Positions 1 through 64,000 of a DNA stretch of 64,000 nucleotides are shown here, piece after piece. Under the pieces are notes generated by a model. It searched no databases and had not been told where the DNA came from. It worked only from the letters and a program-made list of their open reading frames with translations. Origin of the DNA: Planctomycetia bacterium (lineage in GTDB: Bacteria; Planctomycetota; Planctomycetia; Gemmatales; HRBIN36); the NCBI GenBank assembly GCA_016795155.1, contig JAEUIE010000036.1, forward strand, positions 1 through 64,000. Direction: 5' to 3'. How positions within the stretch are numbered: position 1 is the first letter of the stretch; every line of letters begins with the position of its first letter. The translations under genes and the position numbers were made by a program.

Positions 1-42
1 CTGAAAATCCTTAGGTCGCCGGTTCAAGCCCGGCTCTGTCCA
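1..42 (+). tRNA. tRNA-Phe (GAA), 3' half only
   Basis: The window opens inside a tRNA. Visible parts are an anticodon loop CTGAAAA (anticodon GAA if T at position 2 is U33), the 3' side of the anticodon stem (TCCTT), a five-base variable loop, a perfect T arm (GCCGG, loop TTCAAGC, CCGGC), the 3' acceptor strand TCTGTCC and discriminator A. The 5' half lies outside the window, so the anticodon stem and acceptor pairing cannot be checked. CCA is not encoded. Confidence 0.6.
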
Positions 43-49
43 CTCGATG

Positions 50-86
50 CAACCCCCGGAATCTTCGGGGGTTGTGTCGTTTTAGG
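50..86 (+). terminator. Intrinsic terminator after the tRNA
   Basis: A perfect 9-bp stem (50-58 with 66-74, CAACCCCCG/CGGGGGTTG) closes a seven-base loop and is followed by a T-containing tail. It lies eight bases past the tRNA end and would end the tRNA transcript. It could also act on the convergent DUF1501 gene. Confidence 0.75.
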
Positions 87-141
87 AATATTAGTGTGTC
101 TGTGTAGACCGGCAGAAATGTCGGTGCCACTCCGCCAATAC

Positions 142-1452
142 TTAAGCAAACAGTTCTTTGACCACGGTGCCGCCATCGACAATCTTGATGGGCCGGCCCA
201 CGCCGCTCATGTTTTCCTTGCGTGGGTTGATCTGCAAGGCCTGGTAGAACGAGCAGAAAAGATCAGTCACCGAAACAGGGCGATCTTTGACATCGCGGCC
301 ATCGGCACTCGTGCTGCCGATCACCTGTCCACCTTTGATGCCGCCACCACCCAGCATCACGTTGAAGGCGCGGGGATAATGATCGCGGCCGGTTCGGGCA
401 TTAATGTTGGGGGTACGGCCGAATTCACCCATCCAGATGACCAGAGTTTTCTCCAGCATACCTCGATCTTTCAGATCGCTGATCAGAGCCGACATGCCCT
501 GATCCACTTCTGCCGACAGGCGACTGGTTTTGGTGAAGTTGTCATCGTGGGTATCCCAGTTGCCATGACTGACTTCAACAAACGTGACACCGGTTTCCAC
601 GAGCTTGCGAGCAAGCAGGCATCCCTGGCCGAAGTTGGTTTTACCGTACCGTTCGCGAACCGTGTCTTTTTCCTTGCTGAGATCAAATGAAGCCAGCTTG
701 GGAGAAAGAATCATGTTGGAAGCGGATTGATAAATGGCTTTCTGATCAACCACACGGGCCTGACCGCCTTGGCTGGCAAAGTCTTTACTGAGTGCATCCA
801 TCAAACCCAGTCGGCGATTGAGACGTTTGCCATCGACACCGGTGGGGAGTTCCACGTTTTGGGGCAGCCGGTTGGGATCGGGCACCATAAACGGGGCGTA
901 GCTCATACCGAGGAAACCTGAACCCAGGCCTGCAACATCCTGCCCGCCTCCACCACCGATATTGACATAGTGAGGGAGATCAAACGTGGGGTCAGCAATT
1001 TCGCTGGCCACCATGCTACCCAGGCTCGGATACTTGATGCTACCTGAAGGAACATAGCTGGTGTGCATCTGGTACACGGCTCGGGGATGGTTGCCCTCCT
1101 TACTGGTCATGGATCGGATAATAGCCAGCTCATTCATCAGCTTAGCGGTGCGTTCCCAACCCTTGGCAATCTGTATGCCGGAAACCGCAGTGGAAATGGC
1201 TTCCGTGGGGCCACCCGTTTTGGTGTTGGGCTTGGGATCAAACGTTTCAAACTGTGAAGGGCCGCCACGCATAAACAGCAGAATGCAGGACATACCTTTT
1301 TTCCGCAATTCGGGAGCAGCAGCCCGTACCTGATCCATCCAGGAGAGCCCGCCGAGTGCGGTGGTGCCCAGTGCAACCTGCTTGATGAAGTGTCTGCGGT
1401 GTGTCAGATCACCATGTCGAGATACACGAAGATTTAGGTTATGCGTCAGCAT
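142..1452 (-). CDS. DUF1501 domain protein, exported
   Basis: A 436-residue member of the DUF1501 family, abundant in planctomycetes and related to the sulfatase/alkaline phosphatase fold. Its biochemical role is unknown. The N-terminus has a twin-arginine-like signal (HRRHFIKQ followed by a hydrophobic stretch), suggesting Tat export. I chose the ATG at 1452 because an AGG lies nine bases upstream; the ATG at 1459-1461 sits directly on that AGG. The gene starts 29 bp after the stop of the DUF1549/DUF1553 gene, the usual partner of DUF1501, so the two are probably cotranscribed and work together at the cell envelope. Confidence 0.9.
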   Translation of the reverse strand: MLTHNLNLRVSRHGDLTHRRHFIKQVALGTTALGGLSWMDQVRAAAPELRKKGMSCILLFMRGGPSQFETFDPKPNTKTGGPTEAISTAVSGIQIAKGWERTAKLMNELAIIRSMTSKEGNHPRAVYQMHTSYVPSGSIKYPSLGSMVASEIADPTFDLPHYVNIGGGGGQDVAGLGSGFLGMSYAPFMVPDPNRLPQNVELPTGVDGKRLNRRLGLMDALSKDFASQGGQARVVDQKAIYQSASNMILSPKLASFDLSKEKDTVRERYGKTNFGQGCLLARKLVETGVTFVEVSHGNWDTHDDNFTKTSRLSAEVDQGMSALISDLKDRGMLEKTLVIWMGEFGRTPNINARTGRDHYPRAFNVMLGGGGIKGGQVIGSTSADGRDVKDRPVSVTDLFCSFYQALQINPRKENMSGVGRPIKIVDGGTVVKELFA

Positions 1453-1481
1453 GGAATTCATCCTGTGATCGGAATGAAGAT

Positions 1482-3227
1482 TTAGCGTTTGGTCTGGAAT
1501 TCAGCCGAGTTGAGGAGTGCCCAGAAGAGATCTTCGTAAGCATCCTGGTGTTTGCCGAGCCGTTTGATGTAATCGAGACTAATTCGTTCTTCGCGTGCGG
1601 TGGGTGTGCGAGCGAGAACTCTCAGGTAGAGAGCTTGAACAGCATCCTTATCGCTGGTGTGCGTTTTGAGAATCTTGCCGAGGGTGCTTTCAGGTGTTGC
1701 TCGAACACGTCCCTGAATAGTGGGATTATTCATCAGCATCAATGCCTGGGCGATGCTTGATTCGATTTCATCCTGCTTGCTGTTGGGATCATAGGCAAAG
1801 ATACCCTTGAAAACTCCTTCGAAGCCAAAGCGTCTGGCGAGTCGTTCAGCCGGGCCAACTGCCTTGGCGGGCGGATTCTTGCCGAACCCGGGACGCTGCA
1901 AGGGCTGTTGCAGATTTCCCAAGGCACCATTGAGTGCATTCCATATTTCATCGGCTGACAGGCGGGAAGGGTAGTTGCCTGCAAAATGAATGTGCTGGTC
2001 GGCAGTATCGCCCAGCCTGACCTGGCGCTGATAGGTTTCGGAATTCATGATCAGGCGATAGAGATCACGAATGTCGGTACCTGTCAGTTTGAAATGTTGT
2101 GATAACTTGAGCAGTACTTCCGGATAAGTTGCTTCCATCAGTGGCCCCATGTTATCAACGGGGTTGTAGAAAGACTGACCCATCAAATCGCCCCACAGGC
2201 GATTCACCATGTTGGCATAGAACCAGTAGTTGTTTTCTGAAGTGACGTACTTGGCCAACATGCCACGACGTTCAGCATCATCCAGTCCGCGAGGTGGCTT
2301 TTCACCAGTCAGAAACTTTGGCTGTGTCAGGTGAGTTTTCTTGGGATCATCCTTATCGGGCATGCGATATTCACCTACGATGGAGGCGAAGATAGTGAAC
2401 CCGACAATGCGGTTTTCTTCGCGTACCGGGCGGTCCTTGGTGCGAGCGAAGAAAGCTGTCAATTCATGGAACTGTTCCCGTTTCCAGATATCGTTGGGAT
2501 GATCGTGGCATTGGGCACATTGAATCTGAATGCCCATGAAGACGCGAGCCGTATCCGAGGCACGCTCGACATTGGCTTCAGCCCCCAGGTGGGTCAAAAG
2601 GAAGTAGCCAGCGCCAGAATCTTTCTTGGAAGCAGTGTCGCTTCCGGGGCCGTAGCGGATTTCCCCGGAAGCAGTGATCATTTCCTTGGTCATGTCGATC
2701 CAGGAAGTATTCTTCCGCATGGAGTCCGCCAGCCAGGCTTCGAACTTGGGTTCATTGGCTTTGGTACGGATTTCGGTGGAACGCATGGAAACAACGTCAC
2801 GCCAGTATCTGGCCCAGTGCTTGTTGAAATCATCACTGGCGAGCAACTGATCGATCAGCTCGCTGCGTTTGCTCTTATTTTTGTCATTGACAAACTGCTT
2901 GATCTGGGAAGGTTCGGGAAGTTTGCCAGCCAGATCAAGATACACCCGGCGGATGAATTGTTCATCTGTGGTACGTGCTGCCAACTTCAGTCCTTCCTGC
3001 GACTGAAGTTTATTGAGAATTGAATCGATATCGGAAGGGATGAGCTTGCTGGCTTTGGAATCCTTCCATTCTTGAGGAATAACATCGACTTTTTCGAGTT
3101 TCTTGCCGTAGTTCTTATCGGTCGACGCAGATTTGCTGGTTTTTGCACTGTCGTCGGCAAACAGCATGCTGGAGGAAAGTGCCAGCAGGCAGGTCAAGCT
3201 CAGTGAGCGTATGAAATAGTTCTTCAT
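1482..3227 (-). CDS. DUF1549/DUF1553 domain protein, secreted
   Basis: A 581-residue protein with an N-terminal signal peptide (MKNYFIRSLSLTCLLAL, cleavage near LFA-DD), then a DUF1549 region and a C-terminal DUF1553 region. The motif CAQCHDHPNDIW near the middle is the conserved DUF1549 signature; it resembles a haem c site, but family members are not established cytochromes. Start at 3227 was chosen over 3371 because GAGG lies six bases upstream and the signal peptide follows directly. First gene of a two-gene unit with DUF1501. Such pairs are highly multiplied in planctomycetes, and their substrate is not known. Confidence 0.9.
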   Translation of the reverse strand: MKNYFIRSLSLTCLLALSSSMLFADDSAKTSKSASTDKNYGKKLEKVDVIPQEWKDSKASKLIPSDIDSILNKLQSQEGLKLAARTTDEQFIRRVYLDLAGKLPEPSQIKQFVNDKNKSKRSELIDQLLASDDFNKHWARYWRDVVSMRSTEIRTKANEPKFEAWLADSMRKNTSWIDMTKEMITASGEIRYGPGSDTASKKDSGAGYFLLTHLGAEANVERASDTARVFMGIQIQCAQCHDHPNDIWKREQFHELTAFFARTKDRPVREENRIVGFTIFASIVGEYRMPDKDDPKKTHLTQPKFLTGEKPPRGLDDAERRGMLAKYVTSENNYWFYANMVNRLWGDLMGQSFYNPVDNMGPLMEATYPEVLLKLSQHFKLTGTDIRDLYRLIMNSETYQRQVRLGDTADQHIHFAGNYPSRLSADEIWNALNGALGNLQQPLQRPGFGKNPPAKAVGPAERLARRFGFEGVFKGIFAYDPNSKQDEIESSIAQALMLMNNPTIQGRVRATPESTLGKILKTHTSDKDAVQALYLRVLARTPTAREERISLDYIKRLGKHQDAYEDLFWALLNSAEFQTKR

Positions 3228-3318
3228 GATTACCTCGAAGCAGGCGAGGCCAGGGTTTTCTCTATGGACATTGTAACCCCAAATACTGCGGGAAGTTCTG
3301 AGAAAAACCCACTTGCAG

Positions 3319-4662
3319 TTAGTCATCGGCCAGGGGCTTTTCGGCATCGACCAGATACCAGAAAATAACACCTATCCCGAAGATCACTGCATACATGGTC
3401 ATGCACCAGGTATAGCCTTGTGCTTCCACCTTGCCACCCGCCAGCGTGTAGTGACTGATGATCAAACCGGTGAGGAAATTACTCAATGCACCGCCCAGGT
3501 TGCCGATCATGTTCATGCAACCCGCGACGATGGCTGCATAGCGTTTGCCAATGTCTTGAGTGGTAGCCCAGGCTGGCCCCATCGTCAGATCATTGCTGAA
3601 ACCGACCAATGTCAGGCAACCTATCAGAATGTAGGGATTGGATTGATTGAGGATAGCAGCTACATAGGCCAGGCTGCACCCAGCAAAGCCGAGCATACCA
3701 AACAGCTTGCGGCCCCATGCCCTGTTACCAGTTCGTCGAATGTATTTATCCGAAAGAGAACCACCCCAGATACAGGCGATGCCACCCAGCAGGAATGGAC
3801 CACCCGTCATGAGTGCCACGCCCAGCTGGTAGCCTACACTGGTGCTGGCCTGCACACCGAAACTCTGCTTCATCAGGGTGGGCAGGAAGTACATCAAGAA
3901 ATACCAGCCGAAGTTGGTACAGAAGTACATGCCACAGAGAAACCACAAATTTGGCTGACTGAACAGATGCTTCCACGGAACGGCAGTATGTCCTCCTGAG
4001 GATTGCTTCTTGCCTTGCTGAATCAGTTCTTGTTCTGCTGCATTGGTACCGAGATGCTCAGCAGGTTTGTTCTTGAAAGTAGCATAAAAGATACCCACCC
4101 AGAGTACGCCTAGAGCAGCAAAGATGGCAATGGTGAGTCGCCAATCGAGGCCCAGGGCAACGGTCATGAAGATCCAGATAAATGGAGTCAAGCCACCCAT
4201 CAGGCGCGAAGAGAACCAGACCATACCCTGAACGAATGCTCTTTGCGAAGCAGGAAACCAGTGGTATAGCGCTTTGGAAATGTTCGGAAACGCACCGGCT
4301 TCGCCAGCACCAAAGAGAAACTGGATGACTACCAAGGCCCAGAAACCGATGCTGATGCCGGTTCCTAAAAGAGGTAGCCCTGCGAGTGCCATCAATCCCA
4401 GAAAGAACGACCAGAACACTACGATGCGGAGCAGTGTCTTGCGCGGGCCGTAGGTATCCCCCAGCCAGCCTCCGGGAATTTCGAACAAGGCATAGGCAAC
4501 CTGGAATGCAACAAGCAGGAGAAAGTAATCCTTCTCTTCGTACCCGACTGCCTCCATCACTGGCTTCTTGGCGTTGCCATTGAGAGCCCGGTCGAGATAC
4601 GTAATCATGGCCAGGCTGCACATGAGGCCAAGCACACGATAGCGAACAAAGGTAGGTTGCAT
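3319..4662 (-). CDS. MFS transporter, anion:cation symporter (ACS)-like family
   Basis: A 447-residue, twelve-helix major facilitator protein. The first loop reads GDTYGPRK, matching the MFS motif between helices 2 and 3, and the N-terminal ITYLDRALNG resembles hexuronate/galactonate-type ACS transporters, which take up sugar acids with protons. The substrate cannot be assigned. The start ATG at 4662 shares its A with the TGA stop of the upstream TPR gene (TGATG), a sign of translational coupling; the longer frame to 4761 is inside that gene. Last gene of the SDR-TPR-MFS run. Confidence 0.88.
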   Translation of the reverse strand: MQPTFVRYRVLGLMCSLAMITYLDRALNGNAKKPVMEAVGYEEKDYFLLLVAFQVAYALFEIPGGWLGDTYGPRKTLLRIVVFWSFFLGLMALAGLPLLGTGISIGFWALVVIQFLFGAGEAGAFPNISKALYHWFPASQRAFVQGMVWFSSRLMGGLTPFIWIFMTVALGLDWRLTIAIFAALGVLWVGIFYATFKNKPAEHLGTNAAEQELIQQGKKQSSGGHTAVPWKHLFSQPNLWFLCGMYFCTNFGWYFLMYFLPTLMKQSFGVQASTSVGYQLGVALMTGGPFLLGGIACIWGGSLSDKYIRRTGNRAWGRKLFGMLGFAGCSLAYVAAILNQSNPYILIGCLTLVGFSNDLTMGPAWATTQDIGKRYAAIVAGCMNMIGNLGGALSNFLTGLIISHYTLAGGKVEAQGYTWCMTMYAVIFGIGVIFWYLVDAEKPLADD

Positions 4663-5891
4663 CAGGTACGCCGTGGTTTGGAGAGAGTGCGATACCATTC
4701 CGAAAATTGCCAATACAGCATGGCAATGGCGAGAATAACGCCCAAGGCAATCAGAGCCCAATGCCAGGGCTGAATCTCGAATGGTTTTGCCGGCTTTTCA
4801 GGCACATCGCCAATGTTGTCACCACCAGCAAAAAGGTCACTGGCCTGTTTGCGGGGCGGAAGAGCTGACGCGATATTCATCAACTGAAGAGGTTCACTGT
4901 TACTATTGATGGCTGCAGCTATGGATTGCCCCAGCGATTGAGCCAGCCAGGCTTCAGGAGGTTTGGAAGTTCCCCAGCGGTCTTTTAGCGACTTCCAGTA
5001 CATGGCTTCCTGCACCAGGGCACGACGCTGTTTCAATTGAGGATGCGACAGTCGAAAAGTGTCAACCGAATCCTTGTACAACTCCAGGGCAAAAGGCTGT
5101 TGCTGTATAACCATGAACCATTCTGCCAGTTGCCAATGCAGTCTGCCATCATCAGGCAGCCAGACCAGCAATTGTTCGATCTGCTTCGTGGCAGTCTGTG
5201 GCGATTGTTGTGGAAGTTTCTGCACTTCAACCGGAGCCAGTTTGCCGTAGTGCCATTGTCCCGACTGGTCGACAAACCGAAATGGAGCAGCCGCTCTGCC
5301 AAAGAGCAAATCGAGATCGGGCTGGGCGCCTCGGGGCAGGTTTTCCCGCAATCGACGTTGCACCAGGCGAAGGTGAAGTTCTTCCATTTCACGTTTATCT
5401 TCAGGAGCCAGATCAACCGCGGATTGCAATAGTCGTTCAGCAGCATCGAGTTTACCGGTCAGCTGATATGCAGTTCCCAGGTTGGCAGCGAGAGCAAAGT
5501 GGCGCGGGTTGGCTCGAGCTGCGGGTTCCAGCACCTGAACAGCTTCTTCAAATGCCGGGATGCGTGGATTAACCTGTTTCAAGTAAAGCAAATACCCACC
5601 CAGGTCAGCCTGTTCATCAGGTGTCAGTTGCGGATTGGCTCGCAGTAGGCGGACCTTTTCAAGAAATTGAGTGCGATGTGGCGTGGGGACGCCTTTCATG
5701 GTGACATCAGGAGGGCCATATCCCCGCAGGTGCCGTAGCTGCTTTGCGAAATCGGCAGGCGAAACAACCGGAGCAAGATTTTCACCACGGACATGTATAC
5801 CTGCGTCAGCAGGCGTGATTGTCATCAGCACCATGACTGCACTGATGATGCAACGGTCTGGAAACTGAAATAGAATAGCAAATCGATTCAT
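4662..5891 (-). CDS. TPR-containing protein with C-terminal membrane anchor
   Basis: A 409-residue protein with a likely N-terminal signal or membrane segment (CIISAVMVLMTI), a tetratricopeptide-like region around residues 95-180 (repeated A-x-L-G-x-A-Y patterns) and a C-terminal transmembrane helix (ALIALGVILAIAMLYW) ending in a short basic tail. This predicts a mostly periplasmic, membrane-anchored protein. It begins 13 bp after the SDR stop and its stop overlaps the MFS start, so it is part of one operon. Start MNRFAIL at 5891 was preferred because the frame upstream runs into the SDR gene; no clear ribosome site is seen. Function unknown. Confidence 0.75.
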   Translation of the reverse strand: MNRFAILFQFPDRCIISAVMVLMTITPADAGIHVRGENLAPVVSPADFAKQLRHLRGYGPPDVTMKGVPTPHRTQFLEKVRLLRANPQLTPDEQADLGGYLLYLKQVNPRIPAFEEAVQVLEPAARANPRHFALAANLGTAYQLTGKLDAAERLLQSAVDLAPEDKREMEELHLRLVQRRLRENLPRGAQPDLDLLFGRAAAPFRFVDQSGQWHYGKLAPVEVQKLPQQSPQTATKQIEQLLVWLPDDGRLHWQLAEWFMVIQQQPFALELYKDSVDTFRLSHPQLKQRRALVQEAMYWKSLKDRWGTSKPPEAWLAQSLGQSIAAAINSNSEPLQLMNIASALPPRKQASDLFAGGDNIGDVPEKPAKPFEIQPWHWALIALGVILAIAMLYWQFSEWYRTLSKPRRT

Positions 5892-5904
5892 CGTGGAATG
5901 AGGA

Positions 5905-6660
5905 TTACTCGAGTGTGTTGCCACCATTGACCGAGAGTTTCTGTCCGGTGATGAACTTGGCTGCATCACTGGCCAGGAAAGTCACTGCATCGCCAATATC
6001 ATCCGGCACGCCCATATGTCCCATGGGAACAGCTTTGGCATACTGGTCTTTCAATTCCTGCGGTTCGTTGGCATGTCGTTCGGTGGGAATCCAGCCGGGT
6101 GCAACCAGGTTGACCGTGATATTGAATTTGGCGAGTTCCATTGCCCAGGAGCGGGTCAAACCAAGTTGAGCACCCTTGGCCGCAACATATTGTGAAAACT
6201 CAGGTACTCCTTTTTCGAAGACTTCCGAACCGATGTTGATAACACGACCCCAGCGTTTCTTCTTCATGGCGGGTAGGGTTGCCTGCAGCAGGAGCAGGGG
6301 GCTTTTGACAAAGAATTCCAGTTGATCGAGGCACGCCTGCCAGGTGAGGTCTTCAATTTTGATAAAGGGCTGAGGGCCAGTACCGTTGGGGACCAGAATA
6401 TCAATGGGGCCAAAGGCCTTTTCAGTTTCTGCGACGATTCGCTGAATGTCCTTCTCGGAACGTGCATCACCGCCAAGAGCGATGGCCTGTCCACCCACCT
6501 GCTTAATGCTGGCAACCAGCTTTTCTGCTTTTTCGGGGCTGGCAAAGTAGTTGACAACTACCCTGGCGCCGGCTGCTGCCAATTTGCTGGCAATGGATGC
6601 GCCAAGACCACGCGAGGCACCGGTGATGAGGGCGACATGACCAGACAGGGAATGACTCAT
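5905..6660 (-). CDS. Short-chain dehydrogenase/reductase, FabG-like
   Basis: A 251-residue classical SDR. The cofactor motif TGASRGLG lies at the N-terminus, the catalytic serine follows INIGS, and the YVAAK motif supplies Tyr and Lys. The usual NNAG structural motif is replaced by NGTG. The C-terminal end (ITGQKLSVNGG) is typical of 3-oxoacyl-ACP-reductase-like SDRs, but with an MFS sugar-acid transporter in the same operon a sugar or sugar-acid dehydrogenase is equally possible. It heads a three-gene run (SDR, TPR, MFS) and is divergent from the histidine kinase gene at 6768. Confidence 0.9.
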   Translation of the reverse strand: MSHSLSGHVALITGASRGLGASIASKLAAAGARVVVNYFASPEKAEKLVASIKQVGGQAIALGGDARSEKDIQRIVAETEKAFGPIDILVPNGTGPQPFIKIEDLTWQACLDQLEFFVKSPLLLLQATLPAMKKKRWGRVINIGSEVFEKGVPEFSQYVAAKGAQLGLTRSWAMELAKFNITVNLVAPGWIPTERHANEPQELKDQYAKAVPMGHMGVPDDIGDAVTFLASDAAKFITGQKLSVNGGNTLE

Positions 6661-6767
6661 AACACCTTCCTTTTGATAACTTTAGTAGTGTAGTAATTCT
6701 CGCAGTTCACTGGCACCTCTGATGATGGGCATTGCCGTGAGTGGCCTGTCTCTGTTATCCTGAGAAG

Positions 6768-8393
6768 ATGTCATATCGTACGCTCAAACGATTGATGGGT
6801 GAAACCAATCTCGAACGCAAGTGCCGCTTGCTGTTCGGGTTGGCGACGCTGCTGCTCATCACCGGCAGCTTTCTCTGGTATGGCTGGAGCACGGCAGGGT
6901 TGGCTTATGAGCAGGCTGAAACCGCAAGTCGGCTGGCTGCAACCCAGGCACTCATGCAGGCACATCTCAAAAAAGGAATTCCCAATGAACTCATCGGGTT
7001 AATTGAGCAGATTCCTGATATTTACATTCCACCCGATTCGCTGCTCAACACAGCAATCATTACCAGGAAATCTACACAGGAAGATGAAACAAAAATATTT
7101 TCATACTTTCAGGCTCAGGAAGCATCCGCCTTAAGGCACACTTCGGCATTTGTGAATGATAGATACGAATACCGACTGGCACTCCGTGCTGAAACGGCAT
7201 GCATGTCGTGTCATCGTACGGTCGATCCCAAGGTCGAGCAAATGGGAGCCTTGATGGGGGTGGTGCGAGTCAGTATTCCTGCCAGGGAATTTACTGACCG
7301 GGTTCATATCAATATTGCCATTCTGATAACGACAGCGTTGATTTCAGCATTACTGCTGTCTGCAGGAAGCTGGCTGATTATTCGCTATGTGATTGTCAAG
7401 CCGGTGAAGCATCTGAAAGATGTCAGTGATGCCATTGCTTCGGGCAAGCTGAATATCCGCAGCGAGATTCTGACAGGCGATGAATTTGAAGATCTCTCCC
7501 ATGCCTACAACCGCATGTTGCGCAGCCTGATGGATAAGGAAGATGAACTGCGTAAGCTGAATACCGATCTCAATCGATCAGTAGATGATCTTGCTCAAGC
7601 GAATCTGGCGCTGCATACAGCTAATCAGCTCAAGGGCGACTTTCTGGCGACCATGAGTCATGAACTTCGCACGCCACTTTCCGTCATCATCGGGTTCAGT
7701 GAACTACTTAACAATGCTGCACTGACAGACAAGCAGCGCAAATGGATCGAGAATATTCACAGCAGCGGCAAGCATCTGTTGAATCTTCTCAACGATGTTC
7801 TGGAACTGGCGAAGATTGAAGCAGGCAAGATGCAGGTAAATGTACAGGAATTCAATGTCAGGGATTTGTGTGAGAGTGTAGCGACCATTTTCCGGCAGCA
7901 GGCTGAAAGCAAAAGACTGGTACTCGACTGTGATGTGCAGGAAACATTGCCCCATGTCAAGCAGGATTCACAAAAGCTGCGTCAGATTCTGTGGAACCTG
8001 TTATCCAATGCTGTTAAATTTACGCCCGAAGGTGGCCGTATCCAGATGGTGGTAACCGACGAGGAGAATGACCTGATAGTCAAAGTTATTGACACGGGTG
8101 TTGGCATTGCACCAGAAGATCAGGAAGCAGTGTTCGAGAAGTTCAGACAGACGAGCCAGGTGTTGACCAGGGAGCAGGGGGGCAGCGGTCTGGGGTTATC
8201 TATTTCGAAAGAACTTGCCAAGCTGCTGGGTGGAGATCTGACGCTGCAAAGTACCCTGGGGCAGGGGACTACTTTCACCCTGCGGATACCATTGCAATTG
8301 GACGATGGACCTGGCATGCCCGAAGAGTCTGAAGTCGATGCATTGCAGCAAGGCACTACCCGCGAACTGGCAGAAATTGCAACTGGTTCGTAA
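6768..8393 (+). CDS. Sensor histidine kinase with CXXCH-containing periplasmic domain
   Basis: A 541-residue membrane sensor kinase. Domains in order: transmembrane helix about 19-39; extracytoplasmic domain with CMSCH near residue 145, a c-type haem attachment motif as in DUF3365-like sensors; second helix about 181-204; HAMP linker; HisKA with phospho-accepting His in SHELRTPL; and HATPase_c with N, G1 (DTGVGIAPED) and G2 (GGSGLGLS) boxes. This suggests a redox, gas or haem-sensing kinase; haem attachment is inferred. No response regulator is adjacent. Start ATG 6768 was chosen over a GTG at 6741. The 3' end overlaps the convergent phosphodiesterase gene by 38 bp. Confidence 0.9.
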   Translation: MSYRTLKRLMGETNLERKCRLLFGLATLLLITGSFLWYGWSTAGLAYEQAETASRLAATQALMQAHLKKGIPNELIGLIEQIPDIYIPPDSLLNTAIITRKSTQEDETKIFSYFQAQEASALRHTSAFVNDRYEYRLALRAETACMSCHRTVDPKVEQMGALMGVVRVSIPAREFTDRVHINIAILITTALISALLLSAGSWLIIRYVIVKPVKHLKDVSDAIASGKLNIRSEILTGDEFEDLSHAYNRMLRSLMDKEDELRKLNTDLNRSVDDLAQANLALHTANQLKGDFLATMSHELRTPLSVIIGFSELLNNAALTDKQRKWIENIHSSGKHLLNLLNDVLELAKIEAGKMQVNVQEFNVRDLCESVATIFRQQAESKRLVLDCDVQETLPHVKQDSQKLRQILWNLLSNAVKFTPEGGRIQMVVTDEENDLIVKVIDTGVGIAPEDQEAVFEKFRQTSQVLTREQGGSGLGLSISKELAKLLGGDLTLQSTLGQGTTFTLRIPLQLDDGPGMPEESEVDALQQGTTRELAEIATGS

Positions 8394-8841
8394 GCAGATT
8401 TAGGGTTGCAACGCTGTATTCCGAAGCACGATGCAATGCCCCCGGATTAATACAGCGTATATTCCGCGTTAGTTCATCGTGAGCAACGTGAGTATGCCCG
8501 GAAAGCATATAATCGGGCTCTTGCATCATCAGCGCCTGCATTTCCCGATATAGATGGCCGTGTGTGATTGCGATGCGTTTGCCGGCCAGCTCGATGATGT
8601 CGCCTCGGTGCAGATAGTTGAGATGGTTCATCAGTGTTAAGGCATGCCTGAGCTCGGCATCATCATCGTTGTTGCCCATTACGAAATAAGTAGGCCAGCC
8701 TGTAAAAAGCGCGAGGATATCAGGATGACTGATATCCCCGCAATGGATCAATGTTTCGATACCTGCATCCTGCAGTTGATGTACTGCCTTTGCCGTCCGT
8801 TCCAGGCGATTGTGCGTATCGGAAATGATGCCCAGAAGCAT
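8356..8841 (-). CDS. YfcE/MJ0936-type metallophosphodiesterase
   Basis: A 161-residue calcineurin-like phosphoesterase, the full length of the family. Metal-binding motifs are all present: SDTHN near the N-terminus, HCGDISH, GNND, THGH and SGHTH. Proteins of this type hydrolyse simple phosphodiesters in the cytoplasm; the physiological substrate is generally unclear. The start ATG is one base after the stop of the PilT-like gene, so both are cotranscribed. The C-terminal codons overlap the end of the histidine kinase gene on the other strand. Confidence 0.9.
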   Translation of the reverse strand: MLLGIISDTHNRLERTAKAVHQLQDAGIETLIHCGDISHPDILALFTGWPTYFVMGNNDDDAELRHALTLMNHLNYLHRGDIIELAGKRIAITHGHLYREMQALMMQEPDYMLSGHTHVAHDELTRNIRCINPGALHRASEYSVATLNLLTNQLQFLPVRG

Positions 8842-8842
8842 G

Positions 8843-10051
8843 TTAACTCACGAAGCCTGCCTGCATGACCTTGATACCCTTGAGCGCCATCTTGAGGGCT
8901 TCGGCATTGGGGGCCACTTCCAGGGCAACCGACTTATCGATTTCGCCAGCCAGCACCAATTGACGTAGATGATCGTTGAAATCACACATGCCTTCATTGG
9001 CACAAATGCGGATGGCATCGGCAATCTGCTTGTCCTTCTCTTTGATGATCAGTTCGCGGATGATCGGGTTGACAAGCATGACTTCCACCGTCGGTACGCG
9101 GCCTTTGCCCTCTTTGATGCAAGGCAGCAGTTTCTGACAGATAACCGCTTTCAGATTAAATGCCAGCGCCTGGCGAATCGCATGGTGCATATCGGCGGGG
9201 AACAAGTCGAGAATACGACCAAGAGTGGAAGGGCCCGAAGAGGCGTGGATGGTACCAAAGACCAGGTGGCCTGTTTCAGCAGCATTGATGGCTGCTTCAA
9301 AGGTTTCCCGGTCACGCATTTCACCCACCAGGATGATATCAGGATCCTGTCGCACCGCATGTTTCAAACCGGTTGGCCAATCCTTCACATCGAGGTAAAC
9401 TTCACGCTGGTGGATAATGGCTTTATCGTCGGTGAAGACATATTCAATGGGATCTTCCAGGGTGACAATGTTTACGGGTTCACGACGATTGATGAAGTTC
9501 AACATCGCAGCAATCGTGGTCGACTTTCCGGAGCCCGTCACACCTGCCAGCAGAACGAGGCCCTGATCCAGCATACAGAGTTTTTCAAAAACAGAAGGTT
9601 CGCCTTCCTTGCGAATCTTGTCGTGATCGGGTATGACAAGCCCCAGTTTTTCAAACGAGGGCACATTGCCGGAAACACGTCGTGCGACCAGGGATAGTTT
9701 TCCTCGCTGATAGAACAAATTAACACGAAAACGGCATTCATCATCACCCACAATGTAGGCAAAATCAGCTCCACCAGTCTCTTTCAGCGTCTGTATATAG
9801 TGTTCCTTCATCACTGGGAAAAACAACCGTTCCATGTCTTCTTGGGTCAAAGGACGCATTTCCATGCGGCGGATCACGCCATGGAGACGCATCATCGGGG
9901 GCAGGCCCACCTTCAGGTGCAAGTCAGACCCCTGGTACTTCATGACCATCCGGAAGAGTTTGTTGACTTCTGGTTCTTCCTTTTTTACTTCAACGTTGGG
10001 TGTCAGTGCTTCGCCAGCGGGACTAACGATGTTGTTCGGATCTTTGGACAT
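8843..10051 (-). CDS. pilT: PilT-like twitching motility ATPase
   Basis: A 402-residue secretion-superfamily ATPase resembling PilT, which powers retraction of type IV pili. Visible motifs: SDLHLKVGLPPMMRLHG in the N-terminal PAS-like part, Walker A GVTGSGKST, Asp box LEDPIEY, Walker B DIILVGEMRD and the PilT-type AAETGHLVFGTIH region. The start MSKDPNN at 10051 was chosen; the longer frame to 10111 has no support. Planctomycetes often carry PilT-family ATPases without a neighbouring pilus operon, as here. The phosphodiesterase gene follows after one base. The 306-bp upstream region is described separately. Confidence 0.88.
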   Translation of the reverse strand: MSKDPNNIVSPAGEALTPNVEVKKEEPEVNKLFRMVMKYQGSDLHLKVGLPPMMRLHGVIRRMEMRPLTQEDMERLFFPVMKEHYIQTLKETGGADFAYIVGDDECRFRVNLFYQRGKLSLVARRVSGNVPSFEKLGLVIPDHDKIRKEGEPSVFEKLCMLDQGLVLLAGVTGSGKSTTIAAMLNFINRREPVNIVTLEDPIEYVFTDDKAIIHQREVYLDVKDWPTGLKHAVRQDPDIILVGEMRDRETFEAAINAAETGHLVFGTIHASSGPSTLGRILDLFPADMHHAIRQALAFNLKAVICQKLLPCIKEGKGRVPTVEVMLVNPIIRELIIKEKDKQIADAIRICANEGMCDFNDHLRQLVLAGEIDKSVALEVAPNAEALKMALKGIKVMQAGFVS

Positions 10052-10357
10052 GGTATCTGCCAAGGGATTAATTCCGGTTGAATAGTGCATTCTAATGGCG
10101 AATTGCTGCAAATGCTACAGTCAAGGCCATGAAAGCTGGAGATGAAGACAAAGTCATTCTGGTTGTAAGTGAAGTATAGGTTGTGATTTGCAGCAATCGA
10201 GCCAGTGTGTTCACGACATTCACGAATTCTTTGCGATGCTTTCGCGCCGTCCACTTTTTCCATGTTTAATCTATGCCTCACATCCAGGGACGTTTCCCCA
10301 GACAAAGGCGATGGAAGGTCTGTCGCCAGGTTGGAAACCACTTCGGGAGGAGTACCG
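10052..10357. other. Divergent intergenic region with a 12-bp inverted repeat
   Basis: This 306-bp stretch separates the divergent pilT-like and DUF1559 genes and must hold both promoters. No gene is seen. It contains a perfect inverted repeat, ATTGCTGCAAAT at 10102-10113 and ATTTGCAGCAAT at 10186-10197, 72 bases apart. I could not identify convincing -35/-10 pairs. The repeat could be a pair of binding sites for one regulator or the base of a long hairpin. Confidence 0.5.
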
Positions 10358-11458
10358 ATGCGACAAGCATCTCGAAGAACAGCGTTCACCTTGATTGAAC
10401 TGCTGGTAGTTATTGCGATTATTTCGTTGTTGATGGCGCTCCTGCTGCCAGCTATCCAGAAAGTGCGTGAAGCAGCCAACAAAATGATTTGTCAGTCACA
10501 GATGCGCCAGATTGTTATTGGTGCACACAATTTCCACAATGATTACAACAAATTGCCCCGTAGTGGAGAACATCTTGCGACTTTTGGTGGAACCACTTAC
10601 AAAACACAGTGTTTCCACAGCCCACAGACCATGCTGCTGCCATATATTGAAGCAGATAACATTTATAAGCAAATCGACCTGAAATTACGACACAATGAAG
10701 GAGTCAATGCCAGCATCGCAGCACAAGGTGGCGGATTTGGCGCTGTGATCAAGACCTTTCTGTGCCCTTCCCAGGGATATCGTGATGAAGTGCGTGATGC
10801 GCAAGGGTATGGACATTCCGACTATGCGTTCCTGCCTTATGTTGAAATCAGTGCTGCCAATGCAACGATCACGGGCTTGCCAGCTGGTCGTTATAACTCA
10901 GCCATTACTTCATCAGCGTACCCGGCAGATCACTATCAGATGTACTCGCCAGGCGCTCCTGATGTATCGCCCGCCAAAAGTTATCAACTGAAGCCATCCA
11001 GTGTAATCGGCGCTACCATCAACCTCTTCCATGGAGCTGCCAGGATTACTGACACGGTGAATGCTGACGGCAGCAGTAATTCCATTATTCTGTACGAAGA
11101 TGCTGGCCGTAACCAGCGCATGTGGCAGGATCCTTTGGCCTTGGCCTTTCCACCCAACAGCTATCTTGATCCAGTTGACAACCTTGGACGACGTCACTGG
11201 CGCTGGGGTGAACCTGACAATACCTCAGGCTGTTCCAAAGTAATCAACAACAACCGTACTCCGATAGGTGGCCCGCCCAGCAATCCATGGGTTTACCACG
11301 ATAACGGTCCCAACAATGAATGGTTCAGCTTCCATCCAGGTGGCGCCAATGCAGTGTTCCTTGATGGTCACGTTGCATTCGTTAGTGAAACCACGTCTTT
11401 GCGTGTTGTTTATTCCATGGGAACTCGCAACGGTGGTGAAAACTACGACATGGAATAA
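10358..11458 (+). CDS. DUF1559 protein with prepilin-type N-terminus
   Basis: A 366-residue planctomycete-type DUF1559 protein (SBP_bac_10 domain). The N-terminus has a type III prepilin signal, [17 protein letters not shown], with the conserved Glu five residues after the cleavage Phe, so it should be processed by prepilin peptidase and stay anchored by its N-terminal helix. The C-terminal FHPGGANAVFLDGHV motif is characteristic of the family. Start 10358 is fixed by GGAGGAG five bases upstream; the longer frame to 10205 lacks support. A small lipoprotein gene follows, a common DUF1559 neighbour. Role unknown; pseudopilin-like envelope function is inferred. Confidence 0.92.
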   Translation: MRQASRRTAFTLIELLVVIAIISLLMALLLPAIQKVREAANKMICQSQMRQIVIGAHNFHNDYNKLPRSGEHLATFGGTTYKTQCFHSPQTMLLPYIEADNIYKQIDLKLRHNEGVNASIAAQGGGFGAVIKTFLCPSQGYRDEVRDAQGYGHSDYAFLPYVEISAANATITGLPAGRYNSAITSSAYPADHYQMYSPGAPDVSPAKSYQLKPSSVIGATINLFHGAARITDTVNADGSSNSIILYEDAGRNQRMWQDPLALAFPPNSYLDPVDNLGRRHWRWGEPDNTSGCSKVINNNRTPIGGPPSNPWVYHDNGPNNEWFSFHPGGANAVFLDGHVAFVSETTSLRVVYSMGTRNGGENYDME

Positions 11459-11548
11459 CTGAATCAGTATCAACGTTCAATTCAACTACTTGGTGTCTCT
11501 CGCGTTTGCGGGAGACATTCTTCATTCATCGAAAGACGAGATAGGTCA

Positions 11549-11947
11549 ATGAGAAACTTCCATATACTAATACTGCTTATCCTGGCTTGCTGCTTGTCGG
11601 GTTGCGGGTCAGCGAATCAGGCCAGAATTGTTCCCGTAGAGGGGAAGATTGTGTTTCAGGATGGAAAGCCACTGCCTGGTGGAACGCGACTCATCTTCAA
11701 TCCAGCAGTTGGCAACATGGGTACCGCAACTGGAATCACTGACGAATCAGGTGGTTTCAAAGTTATTCATCACACCGGCAGGAACGGTGCAGGGGTGGGG
11801 AAATATACCGTGCAAGTTGTAGCACCAGATGGTCAGGGAGCAGATTTCTACAAAAAAGTACCTCGAAGTTACTTTGACAATGGTGGAATTTTGACTGCAG
11901 AAGTATCGGAAGGAATGGAGCCGCTTATGTTCACTGTCAAGAAATGA
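11549..11947 (+). CDS. Small lipoprotein with carboxypeptidase-regulatory-like fold
   Basis: A 132-residue secreted lipoprotein. The signal peptide ends in a lipobox (LSGC), so Cys would be lipidated. The remainder (VEGKIVFQDGKPLPGGTRL, then TDESGGFKV and GKYTV) follows the beta-sandwich pattern of transthyretin or carboxypeptidase regulatory-like domains, often encoded directly downstream of DUF1559 genes in planctomycetes. It starts 90 bp after the DUF1559 stop and is followed by a strong terminator, so the two probably form a transcription unit. Function unknown. Confidence 0.85.
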   Translation: MRNFHILILLILACCLSGCGSANQARIVPVEGKIVFQDGKPLPGGTRLIFNPAVGNMGTATGITDESGGFKVIHHTGRNGAGVGKYTVQVVAPDGQGADFYKKVPRSYFDNGGILTAEVSEGMEPLMFTVKK

Positions 11948-11973
11948 AATCGTTTGAAATTATCAGGAAAAGA

Positions 11974-12004
11974 AAAGCCCACGGACTCAGGTCCGTGGGC
12001 TTTT
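11974..12004. terminator. Bidirectional intrinsic terminator
   Basis: A perfect 14-bp stem (AAAAGCCCACGGAC paired with its complement) with loop TCAG, flanked by A and T runs, lies between the convergent lipoprotein gene (plus) and the small membrane protein gene (minus). It can terminate transcription from both sides. Confidence 0.9.
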
Positions 12005-12021
12005 GCTTGTTCGATAAGCAA

Positions 12022-12174
12022 TTATCGTGCAATACCCGCTCCACTGGAAGGAGGAGTGACCGATGGATATCTCTTGATATCGTAGTACAGCAATACGCAC
12101 GAGACGATCATGGCGACCAGTGAGATCGTCAGAAGTACGGTATAGGAATCGTTGGTGGGTTTTGCCGTTGCCAT
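12022..12174 (-). CDS. Small single-span membrane protein, 50 residues
   Basis: A 50-residue reading frame read directly from the sequence: MATAKPTNDSYTVLL, one hydrophobic helix (about residues 11-31, ending LLYYDIKRYPS) and a short Ser/Pro/Gly tail. It begins 36 bp after the stop of the coiled-coil gene at 12211 and ends before the bidirectional terminator, so it looks like the last gene of the membrane coiled-coil cluster. No recognised family. Support is position, hydrophobicity and a clean frame; no strong ribosome site is visible. Confidence 0.65.
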   Translation of the reverse strand: MATAKPTNDSYTVLLTISLVAMIVSCVLLYYDIKRYPSVTPPSSGAGIAR

Positions 12175-12210
12175 GGAAATTTTCCCCTGTTTACCAGCCA
12201 GTGTTTCGGA

Positions 12211-13110
12211 TTAACGTCCCAGACTGGTGGGAAGTATGCTGCTTCCGACCTGATCGCCTTTAAGGACAGTAGGTTTACGATTTTGTGGTTCAACGATCAT
12301 TCCGACAGCTTCGTGATTGCTGACCTGCATGATGCGAATGCGGGCTACCCATTCAGGCTTGGGAGACAGCCGATAGACTTCCAGAGTCTGGCTCTTGGCC
12401 AGGCCATGATCGCTACCCTTGTTGATGCTGATGTAAGCGCCATCGGAAGTAACTGCTGTGACCACACCCTGAACATCCACTGGTGGAGGCTGGGGCTTCG
12501 CCAGATTACCGGGACCAGGAACATTGCTCCTTTGATCACGGATAGTTTCGATTTCACGAGCCAGTCGTGTGATTTCAGCTTCGTTTTCGGTCAGGCGTGC
12601 TTTGGTGGTATCACGTTCAATCTGAGCAGCGATCCGAAGATTCTTTTCTGTGGTGTTCTTCTGATTCAGATCCGCAAGCTTGATATCGAGCTGCTTGATG
12701 CGGTCTGACAAATCAAGGTTTTCCTTGGTTTTCTTCTCGATGTCAGCCTGGATGGTGGCAATGACGACCTGCGATTGCTGAAACTTGGTGATCGCATTGT
12801 TCATGGCATTTTCAGCCACGCTGACTTTGCTATTCAATTCTGATCGTTCTGTTTCGATACGTGCTTTGGTTTCAGCCAGTTCCCTGGCGGCGGCCACAAT
12901 CTGGGAGCGGAGCGAGGTCAACTCCTGTTCCTTGGCCAGAAGGTCTTCGCGGAAATTCTTTTCTGCAACTTCCATCACCTTGACGCGTTCGTACCAGCTC
13001 TGCTTGGTACGAGGGTCCTTATTCGTGTTGTTAATGATGATGGCAAAGCCTAAGAAGAGCAAGCTGAAGACGAAGATGAGGAAGGTCAGAATCTTTCCAA
13101 TAATCGTCAT
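12211..13110 (-). CDS. Membrane-anchored coiled-coil protein with C-terminal beta domain
   Basis: A 299-residue protein with one N-terminal transmembrane helix (ILTFLIFVFSLLFLGFAIII), a long coiled coil of roughly residues 45-195 rich in Glu, Lys, Arg and Ala heptads, a Pro-rich linker (AKPQPPPVD) and a compact C-terminal domain of about 85 residues (GVVTAVTSDGAYISINKGSDHGL) that resembles small beta-barrel domains of envelope proteins. Third gene in a minus-strand cluster of membrane coiled-coil proteins. Not assigned to a named family; a structural or scaffolding envelope role is inferred. Confidence 0.8.
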   Translation of the reverse strand: MTIIGKILTFLIFVFSLLFLGFAIIINNTNKDPRTKQSWYERVKVMEVAEKNFREDLLAKEQELTSLRSQIVAAARELAETKARIETERSELNSKVSVAENAMNNAITKFQQSQVVIATIQADIEKKTKENLDLSDRIKQLDIKLADLNQKNTTEKNLRIAAQIERDTTKARLTENEAEITRLAREIETIRDQRSNVPGPGNLAKPQPPPVDVQGVVTAVTSDGAYISINKGSDHGLAKSQTLEVYRLSPKPEWVARIRIMQVSNHEAVGMIVEPQNRKPTVLKGDQVGSSILPTSLGR

Positions 13111-13273
13111 GACAATCGTCCCCCTGGTGGCCTATTGGCCTCACACAAAATCAGCCTTGCTATGCCAAGCTTGTCAAACTGTGTCAAGCCCTATGCTTAA
13201 AGGTTCATCCAGCTTGCAGCTTTACTTCAAATGTCTGGGATGCAATATTCCCCCACTGTATCCCAGATTACCC

Positions 13274-13303
13274 ACATTACACGATGCGGGAAATTTACGT
13301 CAA
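13274..13303 (-). promoter_or_regulatory. Possible sigma70-type promoter
   Basis: On the minus strand, TTGACG (13298-13303) and TAATGT (13274-13279) are separated by 18 bases, in the 207-bp gap between the genes at 13318 and 12211. It would give the last two genes of the cluster their own transcript with a leader of about 155 bases. Based on the motif match only. Confidence 0.35.
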
Positions 13304-13317
13304 TCGTGTTTTACAGA

Positions 13318-13950
13318 TTATTGAATGCCTAATTCCTTGGCGCGATCTTCCAATCCCTTCAGTCGTTGCTGGAGGTTCTGCAATCGGATTGCAGCATTGT
13401 ACAGGTCAGGCTGCATGGCCTCCGTTCGTTTCTCTACTTCTTCCCTGGCAACCTGCAGCGAGGCGATGGTATCGCGGAAACTGCGTTTGCCTTCACGAAT
13501 CTGAGCCTGATCAGGGTACATGATCAATCGAAGTGCATTGCCGGTTTCTTTTTCCAGTCGGAGTTTTTCCCGCAGCGACTGCATTTCATTGATCAAATTA
13601 ATACGGGCGGTGATATCTACCTGCTGCTCATCAAAAATCTTCTTCAGTTGCTGTTCGATATCGTCTGCTTCTTTCAGTGCTTCGGTAATGGTTTTGTCTT
13701 TGTTGGCCGCCATTTCATCGGGGCCACGGGGTATGTTGGTGTTGCGAGCGGCTACCCTGTCAAGTACCAGCTTGAGCTGATCCATTTCCAGCTGGCGGGC
13801 AGCGTTATTCTTACCAATCTCATTGTTCAGAGCTTGGGTATAGTTCTTATAATCGGTTTTATCTGCTACTGCCCAGAGTGAAACACCCAGGCCGGCGATA
13901 CTGAGTATCACCGAAACGTAGACCATGATTTTGCCGAATGAGGTAAGCAT
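13318..13950 (-). CDS. Membrane-anchored coiled-coil protein, 210 residues
   Basis: A 210-residue protein with an N-terminal transmembrane helix (VYVSVILSIAGLGVSLWAV) followed by almost uninterrupted predicted coiled coil (residues about 35-210, two segments split by NIPRGPDEM). No enzymatic motif is seen. It starts 30 bp after the stop of the coiled-coil gene at 13981 and shares its architecture with both neighbours, so the three probably act together, perhaps as a hetero-oligomeric envelope structure. Family not recognised. Confidence 0.8.
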   Translation of the reverse strand: MLTSFGKIMVYVSVILSIAGLGVSLWAVADKTDYKNYTQALNNEIGKNNAARQLEMDQLKLVLDRVAARNTNIPRGPDEMAANKDKTITEALKEADDIEQQLKKIFDEQQVDITARINLINEMQSLREKLRLEKETGNALRLIMYPDQAQIREGKRSFRDTIASLQVAREEVEKRTEAMQPDLYNAAIRLQNLQQRLKGLEDRAKELGIQ

Positions 13951-13980
13951 AAGTAACTTTCCTGAGGCGATATCGGTTGC

Positions 13981-14874
13981 TTACTTGTCTTCTTTGCCTT
14001 TGATGGCATTGACCAGCTTGTCGCTGTTGTCAACAGTGTTGGTCGTTTTCTGCTTGATTTCGTCGAAGAGTCGCTTGCGATCTGCTTCACGGCCCAGAGC
14101 GACGGTAAGAGCAGCAGCGGCTTCTTCGACGTCTGCTTCCAGCTTGGTGATTTCTCGACGACGTTCCAGGTTTTCAAATTCAGCCTGGCGGAGCAATTCT
14201 TTTTCGATGTCGCGTCGCTTGGAGAGTTCATCGACTTCAGATTTCACGCGATCTTTCTGTTTCTGGGCATCAGCCAGCCGGGCACGGGCAAAATAAAGCT
14301 TGGCAGCTGCTTCGCGAACATCGAGTTCCAATTGTGGATACTGATGTTGTGCGGCAGCTCGAACCAGTTTGCTGAATCCAATAGGGCCCAGTTTTTTAGC
14401 CAGGTTCTGGATATCAGCATTCTCGGGATTGTTGATGTCGAGTAGTTTGCCGGGACTGATGCTTTTCTGCTCGGTGACGGTATAGCTTTTGTTTTCCCCG
14501 TCTTTTTTTGACACCGTCCGCAGTCCGGTGTTCCAGAACAACGAAGCAATTTCCTGTCGGATGGCTTCATCGCTTTTGAATTGTTCGGAATCAACCTGTC
14601 CGCGGAAGCGGGCTAGAATGGCCTGCCGATCTGCAGGTTCAAGCGTATTGAGAGTATTTTCGTTTACTGATATCCGGTTTCGCAACACTTCCAGTTGTTC
14701 CGGACGGAGTTCCTTCATCCAATCTGCAGTGGTAACACCATCACGCAATCTCTCAAGCCCGCGAACGTGTGCCGTCCAGGCTTGCCGGGCATAGGCGCTC
14801 TGCCCAGCCAGGTAGAACATGGCGATTGCCACGATGATGTTCAAGCTTGCCAGCACAATCTGTGTAATCGTCAT
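13981..14874 (-). CDS. Membrane-anchored coiled-coil protein, 297 residues
   Basis: A 297-residue protein beginning MTITQIVLASLNIIVAIAMFYLAG, one N-terminal membrane helix, then a mixed helical region and a long coiled coil from about residue 195 to the end, highly charged. Start 14874 was chosen because the hydrophobic helix follows directly; the frame to 14916 adds an unlikely 14 residues. It is the first gene of the four-gene minus-strand cluster (14874 to 12022). No known domain is recognised. Confidence 0.8.
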   Translation of the reverse strand: MTITQIVLASLNIIVAIAMFYLAGQSAYARQAWTAHVRGLERLRDGVTTADWMKELRPEQLEVLRNRISVNENTLNTLEPADRQAILARFRGQVDSEQFKSDEAIRQEIASLFWNTGLRTVSKKDGENKSYTVTEQKSISPGKLLDINNPENADIQNLAKKLGPIGFSKLVRAAAQHQYPQLELDVREAAAKLYFARARLADAQKQKDRVKSEVDELSKRRDIEKELLRQAEFENLERRREITKLEADVEEAAAALTVALGREADRKRLFDEIKQKTTNTVDNSDKLVNAIKGKEDK

Positions 14875-15036
14875 GGTAGACGGTCTCCGCTCCCCGCGCG
14901 CGGTAACTTGCCACAATACTAGATAACTATTTTACCCTATCTAATTGTTGAACAAAGGGGAAATAGGCAGGGGGGGCAAGAAAAATAAGGAAGAGTGTGC
15001 CGTTTATAGGGGACAGATACTATTACAAACGATGGC

Positions 15037-18000
15037 TCAGAACGCATGCTGCAGGCCAAACCAGAATTGTACCGGTTGTTCCTGATTAACCGCCTTGGCA
15101 ACATCCAGACGAATAGTGGTACGTTCGATGAACCCTAGCCAGGCCAGGTCAAAGCGTAAGCCTGCACCCAGAGAATGAACCACGCCGCCATTGGAAGAAC
15201 CGTTCAGATACATATCACCGACGTCATAAAATGCTACTGCATAGAGATTTTGCAGTTCACCGATGCGATAAAGGAAGTCTGCCTCAGCATTGCGCCAGAG
15301 CGGCAGTCGCCATTCTATGCTACCTACCCAGGCGGTATCGCCTTCGCGGTCATTGCGAGCCAAGCCGCGCACCAGATTGGGGCCACCCAACTGGAAGTGG
15401 TAGCCATTCTCAGGCCAGCCCTTGGCGCCCCAGGCACGAAAGGCCCAGCGGGTTTCCGATAGATACCCCATTCCTTCGGGCATGGCTTTGACGAACGCAA
15501 ACTCACCCTGCATGCGTTCATACCAGGTGTAGGTGCCATAAATAGGCAAGCCATGTTCAAGGTTGATGTCGATGCGGTAACCGCCTTCAGGATCCCAGTA
15601 GGGAGTCAGGAAGTTGCGATACCAGCGAATGCCCACTCCAGCCTGGTTATTGTAACTTTCCACACCGGGTGGGACGTAGCGACCTTCACCTGATCCTGAT
15701 GCAACCGACTCCATGCGGGCGTAAGTTTCGATGTATTCGACCGGGTTGAGATAGAGGCTGGGTGTTTCATGAATAATGTAGCGACCATAGAGGCGTGCTC
15801 GATCGCGAGTCAAATCGGCCCAGTCCTGCGTCAGACTATGATCGTACTGGGCACCTACTTCCATGTTCGGCAGTGGAAATCGCTGGAAGATGGCATCAGC
15901 TCCCGCTTTCAAATCCATGTCGTAGGCGTCCCAGGCGACATAGCCGCCTCCCTGAAATGTCTGCAGCCGGTAGAGATCGCCTCGCACACCGGCATAAGCC
16001 CGTTGACCAAACTGGGGACGATTGAGCCCCAGCCAGGGGCCAGCCATAATATTCCAGCGGTCGTAGGAAGTGGTCAAATCCGTTTCGTCCAATGGTGTCA
16101 GCAATGGTGTGAGACGGATTTCCGGTTCCAGTTTCCAGTGATTGTTGGCAGGGTTCTTGTCGAGTTGAACCTGATCAGGATCGACCGTTATCTGCTCAGG
16201 CTCGCTGGGCAGATCGACTACAATAGTCATTCCCTTGCCATCTTTGTCTGTTTCATACTGCAAAGGAACCAGACCGTTAGCCTGGGCGAAGGCAGCAGTA
16301 TCGAGTGGGGAAGGCAAAGTCCACGATGCAAATTGTGTTGAGGATGTGTTGGACTTCACATCACCAGGCAGTAATTGTCCAGGTAGTGATTCGCCTGGCC
16401 TGACTGGGATTCGGACTGAATAGCCTTTGTCCCCTTTGAACCTGATTCCCAGATAGGTTGGTTCTGTGAATTCGGCCAGTTGCTTCAGGCTGATACGTGC
16501 TCGATACGAACCTTTTTCTGCCGGTTTTTCGAGTGTCACCGTGCCCATTGACCAGTCGCTGCCGCCCACGCCGTACAACCAGCGATCAAAAAATTCTTTC
16601 CAGCTGCGGCCTGTGTAGGTTTCCAGTTCGCGTTGAAAATCTGCAACGAAGAGGATGCGGAATTGATATTTGGCATAAAGCAATCGCATGAAATCAAAGA
16701 GAGCCTCTTCGCCAATACGCTCTTCAATCATGTTGAAGATCTTGGCGCCGCGATCATAGGTCATGCTGAAGAGGGTGATGACGTTGCCAAACTTCTCCAT
16801 TTCCTGAACCGTGGCGGTTTCTTCCTTACGGGCTATGGTACCGTACAAGCCGTAGTAACGGTAATCTTCATGTTTGACGTTAGGCAACCAATCCTGGCCA
16901 ACGGGGTACTGCAGCAACTTGGAGTTACGTCCAAACTTTTTCTGCATCACTTTGGCGGTGTAATAGCAGGCTACCGCTTCATCCATGAACGTTTCTTTGT
17001 AGCCATTGGTGCCGACGATGTTGTACCACCACTGATGCAGCGTTTCATGGCTGATGAGGTGATCGATATAGCGTGACATGAGCGGTGAGAGCTTCATCAC
17101 CCGGCTGTCGATCATGACCAGGCCGGAGCACTCGTTGCCATTCCAGGCAAAGTGGCTTTCAGCAATGCAGAAATCCCCAAAAGGGTAGGGGCCGAACCAT
17201 TTATTGTAAAGCGGGATGGCATGGCACGCTACTTCAAGACAACGTTGCGCCATCTCGCCATGTTCGGGTAATGCGAGTACTCGCACGCGGGTTTGTTCCA
17301 CCTGCTGCGACCATTCCTTAAACCGGTTGGAGCAAACGAAGGAAAATTCACGTGCACAGCAACTGGCAATGTTCACGAGCTTGGTGCCATCGCCCAGCGG
17401 GCTTTCTGCCAGGATTCTGCCGGTACAGGCTACTTTCTGGTCTTCAGGCAGTGTCAGTTTGACATTGTAAATGCCTGCTTCCTGAAAGAAGGGCTGATGC
17501 CAGGCAACGAATGGCGTAGGCTGCCAGCCTTGTTCGTCGTAGTAAGCCAATGCGGGCAAGGCATGTGTCAAATAAGTTACGCCATCGCGATGGCCCCAAC
17601 GGCCTTCTTTATCGGGCAGATCGAGCGTAAAATGAATCTCAACGGTTACGCTTTCCCCTTTTTTCACCGAAGTGGGGATGGATACCTGCAGAGCAGTATG
17701 CATGTCCTTACGCCACTGAAACGGTGTAGGACGCATGACTCCACGAGCATCTGCGGTGCTGACCGCCTGTACTTGCAGCCGCTCTCCTTGCCAGTCGATG
17801 CCATCGCTGGGATTAGAACGGAGCAATTCCAGAGTCTTGGCCAGCAACACACTGTCTTCTTCAGGAATTTTGAAACGAGAATAGGCATTGAAGACCAGTT
17901 CGGTAGCTGGCCGTTCGTGGCGATTGAAGAAAGTGATTTTGGAAACGCCCCACAGTCGTTTGCGGGCGAGATCGAGTTTCAGATCAATGTGATAATGAGG

Positions 18001-18120
18001 CAGCCAGGAAGGAATATCGGTGGCAAAGATAGATCCAGGCAGCAACAGGCATAGCAACATCAGGGCAAAGACATAACGATGTCCGCCAGGATGGCTCCTG
18101 TTACTGAACCAGATTGACAT
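15037..18120 (-). CDS. M1-family metallopeptidase fused to an outer-membrane beta-barrel
   Basis: A 1027-residue exported protein. After a signal peptide (FALMLLCLLLPGSIFA) comes an M1 aminopeptidase-like part: zinc motif HETLH near residue 358 with the third ligand Glu 19 residues later (FMDEA), and ECSGLVM in place of the usual GAMEN/GGMEYPG exopeptidase motif. The last roughly 320 residues have alternating hydrophobic beta strands and a GGPNLVRGLARND loop like Omp85/bacterial surface antigen barrels, and the chain ends in Phe (FGLQHAF), as in an outer-membrane beta-signal. Start 18120 has GGGGGAA five bases upstream. I infer a peptidase anchored in the outer membrane by its own barrel. Confidence 0.85.
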   Translation of the reverse strand: MSIWFSNRSHPGGHRYVFALMLLCLLLPGSIFATDIPSWLPHYHIDLKLDLARKRLWGVSKITFFNRHERPATELVFNAYSRFKIPEEDSVLLAKTLELLRSNPSDGIDWQGERLQVQAVSTADARGVMRPTPFQWRKDMHTALQVSIPTSVKKGESVTVEIHFTLDLPDKEGRWGHRDGVTYLTHALPALAYYDEQGWQPTPFVAWHQPFFQEAGIYNVKLTLPEDQKVACTGRILAESPLGDGTKLVNIASCCAREFSFVCSNRFKEWSQQVEQTRVRVLALPEHGEMAQRCLEVACHAIPLYNKWFGPYPFGDFCIAESHFAWNGNECSGLVMIDSRVMKLSPLMSRYIDHLISHETLHQWWYNIVGTNGYKETFMDEAVACYYTAKVMQKKFGRNSKLLQYPVGQDWLPNVKHEDYRYYGLYGTIARKEETATVQEMEKFGNVITLFSMTYDRGAKIFNMIEERIGEEALFDFMRLLYAKYQFRILFVADFQRELETYTGRSWKEFFDRWLYGVGGSDWSMGTVTLEKPAEKGSYRARISLKQLAEFTEPTYLGIRFKGDKGYSVRIPVRPGESLPGQLLPGDVKSNTSSTQFASWTLPSPLDTAAFAQANGLVPLQYETDKDGKGMTIVVDLPSEPEQITVDPDQVQLDKNPANNHWKLEPEIRLTPLLTPLDETDLTTSYDRWNIMAGPWLGLNRPQFGQRAYAGVRGDLYRLQTFQGGGYVAWDAYDMDLKAGADAIFQRFPLPNMEVGAQYDHSLTQDWADLTRDRARLYGRYIIHETPSLYLNPVEYIETYARMESVASGSGEGRYVPPGVESYNNQAGVGIRWYRNFLTPYWDPEGGYRIDINLEHGLPIYGTYTWYERMQGEFAFVKAMPEGMGYLSETRWAFRAWGAKGWPENGYHFQLGGPNLVRGLARNDREGDTAWVGSIEWRLPLWRNAEADFLYRIGELQNLYAVAFYDVGDMYLNGSSNGGVVHSLGAGLRFDLAWLGFIERTTIRLDVAKAVNQEQPVQFWFGLQHAF

Positions 18121-18260
18121 ACTTTCCCCCAGTTTCAGTCGAGCGAGATAACGAGTATGAAAAAAAGTGTCAATCCAAACTGGCATAAGACTGGCAAGAC
18201 AGATAAATGAGGGTGAGAACAACTGCTAATTCAGAGAACTTGACGAGATTTGATAAGCAG

Positions 18261-18290
18261 TTGACATGCTTCGGTTCAAACCAGTACACT
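18261..18290 (+). promoter_or_regulatory. Sigma70-type promoter for the methyltransferase gene
   Basis: TTGACA at 18261-18266 and TACACT at 18285-18290 are separated by 18 bases, and the expected start point is about 30 bases before the ATG at 18327. The -35 box is a perfect consensus. It lies in the 206-bp divergent region shared with the peptidase-barrel gene. Confidence 0.6.
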
Positions 18291-18326
18291 ATCGATTAAC
18301 TAATATCAAATGAACAAGGTGTCAGG

Positions 18327-19028
18327 ATGACTCCCTTTCTTCGTGGCATGGTGGAAGCCACTATTTCAACATTTACTTTACCCTCGCCTGTGGTGGAAAT
18401 TGGTTCCTATCAAGTGGAGGGGCAATCCAAACTCATTGATTTGCGGTCGCTGTTTGTCAAAGACTCCTATCTAGGTGTAGATGTCCGCCCTGGTCCGGGT
18501 GTCGATCGCATTGAAAATGTTGAAAAGATGACGTTGCCAGATCAATCAGCAGGCACCGTGTTGGCTCTTAGCACCTTGGAACATGTCAAACGGTTCTGGC
18601 TAGGCATTGCCGAGATTAAACGCATCTTGCGGCCTGACGGCATTCTAATTCTGTGTACGCCGTTTTATTTCCGCATTCATCAGCATCCAAGCGATTACTG
18701 GCGGTTTACTACCGAAGCGTTAGATTCGCTTTTGTGTGATCATTTCCCACAACGCATTCTCGGTCAACAAGGGCCGACTAAGCGCCCTAGCAATACCTGG
18801 GCAATAGCTTTTGGTCCGGAGCAGCCAACGGTTTCGATTCATCAAATTGAACAATACCAATCAGCACTTAATCGATTGGCATCCACTCCCTGGAAGGGCA
18901 TGAAATGGCTTCGCTATCGCCTGGCCAGCCTGATCAGTGGCAGCAAACCATTTGAAGGTTTTTTGGAGCAGGATCGAATTTCGCTCGAGGTACGTCGTGG
19001 CATAACGTCGGAGACAGTAGCTGCCTAA
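18327..19028 (+). CDS. Class I SAM-dependent methyltransferase
   Basis: A 233-residue methyltransferase of the Methyltransf_11 type. The SAM-binding motif VVEIGSY opens the fold, the acidic strand-2 residue follows in LGVDVRPGPGVD, and STLEHV and LRPDGILILCTPF are the post-motifs usual in the family. The C-terminal 60 residues are basic and not typical, perhaps for membrane or substrate contact. The substrate is not predictable; related proteins act on small molecules or glycan lipids. The stop overlaps the convergent rlmN gene by four bases. A good promoter lies upstream. Confidence 0.8.
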   Translation: MTPFLRGMVEATISTFTLPSPVVEIGSYQVEGQSKLIDLRSLFVKDSYLGVDVRPGPGVDRIENVEKMTLPDQSAGTVLALSTLEHVKRFWLGIAEIKRILRPDGILILCTPFYFRIHQHPSDYWRFTTEALDSLLCDHFPQRILGQQGPTKRPSNTWAIAFGPEQPTVSIHQIEQYQSALNRLASTPWKGMKWLRYRLASLISGSKPFEGFLEQDRISLEVRRGITSETVAA

Positions 19029-20113
19029 GTGACAGCTTGTTTCTCGATGTGTGATTGCCTTCGCAGTTGGCCGCAAGCAGCATTGATATCACTGCCTTTA
19101 CGTTTGCGGACATGCACAAACAGACCCGCTTCGCGAAGTATTTCAACAAAACGATTCAGTCGTTCATCGGTAGGCCTGCGGTAAGGCAACCCTTCCACTT
19201 CATTGAACGGGATAAGATTGATGTGAGCCCCGCGGCCCTTGAGTAATGTGGCCAGTTGGTTTGCTTCCAGGGGTCGATCATTAATATCCCGCAGGACGAC
19301 ATATTCAAAAGTAACCTGCCTGCCGGTGCGTTTGAAATAATCATCAGCAGCTTGGAGGATGTTATGCAGCCCCATTTTGTCGCTGGTGGGGACAATCTTG
19401 GAACGTAACTCTTCCGTTGGGGCATGCAGAGACACTGCCAGACTGTACTGTTTGCCTGATTCAGCCAGCTTGCGAATCTTGATAGGCAAACCAACGGTTG
19501 AAATGGTGATATGCCTTGCACCAATTCCCAAGCCATCTTTGGCTGTGGCATCTTCGAGTGCAGCAAGCAGGTTGTCGAGATTAGCGAGTGGCTCACCCAT
19601 TCCCATCACCACGATGTGGCTGAGACGTTCGCCCGCGGGAAGTAGATTTCGCAACCTGACCAGTTGTTCAAGTATTTCACCAGGTGCAAGGTTTCGCATC
19701 ACACCGTTGAGACCACTGGCGCAGAAGACACACGCCATCCCACAACCGACTTGCGTGCTGATGCAGGCAGTTCGTCGGTCATGATCGGGGATCATCACAC
19801 ATTCGATGTCTTCGCCGTCCCACATTTTGAGCAGCAGTTTGCGGGTGCCATCACTGGCGAGAAGCGATTTAGTTACTTCGGAGGCTAAAGGCTGAAAAGC
19901 TGCTGTTAATTGCTCGCGAAGTTGTTTGGGCAAATCCGACATGGATTCAAACGATTCAGCACGTTTGAAGAGAATCCAACGGCGAATGGCCTTGGCATAC
20001 CAGGGCTGAAACCCGCGATCCTTCAGCCAACGTGAGAGTTCCGCTGCGCTGAGTTGAAGTAGTGGCTGTAGTGTTACCGAGCCATCTGTAGTTTGCGGGA
20101 GCGGTGTTTTCAT
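19025..20113 (-). CDS. rlmN: Dual-specificity RNA methyltransferase RlmN
   Basis: A 362-residue radical-SAM enzyme that methylates C2 of adenosine in 23S rRNA (A2503) and in some tRNAs (A37). The radical-SAM cluster motif CGMACVFC gives Cys124, Cys128 and Cys131, and the C-terminal SDINAACGQL carries the second catalytic cysteine near residue 350. The N-terminal helical accessory domain is present. MKTPLPQ at 20113 was chosen as start; the open frame to 20320 runs into mnmA on the other strand. It is divergent from mnmA with 60 bp between, so the two tRNA/rRNA modification genes may share a control region. Confidence 0.95.
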   Translation of the reverse strand: MKTPLPQTTDGSVTLQPLLQLSAAELSRWLKDRGFQPWYAKAIRRWILFKRAESFESMSDLPKQLREQLTAAFQPLASEVTKSLLASDGTRKLLLKMWDGEDIECVMIPDHDRRTACISTQVGCGMACVFCASGLNGVMRNLAPGEILEQLVRLRNLLPAGERLSHIVVMGMGEPLANLDNLLAALEDATAKDGLGIGARHITISTVGLPIKIRKLAESGKQYSLAVSLHAPTEELRSKIVPTSDKMGLHNILQAADDYFKRTGRQVTFEYVVLRDINDRPLEANQLATLLKGRGAHINLIPFNEVEGLPYRRPTDERLNRFVEILREAGLFVHVRKRKGSDINAACGQLRRQSHIEKQAVT

Positions 20114-20173
20114 AAGTGCATTGTAATGAGGTGCCAACTGGAGCATTGCTGGCAGTCTCTGTAAATTAGAGTT

Positions 20174-21274
20174 ATGTCTGCGAAACGGGTAGTAGTTGCT
20201 ATGTCTGGTGGCGTCGATAGCTCCGTCGCAGCCTTGCTCTTGAAAGAGCAGGGCTACGACGTGGTCGGCATCTTTCTGCGCACCGGCGTGGCGGAAACGC
20301 AGCGAGCCGATCAGCGACATCGTGGTTGTTGTTCAGCACTCGATGCACGCGATGCACTGGGTGTTGCGGATCGCCTGGGCATTCCCTGTTACTCCATGGA
20401 TTTCGCCGATGATTTCCGCCAGGTGATGAGTTACTTCGCTGATGAGTATGTGCGGGGAAGGACGCCGAATCCCTGTGTGGTGTGCAACAGTGAAATCAAG
20501 TTCGGCAAACTCTGGCAGGTGGCTCAGTCACTCGATGCTGAGTTCCTGGCTACCGGGCACTATTGTCGAGTGGATGCGGTTGATGGTGTGCCGACGTTGA
20601 AGCGAGCCGTGGATGAGAAGAAAGATCAAACCTATGTGCTCTTCGGTATCGAAGGGAAACTTTTGCCTCGCTTGAAATTCCCCATTGGCGGACTGACCAA
20701 GGCACAAGTACGGGAGAAGGCACGCGAAGCAGGTTTGCTCGTTGCAGATAAACCCGAAAGCCAGGACATCTGCTTTGTGCCTGATGGCGATGCAGCCGGG
20801 TTTGTACAGAAAGCCAGGCCAGAAGCAGTTGCAGAAGGTGACATGGTGGACGTACAAGGAAATGTTCTCGGCCACCATACCGGAGTGGCACAGTTCACCG
20901 TGGGCCAGCGGAAAGGGTTAGGTCTTGATCGCAGCACCCTTAAAGGTCAAAAGCGGTTTGTGCTCGAACTGATTCCTGAAGAAGCCAAAGTGGTGATCGG
21001 CACCGAAACAGAAGGGCAGGTGATTGCACTACAAGTGGAACAGTGCAACTGGTTCTTGCCCGTGAAAGAGAAGGAGCATTGCCTGATCAAATGGAGCCAT
21101 CGTGGTGAATTGCAGGATGGTTATGTTGATAGTGTTCAAGGGAATTCAGCAGTCATTCGATTTGATAAACCGCAGTTTGGTGTAGCCCCAGGCCAGGCAA
21201 TGGTAATTTATCGGGAGAGTGCGGTTGTTGGTGGGGGTTGGATTAAGAGCACGCAACGACTGTCAAAGAGTTGA
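20174..21274 (+). CDS. mnmA: tRNA-specific 2-thiouridylase MnmA
   Basis: A 366-residue PP-loop enzyme that makes 2-thiouridine at the wobble position of Lys, Glu and Gln tRNAs. The ATP-binding motif SGGVDSS lies at residues 11-17; the two catalytic cysteines sit in NPCVVCN and ESQDICF; the C-terminal beta-barrel (FTVGQRKGLG) is present. Length is normal for the family. It is divergent from rlmN, and a tRNA-Arg gene lies just downstream on the opposite strand. The sulfur-delivery partners are not in this window. Confidence 0.95.
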   Translation: MSAKRVVVAMSGGVDSSVAALLLKEQGYDVVGIFLRTGVAETQRADQRHRGCCSALDARDALGVADRLGIPCYSMDFADDFRQVMSYFADEYVRGRTPNPCVVCNSEIKFGKLWQVAQSLDAEFLATGHYCRVDAVDGVPTLKRAVDEKKDQTYVLFGIEGKLLPRLKFPIGGLTKAQVREKAREAGLLVADKPESQDICFVPDGDAAGFVQKARPEAVAEGDMVDVQGNVLGHHTGVAQFTVGQRKGLGLDRSTLKGQKRFVLELIPEEAKVVIGTETEGQVIALQVEQCNWFLPVKEKEHCLIKWSHRGELQDGYVDSVQGNSAVIRFDKPQFGVAPGQAMVIYRESAVVGGGWIKSTQRLSKS

Positions 21275-21292
21275 ATTGTCTTATTCTGGCAG

Positions 21293-21366
<74 letters not shown>

Positions 21367-21568
21367 TTGCGGTTGGTAGGATAGCGGTTTTCCCATTGTA
21401 GTCAACGGTTTTCGTCAACGACATTATTGCGTTCAACAGCACAATCACTCACCAATAATAGACACTCGACGTTATCGCTGGTTCTGTCTTTCTTTACGAG
21501 ACACAAGCAATTTGTTGCTGCCATGACAGTCTGGCACCTGGGCTGCAGATAAAATGCAATGGTGACTT

Positions 21569-21883
21569 ATGAGGAAACTACAACAGGCAGGAAAACGTCA
21601 GACGCCAGCGAGGGCCGCTTTGCAGATTGCGGTGAAGACGGGGTTGCTGCGTCGTTGTCCGAATCATTGGTACTATGTAGACACCCAGGACAAAGACGCG
21701 CTGGAACATGCGTTCCGCCTGGGCAACTATCTCATCTCCCATTTCGCTAAACCAGTTGCCTGTTTCAAAGGCGACCGTCAGGAACTGGCAGACGCCATCT
21801 TGCGATGCCAGAAGCGGGCCGGAACCACTTGCCCATTATGTAGTGAAGAACGAGGCAAGCTGCCTGAGTTGAGGCCGCATTGA
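21569..21883 (+). CDS. Conserved-looking hypothetical protein, 104 residues
   Basis: A 104-residue, basic, soluble protein beginning MRKLQQAGKRQTPARAALQ. The N-terminal half looks helical and may bind nucleic acid (many Arg/Lys, a helix-turn-helix-like IAVKTGLLRRCP). The C-terminus contains an isolated CPLC pair (TTCPLCSEERG), half of a zinc-binding knuckle, and a further Cys ten residues earlier. No family recognised. It is flanked by tRNA-Arg and a small membrane protein on the other strand. An overlapping frame at 21559 is treated as a shadow. Confidence 0.5.
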   Translation: MRKLQQAGKRQTPARAALQIAVKTGLLRRCPNHWYYVDTQDKDALEHAFRLGNYLISHFAKPVACFKGDRQELADAILRCQKRAGTTCPLCSEERGKLPELRPH

Positions 21884-21940
21884 ATTGATTTGGTAAGTTT
21901 TTCCAAGTGGCGAAAATGTTGTTCAAAATTTAATACTGGT

Positions 21941-22105
21941 TTAGAGCTTAAAGACGGGTCGAAATGGAAAGAAGCAAGCAAAGATAATCAGCCAGTAAAC
22001 GGCCCAGATAAGAAAGGCACCTTTTCGGCTCTGAATATATTTCGCGAACATCGTTACCGTGGTGATCAACAGCACAGCAGATACTATCAAGTTTAAGACC
22101 AGCAT
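21941..22105 (-). CDS. Small two-helix membrane protein, 54 residues
   Basis: A 54-residue frame with a strong ribosome site (GAGGGG seven bases before the ATG). The product has two hydrophobic helices, about residues 4-20 and 32-47 (FLIWAVYWLIIFACFF), separated by a short basic loop (KYIQSRKG), and ends FRPVFKL. It stands alone between the convergent 104-residue gene and the divergent dehydrogenase gene. No known family, but the ribosome site and hydrophobicity make coding likely. Confidence 0.7.
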   Translation of the reverse strand: MLVLNLIVSAVLLITTVTMFAKYIQSRKGAFLIWAVYWLIIFACFFPFRPVFKL

Positions 22106-22212
22106 GCTTGGCCCCTCAACAGTACTGTATCGAGGTGGAGTTACCTCAGTTCATGTACATCATATCATGGATAACATCATTGGGCTCGGTTTGTTCATTG
22201 GAGTAGTACACC

Positions 22213-23247
22213 ATGCGGGCAGTGGCTTTTGAAACTCATGGCGGGTTGGAAGTGCTTAAGTTGATGGATTTGCCTACTCCAAAACCGCATGGCGATGAAG
22301 TGCTGGTGCAAGTGAAAGCTTGTGCACTCAATCATCTGGATATCTGGGTACGGCGCGGGCTGGGCGTCACGATTCCCATGCCCCACATTGGTGGCTGTGA
22401 GGTGACCGGTATTGTTGCAGAACTGGGGCCGCTGGCGAAGGACAGTGGCTTAACTGTAGGGCAGAAAGTGATGATTGCTCCGGGCCTATTACCCGTGAAG
22501 CCTTCTGTCTGGACAGCACGTGGTGATGACAACATTGATCCCACCTATGTCAAACATGGAATGCAGACCCAGGGTGGTTTTGCTGAGTACAGCGTGGCTC
22601 GTGCCTGCGATGTCCTTCCCATCAGCGATACCTGGAGCTTCGCCGAGTGGGCTTCGGTTCCTCTCACCATGCTGACTGCCTGGAACATGTTGCATACTCT
22701 GGCCAAATTGCAGCCGGGTGAAACAGTTCTGATTATGGGAGCAGCCAGCGGCGTTGGCGTGGCAGGTGTGCAAATTGCCAAGCTCGCTCAGGCACGCATC
22801 ATTGCGGTGGCAGGCAGTGCTGACAAGCTGGCCAAAACCAAAGAACTGGGTGCTGATCATCTGATAAATTACAAAGAGCAGGATGTCGCCAAGGAAGTAA
22901 AGAAGATCACCGGCGGGCAGGGTGTGGATGTTGTCTTTGAACACGTAGGCGCTGCCCTCTGGCAGCACGCCATGCGAAGCATGGCTATCGGCGGACGATT
23001 GGTGACGTGTGGTGCCACCACCGGGCCGAAGGTGGAAATTGATCTGCGATTCTTCTTTTCACGCCAGTATCAATTATTGGGTTGCCACATGGGCAGTCGG
23101 GCTGATTTGCTCCGCTGTTTAGACCTGGTGGAAAGAAAGCTGCTGGTTCCAGTTGTTGACAAAACGTACCCACTCGAAGAGACACGAGCGGCGCAGGAAA
23201 GACTGGAAACGATGAGCGTGGTGGGGAAGGTGGTCGTAACGGTCTAG
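22213..23247 (+). CDS. Medium-chain alcohol dehydrogenase/quinone oxidoreductase family
   Basis: A 344-residue NAD(P)H-dependent medium-chain dehydrogenase. The GroES-like N-terminal domain (ACALNHLDIWVRRG) is followed by a Rossmann domain with GAASGVGVAG. Relatives with the NHLDIWVRRG signature normally carry a four-cysteine structural zinc lobe near residues 95-110; here that lobe reads PSVWTARGDDNID and has no cysteines, so the structural zinc appears lost. Substrate unknown; reduction of an enone, quinone or aldehyde is typical. The stop overlaps the convergent peptidase gene by four bases. Confidence 0.9.
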   Translation: MRAVAFETHGGLEVLKLMDLPTPKPHGDEVLVQVKACALNHLDIWVRRGLGVTIPMPHIGGCEVTGIVAELGPLAKDSGLTVGQKVMIAPGLLPVKPSVWTARGDDNIDPTYVKHGMQTQGGFAEYSVARACDVLPISDTWSFAEWASVPLTMLTAWNMLHTLAKLQPGETVLIMGAASGVGVAGVQIAKLAQARIIAVAGSADKLAKTKELGADHLINYKEQDVAKEVKKITGGQGVDVVFEHVGAALWQHAMRSMAIGGRLVTCGATTGPKVEIDLRFFFSRQYQLLGCHMGSRADLLRCLDLVERKLLVPVVDKTYPLEETRAAQERLETMSVVGKVVVTV

Positions 23248-24089
23248 CCGTGCGGCCAGTTGGAACGTTCCGCCAGCAATTGCTTGAGGTGCAGTTGCAA
23301 TTGCGTGGTTTCGTTGGAGAGATTGAAACTGGTTGACGGTGCTCCCGCTTTAAGTCGTTCCTTCAAGTAACCCGTCAGCATACTGCGACGGAGTGGCGAA
23401 GAGTGCATCAGATAATGCACCCAGGCCCAGACTTCCTGATAGTCCGCCATGCTCATCTGGCTGACTTCTTTCAGTGATTCCAGCCGTGGAAAATCATACT
23501 TCATGGTGACAGCGGTAATGGATGGTTCAAGGGCATTGAGCACACGGGTGTTGATGCCTTGTGCAGCTATGCCTGGTTCAAAATACATAGCCAGCCCTTC
23601 ATCGAGCCAGAGGGGCAAGTCGTGTAGAATCGCGTGTAGCGTGGCATGAGTCAACTCATGGCGGAGGTCATCCTGAATGCGATCTCCCCAGAAGCAAAGC
23701 ACCTGCAGTTGATCTTGATCCAAACGTGAACTGCCAGGCCGTTTGACAAACAAAGCTCGTCGGCTCGGTAAATCCTTGAATTCGAAATGAATGTACTGTT
23801 CGTAGCTGATGCGGTCTTTGAAAAGGTATACATGAATGAGCTTGTCAGTGACCGGAAGCTCCAAAGCCCGGCAGACTTGTTCCGGGAAACTCGCCAGTTC
23901 CAGAAACAGCGGATGATTCTTACTGATGTCCGCATCGCTGTGAAATATCAGGTTGCCCCGGCGGAAATCGTGGGCGTGTGGTAATTGCACTGCAACTGCG
24001 ACAGGTTCCTTCAGTGGAATCAGGCAACCCGAAACAAGGCAGATGAACAGAAAACAGTACCATTGGTGGTGTAGTCGAAAATGCATCAT
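23244..24089 (-). CDS. Putative gluzincin-type metallopeptidase lipoprotein
   Basis: A 281-residue exported protein. The N-terminal signal ends in LVSGC, a lipobox. The core holds HELTH (residues about 142-146) and, 18 residues later, LWLDEGLAMY, giving the HExxH...E arrangement of gluzincins such as peptidase MA-like and DUF1570 proteins common in planctomycetes. It would act at the cell envelope; the substrate is unknown. Two adjacent ATGs (24087-24089 and 24084-24086) precede the signal peptide; I give the first. The 3' end overlaps the dehydrogenase gene tail by four bases. Confidence 0.8.
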   Translation of the reverse strand: MMHFRLHHQWYCFLFICLVSGCLIPLKEPVAVAVQLPHAHDFRRGNLIFHSDADISKNHPLFLELASFPEQVCRALELPVTDKLIHVYLFKDRISYEQYIHFEFKDLPSRRALFVKRPGSSRLDQDQLQVLCFWGDRIQDDLRHELTHATLHAILHDLPLWLDEGLAMYFEPGIAAQGINTRVLNALEPSITAVTMKYDFPRLESLKEVSQMSMADYQEVWAWVHYLMHSSPLRRSMLTGYLKERLKAGAPSTSFNLSNETTQLQLHLKQLLAERSNWPHG

Positions 24090-24228
24090 GGAGCAGGAAA
24101 AGTACTGCAAATATGACAAAGTGCCTAGTGCAGTTTTGGCGAGAGAAAATCCTTCATCTATCTTCTGGCACCACCCGAAGGCTCATGGTATGCTGCCCGC
24201 ATTGCAACAGGGTGGGAGCATATCAATC

Positions 24229-24963
24229 ATGTCCGTATTCGCTGCAGAGTTTATCGGCACCGCTATTCTGGTGGTATTGGGTGATGGCGTGGTGGCCAAC
24301 GTGGTGCTCAGCAAAACCAAGGGTAACAACTCAGGGTGGATCGTTATCACAGCAGGCTGGGCGTTTGCTGTGGCAGTGGCTGCTTACTGCGTCAACGCCA
24401 TCAGTGGTGCACATCTCAACCCAGCTGTCACTTTGGGAATGGCAGCGATCGGAAAGTTGCAATACCATTTGATTCCACAATATCTTGGAGCACAGATGCT
24501 CGGTGGAATTGCCGGCGGTATCATCGTCTGGCTGGCATACTTGCCCCACTGGGGTGTGACCGATGATGCGGAAGCCAAGCGGGCGGTATTCTGCACTGCT
24601 CCTGCCATCCGTTATCCGATGTTCAATCTGATCACGGAAATCATCGGCACGTTTGTCCTGGTTCTGGGGATATTGGCCATCACCGGTCCATCCAATCTCG
24701 TGCCAGGGCATGGATGGGAGAAAGCTTTTGCACCGTTCCTGGTGGGATTACTCGTCTGGTCCATCGGGCTATCGCTGGGTGGGCCAACAGGCTATGCCAT
24801 TAATCCCGCGCGCGATCTGGGGCCGCGCATTGCTCACTTCATTCTGCCAATCCCAGGAAAAACGCATTCCGATTGGGGCTACGCATGGATTCCAGTGGTT
24901 GGACCTGTTATTGGCGGCGTACTGGGTGCAATTTTCTATGTTGCCCAATGGCCTACACCATAA
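24229..24963 (+). CDS. glpF: Glycerol uptake facilitator, MIP/aquaporin family
   Basis: A 244-residue six-helix channel. The first NPA box is in HLNPAVTLG; the second is INPARDLGPR, and Asp after NPAR marks the aquaglyceroporin (GlpF) subgroup rather than a water-only aquaporin. It passively imports glycerol across the inner membrane. MSVFAAEF at 24229 was selected; the open frame to 23953 crosses the neighbouring gene. glpK follows 36 bp downstream on the same strand, so glycerol is trapped as glycerol-3-phosphate. No glpD or regulator gene lies nearby. Confidence 0.93.
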   Translation: MSVFAAEFIGTAILVVLGDGVVANVVLSKTKGNNSGWIVITAGWAFAVAVAAYCVNAISGAHLNPAVTLGMAAIGKLQYHLIPQYLGAQMLGGIAGGIIVWLAYLPHWGVTDDAEAKRAVFCTAPAIRYPMFNLITEIIGTFVLVLGILAITGPSNLVPGHGWEKAFAPFLVGLLVWSIGLSLGGPTGYAINPARDLGPRIAHFILPIPGKTHSDWGYAWIPVVGPVIGGVLGAIFYVAQWPTP

Positions 24964-24999
24964 AATCCAAGCACTGAGAATGGAGCACTGAGCACTACT

Positions 25000-26484
25000 A
25001 TGTCATACATCCTTTCGCTGGACCAGGGCACCACCAGTTCGCGTGCCATTCTGTTTGACCATGCGGGCAACCTGGTGAGTCTGGCACAGAAAGAGTTTCC
25101 GCAGATTTATCCACAGCCCGGTTGGGTGGAGCATAACCCGATTGATATCTGGGAAACACAATCGAGTGTGGCACTCGAAGCCATTTCGCGAGCGGGCATC
25201 ATGCCCAATGAAGTGGCAGCCATCGGCATCACCAATCAGCGTGAAACCACGGTGGTCTGGGATCGGCGTACCGGTGAACCGATTTGCAACGCCATAGTCT
25301 GGCAAGACCGGCGAACAGCCAAGCAGTGTGATCAACTGAAAAAGAAGGGGTTGGCAAACACTATTCGCAAGAAGACAGGGCTGGTGGTAGACGCCTACTT
25401 CAGTGCCACCAAGCTGCAATGGATTCTGCAGAACGTACCCGGAGCCAAGGCAAAAGCCAAGGCTGGTGAACTGGCGTTTGGCACCGTCGATAGCTGGCTG
25501 GTTTGGAATCTCACGGGTGGTCGATGTCATGTGACAGATGTGAGCAACGCTTCGCGTACGATGCTACTGAATCTCAAAACAGGTGACTGGGATAAAGATT
25601 TGCTGAAACTCTTCAGCATACCTCGCAGCATGTTGCCTGAAGTGAAATCATCCAGTGAAGTGTATGGACAGGCAACGTTTTTCTCGCCGAGTATTCCCAT
25701 AGCTGGAATCGCAGGCGATCAGCAGGCTGCACTGTTTGGCCAGATGTGTACCAAGCCAGGTATGGTCAAGAATACTTATGGTACTGGCTGCTTCATGCTG
25801 ATGCACACCGGCGAGAAGATAGTGCCTTCGAAGAATCAACTGCTGACGACCATTGCATGGAAGATCGGCAACAAGATCGAATATGCACTGGAAGGCAGTG
25901 TGTTCATTGCCGGTGCGGTGGTGCAGTGGCTGCGTGATGGATTAGGAATCATCAAGACCTCCAGTGAAGTGGAAACACTCGCTGGCCAGGTCAAGGATAC
26001 CGGTGGGGTTTATATGGTGCCTGCGTTTGCGGGCCTTGGTGCTCCGCACTGGGATCAATACGCCCGAGGCTTGATGATCGGCATGACGCGCGGAACCACT
26101 GCAGCCCATGTCTGTAGGGCAGCCTTGGAAGGAATTGCCTACCAGGTAACTGATATTCTGCATGCGATGGAAGCGGATGCTGGAATCAAACTGAAAGAAC
26201 TGCGCGTAGATGGTGGAGCAAGCCAGGACAATTTATTGATGCAGTTTCAATCAGATGTGCTGAGTGTTCCCGTGGTGCGTCCTCGCGTTGCTGAAACCAC
26301 AGCACTGGGTGCTGCTTACCTGGCTGGGCTGGCAGTCGGCTTCTGGAAAAGCCAGACTGAGCTGGCAGCACAATGGCAAATAGATCAGCGGTTCACTCCC
26401 GATATGAAAACCGCACAACGCAAATCACTTCTGCAGGGTTGGCAGAAGGCCTTGTCGCGGGCAAAGCATTGGGTAGAGGAATAG
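25000..26484 (+). CDS. glpK: Glycerol kinase
   Basis: A 494-residue FGGY-family kinase of full length that phosphorylates glycerol to sn-glycerol-3-phosphate with ATP. Signatures: [14 protein letters not shown] at the N-terminus (phosphate-binding loop), [14 protein letters not shown], the [13 protein letters not shown] region, [11 protein letters not shown] and the C-terminal [18 protein letters not shown]. It is cotranscribed with glpF. No deletion in key motifs is seen. Regulation is not evident from the sequence. Confidence 0.97.
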
Positions 26485-26651
26485 AAAAATCATCTGGTAA
26501 CGCACAGCATTGAATTTGGTTCCATGAAAAAAGTGTGCCAATGATGAGAACTGTGTAAATTCTCTTGCATTGCCAGATTAAAAAGCCAAACTGTGTACAC
26601 ATGTCTGGTAGGCTCATTCTGAGTCATTTAGACGGCCTAAAGGAGTTTTCC

Positions 26652-27797
26652 ATGTCTTGCCGCCGAAAGGGATTTACCCTGATCGAACTGCTGGTAGTAG
26701 TTGCCATCATTCTCTTGCTGCTGGCATTACTCTTGCCTGCTGTGCAGCGAATTCGTGAAGCAGCCAATCGAATAACCTGTGCCAATAACCTGCGTACCAT
26801 CGGTCAGGCTATGGCATTGTACATTGCCTCCAATGGGCAGACGTTCCCCTCAGGTGGTGGCGATGATAACATGCAACGAACGCTGACGAACACCGGCTTG
26901 CCCGGCAAGCGCGTGGAACAGGACTGGGGATGGATGTACCAGCTTCTTCCTTATATAGAAAAAGATGATTTGTGGAAACTCCGCAAAGGGCCACCAACAC
27001 CTTCCTACATGAGTCCCTACGGTGTTGATAAACCAGCCGATGCACAGATTGCTTCCACGCCGATCGATGTATATTTCTGTCCCAGCCGTCGTGGTCCACA
27101 AGTCATCCAGACAGCAGATGCCGGCCGCCGGGCAATGAACGATTACGCTGGAAACATTGGTGCATTTTCACTGTATCTGGAAGGCGGTATCTATCACAAC
27201 TCCTGCGCTAACACGATGGGCTACGACGAAGGTAAACCCAAGAATCCATACCGCAATGGTGTCTTTATCAAGAGTCGTTTTTTCAAAGATGAACTTTCCA
27301 ATGCGATTGATCCAGCGATCCACGTTCGCGACATCAGCGATGGATTGGCCAATACGTTACTGGCTGCTGACAAACGCATGAATTCCAACTTCTACAACCA
27401 GCCACAGTTTGGCGACACGGTGGGATACTGTTCCGGTTTCATTGCTGATACATTACGATCGGGAGCCGAGGGACCCGCCAAGGATTTTGATATCGAGTAC
27501 GATGCAGCGAGTGATCGCTTTGGTTCATCACATCTCCACGGTATCAATGCGTTATTCTGCGATGGCTCGGTTCGTACCATCAGCTACAACATTCCCGACA
27601 ACAAACAGGTATGTCAGGTCTACCATAAGTTTTTGAAACTCTATCACAACATCAATCCATTGCCTGATGGTCCACCAGCACCAACAGTTCCCTGGACAGG
27701 TCCCTATCCACCGTTCGCTATTGAAATAACTCTGTTCCAGAGGTTATGCCATAGGAGCGATGGCGGTACGATTAACTTCAACCTGCTGGATGATTAA
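26652..27797 (+). CDS. DUF1559 protein with prepilin-type N-terminus
   Basis: A 381-residue paralogue of the DUF1559 protein at 10358. The cleavage motif is [19 protein letters not shown] with the conserved Glu, followed by [19 protein letters not shown]. The family-typical C-terminal motif is [15 protein letters not shown]. The start at 26652 has AGGAG six bases upstream. It is monocistronic, with a terminator directly after. Role as for other DUF1559 proteins: exported, pseudopilin-like anchor, function unproven. Confidence 0.92.
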
Positions 27798-27823
27798 CCA
27801 GATTGTAAAGTCAGTTATGATGG

Positions 27824-27852
27824 AAACCGATGGTGATGAGCCATCGGTTTTT
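27824..27852 (+). terminator. Intrinsic terminator after the DUF1559 gene
   Basis: A 10-bp perfect stem (AAACCGATGG at 27824-27833 with CCATCGGTTT at 27841-27850), seven-base loop, and a T run that continues past the stem. It starts 27 bases after the stop codon. Confidence 0.85.
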
Positions 27853-28147
27853 CATTTATTAAGATAATGGTTACGTTTTTGCTGTCAGCCGAAAATTGGT
27901 GCCCAGCCAAGTTATTAAATTGCCTTGGTTATCCAGGTTATCTGTGCTGTCAAATTCTAATTCACTAACGATATTGACCTGTTGCAGCAAGATGGTAAAG
28001 CATGTGATTGTGAAGGTGCAAGCACCGAGTTTGGCTGAATCCAGACCGGTTGGTTGCCGATGCGAATAAAGCTGTGTGCATTCAGGACATCCCTTCTGCC
28101 TGAAATGTTAAAACTGGTAAAGAAGGGCGGTTAGGGAGTGTTGTACG
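27853..28147. other. Intergenic region upstream of the BBP7 gene
   Basis: Together with the preceding terminator this is a 350-bp gap without a gene. It must carry the promoter of the barrel gene, but I see no convincing -35/-10 pair, no repeat and no recognisable riboswitch. A ribosome-site-like AGGGAG lies at 28133-28138. Confidence 0.4.
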
Positions 28148-29467
28148 ATGGGTTGTGCGTCGCGTGATGGCCTGTCCGATGAGGATGGCTGTCCGGGCTC
28201 TGCAGTCCATGCTCCCTGGCTGGATAACGCCCCACTCGCTTCAGGATGCCGGTTCATGTCGGCCATGTGGGTCGTATTATTGCTGATTCTCTTTCAAGAT
28301 TCTGCCGTACCTGTTGTACGGGCAGATGATGCTCCGTTCCATCTCGGTATGGTGCCTGCCAGTTTCGCGCCGTCAGAAACATCAGATGTGGGTTTGCGTG
28401 AATGGATCGTACCAACTCCGTTCGACTGGTATGCCGAACTGAGCATGGTTTATTTTGATCGTACGATCAATGAAGCAAATTTCGGACAGCACCTGGGACC
28501 TGTTCAAATGTCCGGAGCAGGCAATTCTTTCTTTGATATAAACCCCCGCGACAACCGCCCCATTACCACGAATGATTTGAATATGGAACCCAAAGCTGGC
28601 TTGCGCTTCCTGGTGGGGCGCACCATTTGGGCTGATCCGTGTGATGATCGATGTTGTGTATCCAAGCCCAGCGAGGTGCCTGATCACCTTCGCAGCTTGA
28701 GTATTGAACTCGGCTATCTGGGCCTGCTTCAACAACAGCAGACAACTGCACGCTACGCTGCCCAGCCAGGCAGTGCCATCGCTTCGCAATTTATTAATAC
28801 CGGCGCCAGCGATATTTACAATCCTGTTGTCTGGCCGTTCGACTATGCCAATCTGAACACGCTGACCTATCGAAGCCGGTTTGATTCGGCTGAACTGAAT
28901 CTGCGTTACACTACATCAGCCGGGCGACGTATGCCTGTCGATGTATTGGCCGGCGTACGTTACATGAAGCTGCAGGAAAACCTCGATTACATGGCAGGTA
29001 ACACAGGGCAGCCACTGCCAGGCCTTGCTGGCGCATCTCCTTATGGCATGTACAGCACACGAACCGAGAATGACCTGATCGGCTTGCAGGTCGGTGGCGA
29101 TTTACGTTATCGGCTCACTTCAGGTTGGAGCCTGATGGGTCGCGGCCGTGGCGGCTTGATGGTGAATTCCGCATCGCAGCGCAGCAACATCTCGGGTGCT
29201 ATGATCGCTACTGCTTTGCCGCTGAATGAAAGCAGCGGAGCCAGTGGTGTTGGGTTTGCCAGCCTGTTTGAATTTGGCATTCACACCAACTATCAGCTGT
29301 CTTCCAACGTATCTTTGATGGTCGGTTATCAGGGTCTGTTCCTGAGCGATCTTTCCACAGCATCACGCCAATATATGTGGAACAACGAACTCACCAGTCG
29401 CCAGTTGGATCGTAACGGGAGCCTGTTTTTCTTTGGGCCTGCTGCAGGCATCGAATGGCGCTGGTAG
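28148..29467 (+). CDS. BBP7-family outer-membrane beta-barrel protein
   Basis: A 439-residue protein resembling the planctomycete BBP7 outer-membrane beta-barrel family. After a hydrophobic signal (VVLLLILFQDSAVPVVRADD) it has amphipathic strands with Tyr, Trp and Phe at regular spacing and ends in FGPAAGIEWRW, an aromatic C-terminus as in barrels. The annotated ATG (28148) has AGGGAG nine bases upstream but gives a 36-residue polar extension before the signal; the ATG at 28256 would start directly at the signal peptide. The cytochrome gene converges and ends four bases beyond. Confidence 0.8.
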   Translation: MGCASRDGLSDEDGCPGSAVHAPWLDNAPLASGCRFMSAMWVVLLLILFQDSAVPVVRADDAPFHLGMVPASFAPSETSDVGLREWIVPTPFDWYAELSMVYFDRTINEANFGQHLGPVQMSGAGNSFFDINPRDNRPITTNDLNMEPKAGLRFLVGRTIWADPCDDRCCVSKPSEVPDHLRSLSIELGYLGLLQQQQTTARYAAQPGSAIASQFINTGASDIYNPVVWPFDYANLNTLTYRSRFDSAELNLRYTTSAGRRMPVDVLAGVRYMKLQENLDYMAGNTGQPLPGLAGASPYGMYSTRTENDLIGLQVGGDLRYRLTSGWSLMGRGRGGLMVNSASQRSNISGAMIATALPLNESSGASGVGFASLFEFGIHTNYQLSSNVSLMVGYQGLFLSDLSTASRQYMWNNELTSRQLDRNGSLFFFGPAAGIEWRW

Positions 29468-29470
29468 CCG

Positions 29471-30865
29471 CTATAGCATCTTGAGATATTCAATCAGTGC
29501 TTTACGTTCTTCATCAGTGAGCTTATCACCGTAGGTATGCCCCTGATTGCCTCGGCCAGGCTGCGTGGTGTCGTATACTTTACGTTTTTCCAGTGGATGT
29601 GTTGAGGCATCAGGCTCCTTTTCAAGAAGTGTTATTTTCCAGCCAACGCGAACATGATCATAGTCGGCATCTTCAGTCTGGTAGCTGCGTGTAAAACGAT
29701 TGGGACGGGTTGGTGAATTCAACAGGTGCTCTAAAGTGGGTATACTGCCGTTGTGTAGATAGGGTGCTGTAGCCCAGATACCATCCAGAGGCGGAGCCAC
29801 GTAACCTCGACGGTTGCTGGTGGATAGCTTGTGGCCTTCCGTGTCGTATTCATCTGCGAACCAGGTTTTGTCATAATGTTCCTTGGCTTTATCACTGATG
29901 CCGAGAGCTCGCGTTGGATCAGTGCCGATGTCGTCCAGTTCAATGAGCTTGTTCGGATAGGTCCAGTTGTCTCCATACGTGCCGTGGCATTGTGAGCAGT
30001 TCGTGGTGAAGATGCGCTTACCCTGCGCTGCCAGAGAGGGATCAATTTTACCAGGGTAGGGCGGAGGCGTAATGGTTTTGAGGAACGCTTGAATGTCACG
30101 GAAAGCTGTTTCATTTGCTTTGATCATCGAAGGGAGGTAGAACGGGCTAAGGGTGAACTGCATCAGGGTGCGAACACTGCGAACATCGTGGCTGCCATTG
30201 TAATAGAGCCTGGTTTTCTTTTTGATGTGCCACCAGGGCGGTGTATCTTCACAGAGATCGGCACGCAGTTCCAGGTTGAGTGGTGAGGAACGCAAACTTA
30301 AATCGGGATTGCGAATGCTGAAGAGATAGACAGCCATAGCTCCGGCTTCGACGGTGCCACGTACCTGGGTAAATGGAAACAGTATGGGACGCAAGTCGTT
30401 TTTGTCAGAACGCAAGCCTGCGAGTTCGGTAAAGAGGCCTTCAATTTCGAGGGAACTGTTGCCCAACCCGATGTAACTCTTCCCCATGATGCTGCCACCA
30501 TGGCACAGCATGCAATCTGCAGTGATGCCCCGTGTCAGTCCCAGCATGGAAGTGCTTCGCAGACCCATCGGTAGGCCATCGTTCTCATAAGGTGCCGTGT
30601 GCAGGCCATAACGCTGGCGAAATGTATCATCGTACTGGTCTGGTTTGCTCGTTATATTCCAACGTTTCCATGCGTTGTCATAGGCTGAACGTGACCAGAT
30701 AGCCGGGACAAAAGCCTTGGTTGTCAGGAGTTCGTAGCCGCGCTTGGCGGAAGGTTCAGCCTTGGCCTTTGGTCCAGGCTCTTTGTCGGACGCAAACGCC
30801 GTGTTTGCCAGAAGTAGTAATGCAGCAACTGCCAGTTGGATTCGGCTTGGATAGATGCGAAACAA
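29471..30865 (-). CDS. Dihaem cytochrome c, peroxidase/RoxA-like
   Basis: A 464-residue secreted cytochrome with a signal peptide (LAVAALLLLANTAFA). Two haem c attachment sites are visible, CMLCH near residue 118 and CSQCH near residue 291, and the PYLHNGSIPTLEHLL segment is typical of the MauG/cytochrome-c-peroxidase and rubber-oxygenase-like group. It probably acts in the periplasm in peroxide reduction or oxidation of an organic substrate; I cannot choose between them. It diverges from trpE with 91 bp between. Confidence 0.85.
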   Translation of the reverse strand: MFRIYPSRIQLAVAALLLLANTAFASDKEPGPKAKAEPSAKRGYELLTTKAFVPAIWSRSAYDNAWKRWNITSKPDQYDDTFRQRYGLHTAPYENDGLPMGLRSTSMLGLTRGITADCMLCHGGSIMGKSYIGLGNSSLEIEGLFTELAGLRSDKNDLRPILFPFTQVRGTVEAGAMAVYLFSIRNPDLSLRSSPLNLELRADLCEDTPPWWHIKKKTRLYYNGSHDVRSVRTLMQFTLSPFYLPSMIKANETAFRDIQAFLKTITPPPYPGKIDPSLAAQGKRIFTTNCSQCHGTYGDNWTYPNKLIELDDIGTDPTRALGISDKAKEHYDKTWFADEYDTEGHKLSTSNRRGYVAPPLDGIWATAPYLHNGSIPTLEHLLNSPTRPNRFTRSYQTEDADYDHVRVGWKITLLEKEPDASTHPLEKRKVYDTTQPGRGNQGHTYGDKLTDEERKALIEYLKML

Positions 30866-30956
30866 GGAATCACCTTCTTCCAGCTTGTTGAACTGCCAGT
30901 AGACTCATGCTTGGTACAATTATTTCATCAGTTTATACGTTTTCAGGATAGTGCGG

Positions 30957-32450
30957 ATGCAGTATTTCCCCGACAGAAAATCTTTTGAGCGATTGGCCCA
31001 GGGTCAGACCATGGTGCCTGTCTACCGGCAACTCCTGGGTGATACGCTCACACCGGTGACAGCTTTCTACCTGATGCAAGGCGAAGAGCGTTCATTTTTA
31101 TTTGAAAGCGTGGTGGGCGGCGAAAAGATTGGCCGCTTCAGTTTTCTGGGGTCCGACCCGTTCATGACGATGGAGGCTTGGGGCAACAAGGTAGTAGTCA
31201 AGGAAGGAAACCAGGTTCTTTTCTCAGGGGACCATGCAGACCCTTTGAAATACCTGGAAGATATTTCAATGCGGTTTCGTGCTCCACGAGTGCCCGGTTT
31301 GCCTCGATTCACAGGCGGTGCAGTTGGCTATGCTGGCTACGATACCGTTCGCTACACCGAACATTTGCCCAACATGCCGAAGGATGACAGGGCCTTGCCT
31401 GATTTGTCGTTCGCCTGGTACGATCAGATGATCATTTTCGATCACATCAACAAGACGCTGGCAGCAGTGGCACATGCCCACATTTCACCCGATATCAGTC
31501 TGGAACTTTCGTACGAGCTGGCATGCAAAAAGGTAGATGCCCTGGTGCAGAGGTTGCAGCAGCCAGGATTGGTACTGCCTTTGGCTGATGTAGCAGCCCA
31601 GGGAATCGTCAGAAAAACGTGGGCGAGCAATTTCGCTCCTGGTGCTTTTGAATCCGCAGTAAAGCGTTGCCAGGAATACATCAAGGCGGGTGATGTGTTT
31701 CAAGTAGTGTTGAGTCAGCGTTTGCAGGCAGCAACCCGTGCCAATGCTTTTGACATCTATCGCACGCTGCGTGTTGTGAATCCCAGTCCGTTCATGTTTT
31801 ACCTGCAATGTGGAGAGGTAATCCTGGTGGGCAGTTCGCCGGAAATTCTTGTTCGTGTGGAAGATCAGACCGTGACGCTGCGACCCCTGGCTGGAACCCG
31901 TCGCAGGGGAGCAACCGATGCGGAAGATAAAGCCTTGGCTGAAGAACTGCTGTCTGATCCCAAGGAACGTGCAGAACATGTCATGCTGGTTGATCTGGGT
32001 CGGAATGACGTTGGCCGCGTGGCTGAGTTCGGCTCGGTAACCTTGCCTGAATTGCTCACGGTAGAACGTTACAGTCATGTGATGCATTTGAGCAGCACGG
32101 TACAGGGGAAACTGGACAGCAACCAGACACCACTGGCAGCACTTCGGGCTGCGCTACCTGCAGGTACACTTTCCGGAGCGCCAAAGGTGCGTGCCATGGA
32201 AATTATTGATGAACTGGAACCTTGTAAACGAGGGCCGTACGGCGGAGCAGTCGGGTATCTCGATTTCAGCGGAAATCTGGATACCTGCATCGCATTAAGA
32301 ACCATTGTCCTTCATCAAGATGTTGCCTATGTGCAGGCAGGAGCTGGCATCGTTTATGACAGTGTGCCTGCCGATGAATATCAGGAGACCATGAACAAAG
32401 CCATGGGCCTGCTCCGGGCAATTGAGATGGCTGAACAGAAAAAGGATTAA
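30957..32450 (+). CDS. trpE: Anthranilate synthase component I
   Basis: A 497-residue chorismate-utilising enzyme that makes anthranilate in tryptophan synthesis. It has the N-terminal feedback domain (MQGEERSFLFESVVGG, carrying the LLES-like motif) and the conserved chorismate-binding core (VLSQRL, SPEILVR, LAGTRRRG, VDLGRNDVGRV, SGAPKVRAMEII, QAGAGIVYDS). ATG 30957 is preferred to GTG 30951 because AGG is nine bases upstream. No trpG or other trp gene is adjacent, so the glutamine amidotransferase subunit must be encoded elsewhere. p-Aminobenzoate synthase is a less likely alternative. Confidence 0.93.
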   Translation: MQYFPDRKSFERLAQGQTMVPVYRQLLGDTLTPVTAFYLMQGEERSFLFESVVGGEKIGRFSFLGSDPFMTMEAWGNKVVVKEGNQVLFSGDHADPLKYLEDISMRFRAPRVPGLPRFTGGAVGYAGYDTVRYTEHLPNMPKDDRALPDLSFAWYDQMIIFDHINKTLAAVAHAHISPDISLELSYELACKKVDALVQRLQQPGLVLPLADVAAQGIVRKTWASNFAPGAFESAVKRCQEYIKAGDVFQVVLSQRLQAATRANAFDIYRTLRVVNPSPFMFYLQCGEVILVGSSPEILVRVEDQTVTLRPLAGTRRRGATDAEDKALAEELLSDPKERAEHVMLVDLGRNDVGRVAEFGSVTLPELLTVERYSHVMHLSSTVQGKLDSNQTPLAALRAALPAGTLSGAPKVRAMEIIDELEPCKRGPYGGAVGYLDFSGNLDTCIALRTIVLHQDVAYVQAGAGIVYDSVPADEYQETMNKAMGLLRAIEMAEQKKD

Positions 32451-32461
32451 TGCCAGTTCGC

Positions 32462-33076
32462 TTAATCGTCTACCTTGTGTTCCTCGTGTGCGTGCTTTTC
32501 GATTTCAGGCGGGTGCAACTGGTGGATGAGCCGTTTGTAAACAAAGCGGCCTGCACTGAAAATGATGAATGCCAGAAATGCAGAAGCGTACACCCTGCCC
32601 CATCGCCAATCCTGAAAAGTTTCGCCCATGAAGCCACTCATATAGGGACGACCAGTCCAGATGATCACCAGACAGGCGATGCAGCCAAGAATCACCAGAA
32701 AGCACAAAAAAGTTGGCAGGTGCCAAAGGGTATAATCAACACCAGTTTGAGGATGCACTACTCGCGTGCCGTGCCGTTCACGAGTCTGCATGTTGTACCC
32801 GCAATTCAGGCAGACAATCTGTCCATCTTCCATATCAACCGCGCAAAAGGCACACCGAAGCTGGTCGTCGGGTCGTTCAATGCCGTAAGCCTGGGCCGGT
32901 GCCCATTCATCGTTGGAACCTGCCGCTGATTTCACGGGTGCAGTTTGCGGTACAGGTTTCTTAACCGTCAGGGTCGCTTCACAGCCCCGGCAACGGATAC
33001 GTTTACCAGCCAGGACTTCAGGCACCTGCATGACTTTTTTACATTGGCCACAGGTTAAGGTGATAGTTCCTGCCAT
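32462..33076 (-). CDS. Membrane protein with two zinc ribbons
   Basis: A 204-residue protein. The N-terminus has a four-cysteine knuckle (CGQC at about residue 9 and CRGC at about residue 29); a second knuckle follows (CAFC near 75, CLNC near 89). Two transmembrane helices come next (FLCFLVILGCIACLVIIW and VYASAFLAFIIFSAGRFVY). The cytosolic tail is His-rich (EKHAHEEHKVDD) and may bind metal. This architecture recurs in planctomycete hypothetical proteins; function unknown. It converges with trpE, 11 bp apart, and diverges from the glycosyltransferase gene. Confidence 0.8.
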   Translation of the reverse strand: MAGTITLTCGQCKKVMQVPEVLAGKRIRCRGCEATLTVKKPVPQTAPVKSAAGSNDEWAPAQAYGIERPDDQLRCAFCAVDMEDGQIVCLNCGYNMQTRERHGTRVVHPQTGVDYTLWHLPTFLCFLVILGCIACLVIIWTGRPYMSGFMGETFQDWRWGRVYASAFLAFIIFSAGRFVYKRLIHQLHPPEIEKHAHEEHKVDD

Positions 33077-33201
33077 GTGTCTCTTCGCAATGGTGAAATT
33101 ATGGTATAGTGAAACAGGGAATATGAATGATACAACATAGCCGACACAACAGCTAATATCATTCTATCGATCAGACACATTAAACCTCAATATGCTACTC
33201 A

Positions 33202-33948
33202 ATGATAATGAATAATACCAAGCCTGACGGGTTGCTGATCAGTATTGCTACGTATAACGAGCGGGAAAATCTGGAAACGCTGCTGGCAGGAATCTGGAAC
33301 CATGTTCCACATGCAAATGTCTTAATCGTTGATGATCATTCACCAGATGGTACAGGTGAATTGGCGGACAAACTGGCTCGTTCCGAATCACGACTGAAAG
33401 TGAAACATCGCACTGGCAAGCTGGGCCTGGGTTCAGCCATCCTGGCTGGTATGCAATATGCAGTTGATAATGGCTATGAACGATTTGTCAGCATGGATGC
33501 CGATTTAAGTCATGATCCGAAGTATCTGCCAGCTTTAACAACACTGCCTGCTGGTTGTGATGTCATGATTGGTTCACGTTACATCCCCGGCGGCGGAGTA
33601 GAGAATTGGCCCATGCAGCGTTGGGTTATCAGCCGTTCGGTCAATGTGCTGACCCGGGTGTTGTTGAGCATTCCTGCCCGTGATGCCAGTGGCGGATTTC
33701 GCTGCTATCGCACAGCCTTGCTGCGAAAGATAAATTTGAATGGCATGTGGTCGAAAGGCTATTCCTTCCAGGAAGAGATGTTGTTTCGCTGCATTCATGC
33801 CGGCGGGCGAGTCAAGGAGACACCTATCGTCTTTGCAGATCGCCGAGTCGGAGCTTCGAAAGCCAATGTGAAAGAAATGGCACGCTCGTTGGGTGTACTC
33901 TTTCAGTTGAGTGCAGCGGCTAACCTGACACCAGACCTGTTGCGTTAA
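33202..33948 (+). CDS. Polyprenyl-phosphate mannose/glycosyl transferase (DPM1-like, GT2)
   Basis: A 248-residue GT-A glycosyltransferase of the dolichol-phosphate-mannose-synthase family. Signatures: SIATYNERENLETLL, the VDDHSPDGTGE loop, SMDADLSHDP containing the metal-binding DxD, and RYIPGGGVENW. The protein lacks the C-terminal transmembrane segments of the longer relatives, so it would be a peripheral enzyme that loads a sugar on a polyprenyl phosphate for later transfer. Sugar specificity is inferred from the family. Two starts are possible (33202 and 33208). Confidence 0.88.
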   Translation: MIMNNTKPDGLLISIATYNERENLETLLAGIWNHVPHANVLIVDDHSPDGTGELADKLARSESRLKVKHRTGKLGLGSAILAGMQYAVDNGYERFVSMDADLSHDPKYLPALTTLPAGCDVMIGSRYIPGGGVENWPMQRWVISRSVNVLTRVLLSIPARDASGGFRCYRTALLRKINLNGMWSKGYSFQEEMLFRCIHAGGRVKETPIVFADRRVGASKANVKEMARSLGVLFQLSAAANLTPDLLR

Positions 33949-33952
33949 CGGA

Positions 33953-34876
33953 TCAATCCTTCCATAAACTTGCAGACTCTTTTCTTTTGCGTGGTGAACG
34001 CTTTCTTGCAGTGTGTGGAGTAGCAGGGGCGCTCATGGTGGGTTCCGGTGCGCCTTCGAGTGGGCTTCCAGGTTTAGCCAGCGATAAACGCTTAATTCCC
34101 TGTTTGACATACTCAGGCGAGATTTCAAACCCGATATATCGTCGCTTGAGTTTTTTGGCAACGGCCAGCGTGGTGGCACTTCCTGAGAATGGATCGAGGA
34201 CTACCTCGTTCTCTTCTGAACAGAGTCGGATGATTCGTCCCAGCAATTGTTCAGGCATCTGGCAGCCATGAAATCCTGCACGTTCGGTAAATGTCCCGGC
34301 AACTCGCGGGAAATAACAGGTATCTTCCAGAGGTGTAAAGCAGTCCTGTAAATCCTGTGGCCTGAGTATCCACGTATCATCGGGTAATCTGCCCTGCGGA
34401 TTCGCACGGGCATCGTTGTAGACCAGTTGCCTGGCAGAAGGTACACGGTTTTCCAGTGCGTCTGCACGAAAGGTAAATGACTTGGGATCCTTCACCAGGT
34501 GAAACAGATGTGCATGGGAGCGGCTGAATTTGTTCTTACAGTTGACGCCAAACGTGTAGTACCAGATCACCCAGCTTCGACAATGAAAACCGATTTTCTG
34601 GCTCAGAATTTTCAATTCAGCGGCATACTCGTCACCAATGGCCAGCCAGAACGTTCCCGTTGGCTTGAGAACTCGATGAACATTGCTGATCCATTGCCGT
34701 GACCAATTCAGGTACTCGTCATCTTCCTGCTGATCGTGGTAAATATCGTAATCATAACCAATGTTAAAGGGTGGATCGGCGAAGACCAGATCTACGCTGC
34801 CGGCCTGCAATTTCTGCATGCCTTCGATGCAATCGAGTTGATGAATCGTGTTCCATTCCAAAGTTGATGCGGGCAT
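33953..34876 (-). CDS. DNA adenine/cytosine-N4 methyltransferase, beta-type
   Basis: A 307-residue DNA methylase (PF01555 type). Catalytic motif IV is [11 protein letters not shown] near residue 34, and the SAM-binding motif follows later as [14 protein letters not shown] (about 225), an order typical of beta-class enzymes. The last 40 residues are a Pro/Ser/Lys/Arg-rich tail ([11 protein letters not shown]). No restriction endonuclease is adjacent, so it looks like an orphan methylase for gene control or host tagging. It converges with the glycosyltransferase gene (four bp gap) and diverges from queC. Confidence 0.88.
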
Positions 34877-34982
34877 ACAGGCTCATCCATGACGATGGTG
34901 ATTTCTGCATTCTATAAAACGCGGCATGCGTTGATTCTCCTGCATAAGATACCACCAATGTAAACTGAGGAACAGAAAATCC

Positions 34983-35678
34983 ATGTCAAAACCTGCGGTG
35001 GTCTTATTGAGTGGCGGACTGGATAGCGCCACGGTGCTGGCGATTGCCAAAAGCCAGGGTTATGTATGCCATGCCATCAGTTTTGATTATGGGCAAAGAC
35101 ACCGTGTGGAACTGCAGGCTGCCAGCCGTATTGCACAATCTTTGAAGGTGGCCAGTCATCGCATCATTGAAGTCAATATGCGGGCCATTGGTGGCTCGGC
35201 ATTAACGGATGATATCGCAGTGCCAGTTGACCGCGATGATGCAGCCATGTCGCATTCTATCCCGATCACCTATGTACCAGCACGAAACACCATCTTTCTG
35301 TCGCTGGCACTTGGCCTGGCAGAAGTAGTTATTGCGTTTGATATCTTTGTTGGGGTCAATGCTGTCGATTACAGTGGCTACCCCGATTGCCGTCAGGAAT
35401 ACCTGAATGCTTTTCAGCATCTGGCGAATCTGGCAACCAAGGCAGGCGTCGAAAATCGTGGACGATTCCAGATTCATGCACCGCTGGTCAAGATGTCGAA
35501 AGCTGACATCATCAGAACCGGAACTGAACTGAAGTTGGATTACCGAGTCACTATTAGTTGCTACCAGGCCGATGAATACGGCCTGGCATGTGGTCACTGT
35601 GACAGTTGCCAGCTTCGGCGCAAAGGATTTGAGGAAGCTGGCTTGCCTGATGCTACTCGATATCGGGATCAAGCTTAG
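34983..35678 (+). CDS. queC: 7-cyano-7-deazaguanine synthase QueC
   Basis: A 231-residue PP-loop ATPase that converts 7-carboxy-7-deazaguanine to preQ0 in the queuosine pathway. The ATP motif is LSGGLDSAT at the N-terminus, and four zinc-ligand cysteines near the C-terminus lie in [17 protein letters not shown]. Length is normal. Other queuosine genes are absent from this window. The last 26 bases overlap the convergent sugar dehydrogenase gene. Confidence 0.96.
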
Positions 35679-37035
35679 GTATCCATCGTCGATAGAGGAC
35701 AATACCAAGTACCAGCACTGTAATGCCAATCATAATCCAGACATGCGGTTCGGGCACAGCAATCAGGCGAAGAACCGTGCCGGTGCCCAGGTTCATGAAA
35801 TACATGGCTCCATCCGGACCACGCTGGATATCGGTGATGACGCTGAAACCTGTTCCGAACACAAATTGATTTACTTCTGTAGCGTTATCAGCGACCAGAT
35901 CGCTGACTCCTGTCAAACCAGTAAGATCAAAAGCAGATCGTAGAGGATCCAATCGGAAACGATAAATTCGGCCTGTGTTGTTGTCTCCCACCAGCACCAT
36001 GTTATCGTAGGGCGTTCCCCACTGTGATCCATGAAGAAAAGTCAGCGAGGTAATCCCGACGGGGGACAGCCAGGAGAATTGAGGATCAACATAATTGTCA
36101 GCATTGGTAACATCGTTGCCTGGCCCGGGCGGATCACGCAGGTTGATTAAGTTTGGCAGTTCTGAAGCGGTGCGGCTGCCAGGCCCCATGATGCGGTTCC
36201 ATCCGCCATTCATGCCAACAGTTAGCCGGTTGATTTCGTCGTATTGTGAAGGGCCATTGTCGGTGAACCAAATACTGCCATTGGCTGGATCAACGGTCAA
36301 ACCGAAACTGTTGCGGACACCATAAGCTACCCAGGGATGAAAACCGGTGTTGGCGTTGGCTGGTGCATTGTTACGAAAAGGATTGGTGGCAAAGGGATCG
36401 CCAGTAAGATTGCCACTGCTATCAACCAGAATGGTGTTGTACCGAAAAATACCACCCGCCTGAGATGAGGTATTGCCAACGCCTCGGTTTTGTTCCGCAC
36501 GGCTGCGATTTAGATCGCCGGTGGTGCCATAGAGAAAACCATCCTGGCCGAACTTCATCGGGCCGCCATTGTGATTCGGGCCGTTCGCTTGTGTTCCATC
36601 AGACGGGAATGACATCAACGGCACTTCATTGGTGAAAGATGTTCCATTCCAGGTAAAGCGGGAGACACGGTTTTCGCTCCAATCGCCTGAAGCCTGTCGG
36701 CTGTACTGGATGTAGCCATAAGGCCGCCCGCTGTTGAATTGTGGATCAAGCGTTATGCCGATGATGCCCCGCTCACTGCTGGAGTTGACCGGCAAGGTAA
36801 GTACGGTGGAGGTGACTCCTGATTGCCAGCGTCGAACCAGCCCGCTCGCTTTTTCAATGACAAAGAAGTCACTGGGGCTGTTGCCGAGAAACGCCATTCC
36901 CGTAGGCTGCGAGAAACCGGTAGCGAAAGTTTGAATATTGATATTCGGATCAGTTACCGATTGAGCCAGCAGCGATAACGGGAAGAGGAACAGGCTAGCC
37001 GCCAGCAGGAAACGCTGGCAACGGGATATGTACAT
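35653..37035 (-). CDS. PQQ-dependent sugar dehydrogenase-like protein with C-terminal anchor
   Basis: A 460-residue exported protein of the glucose/sorbosone dehydrogenase (GSDH) beta-propeller family. After a signal peptide ([17 protein letters not shown]) it shows [15 protein letters not shown] and [17 protein letters not shown], both typical of the propeller. The C-terminus ([25 protein letters not shown]) is a PEP-CTERM-type sorting tail, so it should be processed by an exosortase that is not in this window. The start has GGGGA upstream (near 37040). PQQ use is inferred. Confidence 0.88.
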
Positions 37036-37149
37036 GATGTCCCCGTCTTTCCAATCAACGAGGTGGGCGCTGGCAAAGCAAATTGATGTTTCTAGGATAT
37101 GTCAGCGATGATGGCATATCAAATGAAAAAGGGGTCCAACCAAGCAGCA

Positions 37150-37178
37150 AAGGCCGAGTTGCATAGCAACTCGGCCTT
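37150..37178 (-). terminator. Perfect hairpin, probable terminator
   Basis: Arms of 13 bases (AAGGCCGAGTTGC and its complement) around a three-base loop. On the minus strand it is followed by a TTTGCTGC tract, so termination would be modest. It could end the candidate RNA or read-through from the helicase gene. Confidence 0.6.
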
Positions 37179-37385
37179 CGACTGTAGACAAGCCCAACCG
37201 TGAAGCGCGTCAAACAGGGCCGACCCAAGCACCACCACTGTTTACGCTCTATGCTTCGCCCGCAAAGGCTGCCAAGCCACTTCCCGCAAAGCGCTTGACA
37301 CCAGTGGGCCAGGCAAGGTGAACATCCACCGGCCCGGCCTGATGCCGCTCCCCCCGGCGAATGTGGCTGGTGAGATAACCTCTGC
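37150..37385 (-). ncRNA. Candidate structured non-coding RNA, unassigned
   Basis: The 405-bp gap between the sugar dehydrogenase and helicase genes holds a minus-strand candidate RNA with a promoter at its 5' end and a terminator-like hairpin at its 3' end. Local hairpins visible by eye: GGCCGGGC with GCCTGGCC enclosing GGTG/CACC; GGCT-TGGC-AGCC; CTTTG/CGAAG; and a GCG-AAACAG/CTGTTT-CGC stem. I could not match it to 6S RNA, SRP RNA, tmRNA, RNase P or a common riboswitch. A 119-codon open frame runs through it but has no ribosome site or recognisable product. Confidence 0.35.
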
Positions 37386-37414
37386 AGTATCCATGTCAAG
37401 GGCAATACAGGCAA
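37386..37414 (-). promoter_or_regulatory. Possible sigma70-type promoter of the candidate RNA
   Basis: Minus-strand TTGCCT (37409-37414) and GATACT (37386-37391), spacer 17 bases, starting 27 bases beyond the helicase stop codon. The predicted start point near 37379 precedes the structured stretch. Confidence 0.4.
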
Positions 37415-37440
37415 ATTATCCAGTTATCCTGTAAAGATTA

Positions 37441-39801
37441 TTAGCCGTCAAATATTCCTGAACCAAAATCCTGGGAAACCTCATGCTGACCAAAATCTGT
37501 TATTTTCTCGATGGATTTCACTGTTTCTTGAGGTTTCAGTTGCTGAATGGCATCATCTGTACTGTCAGGATCGACAGATCGGCAGGCAGCAGTTAACTGG
37601 TCACTGATTTCATCCATTTCCTTTTGCCAGTCTTCAGTGGTGAATCCAGTCGGGGTAAGTTGCCTGAATTCACCACACAAGAGAACCAGCCTGAGGAAAT
37701 GACGGAACAGGATACCTTCCTGCTTCGCCAGATCTTTACTCGAAATATATTTAGTAAAGTTTCCTTTGAACTCGAGCAACTCGCCTGCTGCCCAGACAGA
37801 CTGCACTTCCAGGTCAGCGATCTCTGGATATTTCACTTCGAACAACAGTTTCATCTTCTCCGCCAGACTCAACGGGAATTCTTCATCCTCGTCGTCTTCT
37901 TCCTCATCATCGCTGGGCGCTTTAGGTGCAGCCATCAGTCCCCGTTCCACCAGTTGCGGATCAACGTGATGAGCCAGTGGGCCGGGAGGCATCTTGTCAG
38001 GCCAGGGAACTCTGACATAGCGTAACATGGGTCGGGGTAATTCCAGAACACTTTCGAGCAGTTGAATGCGTTCAGCACGATCTGCCATGCCAAGGAAATC
38101 CATCAGGTACACGCCGTAGAGCGGATGGATGGCACGGAAGGCTAGTAGTTTATCGAGCAATTCCGTGGGATGAGCCAGCTCAGGCTGATAGGTACTGCTC
38201 GTATCGATAATGGATGCCTCACTGATCTGTACTGATTCGCCTTCTTTCTGTTCGGGTTTCGGTTCAGGAGGCGGAGGCTCCAGTTTGATAAAGTTGCCTC
38301 GGTGCAGGGTGATCAACATGCGGATCAGTGTTTTTTCGCCAGCGACGATGCGAGGCTCATCGAGCAGACGTTTGCGAATGACGGTTCTCAGTCGGCTGAT
38401 TTCGGGCGAAGCTTTCAGCAGATAGGCCAGCACTCGCCAGGGCAGGGGGCCTTTACTGTAGAGCTTACCCGGCGGTGCTTCCTGTAACTGCTTGAATTGT
38501 GCTTCTGACCAGTAAGTTTGATTGGCACGCCTGTCGGGTTTCTTCCGTTTCAGATCTTTCCTCGCTTTGATCAATCCAGGGTCACGGGTGTCTTCGGGAA
38601 TGGAATCATATTTTCGTTTCCAACGCAGCAGTTTGACATCATCTTCATGGGCCAGGGCATAGACATGTCCCTCGGTATCGAACTGCGGACGGCCAGCCCT
38701 ACCAAAAATCTGGTGAGCAGTGGATGGGTCGATGAGCTTCTGCTTGCCAAACGGCCCTTTGACAAGGGAAGATAAAACTACTGAACGGGCAGGTAAATTG
38801 ATGCCCGCGCCCAGTGTTTCAGTGCAGACTACTACAGCGAGCAGCTTCTTGACAAAGAGATCTTCGACAACGCGTCGGTATTTGGGCAACAGACCCGCAT
38901 GATGGACGCCAACTCCCCTGCCCAGCATCTGTTTCAGTTTGGGGCCTATGCCTTCTTTCCACTCGAGTTTATTGCATTTGGCCAGCAGTTCCTGTCTGAC
39001 TGCAGAATCGACCAGTGGCAGGCCCTTGAGTTGCTCTGCCACACTCCAGCATTCATCACGGTTGAAGCAGAAAACCAATGCAGGCATCTTGCGTTGCGTG
39101 GTGTCTCCCTCAGCCATCAGTGTCAGTTGTTCGCCGAGGAGTTCATCAGGCACCCAGTGATAGGAGAGGGGGACTTTGCGCTCTCGACCTTCCACCAGTT
39201 CTACTTTCCGGTGATGATGCAGATCAAGCCAGTTGATGAATTCCCGAGCATTGCCAACCGTTGCGGAGAGTAAGAGCAGCCTGACATGGGCTGGTAGAAG
39301 CGATAGCGAGATTTCCCAGACAATGCCTCGCTCCGGATCAGCAAAGCTGTGGAATTCATCCATGACAACGGCAGAGACCTGGCTGAACTCGAATTGATCT
39401 GGGGCCAACAATCGATTGAGCAGGATTTCCGCAACCACAATGAGGATGCGTGCCTGGGGATTGATTTGCCTGTTGCCAGTAACCAATCCGACATCTTCGG
39501 CTTGGAAACCCCACTTAATGGCAGCAGTCTGCATCTCGCTGAATTTCTGTTCGGTCAATGCAATGAGCGGCGTGGTGTAGTAAGCCCGTGTGCCAGCATG
39601 CAGTGCTTCAAATAGTGCTGCCTGGGCAATCAGTGTTTTGCCGGTACCGGTGGGTGCGCAAACGAGTACGCCTTGTTCAGCAGTGAACCAGGCCAGCAGT
39701 GCTTCCTCTTGGACCGGATACGGCGTGTAGGGGAGTTGTTCCAGATACTTTGAAGCCAGTTCGTCGCGTGTTAGCAAGTTACACACCGTGGGGAAGATCA
39801 A
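37441..39801 (-). CDS. Ski2-like DEAD/DEAH box helicase
   Basis: A 786-residue superfamily 2 helicase. Motifs: Q-like PYTPYPVQEEALL, Walker A APTGTGKT, Ia TTPLIALTEQK, DEFH (Walker B), SATVG, and motif VI QIFGRAGRPQFDTEG, all typical of Ski2/Mtr4-like RNA/DNA helicases. The C-terminal third is family-specific, with an acidic linker (SDDEEEDDEDEEF) near residue 633. A role in RNA processing or DNA repair is inferred. It diverges from the PEP-CTERM protein gene. Confidence 0.9.
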   Translation of the reverse strand: MIFPTVCNLLTRDELASKYLEQLPYTPYPVQEEALLAWFTAEQGVLVCAPTGTGKTLIAQAALFEALHAGTRAYYTTPLIALTEQKFSEMQTAAIKWGFQAEDVGLVTGNRQINPQARILIVVAEILLNRLLAPDQFEFSQVSAVVMDEFHSFADPERGIVWEISLSLLPAHVRLLLLSATVGNAREFINWLDLHHHRKVELVEGRERKVPLSYHWVPDELLGEQLTLMAEGDTTQRKMPALVFCFNRDECWSVAEQLKGLPLVDSAVRQELLAKCNKLEWKEGIGPKLKQMLGRGVGVHHAGLLPKYRRVVEDLFVKKLLAVVVCTETLGAGINLPARSVVLSSLVKGPFGKQKLIDPSTAHQIFGRAGRPQFDTEGHVYALAHEDDVKLLRWKRKYDSIPEDTRDPGLIKARKDLKRKKPDRRANQTYWSEAQFKQLQEAPPGKLYSKGPLPWRVLAYLLKASPEISRLRTVIRKRLLDEPRIVAGEKTLIRMLITLHRGNFIKLEPPPPEPKPEQKEGESVQISEASIIDTSSTYQPELAHPTELLDKLLAFRAIHPLYGVYLMDFLGMADRAERIQLLESVLELPRPMLRYVRVPWPDKMPPGPLAHHVDPQLVERGLMAAPKAPSDDEEEDDEDEEFPLSLAEKMKLLFEVKYPEIADLEVQSVWAAGELLEFKGNFTKYISSKDLAKQEGILFRHFLRLVLLCGEFRQLTPTGFTTEDWQKEMDEISDQLTAACRSVDPDSTDDAIQQLKPQETVKSIEKITDFGQHEVSQDFGSGIFDG

Positions 39802-39955
39802 CTTTCTTATGATAGCAGTTCACGTGCGAAACTCAGCTTGACAGCCCTAGAGGCTTGCGTCATAAATAGTGTCATGGAATAGTCTTGGAGTTCAATGCAA
39901 GGCGATTTCATCAGGAATCAGGATGGTTCCGGGTATCTGCTGAAAGGAGTCAGTC

Positions 39956-40690
39956 ATGCGATTCAAGGCATTGGCATCGTTGGTTGCAGGCATCACTTTT
40001 ACCTTGGGACACATTTACGCCGATACAATTCCTGCCATCGTCTTCACCGATTCATTCACCCATGAAACAACCAATTACAATCCAGGCGGCAATCCCTGGG
40101 GCACGCTGAATTTCAACAGCTTCCAGAACTGGAATGTGACGCGCGGTTCGGTTGACTTCAAAAACGTGAACGGTGTTTTTCCGAGCTTATGGTACAACAA
40201 CCCCAGCGCTCCCTTCAGCCCATCATTCAGCTTTATCGATCTGGATGGCACCACTAATCAATCTGGGCAGATTACCAGCAAGACGCCATTCAACCTGGCT
40301 CCAGGCAACTACAAACTGTCGTTCGATCTGGCAGGCAACATGGGGCGTGGACCCAATAACAGCGATGGCGTGACAGTCAGGCTCGATGGTCTGGGCATTT
40401 CTCAACACTATGAGTTGCCCTGGAATCAGGACTTCACCACGCACGAAATTGACTTTACTGTTACTACTCCAACGACAACTGAAATCAGCTTTGCTAACGA
40501 AAGTGATGATCCTTCGACATTGAACGATAATCTTGGCCCCATGCTGGCAAACATCAATCTGCAAAATCTCACTGGTGGTGTTGCCAATGTGCCCGAACCC
40601 GGAACGATTGTCATTGGCATCGGGTTGATTTGCGGCATCTATCTGGCACGCCGATTCCAAAGAAAACACAAGGCAGCGATCACAGTGTAA
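39956..40690 (+). CDS. PEP-CTERM secreted protein
   Basis: A 244-residue protein with a signal peptide (LVAGITFTLGHIYA), a beta-rich body with the FNLAPGNYKLSFDLAG pattern that resembles carbohydrate-binding or lectin-like jelly rolls, and a PEP-CTERM tail, VPEPGTIVIGIGLICGIYLARR. The tail is a recognition signal for exosortase/archaeosortase processing. AAGGAG eight bases upstream fixes the start. A terminator follows. No exosortase gene is nearby. Confidence 0.85.
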   Translation: MRFKALASLVAGITFTLGHIYADTIPAIVFTDSFTHETTNYNPGGNPWGTLNFNSFQNWNVTRGSVDFKNVNGVFPSLWYNNPSAPFSPSFSFIDLDGTTNQSGQITSKTPFNLAPGNYKLSFDLAGNMGRGPNNSDGVTVRLDGLGISQHYELPWNQDFTTHEIDFTVTTPTTTEISFANESDDPSTLNDNLGPMLANINLQNLTGGVANVPEPGTIVIGIGLICGIYLARRFQRKHKAAITV

Positions 40691-40712
40691 TTGGAATCAA
40701 CGAGTTGAAGCG

Positions 40713-40744
40713 AACACTCCTTGCGATTGCGAGGAGTGTTTTGC
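40713..40744. terminator. Intrinsic terminator between convergent genes
   Basis: An 8-9 bp stem (AACACTCCT with AGGAGTGTT) with a GC-rich loop and a T run on the plus strand. It can serve the PEP-CTERM gene, and its complement lies just after the ftsK stop at 40747. Confidence 0.8.
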
Positions 40745-40746
40745 AT

Positions 40747-43152
40747 TTACGAGGCTTCTGCCATCTGGCCTGATTTCATGGCTTCCCATTGTTCGTGTTT
40801 CACCAGAACTTCACGGGCATTGGAGCCGTTATAGGGGCCAACGAATCCATCTTCCGCCATGAAGTCAATCAGCCTGGCACCACGCCCATAGCCAATGCCC
40901 AGAGCGCGTTGCAACAGCGATACTGAGCCTCGCTGTTCACGAATCACCAGTTCAACAGCTTCGGGATAGAGTTCGTCGCGTTCTCGGAGTTGTTCCATCA
41001 GATCGCTGGAACCACCTTCGCCGCTGCCCATTCGTTTCTTGCCTGCAGTGCTGAGTTGAATCAGTTCACGAGCGTAAGCAGGCTGGTCAGTCTCAAGGTA
41101 ACTGACAACATGGGCAATGTCCCTGTCGCTGGCATAGGTTCCCTGGCCTCGGACAATAGTGCTGGTGCCTGGCTGCAGGAAAAGCATGTCCCCCTTGCCC
41201 AGCAGTTTTTCAGCGCCCATTTCATCGAGTACCACACGGCTATCCGTTCGGCTGGCTACCTGGAAACAGATACGGGCAGGCAAGTTCGATTTGATCAGGC
41301 CTGTGACCACGTCTACTGTCGGCTTCTGCGTTGCGATTACCAGGTGAATACCTGCGGCACGCGACTTTTGTGCCAGTCGGATGATGTGCCCTTCCACTTC
41401 CTTGCGGTTCTGCATCATCAGATCAGCAAATTCATCGATGAACAACACAATGTAAGGCATGCGTTCAGGGATGCGTGCCTTCTCATCATCATCGACCGGT
41501 TTGACACGCTTGTAGATTTCTTCGGGTGTCAGTTCGTTGTAAGCGGCAATGCTGCGTACCTTGGCCCGCATCAGAATTTCGTAGCGTTCATCCATCTTGT
41601 CAACGGCCCAGGAAAGAATGGCTTCTGCCTTCTTCATGTTGTTGACAACCGGGTGCATCAGGTGTGGCACTTTGCCATACTCGCTCATTTCAAGCATCTT
41701 CGGATCGATCATGATCATGCGGACTTGATCAGGCCGACGAGTCATCAGCATGCTGAGCACAATGGTATTCATACACACGCTTTTGCCGGTACCCGTGCGG
41801 CCGGCAATCAGCAAGTGAGGCATTTCAGCCAGGTCGTAGACTAGCGGTTGACCTTCGGTATCGCGACCAAGGAACAGTGGTATCTTGTATTTGCTCAGTT
41901 TGTTGCCAGCTGTCATGATCACTTCACGCAGTTTGACAACGGAACGTACTTCATTGGGAATTTCAATGCCAACGGTGTCTTTGTTGGGAAGCGGGGCTAC
42001 CACACGCACGGAAGCCACCTTGAGCTTGAGTGCAAGATCATCAGCCAGGCTGGTAACTCGGCTCAGACGTAAGCCAGTTTCCAATGCGATTTCAAACTGG
42101 GTAATGACAGGGCCGGTGTTAATGCCTACTACGCGAACGTTGATACCGAAATCAGAGAACACCTGTTCCAGCTTGGCTGCCCGGTCACGCAGTCTCTGTT
42201 CATGTTCCGGCTGGTGATAGGGTGGTGCTTCGGGTTCTTCCAGTACATTCAGAGGAGGCAGTTGATATTCGCCTTCCTGCTTCCAGACTTCATCGGATGC
42301 GTGTTCAGAAAGAGGTTTGTTTTCTGGTGTCTCCGGACTGGAGTTAAATTTCTTGATAAAGGGCATATCTTTCAGTGGGAGCGTTGGTAGGGCTGCCTGC
42401 TCATTCGTTTCAGTGACATCGGTTTCTTCCTCATCAGTGGTCACGATTTTCAATGCAGGGTTTGCCTTGGCTTTGCCTGTTTTTCGAGGCTGATCCGGGT
42501 GTCTGATGGGGATGGTATCTGGTAATGCTTCCTTGCCTGCCAGTGATGCAGGCTTCATAGGACGAGTGCTGATGCTCATGGGGGTAATCTGTTTTCGTGA
42601 CGCAAACCAGGCAATGGATTTGCGCATGAAACTCCACGTTAGAGGCCAGCACCAGTCGAAAATCAGTGCCGTTCCGAGAACAAATACTCCAATGGTTGCA
42701 GATAAGACAAGGTTGCTGGAGGTTGAAGTGGGGATGATCTGGAACAGTGACTCGCCCAGAATTCCTCCAGAACCACTCAGAGGATACCACTGCTGGCTTA
42801 ATGGCCACTGAAACAGGTGTGCCAGTAACGCAGTACTCGGAATCAGTAGCTGGGCGCCAGTAATGCGAATCAGCCAGGAACTCTTCACTTTTCGCAAAAG
42901 CATGAACATGGCAACGAGATACCACGCTGCAAGCAGAGGCAATACCGACCATCCAAAGTAATGGTAAGCCTGAGCTGCGAACCATGCTCCTGGATAGGAC
43001 AGCAGATTGTGTGGAGTCGGATGAACAGGTATGGCGAGTGGAAGGACCGGGTCTTGTGGATTGAAGCTGGCAATGGAGAGCACAGCTCCCATCCATACGA
43101 TGAGCAGCAAGGCTCCTGCCAGTTCCATCAGATAGCGACGAGTAACTTTCAT
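40747..43152 (-). CDS. ftsK: FtsK/SpoIIIE-type DNA translocase
   Basis: An 801-residue chromosome-segregation pump. Four N-terminal transmembrane helices are followed by a Pro/Lys-rich linker, then the FtsK motor: Walker A GRTGTGKS near residue 449, MIMIDPKMLE, Walker B LFIDEFADLM and RGQGTYASDRD. The C-terminal winged-helix gamma domain (LLQRALGIGYGRGARLIDFM) reads KOPS/SRS-like sites. A GGGGGAA ribosome site precedes the ATG. It is divergent from trmL with 142 bp between. Confidence 0.95.
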   Translation of the reverse strand: MKVTRRYLMELAGALLLIVWMGAVLSIASFNPQDPVLPLAIPVHPTPHNLLSYPGAWFAAQAYHYFGWSVLPLLAAWYLVAMFMLLRKVKSSWLIRITGAQLLIPSTALLAHLFQWPLSQQWYPLSGSGGILGESLFQIIPTSTSSNLVLSATIGVFVLGTALIFDWCWPLTWSFMRKSIAWFASRKQITPMSISTRPMKPASLAGKEALPDTIPIRHPDQPRKTGKAKANPALKIVTTDEEETDVTETNEQAALPTLPLKDMPFIKKFNSSPETPENKPLSEHASDEVWKQEGEYQLPPLNVLEEPEAPPYHQPEHEQRLRDRAAKLEQVFSDFGINVRVVGINTGPVITQFEIALETGLRLSRVTSLADDLALKLKVASVRVVAPLPNKDTVGIEIPNEVRSVVKLREVIMTAGNKLSKYKIPLFLGRDTEGQPLVYDLAEMPHLLIAGRTGTGKSVCMNTIVLSMLMTRRPDQVRMIMIDPKMLEMSEYGKVPHLMHPVVNNMKKAEAILSWAVDKMDERYEILMRAKVRSIAAYNELTPEEIYKRVKPVDDDEKARIPERMPYIVLFIDEFADLMMQNRKEVEGHIIRLAQKSRAAGIHLVIATQKPTVDVVTGLIKSNLPARICFQVASRTDSRVVLDEMGAEKLLGKGDMLFLQPGTSTIVRGQGTYASDRDIAHVVSYLETDQPAYARELIQLSTAGKKRMGSGEGGSSDLMEQLRERDELYPEAVELVIREQRGSVSLLQRALGIGYGRGARLIDFMAEDGFVGPYNGSNAREVLVKHEQWEAMKSGQMAEAS

Positions 43153-43294
43153 GCTTGGTCGTTCCCCCTGTCATTTACTTGTGCTGAGTAAATAACAGAC
43201 CACCAGGAATGTCCGAGAATTTCCCACTCTTGTATTCGACCATGTTCCCGGCACAATGAGAGGCTAGGGCACCTGTTTTTGTTCAAGTTATTCG

Positions 43295-43777
43295 ATGATG
43301 AAGCCGACAAGACCGATCCTGCATGTAGCACTGGTAGAACCGGATATTGCACCCAATGTCGGAACCATTGCAAGACTCTGCGCCGCTACGGATGTCAGAC
43401 TTCACCTGATTGGCAGACTCGGGTTCAGATTAACAGATAAGGCACTCCGCCGAGCCGGTCTGGATTACTGGCAGCATGTTGATCTGGAGCAACATGTTGA
43501 TTGGGATTCATTCAGAGATCGCTATGCATCGCTTCGCTGCTTTGCACTGAGTGCTCATGCCAGCAGTAGGTACACCGATGTTCAGTATCAGCCTGCAGAC
43601 TGTCTGGTTTTTGGCAGTGAATCACAGGGTTTGCCAGAGAGGCTGCTGTCAGGTGAACAATCGATTCCCAGTTGCACCATACCAATGCCCAGTGGAAAAG
43701 TGCGATGTTTGAATGTAGCAGTCAGTGTTGGAATCGTACTCTTCGAAGCATTGCGACAAATACGTCAAGATAGGTAG
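43295..43777 (+). CDS. trmL: tRNA (cytidine/uridine-34-2'-O)-methyltransferase TrmL
   Basis: A 160-residue SPOUT-class enzyme that 2'-O-methylates the wobble base of tRNA-Leu. Family motifs: LVEPDIAPNVGTIARLCA at the N-terminus, FGSESQGLP and the knot motif IPMPSGKVRCLNVAVSVGI. Length is normal. Two consecutive ATGs (43295 and 43298) could start it. Its neighbours are ftsK (divergent) and an unknown gene. Confidence 0.94.
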   Translation: MMKPTRPILHVALVEPDIAPNVGTIARLCAATDVRLHLIGRLGFRLTDKALRRAGLDYWQHVDLEQHVDWDSFRDRYASLRCFALSAHASSRYTDVQYQPADCLVFGSESQGLPERLLSGEQSIPSCTIPMPSGKVRCLNVAVSVGIVLFEALRQIRQDR

Positions 43778-43926
43778 ATTTTTCCGGTTGTGATGATTAC
43801 GAAGAGTTGAGGTATTTCTCGGTAATTTGCAGGAACTGCAAACTTGAGTGAAGTTGAGAAGGCTAGAGCAGGTTCGTGGAATGGACGATAGCTTTCAGGG
43901 ATACCCTGGTTCGATGACCACCATTC

Positions 43927-44226
43927 ATGCCACCCGCAGTTTTTTCAACAACCTCGATCTCTGAACTCGAAAGTTTCATGGTTGAAACGTTGTGCAACCA
44001 CGAAAAGCTGGATGTACAGCAAGCCATGGTCAAGCGAAGTCTGATCCGGACAGGCAGTTCGCCCGTAGGCCTGGTGGTGCGATTGCAGGGGCCACGTCTA
44101 ATGCGCTCACACGCAATTTGGGCTGAGCGTGAAAGCCGTATTCTCTTCTATGATTCGGCAGGTCATCGTTTTGCAATAGTAAGACTGGCCGAGATGCCCG
44201 ACCTGGTTTCAAACATTATTGTCTGA
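43927..44226 (+). CDS. Hypothetical protein, 99 residues
   Basis: A 99-residue frame with no recognised domain. The N-terminal part (STTSISELESFMVETLC) looks helical, and the C-terminal 50 residues (GLVVRLQGPRLMRSHAIWAERESRILFYDSAGHRF) alternate like a small beta domain. Start and ribosome site are weak, and a shorter start at Met18 (43978) is possible. It is followed after 213 bp by the tandem paralogue genes. Coding is likely but unproven. Confidence 0.5.
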   Translation: MPPAVFSTTSISELESFMVETLCNHEKLDVQQAMVKRSLIRTGSSPVGLVVRLQGPRLMRSHAIWAERESRILFYDSAGHRFAIVRLAEMPDLVSNIIV

Positions 44227-44439
44227 ACAATAGTTGTTACGATGAATCTCAGAGTAACATCTGGTACGACAGCGGTTGCTGATTTTCTGGTAAGATGGAT
44301 AAAGTTCGCTTGACCAGATAAGGTTAGGTGTTCACAATTGCATCAGGTGGAAAAAATCCATTCGTCCACGTATAGATTACGTGAACAGCGTGGCAGGATG
44401 CCGTTGTAATAACCAAGCCCTTCTGAATGGGTGTTAATA

Positions 44440-44970
44440 ATGCGGTATTACTGGATCCTGGGTGCATTCGTTGCACTGATGATAACTCCGGAAATGACCT
44501 GGGCGCAGCCTGCACGTCAAATGCCGGGTACACGTCCCTTCTTGCCTAGCACTCCACCAAATAATTTTCCTCCAGCGAATTCTCGCGTTCGTGCAGCTCC
44601 CAGTGCAACGGGTCAGGAATCTACCGATTTCTATACCAAGAATGGGTATCCCAAGGTTCTTGGAGATGCAGTTGAGCAAGGCAATGCACAGGGCCAAGCT
44701 GGTGGTGCAGCGGGTGGTGGTCTTGCCGGCGGTGGTGGCGGATTAGCTGGCGGCGGATTAGGCGGCGGTGTTGGTGGCGGATTAGCTGGCGGCGGTGGCG
44801 GAGGTGCCATTGGTTTTCGTTCGTTCCAAACCAATACCACACTATCTCCCAGTGGTTTGACTGGTGGAGGATTTTCGGGGGTAGTTCCCAAGGGCTTTGG
44901 GTTTGGTGGTGCACCTGCACATTTTAATCAATCTTGGTTTGCACCCATGCATGGTGTGACGGTACCATAA
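44440..44970 (+). CDS. Secreted proline/glycine-rich protein, copy 1
   Basis: A 176-residue exported protein: signal peptide (ALMITPEMTWA), then QPARQMPGTRPFLP, a proline-rich stretch, a conserved STDFYTKNGYPKVLGDAVEQGNAQGQ segment, a glycine-rich low-complexity stretch (about residues 86-125, GGGLAGG units) and a conserved end (LTGGGFSG, VPKGFGFGG). It shares the same plan and most of its non-glycine sequence with the next gene, 35 bp downstream. The start ATG at 44440 is given; a GTG lies nine bases upstream. Function unknown; a surface or matrix role is inferred. Confidence 0.75.
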   Translation: MRYYWILGAFVALMITPEMTWAQPARQMPGTRPFLPSTPPNNFPPANSRVRAAPSATGQESTDFYTKNGYPKVLGDAVEQGNAQGQAGGAAGGGLAGGGGGLAGGGLGGGVGGGLAGGGGGGAIGFRSFQTNTTLSPSGLTGGGFSGVVPKGFGFGGAPAHFNQSWFAPMHGVTVP

Positions 44971-45005
44971 TAGAACACGACAAGCTGAGCCTTACGAGGT
45001 GTAAC

Positions 45006-45590
45006 ATGAATCGTTATCGCAATCTGATCATTCTGGCATTGGGTGTTGCATGGCTGCTACCTGATCAAACGCAGGCACAGCCAGCAAGACAGATGCCTGG
45101 CACTCGACCATTTCTACCTTCTACTCCACCCAATAATTTCCCTCCAGCCAATTCGCGAGTTCGAACTGCTCCGAGCCAGATAGGATTGGAATCAACCGAT
45201 TTCTATCCGAAAAACGGTTACCCTAAGGTTCTTGGTGATGCTGTTGAACAAGGCAATGCACAGGGGCAAGCTGGCGGTGCTGGCGGTGCATCCAATGCTG
45301 GTGTGGGTGGGGGTAATGCATCGCAAGGTAATTCCAGCGGTTTCCAGGGAAACACGGGCAATAATATCGGCATGAATGGTAGTACCGTGCTGGGTAATCT
45401 TTTTGGCGGATTTCAAAACATCACTGGTGGGGTTGGGTACAATCAGGGAGGTTTTGATCCTGCGCGGAGCGGAGTTGGTCTGACTGGTGGTGGCTTTACT
45501 GGCATGGTTCCCAAGGGATTTGGCTTCGGTGGAACTCCGAATCTGGACCGTTCATGGACTTCCCCACTCAATGGCGGCACCAATCGCTAA
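45006..45590 (+). CDS. Secreted proline/glycine-rich protein, copy 2
   Basis: A 194-residue paralogue of the preceding gene, separated by 35 bp. Start MNRYRNLIIL at 45006 is fixed by GAGGTG upstream. It shares QPARQMPGTRPFLPSTPPNN, the PKVLGDAVEQGNAQGQ motif and the FGFGG end with copy 1, but the glycine stretch is replaced by a Asn/Gly/Ser-rich segment. The pair arose by tandem duplication followed by divergence of the low-complexity part. A terminator follows, so both are probably one transcript. Confidence 0.75.
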   Translation: MNRYRNLIILALGVAWLLPDQTQAQPARQMPGTRPFLPSTPPNNFPPANSRVRTAPSQIGLESTDFYPKNGYPKVLGDAVEQGNAQGQAGGAGGASNAGVGGGNASQGNSSGFQGNTGNNIGMNGSTVLGNLFGGFQNITGGVGYNQGGFDPARSGVGLTGGGFTGMVPKGFGFGGTPNLDRSWTSPLNGGTNR

Positions 45591-45609
45591 CGAGCATTTC
45601 CGAAACACA

Positions 45610-45640
45610 ACAACCCACTGGTGTTCCAGTGGGTTGTTTC
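45610..45640. terminator. Intrinsic terminator after the paralogue pair
   Basis: Perfect 12-bp stem ACAACCCACTGG/CCAGTGGGTTGT around loop TGTT, followed by TTTC on the plus strand. It also faces the small membrane-protein gene that ends at 45658 on the other strand. Confidence 0.85.
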
Positions 45641-45657
45641 ATTTGCGGTTATGAGAG

Positions 45658-45765
45658 TTAGTTGTCCTGGTTTTTGCGAACGACAAACAGTACGGCTACG
45701 AGGCCGACCAGCACCAGTACAAGGATTCCCATGTAGATCCAAAAATTGTCCTGAATCCAATCCAT
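45658..45765 (-). CDS. Small single-span membrane protein, 35 residues
   Basis: A 35-residue frame: MDWIQDNFWIYM, one hydrophobic helix (GILVLVLVGLVAVLFVV) and a charged tail RKNQDN. AGGAG lies nine bases before the ATG, and the frame ends just before the terminator. No name or known partner. Small membrane peptides of this kind often act as accessory subunits; that is only inferred here. Confidence 0.6.
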   Translation of the reverse strand: MDWIQDNFWIYMGILVLVLVGLVAVLFVVRKNQDN

Positions 45766-45955
45766 CTTCGTAAGCTCCTGGTGAAGTAACCTCGTAACGA
45801 GGCAGACAGGTAATAGGCCAAGCATGATCTTTCATGCCACGCCTATTTGTTACAGGAAGATCAATCGAAAAGCAAGCAATAAAGCTTCAAATCAGGTAGA
45901 AAAAACATCTGGCAGGTTCAAATCTTCCAGCGAATGCTGCGAGTGAAAACAGACG

Positions 45956-46990
45956 TTACTGATTCTGCTGAGATGCCCGTAAAAGCCTGTCGCGAATTGC
46001 CATCCATTCCACACTGTCCGGGGGCAAAGTAACAATGATGCGGTGTGGACTGAGCAGGTCCAGCGTGTGCAGGGTTGCATAAAACTTATGAGAATAAGTG
46101 ATCGGTTCTGGGGGTAAAGGCATCACAATCACCTTAGTTGAAGGTGCAAAGGCATCTCGGTTACCCAATGGTACCCAGCCGATACGGTGACCTTCCCGGA
46201 TCAATTCTTCTACACGAATTCTACCTTCATCGTTATTCTCTGTCAGTTCCAAGGGTGTGTAGGGGGAATAATGCTTTTCAAGCAGTCCTGGTGAAAGTTG
46301 AGGCTGTTCAGGCGAAACGACAAGGGGTTGGTAACGATCAACTGGTTTGCCTAAGATCTGTTCAATTACCTGAACGCCAATAAAGCCTGGTCGAAGAAGT
46401 CGCGGTTTCGCTTCTGTCAGGTCGATGACTGTCGATTCAATTCCACGGGTGGTTGGCCCGCCATCGAGAACCAGTGGCAATCGTCCCTCCAGATCACGAA
46501 GCACGTGTTTCGCTTCAGTGGGAGATAACCGGCTGGAGCGATTGGCACTCGGGGCAGCAATGGGAAGTTCAACCGCATGTAGCAGGGCTTGTGCGACAGG
46601 GTGTGCAGGCACACGAACCGCAACCGTGGGGCCTCCGCCAGTTACTGTTGCAGGCACACATGATTTTTTTGGAAGTACCAGCGTCATGGGGCCGGGCCAG
46701 AAACGGTCAGCTAATCGGGCAGCATCTTCGGGCCAGGTTTGTGCCACTTGATGAACTGCCTCCGCATGGGAAACGTGTACGATCAGTGGATTCTTGGCAG
46801 GCCTGCCTTTGGCATTGAAAATGCCTTGAGCTGCTTCAGCATCGAGGGCGTTGGCACCGATGCCATACACGGTTTCAGTGGGGAAAGCAACCAGCCCGCC
46901 TTTGCGCAGGATTTCTACTGCTTTCTGAATGATCTCAGGTTCAGGATGATCGGGATTAACTGCAAGGACTTGGGTCTGCATAGCGTTCAT
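45956..46990 (-). CDS. tsaC: Threonylcarbamoyl-AMP synthase, Sua5 long form
   Basis: A 344-residue enzyme that makes threonylcarbamoyl-AMP from threonine, bicarbonate and ATP, the first step to t6A37 in tRNA. The YrdC domain shows FPTETVYGIGANA, KGRPAKNPLIVHV, LPIAAPSANRSS and GIESTVIDL. A C-terminal Sua5 domain of about 130 residues follows, as in YwlC/Sua5 proteins. The start MNAMQ at 46990 was chosen; the upstream frame lies in the divergent pdxH region, 80 bp away. Confidence 0.94.
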   Translation of the reverse strand: MNAMQTQVLAVNPDHPEPEIIQKAVEILRKGGLVAFPTETVYGIGANALDAEAAQGIFNAKGRPAKNPLIVHVSHAEAVHQVAQTWPEDAARLADRFWPGPMTLVLPKKSCVPATVTGGGPTVAVRVPAHPVAQALLHAVELPIAAPSANRSSRLSPTEAKHVLRDLEGRLPLVLDGGPTTRGIESTVIDLTEAKPRLLRPGFIGVQVIEQILGKPVDRYQPLVVSPEQPQLSPGLLEKHYSPYTPLELTENNDEGRIRVEELIREGHRIGWVPLGNRDAFAPSTKVIVMPLPPEPITYSHKFYATLHTLDLLSPHRIIVTLPPDSVEWMAIRDRLLRASQQNQ

Positions 46991-47070
46991 TGTAGGAATT
47001 GGAAGCAGGTGCAAGCAAATGCCAGCAGAGTTCTTATGCATATCATAGCTCCAGAAGCAGGAGCGTGCAC

Positions 47071-47709
47071 ATGGTAGATCTATCTCAGTTGCGACAGGAA
47101 TATGGCAAACTTGGTTTGTCGGAAGCAGATGCGAACACAGATCCCATCGAGCAGTTTCAGAACTGGTTTCACGAAGCAGTTGCTGATAACCTGGTCGAAC
47201 CCCATGCCATGGTGCTGTCAACGGTATCACCGGAAAGTAAGCCTTCGTCCCGGGTAGTTCTGCTTCGCCACGTTTCACACGAAGGATTTACGTTTTTCAC
47301 CAATTACCTGAGCCGAAAGGGTGTTGAACTAAATCAGAACCATGCTGCATCTTTATTATTTTTCTGGGGACAACTCGAACGGCAAGTTCGCGTCGAAGGG
47401 CATATTGTTAAGACCGATAGCTCAACTTCAGATGAATATTTCTCCAAACGTCCCCGCGACAGCCAATTGGCAGCAGTAATTTCTGCTCAAAGCAAGGTCG
47501 TTGAATCGCGCAAGGTACTGGAAGACAGAATGACCAAACTCTCTGCAGAATTAGATGGCAAGCCAGTTCCCAGGCCGGAACATTGGGGCGGCTATATTCT
47601 GATCCCGGAATCGATTGAATTCTGGCAGGGAAGACCGAGCAGACTGCATGATCGGCTGCGATATCGAAAAGTCAACAACCGTTGGTTGATGGAAAGGCTC
47701 AGTCCATGA
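47071..47709 (+). CDS. pdxH: Pyridoxamine 5'-phosphate oxidase
   Basis: A 212-residue FMN enzyme that oxidises pyridoxamine or pyridoxine 5'-phosphate to PLP. Family signatures: PSSRVVLLRHV (FMN loop), FFTNYLSRKGVEL, ALLFFWGQLERQVRVEG-like region and the C-terminal WQGRPSRLHDRLRYRK. AGGAG is eight bases before the ATG at 47071, and no clear start exists upstream despite the open frame. Divergent from sua5. Fully typical length. Confidence 0.95.
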   Translation: MVDLSQLRQEYGKLGLSEADANTDPIEQFQNWFHEAVADNLVEPHAMVLSTVSPESKPSSRVVLLRHVSHEGFTFFTNYLSRKGVELNQNHAASLLFFWGQLERQVRVEGHIVKTDSSTSDEYFSKRPRDSQLAAVISAQSKVVESRKVLEDRMTKLSAELDGKPVPRPEHWGGYILIPESIEFWQGRPSRLHDRLRYRKVNNRWLMERLSP

Positions 47710-47749
47710 TTGTCATTCTGCTGTCTCTTCTATCTCAGATGGAGCTTTC

Positions 47750-48265
47750 ATGAAAGCTACCTGTCCGCACTGCGCTGAGCGATTTTCCATCAGCGCCGAA
47801 ATGGTCGGCAAAAAAGCCAAGTGCGGGCAGTGCAGCCACGTTTTTGTCATACCTGAATCAACACAGGTACCGGCTGATGCATCAACTGTCGCCCCAGCAA
47901 GTGCTACGCAACAAGCCTGGCACAGTTTGTATCTCGCTGCCTTGGCGGTATTAATGTTGCTGTTTCGTGGGCAACAGGGTGGCATGGTGTTGAGTCTGAT
48001 TTTTGCCATAGCAATCGAAACAGCAGCCATCTGGATGACAGTACGTGGATTGAGAATCGCAATCAAATTAACTCCGGCAACAGAGCCGTTGAGTTTGGCC
48101 AGAACAGCATTTCTGGTGAATGCCATTTTGATTGGTCTACTTGGGCTCTCGGTGGTATTGACGCTCTACACTCTGATTTCAGGACGGGGTGGCGCCGGTG
48201 GCCTGGGAGATTTCAAGCAGATTTTTGATTCTGTCAACCAGGTTAACAAGATGTTGCCTCAATAA
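47750..48265 (+). CDS. Zinc-ribbon membrane protein, MJ0042-like N-terminus
   Basis: A 171-residue protein. The first 35 residues form a small zinc ribbon (CPHC at residues 5-8 and CGQC at about 25-28, similar to MJ0042-type knuckles). About three transmembrane helices follow (LYLAALAVLMLLF, MVLSLIFAIAIETAAIW, TAFLVNAILIGLLGLSVVLTLYTLI), with a short cytosolic tail. GGAG five bases upstream marks the start. It lies two bp before hisC and is probably cotranscribed. Function unknown. Confidence 0.75.
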   Translation: MKATCPHCAERFSISAEMVGKKAKCGQCSHVFVIPESTQVPADASTVAPASATQQAWHSLYLAALAVLMLLFRGQQGGMVLSLIFAIAIETAAIWMTVRGLRIAIKLTPATEPLSLARTAFLVNAILIGLLGLSVVLTLYTLISGRGGAGGLGDFKQIFDSVNQVNKMLPQ

Positions 48266-48267
48266 GG

Positions 48268-49335
48268 GTGTATCAGTTGTCTTCAACTCCAGAGTTTATT
48301 CGTCCGGCGATTCGTTCCATGCAAGGCTATCAGCCTGGAGAACAGCCACAGGGTAAGAACGACGTAATCAAACTGAATACCAATGAAAATCCTTATCCAC
48401 CTTCGCCCAGGGTAATCGAAGCCATTCAGCGGGCATTACAAGGCGACATCCTCCGCAAGTACCCCGATCCACTTGGCTGGAAATTCCGACATGCAGCAGC
48501 CAAAGTGCTGGGGGTTGCAGCAGAGAACATTGTGATTGGCAATGGTTCTGATGAAATACTCACGATGGCAGTACGTGCCATGGTTCCGGAAGGCGGTGTA
48601 GTAGTTGCCCCCACGCCGAGTTACATCCTGTATCAAACCCTGGCACAAATACAGGGAGCATCGTTTACTTGCATACCCTTTGAGCCGAACTGGACCCTTG
48701 ATCCACGAAAGCTCAATGGGGTGGGGCATCTGACGTTTCTCCCCAATCCTAATTCACCCACGGGTACGTTCATTCAGCCTGGGGCATTCAAGAACTGGCC
48801 AACGCCTTTGGTATTAGATGAGGCTTATGTGGAGTTCGCTGAAGACAATGGCATTGCTTTAGTGAAAGAGAATCCCCATGTGATTGTCAGTCGAACATTC
48901 AGCAAGGCTTATTCACTGGCGGGCATCCGCTTTGGATTCGCTGTCGCAGATCAAGGCGTTGCCGAGCAACTCTACAAGGTTAAGGATTCCTATAACTGTG
49001 ATGCATTATCGCAGGTGGCAGCTACTGCTGCCATCGAAGATCAGGAGTACCTGGCACATACTCGTTCGAAGATTCTTGCGACACGGGCTAGATTGCAGTC
49101 CGCATTGAATGAGTTTGGATTTCAGACACTACCATCGCAGGCGAACTTTATCTGGTGTCAGCATTCACAGCGTTTCGAGAAGTTCATTTATGAACAACTC
49201 AAGCTCAAGGGCATCCTCATTCGTTACTTCCAGTATCCCAACTGGGAACAGGGAATACGCATCAGTGTGGGGACAGATGCACAGATAGATCGTTTGCTGG
49301 AAGAGTTATCATCCATCCTTAAGGGGGCAACTTAG
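48268..49335 (+). CDS. hisC: Histidinol-phosphate aminotransferase
   Basis: A 355-residue PLP-dependent class I/II transaminase of histidine synthesis. Signatures: KLNTNENPYPPSP near the N-terminus, FLPNPNSPTGTF and SRTFSKAYSLAGIRFG with the PLP lysine. The first possible start is GTG at 48268; TTG at 48277 has AAGGG nine bases upstream and may be the real start. The two-base gap from the preceding gene suggests coupling. No other his gene is close. Confidence 0.93.
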   Translation: MYQLSSTPEFIRPAIRSMQGYQPGEQPQGKNDVIKLNTNENPYPPSPRVIEAIQRALQGDILRKYPDPLGWKFRHAAAKVLGVAAENIVIGNGSDEILTMAVRAMVPEGGVVVAPTPSYILYQTLAQIQGASFTCIPFEPNWTLDPRKLNGVGHLTFLPNPNSPTGTFIQPGAFKNWPTPLVLDEAYVEFAEDNGIALVKENPHVIVSRTFSKAYSLAGIRFGFAVADQGVAEQLYKVKDSYNCDALSQVAATAAIEDQEYLAHTRSKILATRARLQSALNEFGFQTLPSQANFIWCQHSQRFEKFIYEQLKLKGILIRYFQYPNWEQGIRISVGTDAQIDRLLEELSSILKGAT

Positions 49336-49400
49336 ATAATAATTCCTGAACGCTGTTCCCCACGTTTGATAAAACAGCCTTGCCACCAGGGAGTTCTCGA

Positions 49401-50879
49401 ATGCTGAAGTGCTGGCCTGTGTTGTTTCTGTTCCTAACTGCATCACATCTTGATGCACAGGAAAAACAGAACGCTCCTCGATTTACAGTAACCTTTTCGA
49501 AAACCATCAGTGAAACGCCTGTCAGCGGCAGGGTATTGGTCATGTTGGGGCAGGGAGGCGAACCTCGTCATGGGCCGAACTGGTTTAGGCCCATGCCTTT
49601 CTTCGCTCGCGATGTCAAAGACTGGGCTCCAGAAACGCCATTGGAAATTGGCCAGGAAGCAATCAGTTTCCCCACCAATCTGAACCAGTTGCCAGCCAAG
49701 GAATATACCGTTCAGGCAGTGCTCGATCTGGATGTTGCCAACACCCATCGAATAGGCAGCAGCCCAGGCAACGGTTACAGCAATGCAGAAAAAGTCACAC
49801 TCGATCCCCAAAAGGGATTTAATGTGAAACTAGTCATTGATCAGGTGGTGAAAGAAGCACCATTTAAGGAAACCGCTCAGATCAAGCTGGTTGAGATTCA
49901 AAGTAAACTGTTGAGTGATTTTCACGGCAAACCAGTTCGCCTTCGAGCAGGTGTCAAGTTGCCTAAGGACTTTGAGAACAGCCAGAAAAAGTATCCAGTA
50001 GTTTACGAAATACCGGGGTTTGGCGGCGATCATCGCGCTATACAGTCAACGCGATTATCTTCGGTGTTCCCCATCGACATGATTCATGTGGTGCTCGATC
50101 CTGATTGCAGCACAGGACATCATGTCTTTGCAAACTCTGCCAACAATGGCCCGTATGGGCAGGCATTAATTACCGAATTGATTCCCGAAATTGAAAAGCG
50201 ATATCGTGGCGTTGGTAAACCGACAGCTCGTTTCCTCACTGGGCATTCATCCGGGGGGTGGAGCAGCTTGTGGCTGCAGGTCACATATCCCGATTATTTT
50301 GGCGGCACCTGGTCTACCGCACCTGATCCAGTCGATTTCCGCGATTTCCAGCAGATCAATATTTATGGGCAGGGTACGAATATGTTTGTAGATGCTTCGG
50401 GAGCATCGAGGCCCATTGCCCGCCGAGGTAATACTGCAGTGCTTTATTACAAGCCATTTTCGGATATGGAAGTGGTCATGGGGCGAGGCGGGCAGTTGTA
50501 TTCCTTTGAAGCAGTATTCAGTCCCAAGGATGGCAATGGCAAGCCACGGCAACTCTGGGATAGAAACACCGGAGCTATCGATCTCGAAACTGCCAAATAC
50601 TGGGAACGGTACGATATCCGTCTGCAACTGGAACGAAACTGGGCTTCACTGGCGCCTCGTCTCAAAGGGAAAATCCATGTTTTCATGGGCGATCTGGATA
50701 CGTTTTATCTCGAAGGCGCTACGAAACTCCTGAAGGAAAGCCTGGCTAATCTCGGTTCCGATGCAGTCATCGAAATCGTGCCTGGCAAGGATCATGGTTC
50801 CCTGATGACTCAGGATGTCTACAAGCGAATTGCAACAGAAATGGCTGATGCTTACCGCAAACATCATCCTGCACCCTAG
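49401..50879 (+). CDS. Secreted esterase-like alpha/beta-hydrolase
   Basis: A 492-residue exported protein. After a signal peptide (CWPVLFLFLTASHLDA) comes an Ig-like N-terminal part of about 180 residues, then an esterase D/enterochelin-esterase-like hydrolase: YPVVYEIPGFGG, the nucleophile elbow GHSSGGW, and an active-site His in KDHGSLM. Start ATG 49401 has AGGGAG seven bases before it; the frame from 49380 begins with TTG. It is followed after nine bases by a membrane protein gene in the same operon. Substrate unknown. Confidence 0.85.
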   Translation: MLKCWPVLFLFLTASHLDAQEKQNAPRFTVTFSKTISETPVSGRVLVMLGQGGEPRHGPNWFRPMPFFARDVKDWAPETPLEIGQEAISFPTNLNQLPAKEYTVQAVLDLDVANTHRIGSSPGNGYSNAEKVTLDPQKGFNVKLVIDQVVKEAPFKETAQIKLVEIQSKLLSDFHGKPVRLRAGVKLPKDFENSQKKYPVVYEIPGFGGDHRAIQSTRLSSVFPIDMIHVVLDPDCSTGHHVFANSANNGPYGQALITELIPEIEKRYRGVGKPTARFLTGHSSGGWSSLWLQVTYPDYFGGTWSTAPDPVDFRDFQQINIYGQGTNMFVDASGASRPIARRGNTAVLYYKPFSDMEVVMGRGGQLYSFEAVFSPKDGNGKPRQLWDRNTGAIDLETAKYWERYDIRLQLERNWASLAPRLKGKIHVFMGDLDTFYLEGATKLLKESLANLGSDAVIEIVPGKDHGSLMTQDVYKRIATEMADAYRKHHPAP

Positions 50880-50888
50880 GAGTGAGTT

Positions 50889-51506
50889 ATGTCGAATGCA
50901 GTCACCAATGCTCCTCCAGTTACCATGGATCGCCATCCCCTGGGGCTGCCTGCCGGCAGCATTCGAGCGTTGCTTTCATTGGGAATAGCGGGAGCATTCC
51001 TGTTGTATCTTTGCCACCCCAAAGCGACGCATGTTCCGCTGTATCTGCACTTTCTGACATTCGCCCTTTTCCTTTTTTTCGCCAGTCATGGAAGAACGAT
51101 CGGAACCGGTGGCCCATCTCCTTTGTTTTTACCGGCCGGTATTTTGCGATTCATCATTGTGGCAGCCATTGTCGGAGTGGTAGCTTGGCGAGGCTGGCTT
51201 GATCCCCAGGATGTCGTACAGCGTATGCGGCCACAGGAAAGCGAGTTGGATGCCTGGGGTATCATGTTTGCTGCTACCGTTGGAGGGTTTTTCCTCGGTT
51301 GGCTTATCGCTCACGGGCCCTGGCGGAAATCTCCCGTTTTTCAGGATTTTCTGGCATGGATAGCACTGGTTGCACTACTCATGATGCTGGCTGAAGCTCT
51401 CTGGAAAGGCTTTATTGATCCTGCAGGCATCAAAGTCGGCAACAGGCCAATGTGGGAATCACTGCTGCTGGGCGTGGTCACTTTCTATTTTGGTTCACGA
51501 TCGTAA
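50889..51506 (+). CDS. Membrane protein, 205 residues, unknown
   Basis: A 205-residue protein with five or six hydrophobic helices (LLSLGIAGAFLLYL, LHFLTFALFLFF, RFIIVAAIVGVVAW, MFAATVGGFFLGWLIA, WIALVALLMMLAEALW, SLLLGVVTFYFG). AGGAG lies six bases before the ATG. No domain recognised. Its stop codon is two bases from the 3' end of the atypical tRNA-Tyr gene, which runs toward it from the opposite strand, so the two transcripts converge directly. Confidence 0.75.
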   Translation: MSNAVTNAPPVTMDRHPLGLPAGSIRALLSLGIAGAFLLYLCHPKATHVPLYLHFLTFALFLFFASHGRTIGTGGPSPLFLPAGILRFIIVAAIVGVVAWRGWLDPQDVVQRMRPQESELDAWGIMFAATVGGFFLGWLIAHGPWRKSPVFQDFLAWIALVALLMMLAEALWKGFIDPAGIKVGNRPMWESLLLGVVTFYFGSRS

Positions 51507-51507
51507 G

Positions 51508-51593
51508 TGGGCACTGGAGGAATCGAACCTCTCGCCTTCCACCACACCAATTAATGGCATCGGATTTACAGTCCGACATGTGGAGCAATGCCC
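51508..51593 (-). tRNA. Atypical tRNA-Tyr-like gene (GTA), 8/4 acceptor/T fold
   Basis: An 86-base element with anticodon arm TCGGA/TCCGA, loop CTGTAAA, anticodon GTA. The T loop TTCGATT is closed by only four pairs (GAGG/CCTC), but the acceptor can form eight (GGGCATTG with CAGTGCCC, one G-U), giving the 8/4 instead of the 7/5 layout. Discriminator is A and pair 1-72 is G-C, both correct for bacterial Tyr. Only nine bases separate acceptor and anticodon stem, too few for a D arm, while 28 bases lie between anticodon and T stems. It may be functional, a permuted or minor tRNA, or a pseudogene. Confidence 0.55.
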
Positions 51594-51613
51594 CGAAATA
51601 ACGCAAGAAGAAA

Positions 51614-51659
51614 CTGCCTGCCAGTTTCATGACTGTCCTCATGAAGAACAGGCAGGCAG
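51614..51659 (-). other. Long hairpin between the two atypical tRNA genes
   Basis: Outer arms CTGCCTGCC (51614-51622) and GGCAGGCAG (51651-51659), inner arms TTCATGA (51626-51632) and TCATGAA (51639-51645), loop CTGTCC. On the minus strand the hairpin is followed by TTTCTTCTTG, so it may be a weak terminator or a processing signal between tRNA-Cys-like and tRNA-Tyr-like sequences. Confidence 0.65.
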
Positions 51660-51665
51660 CCTCCA

Positions 51666-51744
51666 AGTCACAGGAGGGAGTCGAACCCCTTATCATCGGT
51701 TTTGCAGACCGACCCCTCGCCATGAAGGTTCAGATTCCTGCGAC
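51666..51744 (-). tRNA. Atypical tRNA-Cys-like gene (GCA), 8/4 acceptor/T fold
   Basis: A 79-base element with anticodon arm TCGGT/ACCGA, loop CTGCAAA, anticodon GCA, and a normal five-base variable loop. The T stem has four pairs (GGGG/CCCT, loop TTCGACT), and the acceptor has eight (GTCGCAGG with CCTGTGAC, one G-U). Discriminator U73 fits cysteine identity. The segment between acceptor and D arm is about eight bases, not two. D stem CCTT/AGGG with loop CATGGCG can form. It lies 72 bases upstream of the tRNA-Tyr-like gene on the same strand. Confidence 0.6.
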
Positions 51745-51826
51745 ACGACAACGTGATGAACACTGCTGTGCAGTGTAATTGAATGACGCGTTCAACAGAT
51801 GCAAGAGCGTTCACCACGCAGTCAAG

Positions 51827-52027
51827 CTACTGCTGCAGCGAAACCGTGCGTCCCAGATACTGGCTGAGCACGCGAGGCCCGATGAGGCCCAGTTCCAGTC
51901 TCGATGTTGCCAGCAGTTCCTTCGACGACAATTGTGTCCGTCGCCGTTGTTCCGTTCGACGAGCCTGTGCCAGGACACGGTTCAAACGAGCAGGACTTTC
52001 AACTTCAACTTCACGATGGAAAGACAT
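51827..52027 (-). CDS. Small basic protein, 66 residues, upstream of the atypical tRNAs
   Basis: A 66-residue frame with AGGAG seven bases before the ATG. It is rich in Arg and Gln (RRTEQRRRTQLSSKELLATSRL), predicted helical, with no recognised domain. It ends 82 bases upstream of the tRNA-Cys-like gene on the same strand, so the order is small protein, Cys-like, Tyr-like. An RNA-binding or tRNA-related role would fit the context but is inference only. Overlapping plus-strand frames look like shadows. Confidence 0.6.
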   Translation of the reverse strand: MSFHREVEVESPARLNRVLAQARRTEQRRRTQLSSKELLATSRLELGLIGPRVLSQYLGRTVSLQQ

Positions 52028-52071
52028 GTTAACTCCTCAAGTTAAGGTGTAAGAAACGTAAGGGAAAGAAT

Positions 52072-52131
52072 GCTATTCGGGTACCACGGTTTGCGTGTAC
52101 TCACGCTAACCGTGCCCATTCACTGAATAGC
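52072..52131 (-). promoter_or_regulatory. Long structured leader or terminator hairpin
   Basis: A stacked hairpin: GCTATTC/GAATAGC, GGG/CCC, CACGGTT/AACCGTG and GCGTG/CACGC around loop TACT. It lies between the 132-residue gene (ends 52163) and the 66-residue gene (starts 52027) on the minus strand. It could end the upstream transcript (T-rich tract follows) or act as a structured leader for the 66-residue gene. Confidence 0.6.
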
Positions 52132-52162
52132 TACTGCTGTGGGCTAGCTCAGTTGCGTGCGA

Positions 52163-52561
52163 TTATTTTGCCTGTGGCAACGGCTGCGTCACGCTGTTGG
52201 AGACAGGCGCCGTTGCCGGGCTAATCGGAACGCTGGAGTTGGAGGAGTGTTTCAACCGCAGTCGATGGCGATAACTTCGCCGGGGTGGTTCTAACAGAAC
52301 TGGCAGGTTTTCAGCAGTTTTCGCTGGTGTGGAAGCAGTTGCAGCTTGTTCAGATGGTTTCGAGGCAGGAGATGCTGCAGGGTGGGAAGTTCTCACCAGT
52401 TGCCAGTGTCTTGGTCGCCTGGTTTTAACCCATTGCCATGGTTCGGCTTGCTGGGCTGTAGCTTGTGGTTGTTGTTGCGGTTTCACCGGTTCATCTGCTT
52501 GCACGCCTGAGACGGCAACCAGGGATAGACCAACGAATGCAAACGAATTAAGAGTCTTCAT
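52163..52561 (-). CDS. Secreted basic Pro/Gln/Ser-rich protein, 132 residues
   Basis: A 132-residue protein with a clear signal peptide (FAFVGLSLVAVSGVQA). The mature part is low complexity: Gln/Pro/Ala-rich at first, then a basic aromatic patch (WQWVKTRRPRHWQLVRT), Ser/Pro/Ala tracts and a RRSYRHRLRLKH patch. No globular domain is recognised. Similar exported basic proteins are common in planctomycetes. It is first in the minus-strand run that leads into the small protein and the atypical tRNAs. Confidence 0.7.
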   Translation of the reverse strand: MKTLNSFAFVGLSLVAVSGVQADEPVKPQQQPQATAQQAEPWQWVKTRRPRHWQLVRTSHPAASPASKPSEQAATASTPAKTAENLPVLLEPPRRSYRHRLRLKHSSNSSVPISPATAPVSNSVTQPLPQAK

Positions 52562-52687
52562 GTGATGGATTCTCCGATCTAGAGTGAAATGGACTGACTG
52601 GGAATGTGGTAATTGAGCAAATCGGTTTCGTGCAGCAACATAGACAATACATGACAGACTCCTTGAAAAGTGGTTGCGTAAATGACA

Positions 52688-52720
52688 ACAGGCCTGAGCG
52701 TTAGGTTCGCCCAGGCCTGT
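52688..52720 (-). terminator. Hairpin downstream of the symporter gene
   Basis: ACAGGCCTG (52688-52696) pairs with CAGGCCTGT (52712-52720), followed on the minus strand by TTGTCATTT. It probably ends the DUF485-ActP transcript, including the small frame at 52747. Confidence 0.65.
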
Positions 52721-52746
52721 CGAGAATTTGCAGCGGTTAGTGAAGT

Positions 52747-52830
52747 TTAGCTGATACTTCCTCCGTTGCCCATTCCCGACAAGCCGGGCTGGCTAATGGA
52801 ACAACAGTAAATGTAATAGCATCGCTTCAT
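52747..52830 (-). CDS. Candidate 27-residue peptide downstream of actP
   Basis: A 27-residue frame rich in Cys, Tyr, Gly and Ser (starts MKRCYYIYCC, ends GNGGSIS). It begins 69 bases after the ActP stop and ends before the hairpin at 52688. No good ribosome site is seen, so translation would depend on reading through or coupling. It may be chance; reported because the frame ends cleanly before the terminator. Confidence 0.25.
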   Translation of the reverse strand: MKRCYYIYCCSISQPGLSGMGNGGSIS

Positions 52831-52899
52831 GATTAACATAATACCCTCATCGGCGAAAATAGCAAGCGAGGTTGAGGAAATAGCAACTGGTGTTGGAAG

Positions 52900-54642
52900 T
52901 CATGCACCTATAGAACTCTTATTTCTGCTCATCACCGATACGAACACCAGCACCAGAAAACTCAGCGGTATCGTCACTACGCCCGGCTGGCTGAAGGGCA
53001 CGATAGAGTCAGCGGGATCCCAGCGGTATACATCCTTGTAAGTGTCGCCACTCAACAGAATCCAGGCTAGTGACGAAATCATACCCACCAGGACGGATGC
53101 GATGATGCCTTGCCGCGTGGTGCCTTTCCAGAAGAGCAGCATGACAAGAGCAGGCAAGTTGGCTGATGCAGCAACACTGAACGCCCAGCCCACCAGGAAG
53201 TTAACATTCATTTTTTCAAAGATTATGCCCAGGACGACAGCGACAGCGCCAACCGCGATGGCAGTAAGTTTGCCGATTCGAACTTTGGAATAGTCACTCA
53301 GTGACCATTTCATCGTTCCACCCAGCAGATCATGCACCACTGCGCCGCTGGCTGCTACGATCAAGCCGCTTACGGTTCCCAGCACAGTCGTAAACGCCAC
53401 TGCGGAAATGAAGGCAAAAAGTATGGGGCCAAAGCTCTTGGCCAGCAAAGGTGCAGCCATGTTGCTATTGGTCAAATCGAGTGCACCACCGGTCATGGCA
53501 CCCAACCCCATGAACAGAGTCAGCACGTAAAAACCACCAATGGCGCCGATGCCAACTACGGTGCTCTTGCGGGCAGCAGCAGCATCTTTCACCGTGTAAT
53601 ATCGAATCAGAATGTGAGGCAACGATGCAGTACCGCAGAAGAGCGCCAGCATCAGCGAGATGAAGTTCCACTTGGCAGCAACCGATTCTCCCTGTATTCC
53701 CTGAAAAGTCGGGCTGTTGCCGGGCCGAAGGATTTTCGCTCCATCAGTTGGCAGCGGGGTATACGTCGTGATGCTGCCATTTTCATCGCTGATTTTTTTC
53801 GATTTCCAGAGAACCACCACGCTTTCTCTGATGGTTGCCAGGAACTCCAATGGCCCCAGTGGACCGGTATGGTTAACGCCACCAGGAAGTTGCGTGATGT
53901 GGCCTGCACCCCGCAAATCAGCTTCCCCTTCGTTCTTTCCCTGTCGTTTTCCGTTGATCAGTTGCTGACCTTGTATGGTCATGGTCACCGTCTGCGGAAT
54001 GTTTGCTTCAATCGAAGTATCAACACTCAGGCCGCGGTTCAGGATTAATATGGTCAGAAACAGGCTGAAAAGCAGTAATAACAAGCCCTTGAAGAATTGC
54101 ACATAGGTGGTGGAAGCCATGCCTGCAGTTGCCACGATGAGAACTACAACGGCTCCAACAATGACGACGCCTGCCCAGTGCGGTAATCCTAAAAGGGGTT
54201 GAATCAGAACACCAGCCCCCACCATTTGCGGGATGAGGTAGAACAAACTGACCACCAGCGTGCTGATGGCTGCTACCAGTTTGATTCCTGGTGAACCGAA
54301 TTGTTTATCGAGTGCATCTGCAAAAGTATATTTCCCCAGTCGTTTGAGCGGTTCTGCAATCACAAACAAAGCAACAATCCAGCCCGCCAGGTAACCGATG
54401 GAATAGAGAAACCCGTCGTAACCATAGAAGGCAATCATGCCGCAGATGCCCAGGAACGAAGCTGCGGAGAGGTAATCTCCTGCGAAAGCGATTCCATTGA
54501 CAAACCAGTGTATGCCGCCACCCGCAGCATAGAACGCTGCCGAGGTTCGAGTGCGCCGTGCAAAATAAAAACTGAGCCCCAGAGTGAAGGCGACAAACGC
54601 AAGAAATATCAGGATAGCCGAGGTTGAGGTTTCGTGAATCAC
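52900..54642 (-). CDS. actP: Cation/acetate symporter, ActP type (SSS family)
   Basis: A 580-residue sodium:solute symporter with about thirteen helices. ActP-typical parts: GLSFYFARRTRTSAAFYAAG, IAFAGDYLSAASFLGICG and DALDKQFGSPG. It imports acetate or another short-chain organic acid. Start: I chose GTG at 54642, because GGAAGGG lies six bases upstream and it is two bases after the DUF485 stop; the frame to GTG 54669 overlaps that gene. A soluble insert near residues 220-310 (VTMTIQGQQLINGKRQG onward) interrupts the membrane core. Partner DUF485 gene is directly upstream. Confidence 0.92.
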   Translation of the reverse strand: MIHETSTSAILIFLAFVAFTLGLSFYFARRTRTSAAFYAAGGGIHWFVNGIAFAGDYLSAASFLGICGMIAFYGYDGFLYSIGYLAGWIVALFVIAEPLKRLGKYTFADALDKQFGSPGIKLVAAISTLVVSLFYLIPQMVGAGVLIQPLLGLPHWAGVVIVGAVVVLIVATAGMASTTYVQFFKGLLLLLFSLFLTILILNRGLSVDTSIEANIPQTVTMTIQGQQLINGKRQGKNEGEADLRGAGHITQLPGGVNHTGPLGPLEFLATIRESVVVLWKSKKISDENGSITTYTPLPTDGAKILRPGNSPTFQGIQGESVAAKWNFISLMLALFCGTASLPHILIRYYTVKDAAAARKSTVVGIGAIGGFYVLTLFMGLGAMTGGALDLTNSNMAAPLLAKSFGPILFAFISAVAFTTVLGTVSGLIVAASGAVVHDLLGGTMKWSLSDYSKVRIGKLTAIAVGAVAVVLGIIFEKMNVNFLVGWAFSVAASANLPALVMLLFWKGTTRQGIIASVLVGMISSLAWILLSGDTYKDVYRWDPADSIVPFSQPGVVTIPLSFLVLVFVSVMSRNKSSIGA

Positions 54643-54644
54643 GC

Positions 54645-54917
54645 TTAACCCTTCCGTGGTGTGCGGCACAAACCGGCATAAATCAGGGCGAGAACCAGGG
54701 CACCGACGATCAATCCCAGACCATAAACCACGGCAAGATTAAGGCCTGCGGCTACCACGCGATCCATCAGCGCTGGCCAGAATGCATTGATAATCACAAA
54801 TGCACCATAGGCCAGCAGGTAAACCGCAAAAAGGAATAGCCCGAGCCCGGCGTTGTAGCGTTCCACGATGGGGTCTGATACTTCTTCCGGTACAGGCGGT
54901 GCATGCAGGTCAGGCAT
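54645..54917 (-). CDS. DUF485-type small membrane protein
   Basis: A 90-residue protein with two transmembrane helices (LGLFLFAVYLLAYGAFVIINA and LAVVYGLGLIVGALVLALIYAGL), the DUF485 pattern found upstream of actP in many bacteria (YjcH-like). It is likely an accessory subunit of the symporter. Start MPDLHAPP at 54917 was chosen; the frame to 55037 is unsupported. The TAA stop is two bases before the ActP start. Confidence 0.88.
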   Translation of the reverse strand: MPDLHAPPVPEEVSDPIVERYNAGLGLFLFAVYLLAYGAFVIINAFWPALMDRVVAAGLNLAVVYGLGLIVGALVLALIYAGLCRTPRKG

Positions 54918-55198
54918 GATGCTTCTCAAGAGTCTAAAGTGAAAAGTGTAGCGCAACACAGGCTGCTTGTACAGAGACATCTCGACAAACTGGGTACACC
55001 CGGAGCCATGGTCTGTAGCATCAACTCTTATCATCACATCAACAATTCTTTCCAGGCCAGCGTGGATTAAGGTAATATTCCTCTAGACAAGATGTCGATC
55101 TAAAGGCAAATAGAAGCCCATCGAATAGTCTGGCAGCAGACGAGCCTGCCTCTCCCGGCCGTTGCTGCTACTCCATGGAGTTCAGGAGGGCCTTACCC

Positions 55199-55744
55199 AT
55201 GTCAATTGCTCCCAGTCGGACTTTGCTCCAGCGTTACTTTGCTGGCGTTACCGAGCATGCTTTCATGGAACATCTCGGCATCGGCGACGCCCCATTGACT
55301 GAATACCTGGCCGAGATGCTTGCCCGGTTCATCCACATGGATCGGCTCTTTGTCATTCATAATGCCAACGGTGAGAAACTCACCGAAGTGGCCAACATGC
55401 TCATTGAAGCGGAAGGAATGCCCCCCGAAGGTCGCACCCGCCGCGAAATATTCCGCCACATTGGCGATTACACTCTCTTCTGGACTGGCGTGTATCCTGA
55501 AGCCCTGAAAAAACTACGCCATCATTCTCGAATAGATAGTTTCATTGATTATTGCTCTCAGGGCAAGCGTTCGTATGCCATCGCCAGCCAGGTCGATGAA
55601 GACCATGACGATCCGGTTTTGCGCCGCTTGAGTGAAGACTATGAACTTTGCGCCTTTGGCCTCAACCAGGTACGCAAAGAATTTGCATCTTCTGGCATGA
55701 CAGTCATTGACGAAGAAGGTAATGTGCGACGGGTGATACACTGA
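55199..55744 (+). CDS. Hypothetical soluble protein, 181 residues
   Basis: A 181-residue, mostly helical, acidic cytosolic protein. AGGAGG lies nine bases before the ATG at 55199. The sequence (QRYFAGVTEHAFMEHLGIGD, LARFIHMDRL, FRHIGDYTLFWTG, KRSYAIASQVDEDHDDP) is not one I can assign to a named family, though its composition suggests a conserved planctomycete protein. It converges with the small secreted protein gene at 55747 (two-base gap). No function claimed. Confidence 0.7.
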   Translation: MSIAPSRTLLQRYFAGVTEHAFMEHLGIGDAPLTEYLAEMLARFIHMDRLFVIHNANGEKLTEVANMLIEAEGMPPEGRTRREIFRHIGDYTLFWTGVYPEALKKLRHHSRIDSFIDYCSQGKRSYAIASQVDEDHDDPVLRRLSEDYELCAFGLNQVRKEFASSGMTVIDEEGNVRRVIH

Positions 55745-55746
55745 GA

Positions 55747-55977
55747 TCACTTGGGTGTAAATGGCAAATATTTCATCCAGCTTTCTGTTGTTCTTTTTTC
55801 GACTTTGAGCGGTTCAGCATAGCCGTTGATGGCTAACCTTATCCACATTCTCCACGTGGATAGCTCTTCTTTGGTGAGCGTGGCTGCCCAGGTCACACTG
55901 ACGGGAATGGCGATCAGTAGTACAAGCAAGAAGCAGCACAGTGCTGTCTTGAGGAATGAGCCTTTGGAGGTTTTCAC
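55747..55977 (-). CDS. Small membrane-anchored or secreted protein, copy A of a paralogue pair
   Basis: A 76-residue protein with a GTG start and AAGGG seven bases upstream. N-terminal signal/anchor helix (ALCCFLLVLLIAIPVSV) is followed by TWAATLTKEELSTWRMWIRLAINGYAEPLKV and a polar tail. The stretch WATLT...IR.AI.GYAEPL.V is shared with the 72-residue protein at 60843-61061. The two flank the ECF/kinase-TPR genes. Function unknown. Confidence 0.7.
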   Translation of the reverse strand: MKTSKGSFLKTALCCFLLVLLIAIPVSVTWAATLTKEELSTWRMWIRLAINGYAEPLKVEKRTTESWMKYLPFTPK

Positions 55978-56024
55978 TGATTTTCCCTTTTAATTGAATG
56001 ATTTGTGGATTTACAGATTGAAGG

Positions 56025-56207
56025 TTATTTCCATTCATCGCGACTGTTCGAGCCAGTCAGATCTTCCAGCAGATACCGGAGAAATCGAATGGGATGTCTG
56101 GCCAGGTTCCTGCTCTCGTCCTCGCCGAGAATGTAGTAAGCTGAAAGACCGGCTAACAACAAAATGCCTAGACAAGCCAGCAGGAAATATCTCCATGGAA
56201 ATGTCAT
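56025..56207 (-). CDS. Small membrane protein, 60 residues
   Basis: A 60-residue protein with a single N-terminal membrane helix (YFLLACLGILLLAGLSAYYIL) and a charged C-terminal part (RHPIRFLRYLLEDLTGSNSRDEWK). GGAAGGA precedes the ATG by eight or nine bases. It lies between the two secreted small-protein genes, same strand. No family recognised. Confidence 0.6.
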   Translation of the reverse strand: MTFPWRYFLLACLGILLLAGLSAYYILGEDESRNLARHPIRFLRYLLEDLTGSNSRDEWK

Positions 56208-56274
56208 AATCCATATCCTTCCAGGCAGATGAAGGCCGCAGTACAGCAGCCTTCACTGCTTTTGAAATGGTTTG

Positions 56275-56754
56275 CTAGTGTTGGCCGGGACGCGAGATGG
56301 TTCCTTTAAAGTTGCCGATGGTTGTTCCTGCAGCAACGTCGTATAATCGCTCGGTGACAAAACTGCCACTAGCACCGGCAAACCGGCCAGTGCCTCCCGT
56401 GATGGTCGCTGTTTCCACGATGTAAAGGAACCCTGGTGCGACTACCGTCGAGAGACCAGTAAATTCGGCGTTAACGGTGTCTCCGTTGGCTGCCACGAAG
56501 TGATAGTTTCCCACTGCATTCGGAGGGGTTACTAGATGTGGGATTTGGAGAGAGAAATTCCCTAGATGCGTCGCTTGCCCTTCAGCATCGACATTTACGG
56601 AAATAGGTGGAGGCGGTAAACTCCTGGTCACGGTCCCTTCAAGGCTGCCCTTGAAAGGTACTTGCTCTCCGGCTGCAACGGGACTGGCAAGCCCCAGCAT
56701 GGTCATGGATACCAATGCCAACAACAGGTTGGCTGCGAAATGGAAACGTTTCAT
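56275..56754 (-). CDS. Secreted beta-barrel-like protein, 159 residues
   Basis: A 159-residue secreted protein: signal peptide (LLLALVSMTMLGLASPVAA), then a compact beta-rich domain with FKGSLEGTVTR, ANGDTVNAEFTG and ATITGGTGRFAGASGSFVTE. The GTGRFAGASGSF signature is seen in small secreted proteins resembling the allene-oxide-cyclase-like barrel. Start ATG 56754 is preferred (AGGA eight bases upstream) to 56769. No enzymatic motif is evident, so function is unknown. Confidence 0.75.
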   Translation of the reverse strand: MKRFHFAANLLLALVSMTMLGLASPVAAGEQVPFKGSLEGTVTRSLPPPPISVNVDAEGQATHLGNFSLQIPHLVTPPNAVGNYHFVAANGDTVNAEFTGLSTVVAPGFLYIVETATITGGTGRFAGASGSFVTERLYDVAAGTTIGNFKGTISRPGQH

Positions 56755-56892
56755 CGTATCTTTCCTCATGGTCTGCAGGTATCATGTAAACACTATCCCG
56801 GCGCGCAGACTGTACGCAGGGATGGTGCAGGGCTGGTGAGTTTCCTTCTTTGTGGTTGGGACTCACCGGCTTTTTTTGTTGGAACTCAGCGA

Positions 56893-59800
56893 CTACTTTT
56901 TGTTGGGTACGGGCTTCTTTTCTAGCTCCGGAATTCTGTTTCCGGTTTCTTTCTTCTTGATTTCCAGTTTATTTCGATAGACCTCTGTCTTCTCTTTGTT
57001 TCCTGTTGCATCGTAGAGTTGCACCATCCGTTCCAGTGCAGCCAGCATTTTGGCCTGGTTTGGCACTGGTATTCTGGATTCACGTTCATGCAATCCCGCG
57101 TATGCTGCAATCAGGAGAGGTTCAGCTTCGGCGTATTTCTTCTGTTCGAGCAGGCTCCCACCCAGCATTGACCTGGTATGAAATGTTCTCCAGTTGTCGG
57201 GATGTTTCTGTTCCCGAATGTTCAGACACTCGCGTAATAATGGCTCGGCTTCTGCGTATTTCTGTTGTTTGAGCAAGCACTCGACAATGGAAGTTATTGC
57301 ATCCGCTAACTGCGATGTGCCGGGATGCCGTTTCCGAGCTTTGTCGAGAGCCATCCGAGCATATTGTTCGCTCTTGACGAAGTCATTCTGAGCCAGGTAG
57401 AGCGCAGACAAATCGTTCAGGGTGATGAGTGTTTGAGGATGCTCTTCACCCAGAACACGTTTGCGGATTTCGAGTACCTTGAGGAACTCTGTTTCCGCCT
57501 TCGCATACTGGCCCTGATCTCGGTCAATGGTTGCCAGAATGTTCATGGTGACAAGGGTGCTGGGATGTTCTTTGCCCAGGACTCGCTGCTTGCGTTCCAA
57601 CGTCTGTTGATGAAGTTGTTCAGCTTTCGCGAATTTGCCTTGCTCATAGTATGCAACAGCCAGGTTATTCATGAAGATAAGCGTATCGGGATGATCAAGC
57701 CTTAACGTTCGTCGCTGTATTTCGAGTATGGTCTCATACATCGATTCGGCTTGGCCATACTTACCCTGACCTTTATAGACTACGGCGAGGTTATTGCGGG
57801 CTAACACGGTTTGGGGGTGATCATCTCCCAGAAATTTGCGGAAACCATCCACTGCAGCCAGGTAAAGTGGTTCTGCCTTGTCGTATAGTTCCTGATCCTT
57901 GTAAAGAACAGCCAGGTTATTCATGGAAGTTAGTGTGTCGGAATGCTCCGGCCCAAGAATTCTGCTTCGAGCGTCCAACACTTTGATGTAGAGAGATTCA
58001 GCTTCGGCATAACGCCCTAAAGGCTGGTGGTATATCAAGGCCAGGTTGTTCATGGCATAGAGCGTTTCAGGGTGTTCCTCACCACGTGTTCTGCGACGGA
58101 CATCGAGAACGGTGCCAAAAAGTGGTACGGCCTTCTCATGCTGCCCCATTTTTTTGTAGAGTGCCGCTAGAATCTGCATTGTTTCCAGGGTATGGGTATG
58201 CTGTTCTCCAAGAACACGTTGCCGAGTCTCGAGTGTTTTAATGCATAGGGGCATCGCTTTGGAGTATTGCCCGAGGTAATAATTAATCAACACGAGGTTA
58301 TGCATGGATGTGAGAGTTTCAGGGTGTTCCTCCCCGAAAACACGTTGTCGGAGTTCCTGTACCTTGTTGTTCAGTAATTCGGCTTTTTGATATTGCCCTT
58401 GAGCTATGTCAACGAGCACAACGCTACCCATGGCTGCAAGTGTATCAGGATGTTCGTCTCCCAGAACACGGCGGCGAATTTCCATTGCACGCTCCAACTG
58501 TGGCAGCGCCGCGGCATAATTGCTGAGTGCATGGTAGGTGTACCCAATGGTCATTCGGATTGCTGCTTCGATACGAGGTTGTTTTTCGAATTTGCCGTCG
58601 ATGCGTGTAGCAGCGCGTCCCAGCAATTCTTCGACGGAGACCTTTTTGTTACGGGCGTTCTTGCTCGGTGCAGCTTCAGCCAGTAAATCATTCAAAAGAA
58701 AGTCGTTGACAGTCTGGGCAATCGTCGCTTCCTCATCTGCACGCGTTTTTTCTGCCAAAGCTGTGTCGCGATCAGTCTTCGCAGCTTCCTCAGCTTGGGT
58801 CGCTCTATACGCTTGCCAGATGCTTATGACAGTGCCTGCGATCAGAGCCAGGGCGACCACGCTGATCGTGAGCAGTGCAACCTTGTTCCGTCGTACAAAC
58901 TTCCGCAGCCTGTAGGTTACCGAAGGCGGAGAGGCGTGCACCGGTTCATCTGCCAGGTAGCGCTGAATATCCTGGGCTAATCCGCTGGCAGATTCATACC
59001 GCCGGTTACGGTCCTTCTCCAGACTTTTCATCACGATCCAGTCGAGTTCGCCTCGTACCAATTTGGTGAGTTTGGCAGGCTCCATTTGCCTCTGGGCTGA
59101 TATCGAAGCCAGTGCATCGCCCGAATCGCTGAGCCTGGTGCTCGGACGAGGCGGCTCTTCCTCTTTGATGATCCGCAGTATCTCGGCATACGCTTCATCG
59201 CGAACTCTCTTTCTGTCCAACGGCGTGCTGCCTGTCAGCAGTTCGTAAAGCAACACTCCCAGCGAGTAGATATCGCTTCGTGTATCAACCCCCAGGCCAC
59301 TCATCTCTGCCTGCTCCGGGCTCATATATTCCAGCGTGCCGACCATTGTGCCGTAATTCGTGAAGAGTGTACGCTCGGTCAGCTTTTGCTCAGTCGCCTT
59401 GGCTACGCCAAAGTCGATCACTTTCGGAACGGGTTTGCCATCATAAAGCGTAATCAGCACATTGGATGGTTTGATGTCGCGATGGATAATCCCTTTTTGA
59501 TGAGCATGTTGAATGGCCTGACAAACCGGTGTAAACAGTTCAAGCCGTTGCTGCGGTGTCAGGTGATTGTCATCGCAATACCTGGTGATGGGTACGCCAT
59601 GAATCAGGTCCATGACAAAGTAGGGGCGGCCTGATTGTGTTTTACCTCCGTCAATAACACGTGCGATATTGACATGATCCATCATGGCCAGTGCCTGGCG
59701 TTCTGCTTCAAATCGAGCGATAACCTGCCGACTGTCCATCCCTTGTTTGATAATCTTCAGAGCAACTTTCCGCTGTACGGGTTGTGTCTGTTCAGCCATG

Positions 59801-60093
59801 AAGACAACACCCATGCCTCCTTCGCCAATCTGCTGTAATAACTTGTAAGGACCAATGAGCGTGCCAGGGGCTTCACCTGAATGTGCCTTGAGAACAGAGC
59901 CACCCAATCCCGGTGGTGGCGCATCCAACGGGCCATGAGTCGCATCGTGGCTGGCCAGCAACTCACGAACTTGACGAAGAAGCTCAACGTTGCCTGCACA
60001 AGCCTCTTCGACATAGGCGTTTCGTTCAGCCTCATTCGCCTTGTCCATGGCTGCCAGAAAGACAGCCTCGGCGTTTTGGACTTGCTCGGTCAT
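56893..60093 (-). CDS. Ser/Thr protein kinase with transmembrane helix and TPR array
   Basis: A 1066-residue planctomycete-type signalling protein. Kinase domain about residues 80-370: P-loop GEGGMGVV (about 90-97), catalytic HRDIKPSN (about 204) and DFG (about 228). A single membrane helix (LLTISVVALALIAGTVISIW) lies near 404-426. From about 510 to 1040 run roughly a dozen kinesin-light-chain-like TPR units of about 42 residues (repeating GEEHPETL...N-L). ATG 60093 is given; an in-frame TTG at 60162 is possible. It sits 86 bp downstream of the ECF sigma gene. Confidence 0.9.
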   Translation of the reverse strand: MTEQVQNAEAVFLAAMDKANEAERNAYVEEACAGNVELLRQVRELLASHDATHGPLDAPPPGLGGSVLKAHSGEAPGTLIGPYKLLQQIGEGGMGVVFMAEQTQPVQRKVALKIIKQGMDSRQVIARFEAERQALAMMDHVNIARVIDGGKTQSGRPYFVMDLIHGVPITRYCDDNHLTPQQRLELFTPVCQAIQHAHQKGIIHRDIKPSNVLITLYDGKPVPKVIDFGVAKATEQKLTERTLFTNYGTMVGTLEYMSPEQAEMSGLGVDTRSDIYSLGVLLYELLTGSTPLDRKRVRDEAYAEILRIIKEEEPPRPSTRLSDSGDALASISAQRQMEPAKLTKLVRGELDWIVMKSLEKDRNRRYESASGLAQDIQRYLADEPVHASPPSVTYRLRKFVRRNKVALLTISVVALALIAGTVISIWQAYRATQAEEAAKTDRDTALAEKTRADEEATIAQTVNDFLLNDLLAEAAPSKNARNKKVSVEELLGRAATRIDGKFEKQPRIEAAIRMTIGYTYHALSNYAAALPQLERAMEIRRRVLGDEHPDTLAAMGSVVLVDIAQGQYQKAELLNNKVQELRQRVFGEEHPETLTSMHNLVLINYYLGQYSKAMPLCIKTLETRQRVLGEQHTHTLETMQILAALYKKMGQHEKAVPLFGTVLDVRRRTRGEEHPETLYAMNNLALIYHQPLGRYAEAESLYIKVLDARSRILGPEHSDTLTSMNNLAVLYKDQELYDKAEPLYLAAVDGFRKFLGDDHPQTVLARNNLAVVYKGQGKYGQAESMYETILEIQRRTLRLDHPDTLIFMNNLAVAYYEQGKFAKAEQLHQQTLERKQRVLGKEHPSTLVTMNILATIDRDQGQYAKAETEFLKVLEIRKRVLGEEHPQTLITLNDLSALYLAQNDFVKSEQYARMALDKARKRHPGTSQLADAITSIVECLLKQQKYAEAEPLLRECLNIREQKHPDNWRTFHTRSMLGGSLLEQKKYAEAEPLLIAAYAGLHERESRIPVPNQAKMLAALERMVQLYDATGNKEKTEVYRNKLEIKKKETGNRIPELEKKPVPNKK

Positions 60094-60179
60094 GGCCTCA
60101 TCCTGTTGTTGTTCTAACCACAGTGCGAAATCCAGTGGCGAATCACCCCACCTATCGCACAAGCAAAGGAGGATTTTTA

Positions 60180-60746
60180 TTATGCAGGACTTTCCTGCCC
60201 GATTTGATTATGAATCCAGGCCCGTGCGTATGACCAGTAACGATCTGCAGTAGTAGAGGAGATACCAAGTGCTTCCGAGGCTTGTGGAATCGTCAGCCCG
60301 GCAAAGTAAAGCAGCTTGACGAGGTTCGCCTTGATGGGATCGATTTGCTCGAACCGTTCGAGAGCTTCGTGTACAGCCAAGACATCGAGTGAGGGTTCTT
60401 TGGTAACGATGTCCACATGTTCAAGGTCTTTGCGCTGGTGTCCACCACCATGCCGCAAGCTTTTCTTGCGACGGGCCTGTTCGACCAGTATTCGCCGCAT
60501 CGCCTCTGCCGCTGCACCAAAGAAATGCCCGCGACTGTTCCAGTGTGGCGCTTGCTTTACATCCACCAGCCGAAGGTACGCTTCGTGTACCAGTTCAGTA
60601 GCCTGAAGAGTTTGCCCCGGGTTTTCCTTAACCAATCGCTGCGTCGCCAGCCGGCGTAACTCATCATAAACCAAAGGCAACAATTGTTCCGAAGCGCCCT
60701 GGTCGCCTTGTTCGATAGCAGAAAGAATTCTGGTTACATCACTCAT
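60180..60746 (-). CDS. ECF-type RNA polymerase sigma factor (TIGR02999-like)
   Basis: A 188-residue ECF sigma factor. Region 2 holds LVYDELRRLATQRLVKE and ATELVHEAYLRLVD, and region 4 holds QASEALGISSTTADRYWSYARAWI, the helix-turn-helix. Start MSDVTR at 60746 was chosen over 60788. Planctomycetes couple such sigma factors with kinase-TPR proteins encoded next door, thought to control them by phosphorylation; here the kinase gene follows 86 bp downstream (or 17 bp from its alternative start). Confidence 0.92.
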   Translation of the reverse strand: MSDVTRILSAIEQGDQGASEQLLPLVYDELRRLATQRLVKENPGQTLQATELVHEAYLRLVDVKQAPHWNSRGHFFGAAAEAMRRILVEQARRKKSLRHGGGHQRKDLEHVDIVTKEPSLDVLAVHEALERFEQIDPIKANLVKLLYFAGLTIPQASEALGISSTTADRYWSYARAWIHNQIGQESPA

Positions 60747-60842
60747 GAAGGCTTCAGCATAGCCGCTGTGGTGAGTGAAAGCAATCAACTAGATTTTTCA
60801 AAGAGTGGAATCGTGATTATCTGCTTCGCGTGAAACCGCAGT

Positions 60843-61061
60843 TTACTCTTGAGTAATTGGATACAAGTGCCACGAGGATTTCTTTTCAGGTGGCTTGACG
60901 CGTAATGGTTCGGCATAGCCATCGATCGCGATTCTGATCAACATCTTGCAGGTTTTGATATCGGTTGGAGTGAGGGTTGTTGCCCAGGATATTCCTAGAT
61001 ACAGCACAGCAAATATCGACACTGTCAGCAGCAGTATTATCCATTTGAAGAGCAGGCTCAT
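60843..61061 (-). CDS. Small membrane-anchored or secreted protein, copy B of a paralogue pair
   Basis: A 72-residue protein paralogous to the one at 55747-55977. N-terminal membrane segment (WIILLLTVSIFAVLYLGI) then SWATTLTPTDIKTCKMLIRIAIDGYAEPLRV and a polar tail. The conserved core is the same WATLT...IR.AI.GYAEPL.V stretch. GGGGTG precedes the ATG. It lies upstream of the ECF gene on the same strand. No known family. Confidence 0.7.
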   Translation of the reverse strand: MSLLFKWIILLLTVSIFAVLYLGISWATTLTPTDIKTCKMLIRIAIDGYAEPLRVKPPEKKSSWHLYPITQE

Positions 61062-61089
61062 GATTGCACCCCGATTGAACGATGGCGTA

Positions 61090-61135
61090 CCTTCCTCGGT
61101 ATGCCGTGCAGCAATTCAGCACGGCATAGGGAAGG
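61090..61135 (-). terminator. Strong hairpin after the protease gene
   Basis: TATGCCGTGC (61100-61109) pairs perfectly with GCACGGCATA (61119-61128), extended by CCTTCC/GGAAGG. No T run follows, so it may act with Rho or protect the 3' end. It separates the protease gene from the small protein at 60843. Confidence 0.55.
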
Positions 61136-61160
61136 CGTTGGGAGAGTGAAATCGAGCCGA

Positions 61161-64000
61161 TTACCGTCTCTGGTAATGACTCAGTTCCAGCAATTCTGAT
61201 AGGAGAGATGACCAGTTGACACCGGACCAAGCAGAATGGTTCGAAGAAATGGGCGGAGATAAACGAACCCCTGCGAACAGAGTGTCCGCCATCACACCTG
61301 AATGCTGATGATCCATACCCAGCATGTGCCCTGTTTCGTGCATCAGTACGGAAACCAGATCCATGCGGTTTTGTTCCCCCTGGTTGCCACGCATACGGAA
61401 TTCGGAATCGCTCCCTGGTGTTTTGTCCACGAACCATCCCCAGCCGGCGGCGTTGCTATCGAGGGTAATGGTATTTCCCTGGACCTGTCCGAGAGTAGTG
61501 CCGGGAAGCTCGGCGATGCGGAAGTTGATGTTGCTAAGCGATGAGACATTGAAGCCAGCTAATCGCCAGCGGGCGATGGCTTCGGTGAGCAGGGGTTGGG
61601 CTTGGGACTGGGTGATTGATTGAGTGTTGTCGTTGGTAGTTGGAGTTGCTGCAGCGAGAAGTGGTGTTGGAGTACTAAAGAACCGCATGAGATATGGGTG
61701 TCCCGAAAGGCTGCCGGCAACAATGATGTCGCCATTGGATCGCAGCGCGACACTGTTTGTTGACATGCTGGGAGATCCCAGTTCTGGCGGACTAACACCT
61801 AGTCTGAAACCACCACTGCCAAACGTGGTATCAGGTGAGCCATTGGTATTGAATCGAGCAACCAGAACATTACTGGGATAACTCGTGGTAGCGCTGTAGG
61901 GGGTTTCACTGCCGACGACGACAATTTTACCATCAGGCTGAATGACAACATCAACACTTGTTTCGGTTGTTTGCGAAGCAGTGCCATCAATATCCAATTT
62001 GGCATACCCGGCGATACCAAAAGTAGTATCCAGGGTTCCATTCGTATTCAACCGTGCCACGAGCATATCAGCAGCACCATCAATTCCTGTGCAATTACCC
62101 ACCACAATAATCTTTCCATCCGACTGACGTGTTACTCCGAAGACACGCGCAGTAGTAGCTCCGGCAGGAAGGAACGATCCGTAACCGCTACCATTGAACG
62201 AAGTGTCCAAAGCGCCGCTCGCTGTGTAGCGTGCCACCAGGAAGCCACCGGTACTATCGTTCAAAGAGAATCCCACAGCCACGATCTTGTCGTCTGGCTG
62301 AACGACGAGATCATTAAAATAATTACTACTCCCACCAAAGGTGGACATGGTGTAACCGATGGCTTTACCCTGCGAGACAGTGCCAAATCCATTCTTTCCA
62401 CTATCTAATGCACCAGCAGCTGTAAATCGCGCGACCAGGGCAGGATCTATGTTGGGTGTTGGGAGATTGGATTGACTTGCAATCACAACTTTCCCTGTAG
62501 ACTGCAGTCCTACGGCATTTTTCGTCACCAAGAATTCATCATCAGGTCGAACATCAACCGTATTCCATCCCCCGCTGCCAAAACTGGAATCAAGCAAGCC
62601 ATTTGTCGTAAATCGAGCAACCCCATGTTGCGTATTATCTAGACCGTACGTCGCAATAAAAGAAATCACCGCTTTTCCATCAGTTTGCAGCACGAGTCCT
62701 GTGCCCCGTTCATTCAACGTACTGAGTGACGGGTTCAATATTCCACCGTTCCCATAGGTTGTATCCACACGGCCTTGGGTATCGTAACGACCGATGACAA
62801 CTGCATTGTTAGCTGATCCCATGGCAACGATTTTTTGATCAGATGACTGAATTTTGACATCACTGTGACTTCCGAGCCAGTTATCTGCGACATAGGCCCC
62901 ATCCTGTGGCCCAAACTGCGTCGGCGGGGCAACATACGTGGTGGCACTAGCAGTATTGCTGTAGTTGGAATCACCACCGAGACCAGTGGCTTTGACTCGA
63001 TAGGCATAGGTCGTCGATGCTTGCAGTCCGGAATCTGAATAACTTGTGTTTGTAGGATTCGCTATTAGTGTCCAGTTCGAGCCGCCATCGAATGATCGTT
63101 CCAGCTTATATCCGGTAGCATTCGTCACGCTATTCCAGGCAACGGAAATGCTATTCGACCAGGTAGCTGTTGCTGCCAGATTCCCGGGGGCATCGGGAAC
63201 AGTCGTGACACTGGCCTGGTTAGAATACGAAGAAACTTCACCTGCATTGAAGGCGCTGACACGATAATAGTAGGTGGTCCCTGAAATCGCTGTGATGTCC
63301 GAATAGCTGTTGCTATCGGCTGCCAGAGTCGCCAACGTAGTCCATTCAGGGCCGCCCGTTGTGCTTCGTTCCACAAGGTAGTTATCTTCGTTGTTAGCGT
63401 TATCAATCCAGCTTAGATTGACCTGGTTCGGGGTCATGGCACTAGCTACTAGATTCGTGGGGGTGGCAATCGTTGAAGGAACCGGAATAGTGCCGCTGAT
63501 GGAATACTTGCCGACATCGCCGTAGCTGCCATGGCTGGCTGCGACTAATACATAGTTGCCTGGCGTTACATTGTAGGTGACGGTGCGCTTAAATCCGAAG
63601 CTGACAGGATCACTGGAGGCCAGTAGGGCACCTTGAGAGCTGCGCAACTCCAGGCGAGTGTTAAGATTGCCTACGTCGTTGATAACATCAGCTGAGAGAT
63701 TCATCTCACCAGTAGCTGCAACTGTCAAGGTAAAGGAATCTTGATCAGTGAGCCGTTCGATATTGCCAGCGCCAGTCACTTCGCGGCCTGTCACGGTAAG
63801 CGGAGTGCTGCCCGGGATATCGTCGGCACGGTACCCAAAAGCGTTCGTCGCATTGGAGATGATCGCCATATCATCCTGATAAATATTCGCGCCGGTGGAT
63901 GACGTGCCGTACCACCACAGGCCACGTGTGGCATAGTAGCTGGTACCCATGATCGGCGCCCGACCGTCTCCCGGTCCATAGTAGTATTCGCTGATCTTGT
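61161..64000 (-). CDS. Large secreted metalloprotease, 5' end beyond the window
   Basis: An open frame of at least 946 codons running off the window edge. The visible N-terminal end (EYYYGPGDGRAPIMG...IYQDDMAIIS) resembles the end of a metzincin-type catalytic domain. Then follow a pre-peptidase-like beta domain, two fibronectin type III domains (ATPTNLVASA, DAPGNLAATA), a series of delta-60-type repeats (DTTYGNGG, DSSFGSGG, DTSFNGSG, DTTFGSGG, with QPDGKIVVVG) and a C-terminal matrixin-like domain with HETGHMLGMDH. It would be a multi-domain surface or secreted protease with two peptidase-like modules. Confidence 0.85.
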   Translation of the reverse strand, partial: KISEYYYGPGDGRAPIMGTSYYATRGLWWYGTSSTGANIYQDDMAIISNATNAFGYRADDIPGSTPLTVTGREVTGAGNIERLTDQDSFTLTVAATGEMNLSADVINDVGNLNTRLELRSSQGALLASSDPVSFGFKRTVTYNVTPGNYVLVAASHGSYGDVGKYSISGTIPVPSTIATPTNLVASAMTPNQVNLSWIDNANNEDNYLVERSTTGGPEWTTLATLAADSNSYSDITAISGTTYYYRVSAFNAGEVSSYSNQASVTTVPDAPGNLAATATWSNSISVAWNSVTNATGYKLERSFDGGSNWTLIANPTNTSYSDSGLQASTTYAYRVKATGLGGDSNYSNTASATTYVAPPTQFGPQDGAYVADNWLGSHSDVKIQSSDQKIVAMGSANNAVVIGRYDTQGRVDTTYGNGGILNPSLSTLNERGTGLVLQTDGKAVISFIATYGLDNTQHGVARFTTNGLLDSSFGSGGWNTVDVRPDDEFLVTKNAVGLQSTGKVVIASQSNLPTPNIDPALVARFTAAGALDSGKNGFGTVSQGKAIGYTMSTFGGSSNYFNDLVVQPDDKIVAVGFSLNDSTGGFLVARYTASGALDTSFNGSGYGSFLPAGATTARVFGVTRQSDGKIIVVGNCTGIDGAADMLVARLNTNGTLDTTFGIAGYAKLDIDGTASQTTETSVDVVIQPDGKIVVVGSETPYSATTSYPSNVLVARFNTNGSPDTTFGSGGFRLGVSPPELGSPSMSTNSVALRSNGDIIVAGSLSGHPYLMRFFSTPTPLLAAATPTTNDNTQSITQSQAQPLLTEAIARWRLAGFNVSSLSNINFRIAELPGTTLGQVQGNTITLDSNAAGWGWFVDKTPGSDSEFRMRGNQGEQNRMDLVSVLMHETGHMLGMDHQHSGVMADTLFAGVRLSPPISSNHSAWSGVNWSSLLSELLELSHYQRR

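Follow-up and report, generated by a model that had tools for sequence, protein, structure and literature searches.

The window analysed here, 64,000 nucleotides in length, comprises the first 64 kb of contig C36 in a 5.3-Mb draft genome that has Planctomycetota as its relatives. Two tRNA-like genes, one of Cys(GCA) type and one of Tyr(GTA) type, lie on the minus strand between a short reading frame and a membrane-protein gene:

52027-51827, minus strand: 66-aa reading frame with a plausible ribosome site, its end 82 bases upstream of the Cys gene
51666-51744, minus strand (51744 to 51666): Cys(GCA)-type 8/4 tRNA of 79 nt, read from the sequence, with a homologue in genome G032
51609-51664, minus strand: strong 14-bp hairpin between the two tRNAs, with a U-rich tail after it (MFE -34.6 kcal/mol, z -4.9)
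51508-51593, minus strand (51593 to 51508): Tyr(GTA)-type D-armless 8/4 tRNA of 86 nt, with discriminator A at 51508
50889-51506: 205-aa membrane-protein gene flanking the pair

No clear relatives of the 66-aa frame turned up in 60 genomes. Homologues of the 205-aa gene are found in 45 of 61 genomes (its own genome counted), and the stretches fetched around the homologues examined contain no tRNA-like element. The hairpin between the genes, which a simple terminator scan did not pick up, is possibly a terminator, a spacer or a repeat. A simple scan also gave no clear minus-strand promoter for the pair.

The only tRNA that ARAGORN reports in the window is a tRNA-Arg at 21.3 kb, and it finds no other tRNAs in the 3.2-kb locus around the pair. 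At its cut-off, Rfam RF00005 also reports only the tRNA-Arg in the window and neither of the two elements, for which permissive Rfam settings give only tRNA-Sec matches below threshold (30.6 and 28.4 bits). The host genome encodes 47 canonical tRNAs, an ordinary tRNA-Cys(GCA) and tRNA-Tyr(GTA) among them, plus a tRNA-Sec, and the window pair is therefore redundant. The lowest score among the 47 belongs to a second tRNA-Leu(UAG) (L038; G000:C53:197612-197693), in which the variable and T region is altered. The contig edge truncates one tRNA, of which the T arm and 3′-end remain at window positions 1-43 (TCGCCGGTTCAAGCCCGGC). A threonylcarbamoyl-AMP synthase gene (Sua5/TsaC, tRNA t6A modification; 45959-47278, minus strand) lies a few kb from the pair, probably by chance.

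Structure of the two elements

On the minus strand, the 5′ part of the Cys element reads GUCGCAGG-AAUCUGAA-CCUUC-AUGGC-GAGGG-GUCGGU-CUGCAAA-ACCGAU-GAUAA and continues as GGGG-UUCGACU-CCCU-CCUGUGAC-U. Its parts are as follows:

51744-51737 with 51674-51667, minus strand: acceptor, 8 bp
51736-51729, minus strand: 8-nt linker ahead of the D arm
51728-51714, minus strand: D arm of 5 bp with a 5-nt loop
51705-51703, minus strand: anticodon, on a 6-bp anticodon stem
51666, minus strand: discriminator U, after a 4-bp T stem

The variable region is short (5 nt) and has no bulge. The Cys gene is thus of 8/4 type, its D arm is displaced, and its role is probably that of the Tyr gene.

The Tyr element, also read on the minus strand, begins GGGCAUUG-CU-CCACAU-G-UCGGA-CUGUAAA-UCCGA-U-GCC and continues as AUUAAUUG-GUGUGG-UGG-AA-GGC-GA-GAGG-UUCGAUU-CCUC-CAGUGCCC-A. 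Its distinctive features are the following:

51578-51583, minus strand: 5′ strand of helix X, CCACAT, in the place of the D arm, pairing with 51547-51542
51567-51569, minus strand: anticodon GUA
51556-51558, minus strand: 5′ strand of stem V (variable arm), GCC, pairing with 51536-51534
51542-51547, minus strand: 3′ strand of helix X, GTGTGG, in the variable region
51539-51541, minus strand: UGG after helix X, invariant in 46 of 46 sequences of alignment A8
51534-51536, minus strand: 3′ strand of stem V, GGC

With neither a D arm nor a 5-bp T stem, this is no canonical 7/5 cloverleaf. The fold has an 8-bp acceptor and a 4-bp T stem. Where the D arm would be, the D-position strand instead joins the variable region in a helix of 6 bp, which stem V crosses to form a pseudoknot. 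A first MFE fold, with the helix in the register UCCAC/GUGGA, was overturned by the homologues, which follow CCNNNN/NNNNGG. Only one nucleotide separates helix X from the anticodon stem, which suggests that the two are stacked, and the UGG beyond helix X may serve in place of G18-G19 and dock onto the T loop.

The original prediction had described two atypical tRNA genes, each with an 8-bp acceptor, a 4-bp T stem and an A-C mismatch at 49-65, carrying identity bases for Cys (GCA, U73) and Tyr (GTA, G1-C72, A73), with an eight-base linker before the Cys D arm. All of these are present in the sequence, and a Cys/Tyr pair of such form is indeed no standard feature. The absence of a Tyr D arm is borne out by the lack of a D hairpin both in the element and in every family member. 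The 8/4 geometry stands but is an incomplete account of the Tyr element, whose D arm is replaced by a helix to the variable region; likewise, the stretch of 28 bases between its anticodon and T stems exists but is not unpaired, since it holds one strand of helix X and the pseudoknot stem.

Homologues, covariation and distribution

Folding energy by itself is unconvincing for either element (z -1.2 for Cys, -1.7 for Tyr), and it is the conservation of homologues that rules out a chance origin. For the Cys element, a single-sequence covariance model searched against 119 genomes recovered a 79-nt homologue in G032 (61.2 bits), in which the 8-nt linker, the 5-bp D stem and the 49-65 mismatch are all as in the window. 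All 23 of 23 pairs are kept between the two sequences, 11 of them with changes on both sides. The G032 homologue lies within a dense tRNA array and is missed by both ARAGORN and Rfam. It is the sole clear homologue of the Cys type across the 119 genomes, 392 genomes of the phylum and a viral scan: model R1 gave no further clear 79-nt homologue in the 392 genomes, where its matches were 71-72 nt long, and the scan of viral contigs gave no match. A 78-nt R1 match in G389 was rejected on inspection, as its layout differs.

The Tyr element proved to have many more relatives. A DNA search of 60 relatives with this element returned chance matches only, and blastn searches of phage and plasmid sequences using the window pair returned mostly ordinary tRNAs. 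The single-sequence model R2 found homologues in G089 and G114 (64.5 and 37.6 bits; 119 genomes), each within a dense tRNA array and each overlooked by ARAGORN as well as by Rfam. A genome collection of 84,980 species was then scanned with a pattern based on the 3′ half of the Tyr elements (GGTGG N4-9 GAGGTTCRATTCCTYC). The D-armless architecture is present in 35 of the 57 stretches from these GTDB genomes, nearly all of the 35 loci being from Planctomycetota (Pirellulales, Planctomycetaceae, Phycisphaerae, Kuenenia). Named strains that carry the family are Lacipirellula limnantheis, Bythopirellula polymerisocia and Thalassoglobus neptunius. In IMG/VR, a second pattern yielded at least 44 loci with this architecture; the matches listed are mostly Tyr, with Arg(UCU, CCU), Ile(UAU) and Trp(CCA) also represented. 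An unannotated Arg(UCU) member occurs in an isolated phage, Nitrincola phage 1M3-16.

The D-armless Tyr-type family comprises at least 84 distinct sequences, and the nearest relative of the window Tyr element among the members listed is 78% identical (about 22% divergence). Its prevalence in Planctomycetota is roughly 14 of 392 genomes, a figure based on 11 candidates scored per genome and whose weakest matches include ordinary tRNA-Sec genes. Lack of conservation in related genomes, one of the outcomes that would have counted against the original prediction, is not what was observed: the Tyr family is patchy yet widespread. The family model R3 scores the window Tyr element, itself one of the 46 sequences of the model, at 92.3 bits.

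Covariation was assessed on alignment A8 (46 sequences), with pairs counted on the pseudoknotted structure. Overall, 98.5% of cells are paired, compared with 75.1% after shuffling and 41-53% with slid partners, while 256 cells are changed on both sides, compared with 61 after shuffling; double changes occur in 19 of the 26 pairs. The acceptor, anticodon and T stems, those expected of an adaptor, covary, with 99.5, 97.4 and 100% of their cells paired. Changes on both sides are seen in 4 of the 6 pairs of helix X (columns 11-16 with 49-54) and in 2 of the 3 pairs of stem V (columns 36-38 with 61-63), where 97.1% of cells are paired. When 53 sequences sharing less than 90% identity were counted separately, pairing was seen in 205/212 cells for the variable portion of helix X (shuffle maximum 158) and in 128/159 for stem V (shuffle maximum 117). 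Among the 84 listed members, a 3-bp hairpin in positions 9-17 is possible in none, 49-65 is unpaired in 77 and the 8-bp acceptor is perfect in 82. The UGG after helix X is found in all 46 sequences of A8, partly by construction, as GGTGG was in the search pattern for most of them. The patterns were drawn from the first homologues, so that conservation of GGTGG and of the T arm is partly built in; the double changes are not.

Identity and place in tRNA arrays

The discriminator and the 1-72 pair agree with the amino acid of the anticodon, the lone CCU member apart. A73 is present in 68/68 and G1-C72 in 67/68 of the GTA members listed, U73 in 3/3 of the GCA members listed, and the CCA (Trp) member has G73. 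The CCU (Arg) member is a misfit, with U73 and no arginine discriminator.

Family members are usually found inside tRNA arrays. In the planctomycete arrays L211, L216 and L229, D-armless Cys(GCA) and Tyr(GUA) elements occur together, with the Cys element upstream, the order also seen in the window. Another tRNA-Tyr was present in only one of 44 arrays with at least 10 ARAGORN tRNAs and a Tyr-type element (fetched loci of 8-18 kb), within the stretches fetched, compared with tRNA-Asp in 37, Asn in 32, His in 31 and Phe in 30. The near absence of a second tRNA-Tyr indicates that the D-armless element is the tRNA-Tyr of the array. A canonical tRNA-Tyr is additionally encoded by three named hosts. 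An RNA ligase gene (PF09414, phrog_548) lies inside the array of G490, and a homologue is about 1 kb from the element in G443, a genome of the same genus; RNA ligase genes inside or near arrays with the D-armless tRNA-Tyr are at L408:9447-10088 and L388:1-420.

Several further features of arrays and of other tRNA loci were observed. A conserved protein of about 266 aa without a Pfam or PHROGs match is encoded inside planctomycete tRNA arrays (L408:8257-9099, L409:4992-5792, L212, L244, L246, L166). The G014 array (L154:5676-7871), on an 8.3-Mb contig, contains at least 18 tRNAs, with 8/4-like Glu(UUC) and Trp(CCA) members. A tRNA-Ser(UGA) with a tiny D arm (GTGC-TT-GCAC) is found at L155:5070-5157 (G008) and L156:4791-4877 (G012).

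Interpretation and known systems

The window pair probably represents intact accessory tRNA genes of the kind carried by phages and planctomycete arrays, here standing alone, with the Tyr gene belonging to an apparently undescribed D-armless class. Minor functional tRNAs are also the best fit among the three options of the original prediction. Against this reading, the pair lies outside any array, has no clear promoter and is interrupted by a terminator-like hairpin.

The same isolation would suit a functionless remnant, starting to decay, of either an array or a phage cluster of tRNA genes. Such a remnant could account for a pair that is alone here while its relatives are in arrays, that is redundant beside complete ordinary tRNAs, and whose nearest listed Tyr relative is only 78% identical. 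It is nevertheless unlikely, because neutral decay as far as the approximately 22% divergence of the Tyr element should break pairs, whereas 23/23 Cys and 26/26 Tyr pairs are intact and the identity bases are kept. The decayed copies allowed for in the original prediction are disfavoured on the same grounds, as all helices are intact and the changes between relatives are compensated.

Less probable again is codon compensation, in which the pair would be extra tRNAs serving the mobile elements or phages that introduced them, without any bearing on defence. The tRNAs of phages and arrays frequently span the majority of amino acids, and among hypotheses for phage tRNAs, codon compensation is the older one (PMC10264068). 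It leaves unexplained, however, why the D and variable regions were rebuilt while the acceptor, anticodon and T loop were kept, and an RNA ligase gene within one array is suggestive of RNA damage. It is very improbable that they are charged tRNA-like RNAs with a non-ribosomal use, such as donating amino acids or regulation: the 66-aa frame with its plausible ribosome site is on the same strand just upstream of the Cys gene, and a D-armless shape could bar an RNA from some translation steps, but no aminoacyl-transferring enzyme was recognised nearby, the frame lacks clear relatives in the 60 genomes, and the Tyr type takes the slot of a translation tRNA in arrays with a discriminator that tracks its anticodon, which also disfavours the regulatory RNA proposed originally for this type.

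If the pair consists of accessory tRNAs, as favoured here, it is probably used in translation. In the Tyr RNA, the 8-bp acceptor and 4-bp T stem add up to the usual 12 bp, and positions 11-16, where a D arm would start, pair with the variable region, with stem V closing over them as a pseudoknot. Stacking of helix X on the anticodon stem would restore an L-like shape, in which the docked UGG could stand in for the missing D loop. The host TyrRS would be expected to charge this RNA through G1-C72, A73 and GUA, and UAU and UAC would be read. Artificial D-armless tRNA-His is accepted by E. coli translation (PMC11551756). Conversely, the irregular soil 8/4 tRNAs were not charged by E. coli enzymes in vitro, according to the account of Mukai 2017 in PMC7609411.

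The rebuilt D and variable regions could keep translation going when nucleases cut ordinary tRNA-Tyr. Phage tRNA-Tyr protects against the PtuAB of retron-Eco7 and Septu, which deplete tRNA-Tyr, and Septu PtuAB cuts tRNA-Tyr in the variable loop (PMC11555353, PMC13096335); for array tRNAs, an anti-defence role is proposed in PMC12803027. Because of these papers and the RNA ligase near arrays, protection of translation would most likely be the role of the Tyr type, and the window pair is perhaps resistant to tRNA-cutting defences. The wider proposal is favoured only modestly: that bacteria and phages naturally possess D-armless tRNAs, missed by the annotation tools applied here, with GUA, GCA, UCU, CCU, UAU or CCA anticodons, in which the variable region supplies a stem through a pseudoknot and which translate under tRNA-cutting defences.

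Array tRNAs and 8/4 tRNAs are already known, and it is the D-armless Tyr class that is apparently undescribed. No description of a D-armless pseudoknotted bacterial tRNA was found in searches of the open literature, the irregular sequences of Mukai 2017 being the main risk of overlap. These allo-tRNA-like sequences from soil metatranscriptomes, as far as PMC7609411 describes them, have an 8/4 branch, are polycistronic and carry an extra loop between the acceptor and D stem, much like the window Cys element. The same description sets them apart from the Tyr family, as they keep a D arm and the family has none, although overlap is possible. The tRNA array units of mobile elements (M. avium linear plasmids, phages) share clustered redundant tRNA genes and a proposed anti-defence role with the present family; the accessible text of PMC12803027 and PMC5966550 does not describe a D-armless pseudoknotted fold or 8/4 geometry, and the window pair, unlike the many dense tRNA genes of such units, stands alone.

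The tRNA-Tyr of phages T5, SP15 and T6, which counter retron-Eco7 and Septu, are likewise extra tRNA-Tyr from mobile elements, with the Septu cut site in the variable loop, but are treated as cloverleafs (PMC11555353, PMC13096335). Mitochondrial tRNA-Ser and the engineered mini HisT (PMC11551756) resemble the Tyr type in being adaptors without a D arm; they simply lose the arm, whereas the Tyr type, in bacteria and phages, substitutes a 6-bp helix and a pseudoknot. Cytosolic tRNAs are said to vary only in arm size (2024 paper, PMC11551756). A conserved D-armless pseudoknotted family, if confirmed, would break this rule in nature and provide another way of building the tRNA shape. It would also reveal a blind spot of the annotation applied here, with ARAGORN leaving the tyrosine slot empty in many arrays, and would allow the idea that phage tRNAs counter nucleases to be tested directly with a single pair of molecules.

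True allo-tRNAs have 8/4 or 9/3 geometry, serine identity and a long variable arm. The Cys element differs from these in its 5-nt variable region and discriminator U, and the Tyr element in its A73 with GUA and its pseudoknotted variable region, which forms no simple long arm. The selC* tRNA-Cys shares GCA, U73 and 8/4 geometry with the window Cys element, but differs in its A51a bulge and its long variable arm of tRNA-Sec type, both absent from the window element. A tRNA-Cys(GCA) of about 94 nt is present elsewhere in Planctomycetota (L158:3610-3703 in G003; L395:637-730 in G415). The G003 copy has a long D stem, a long variable arm and U73, scores 56 bits against the tRNA-Sec model and looks like selC*, a type that a review lists only from other phyla.
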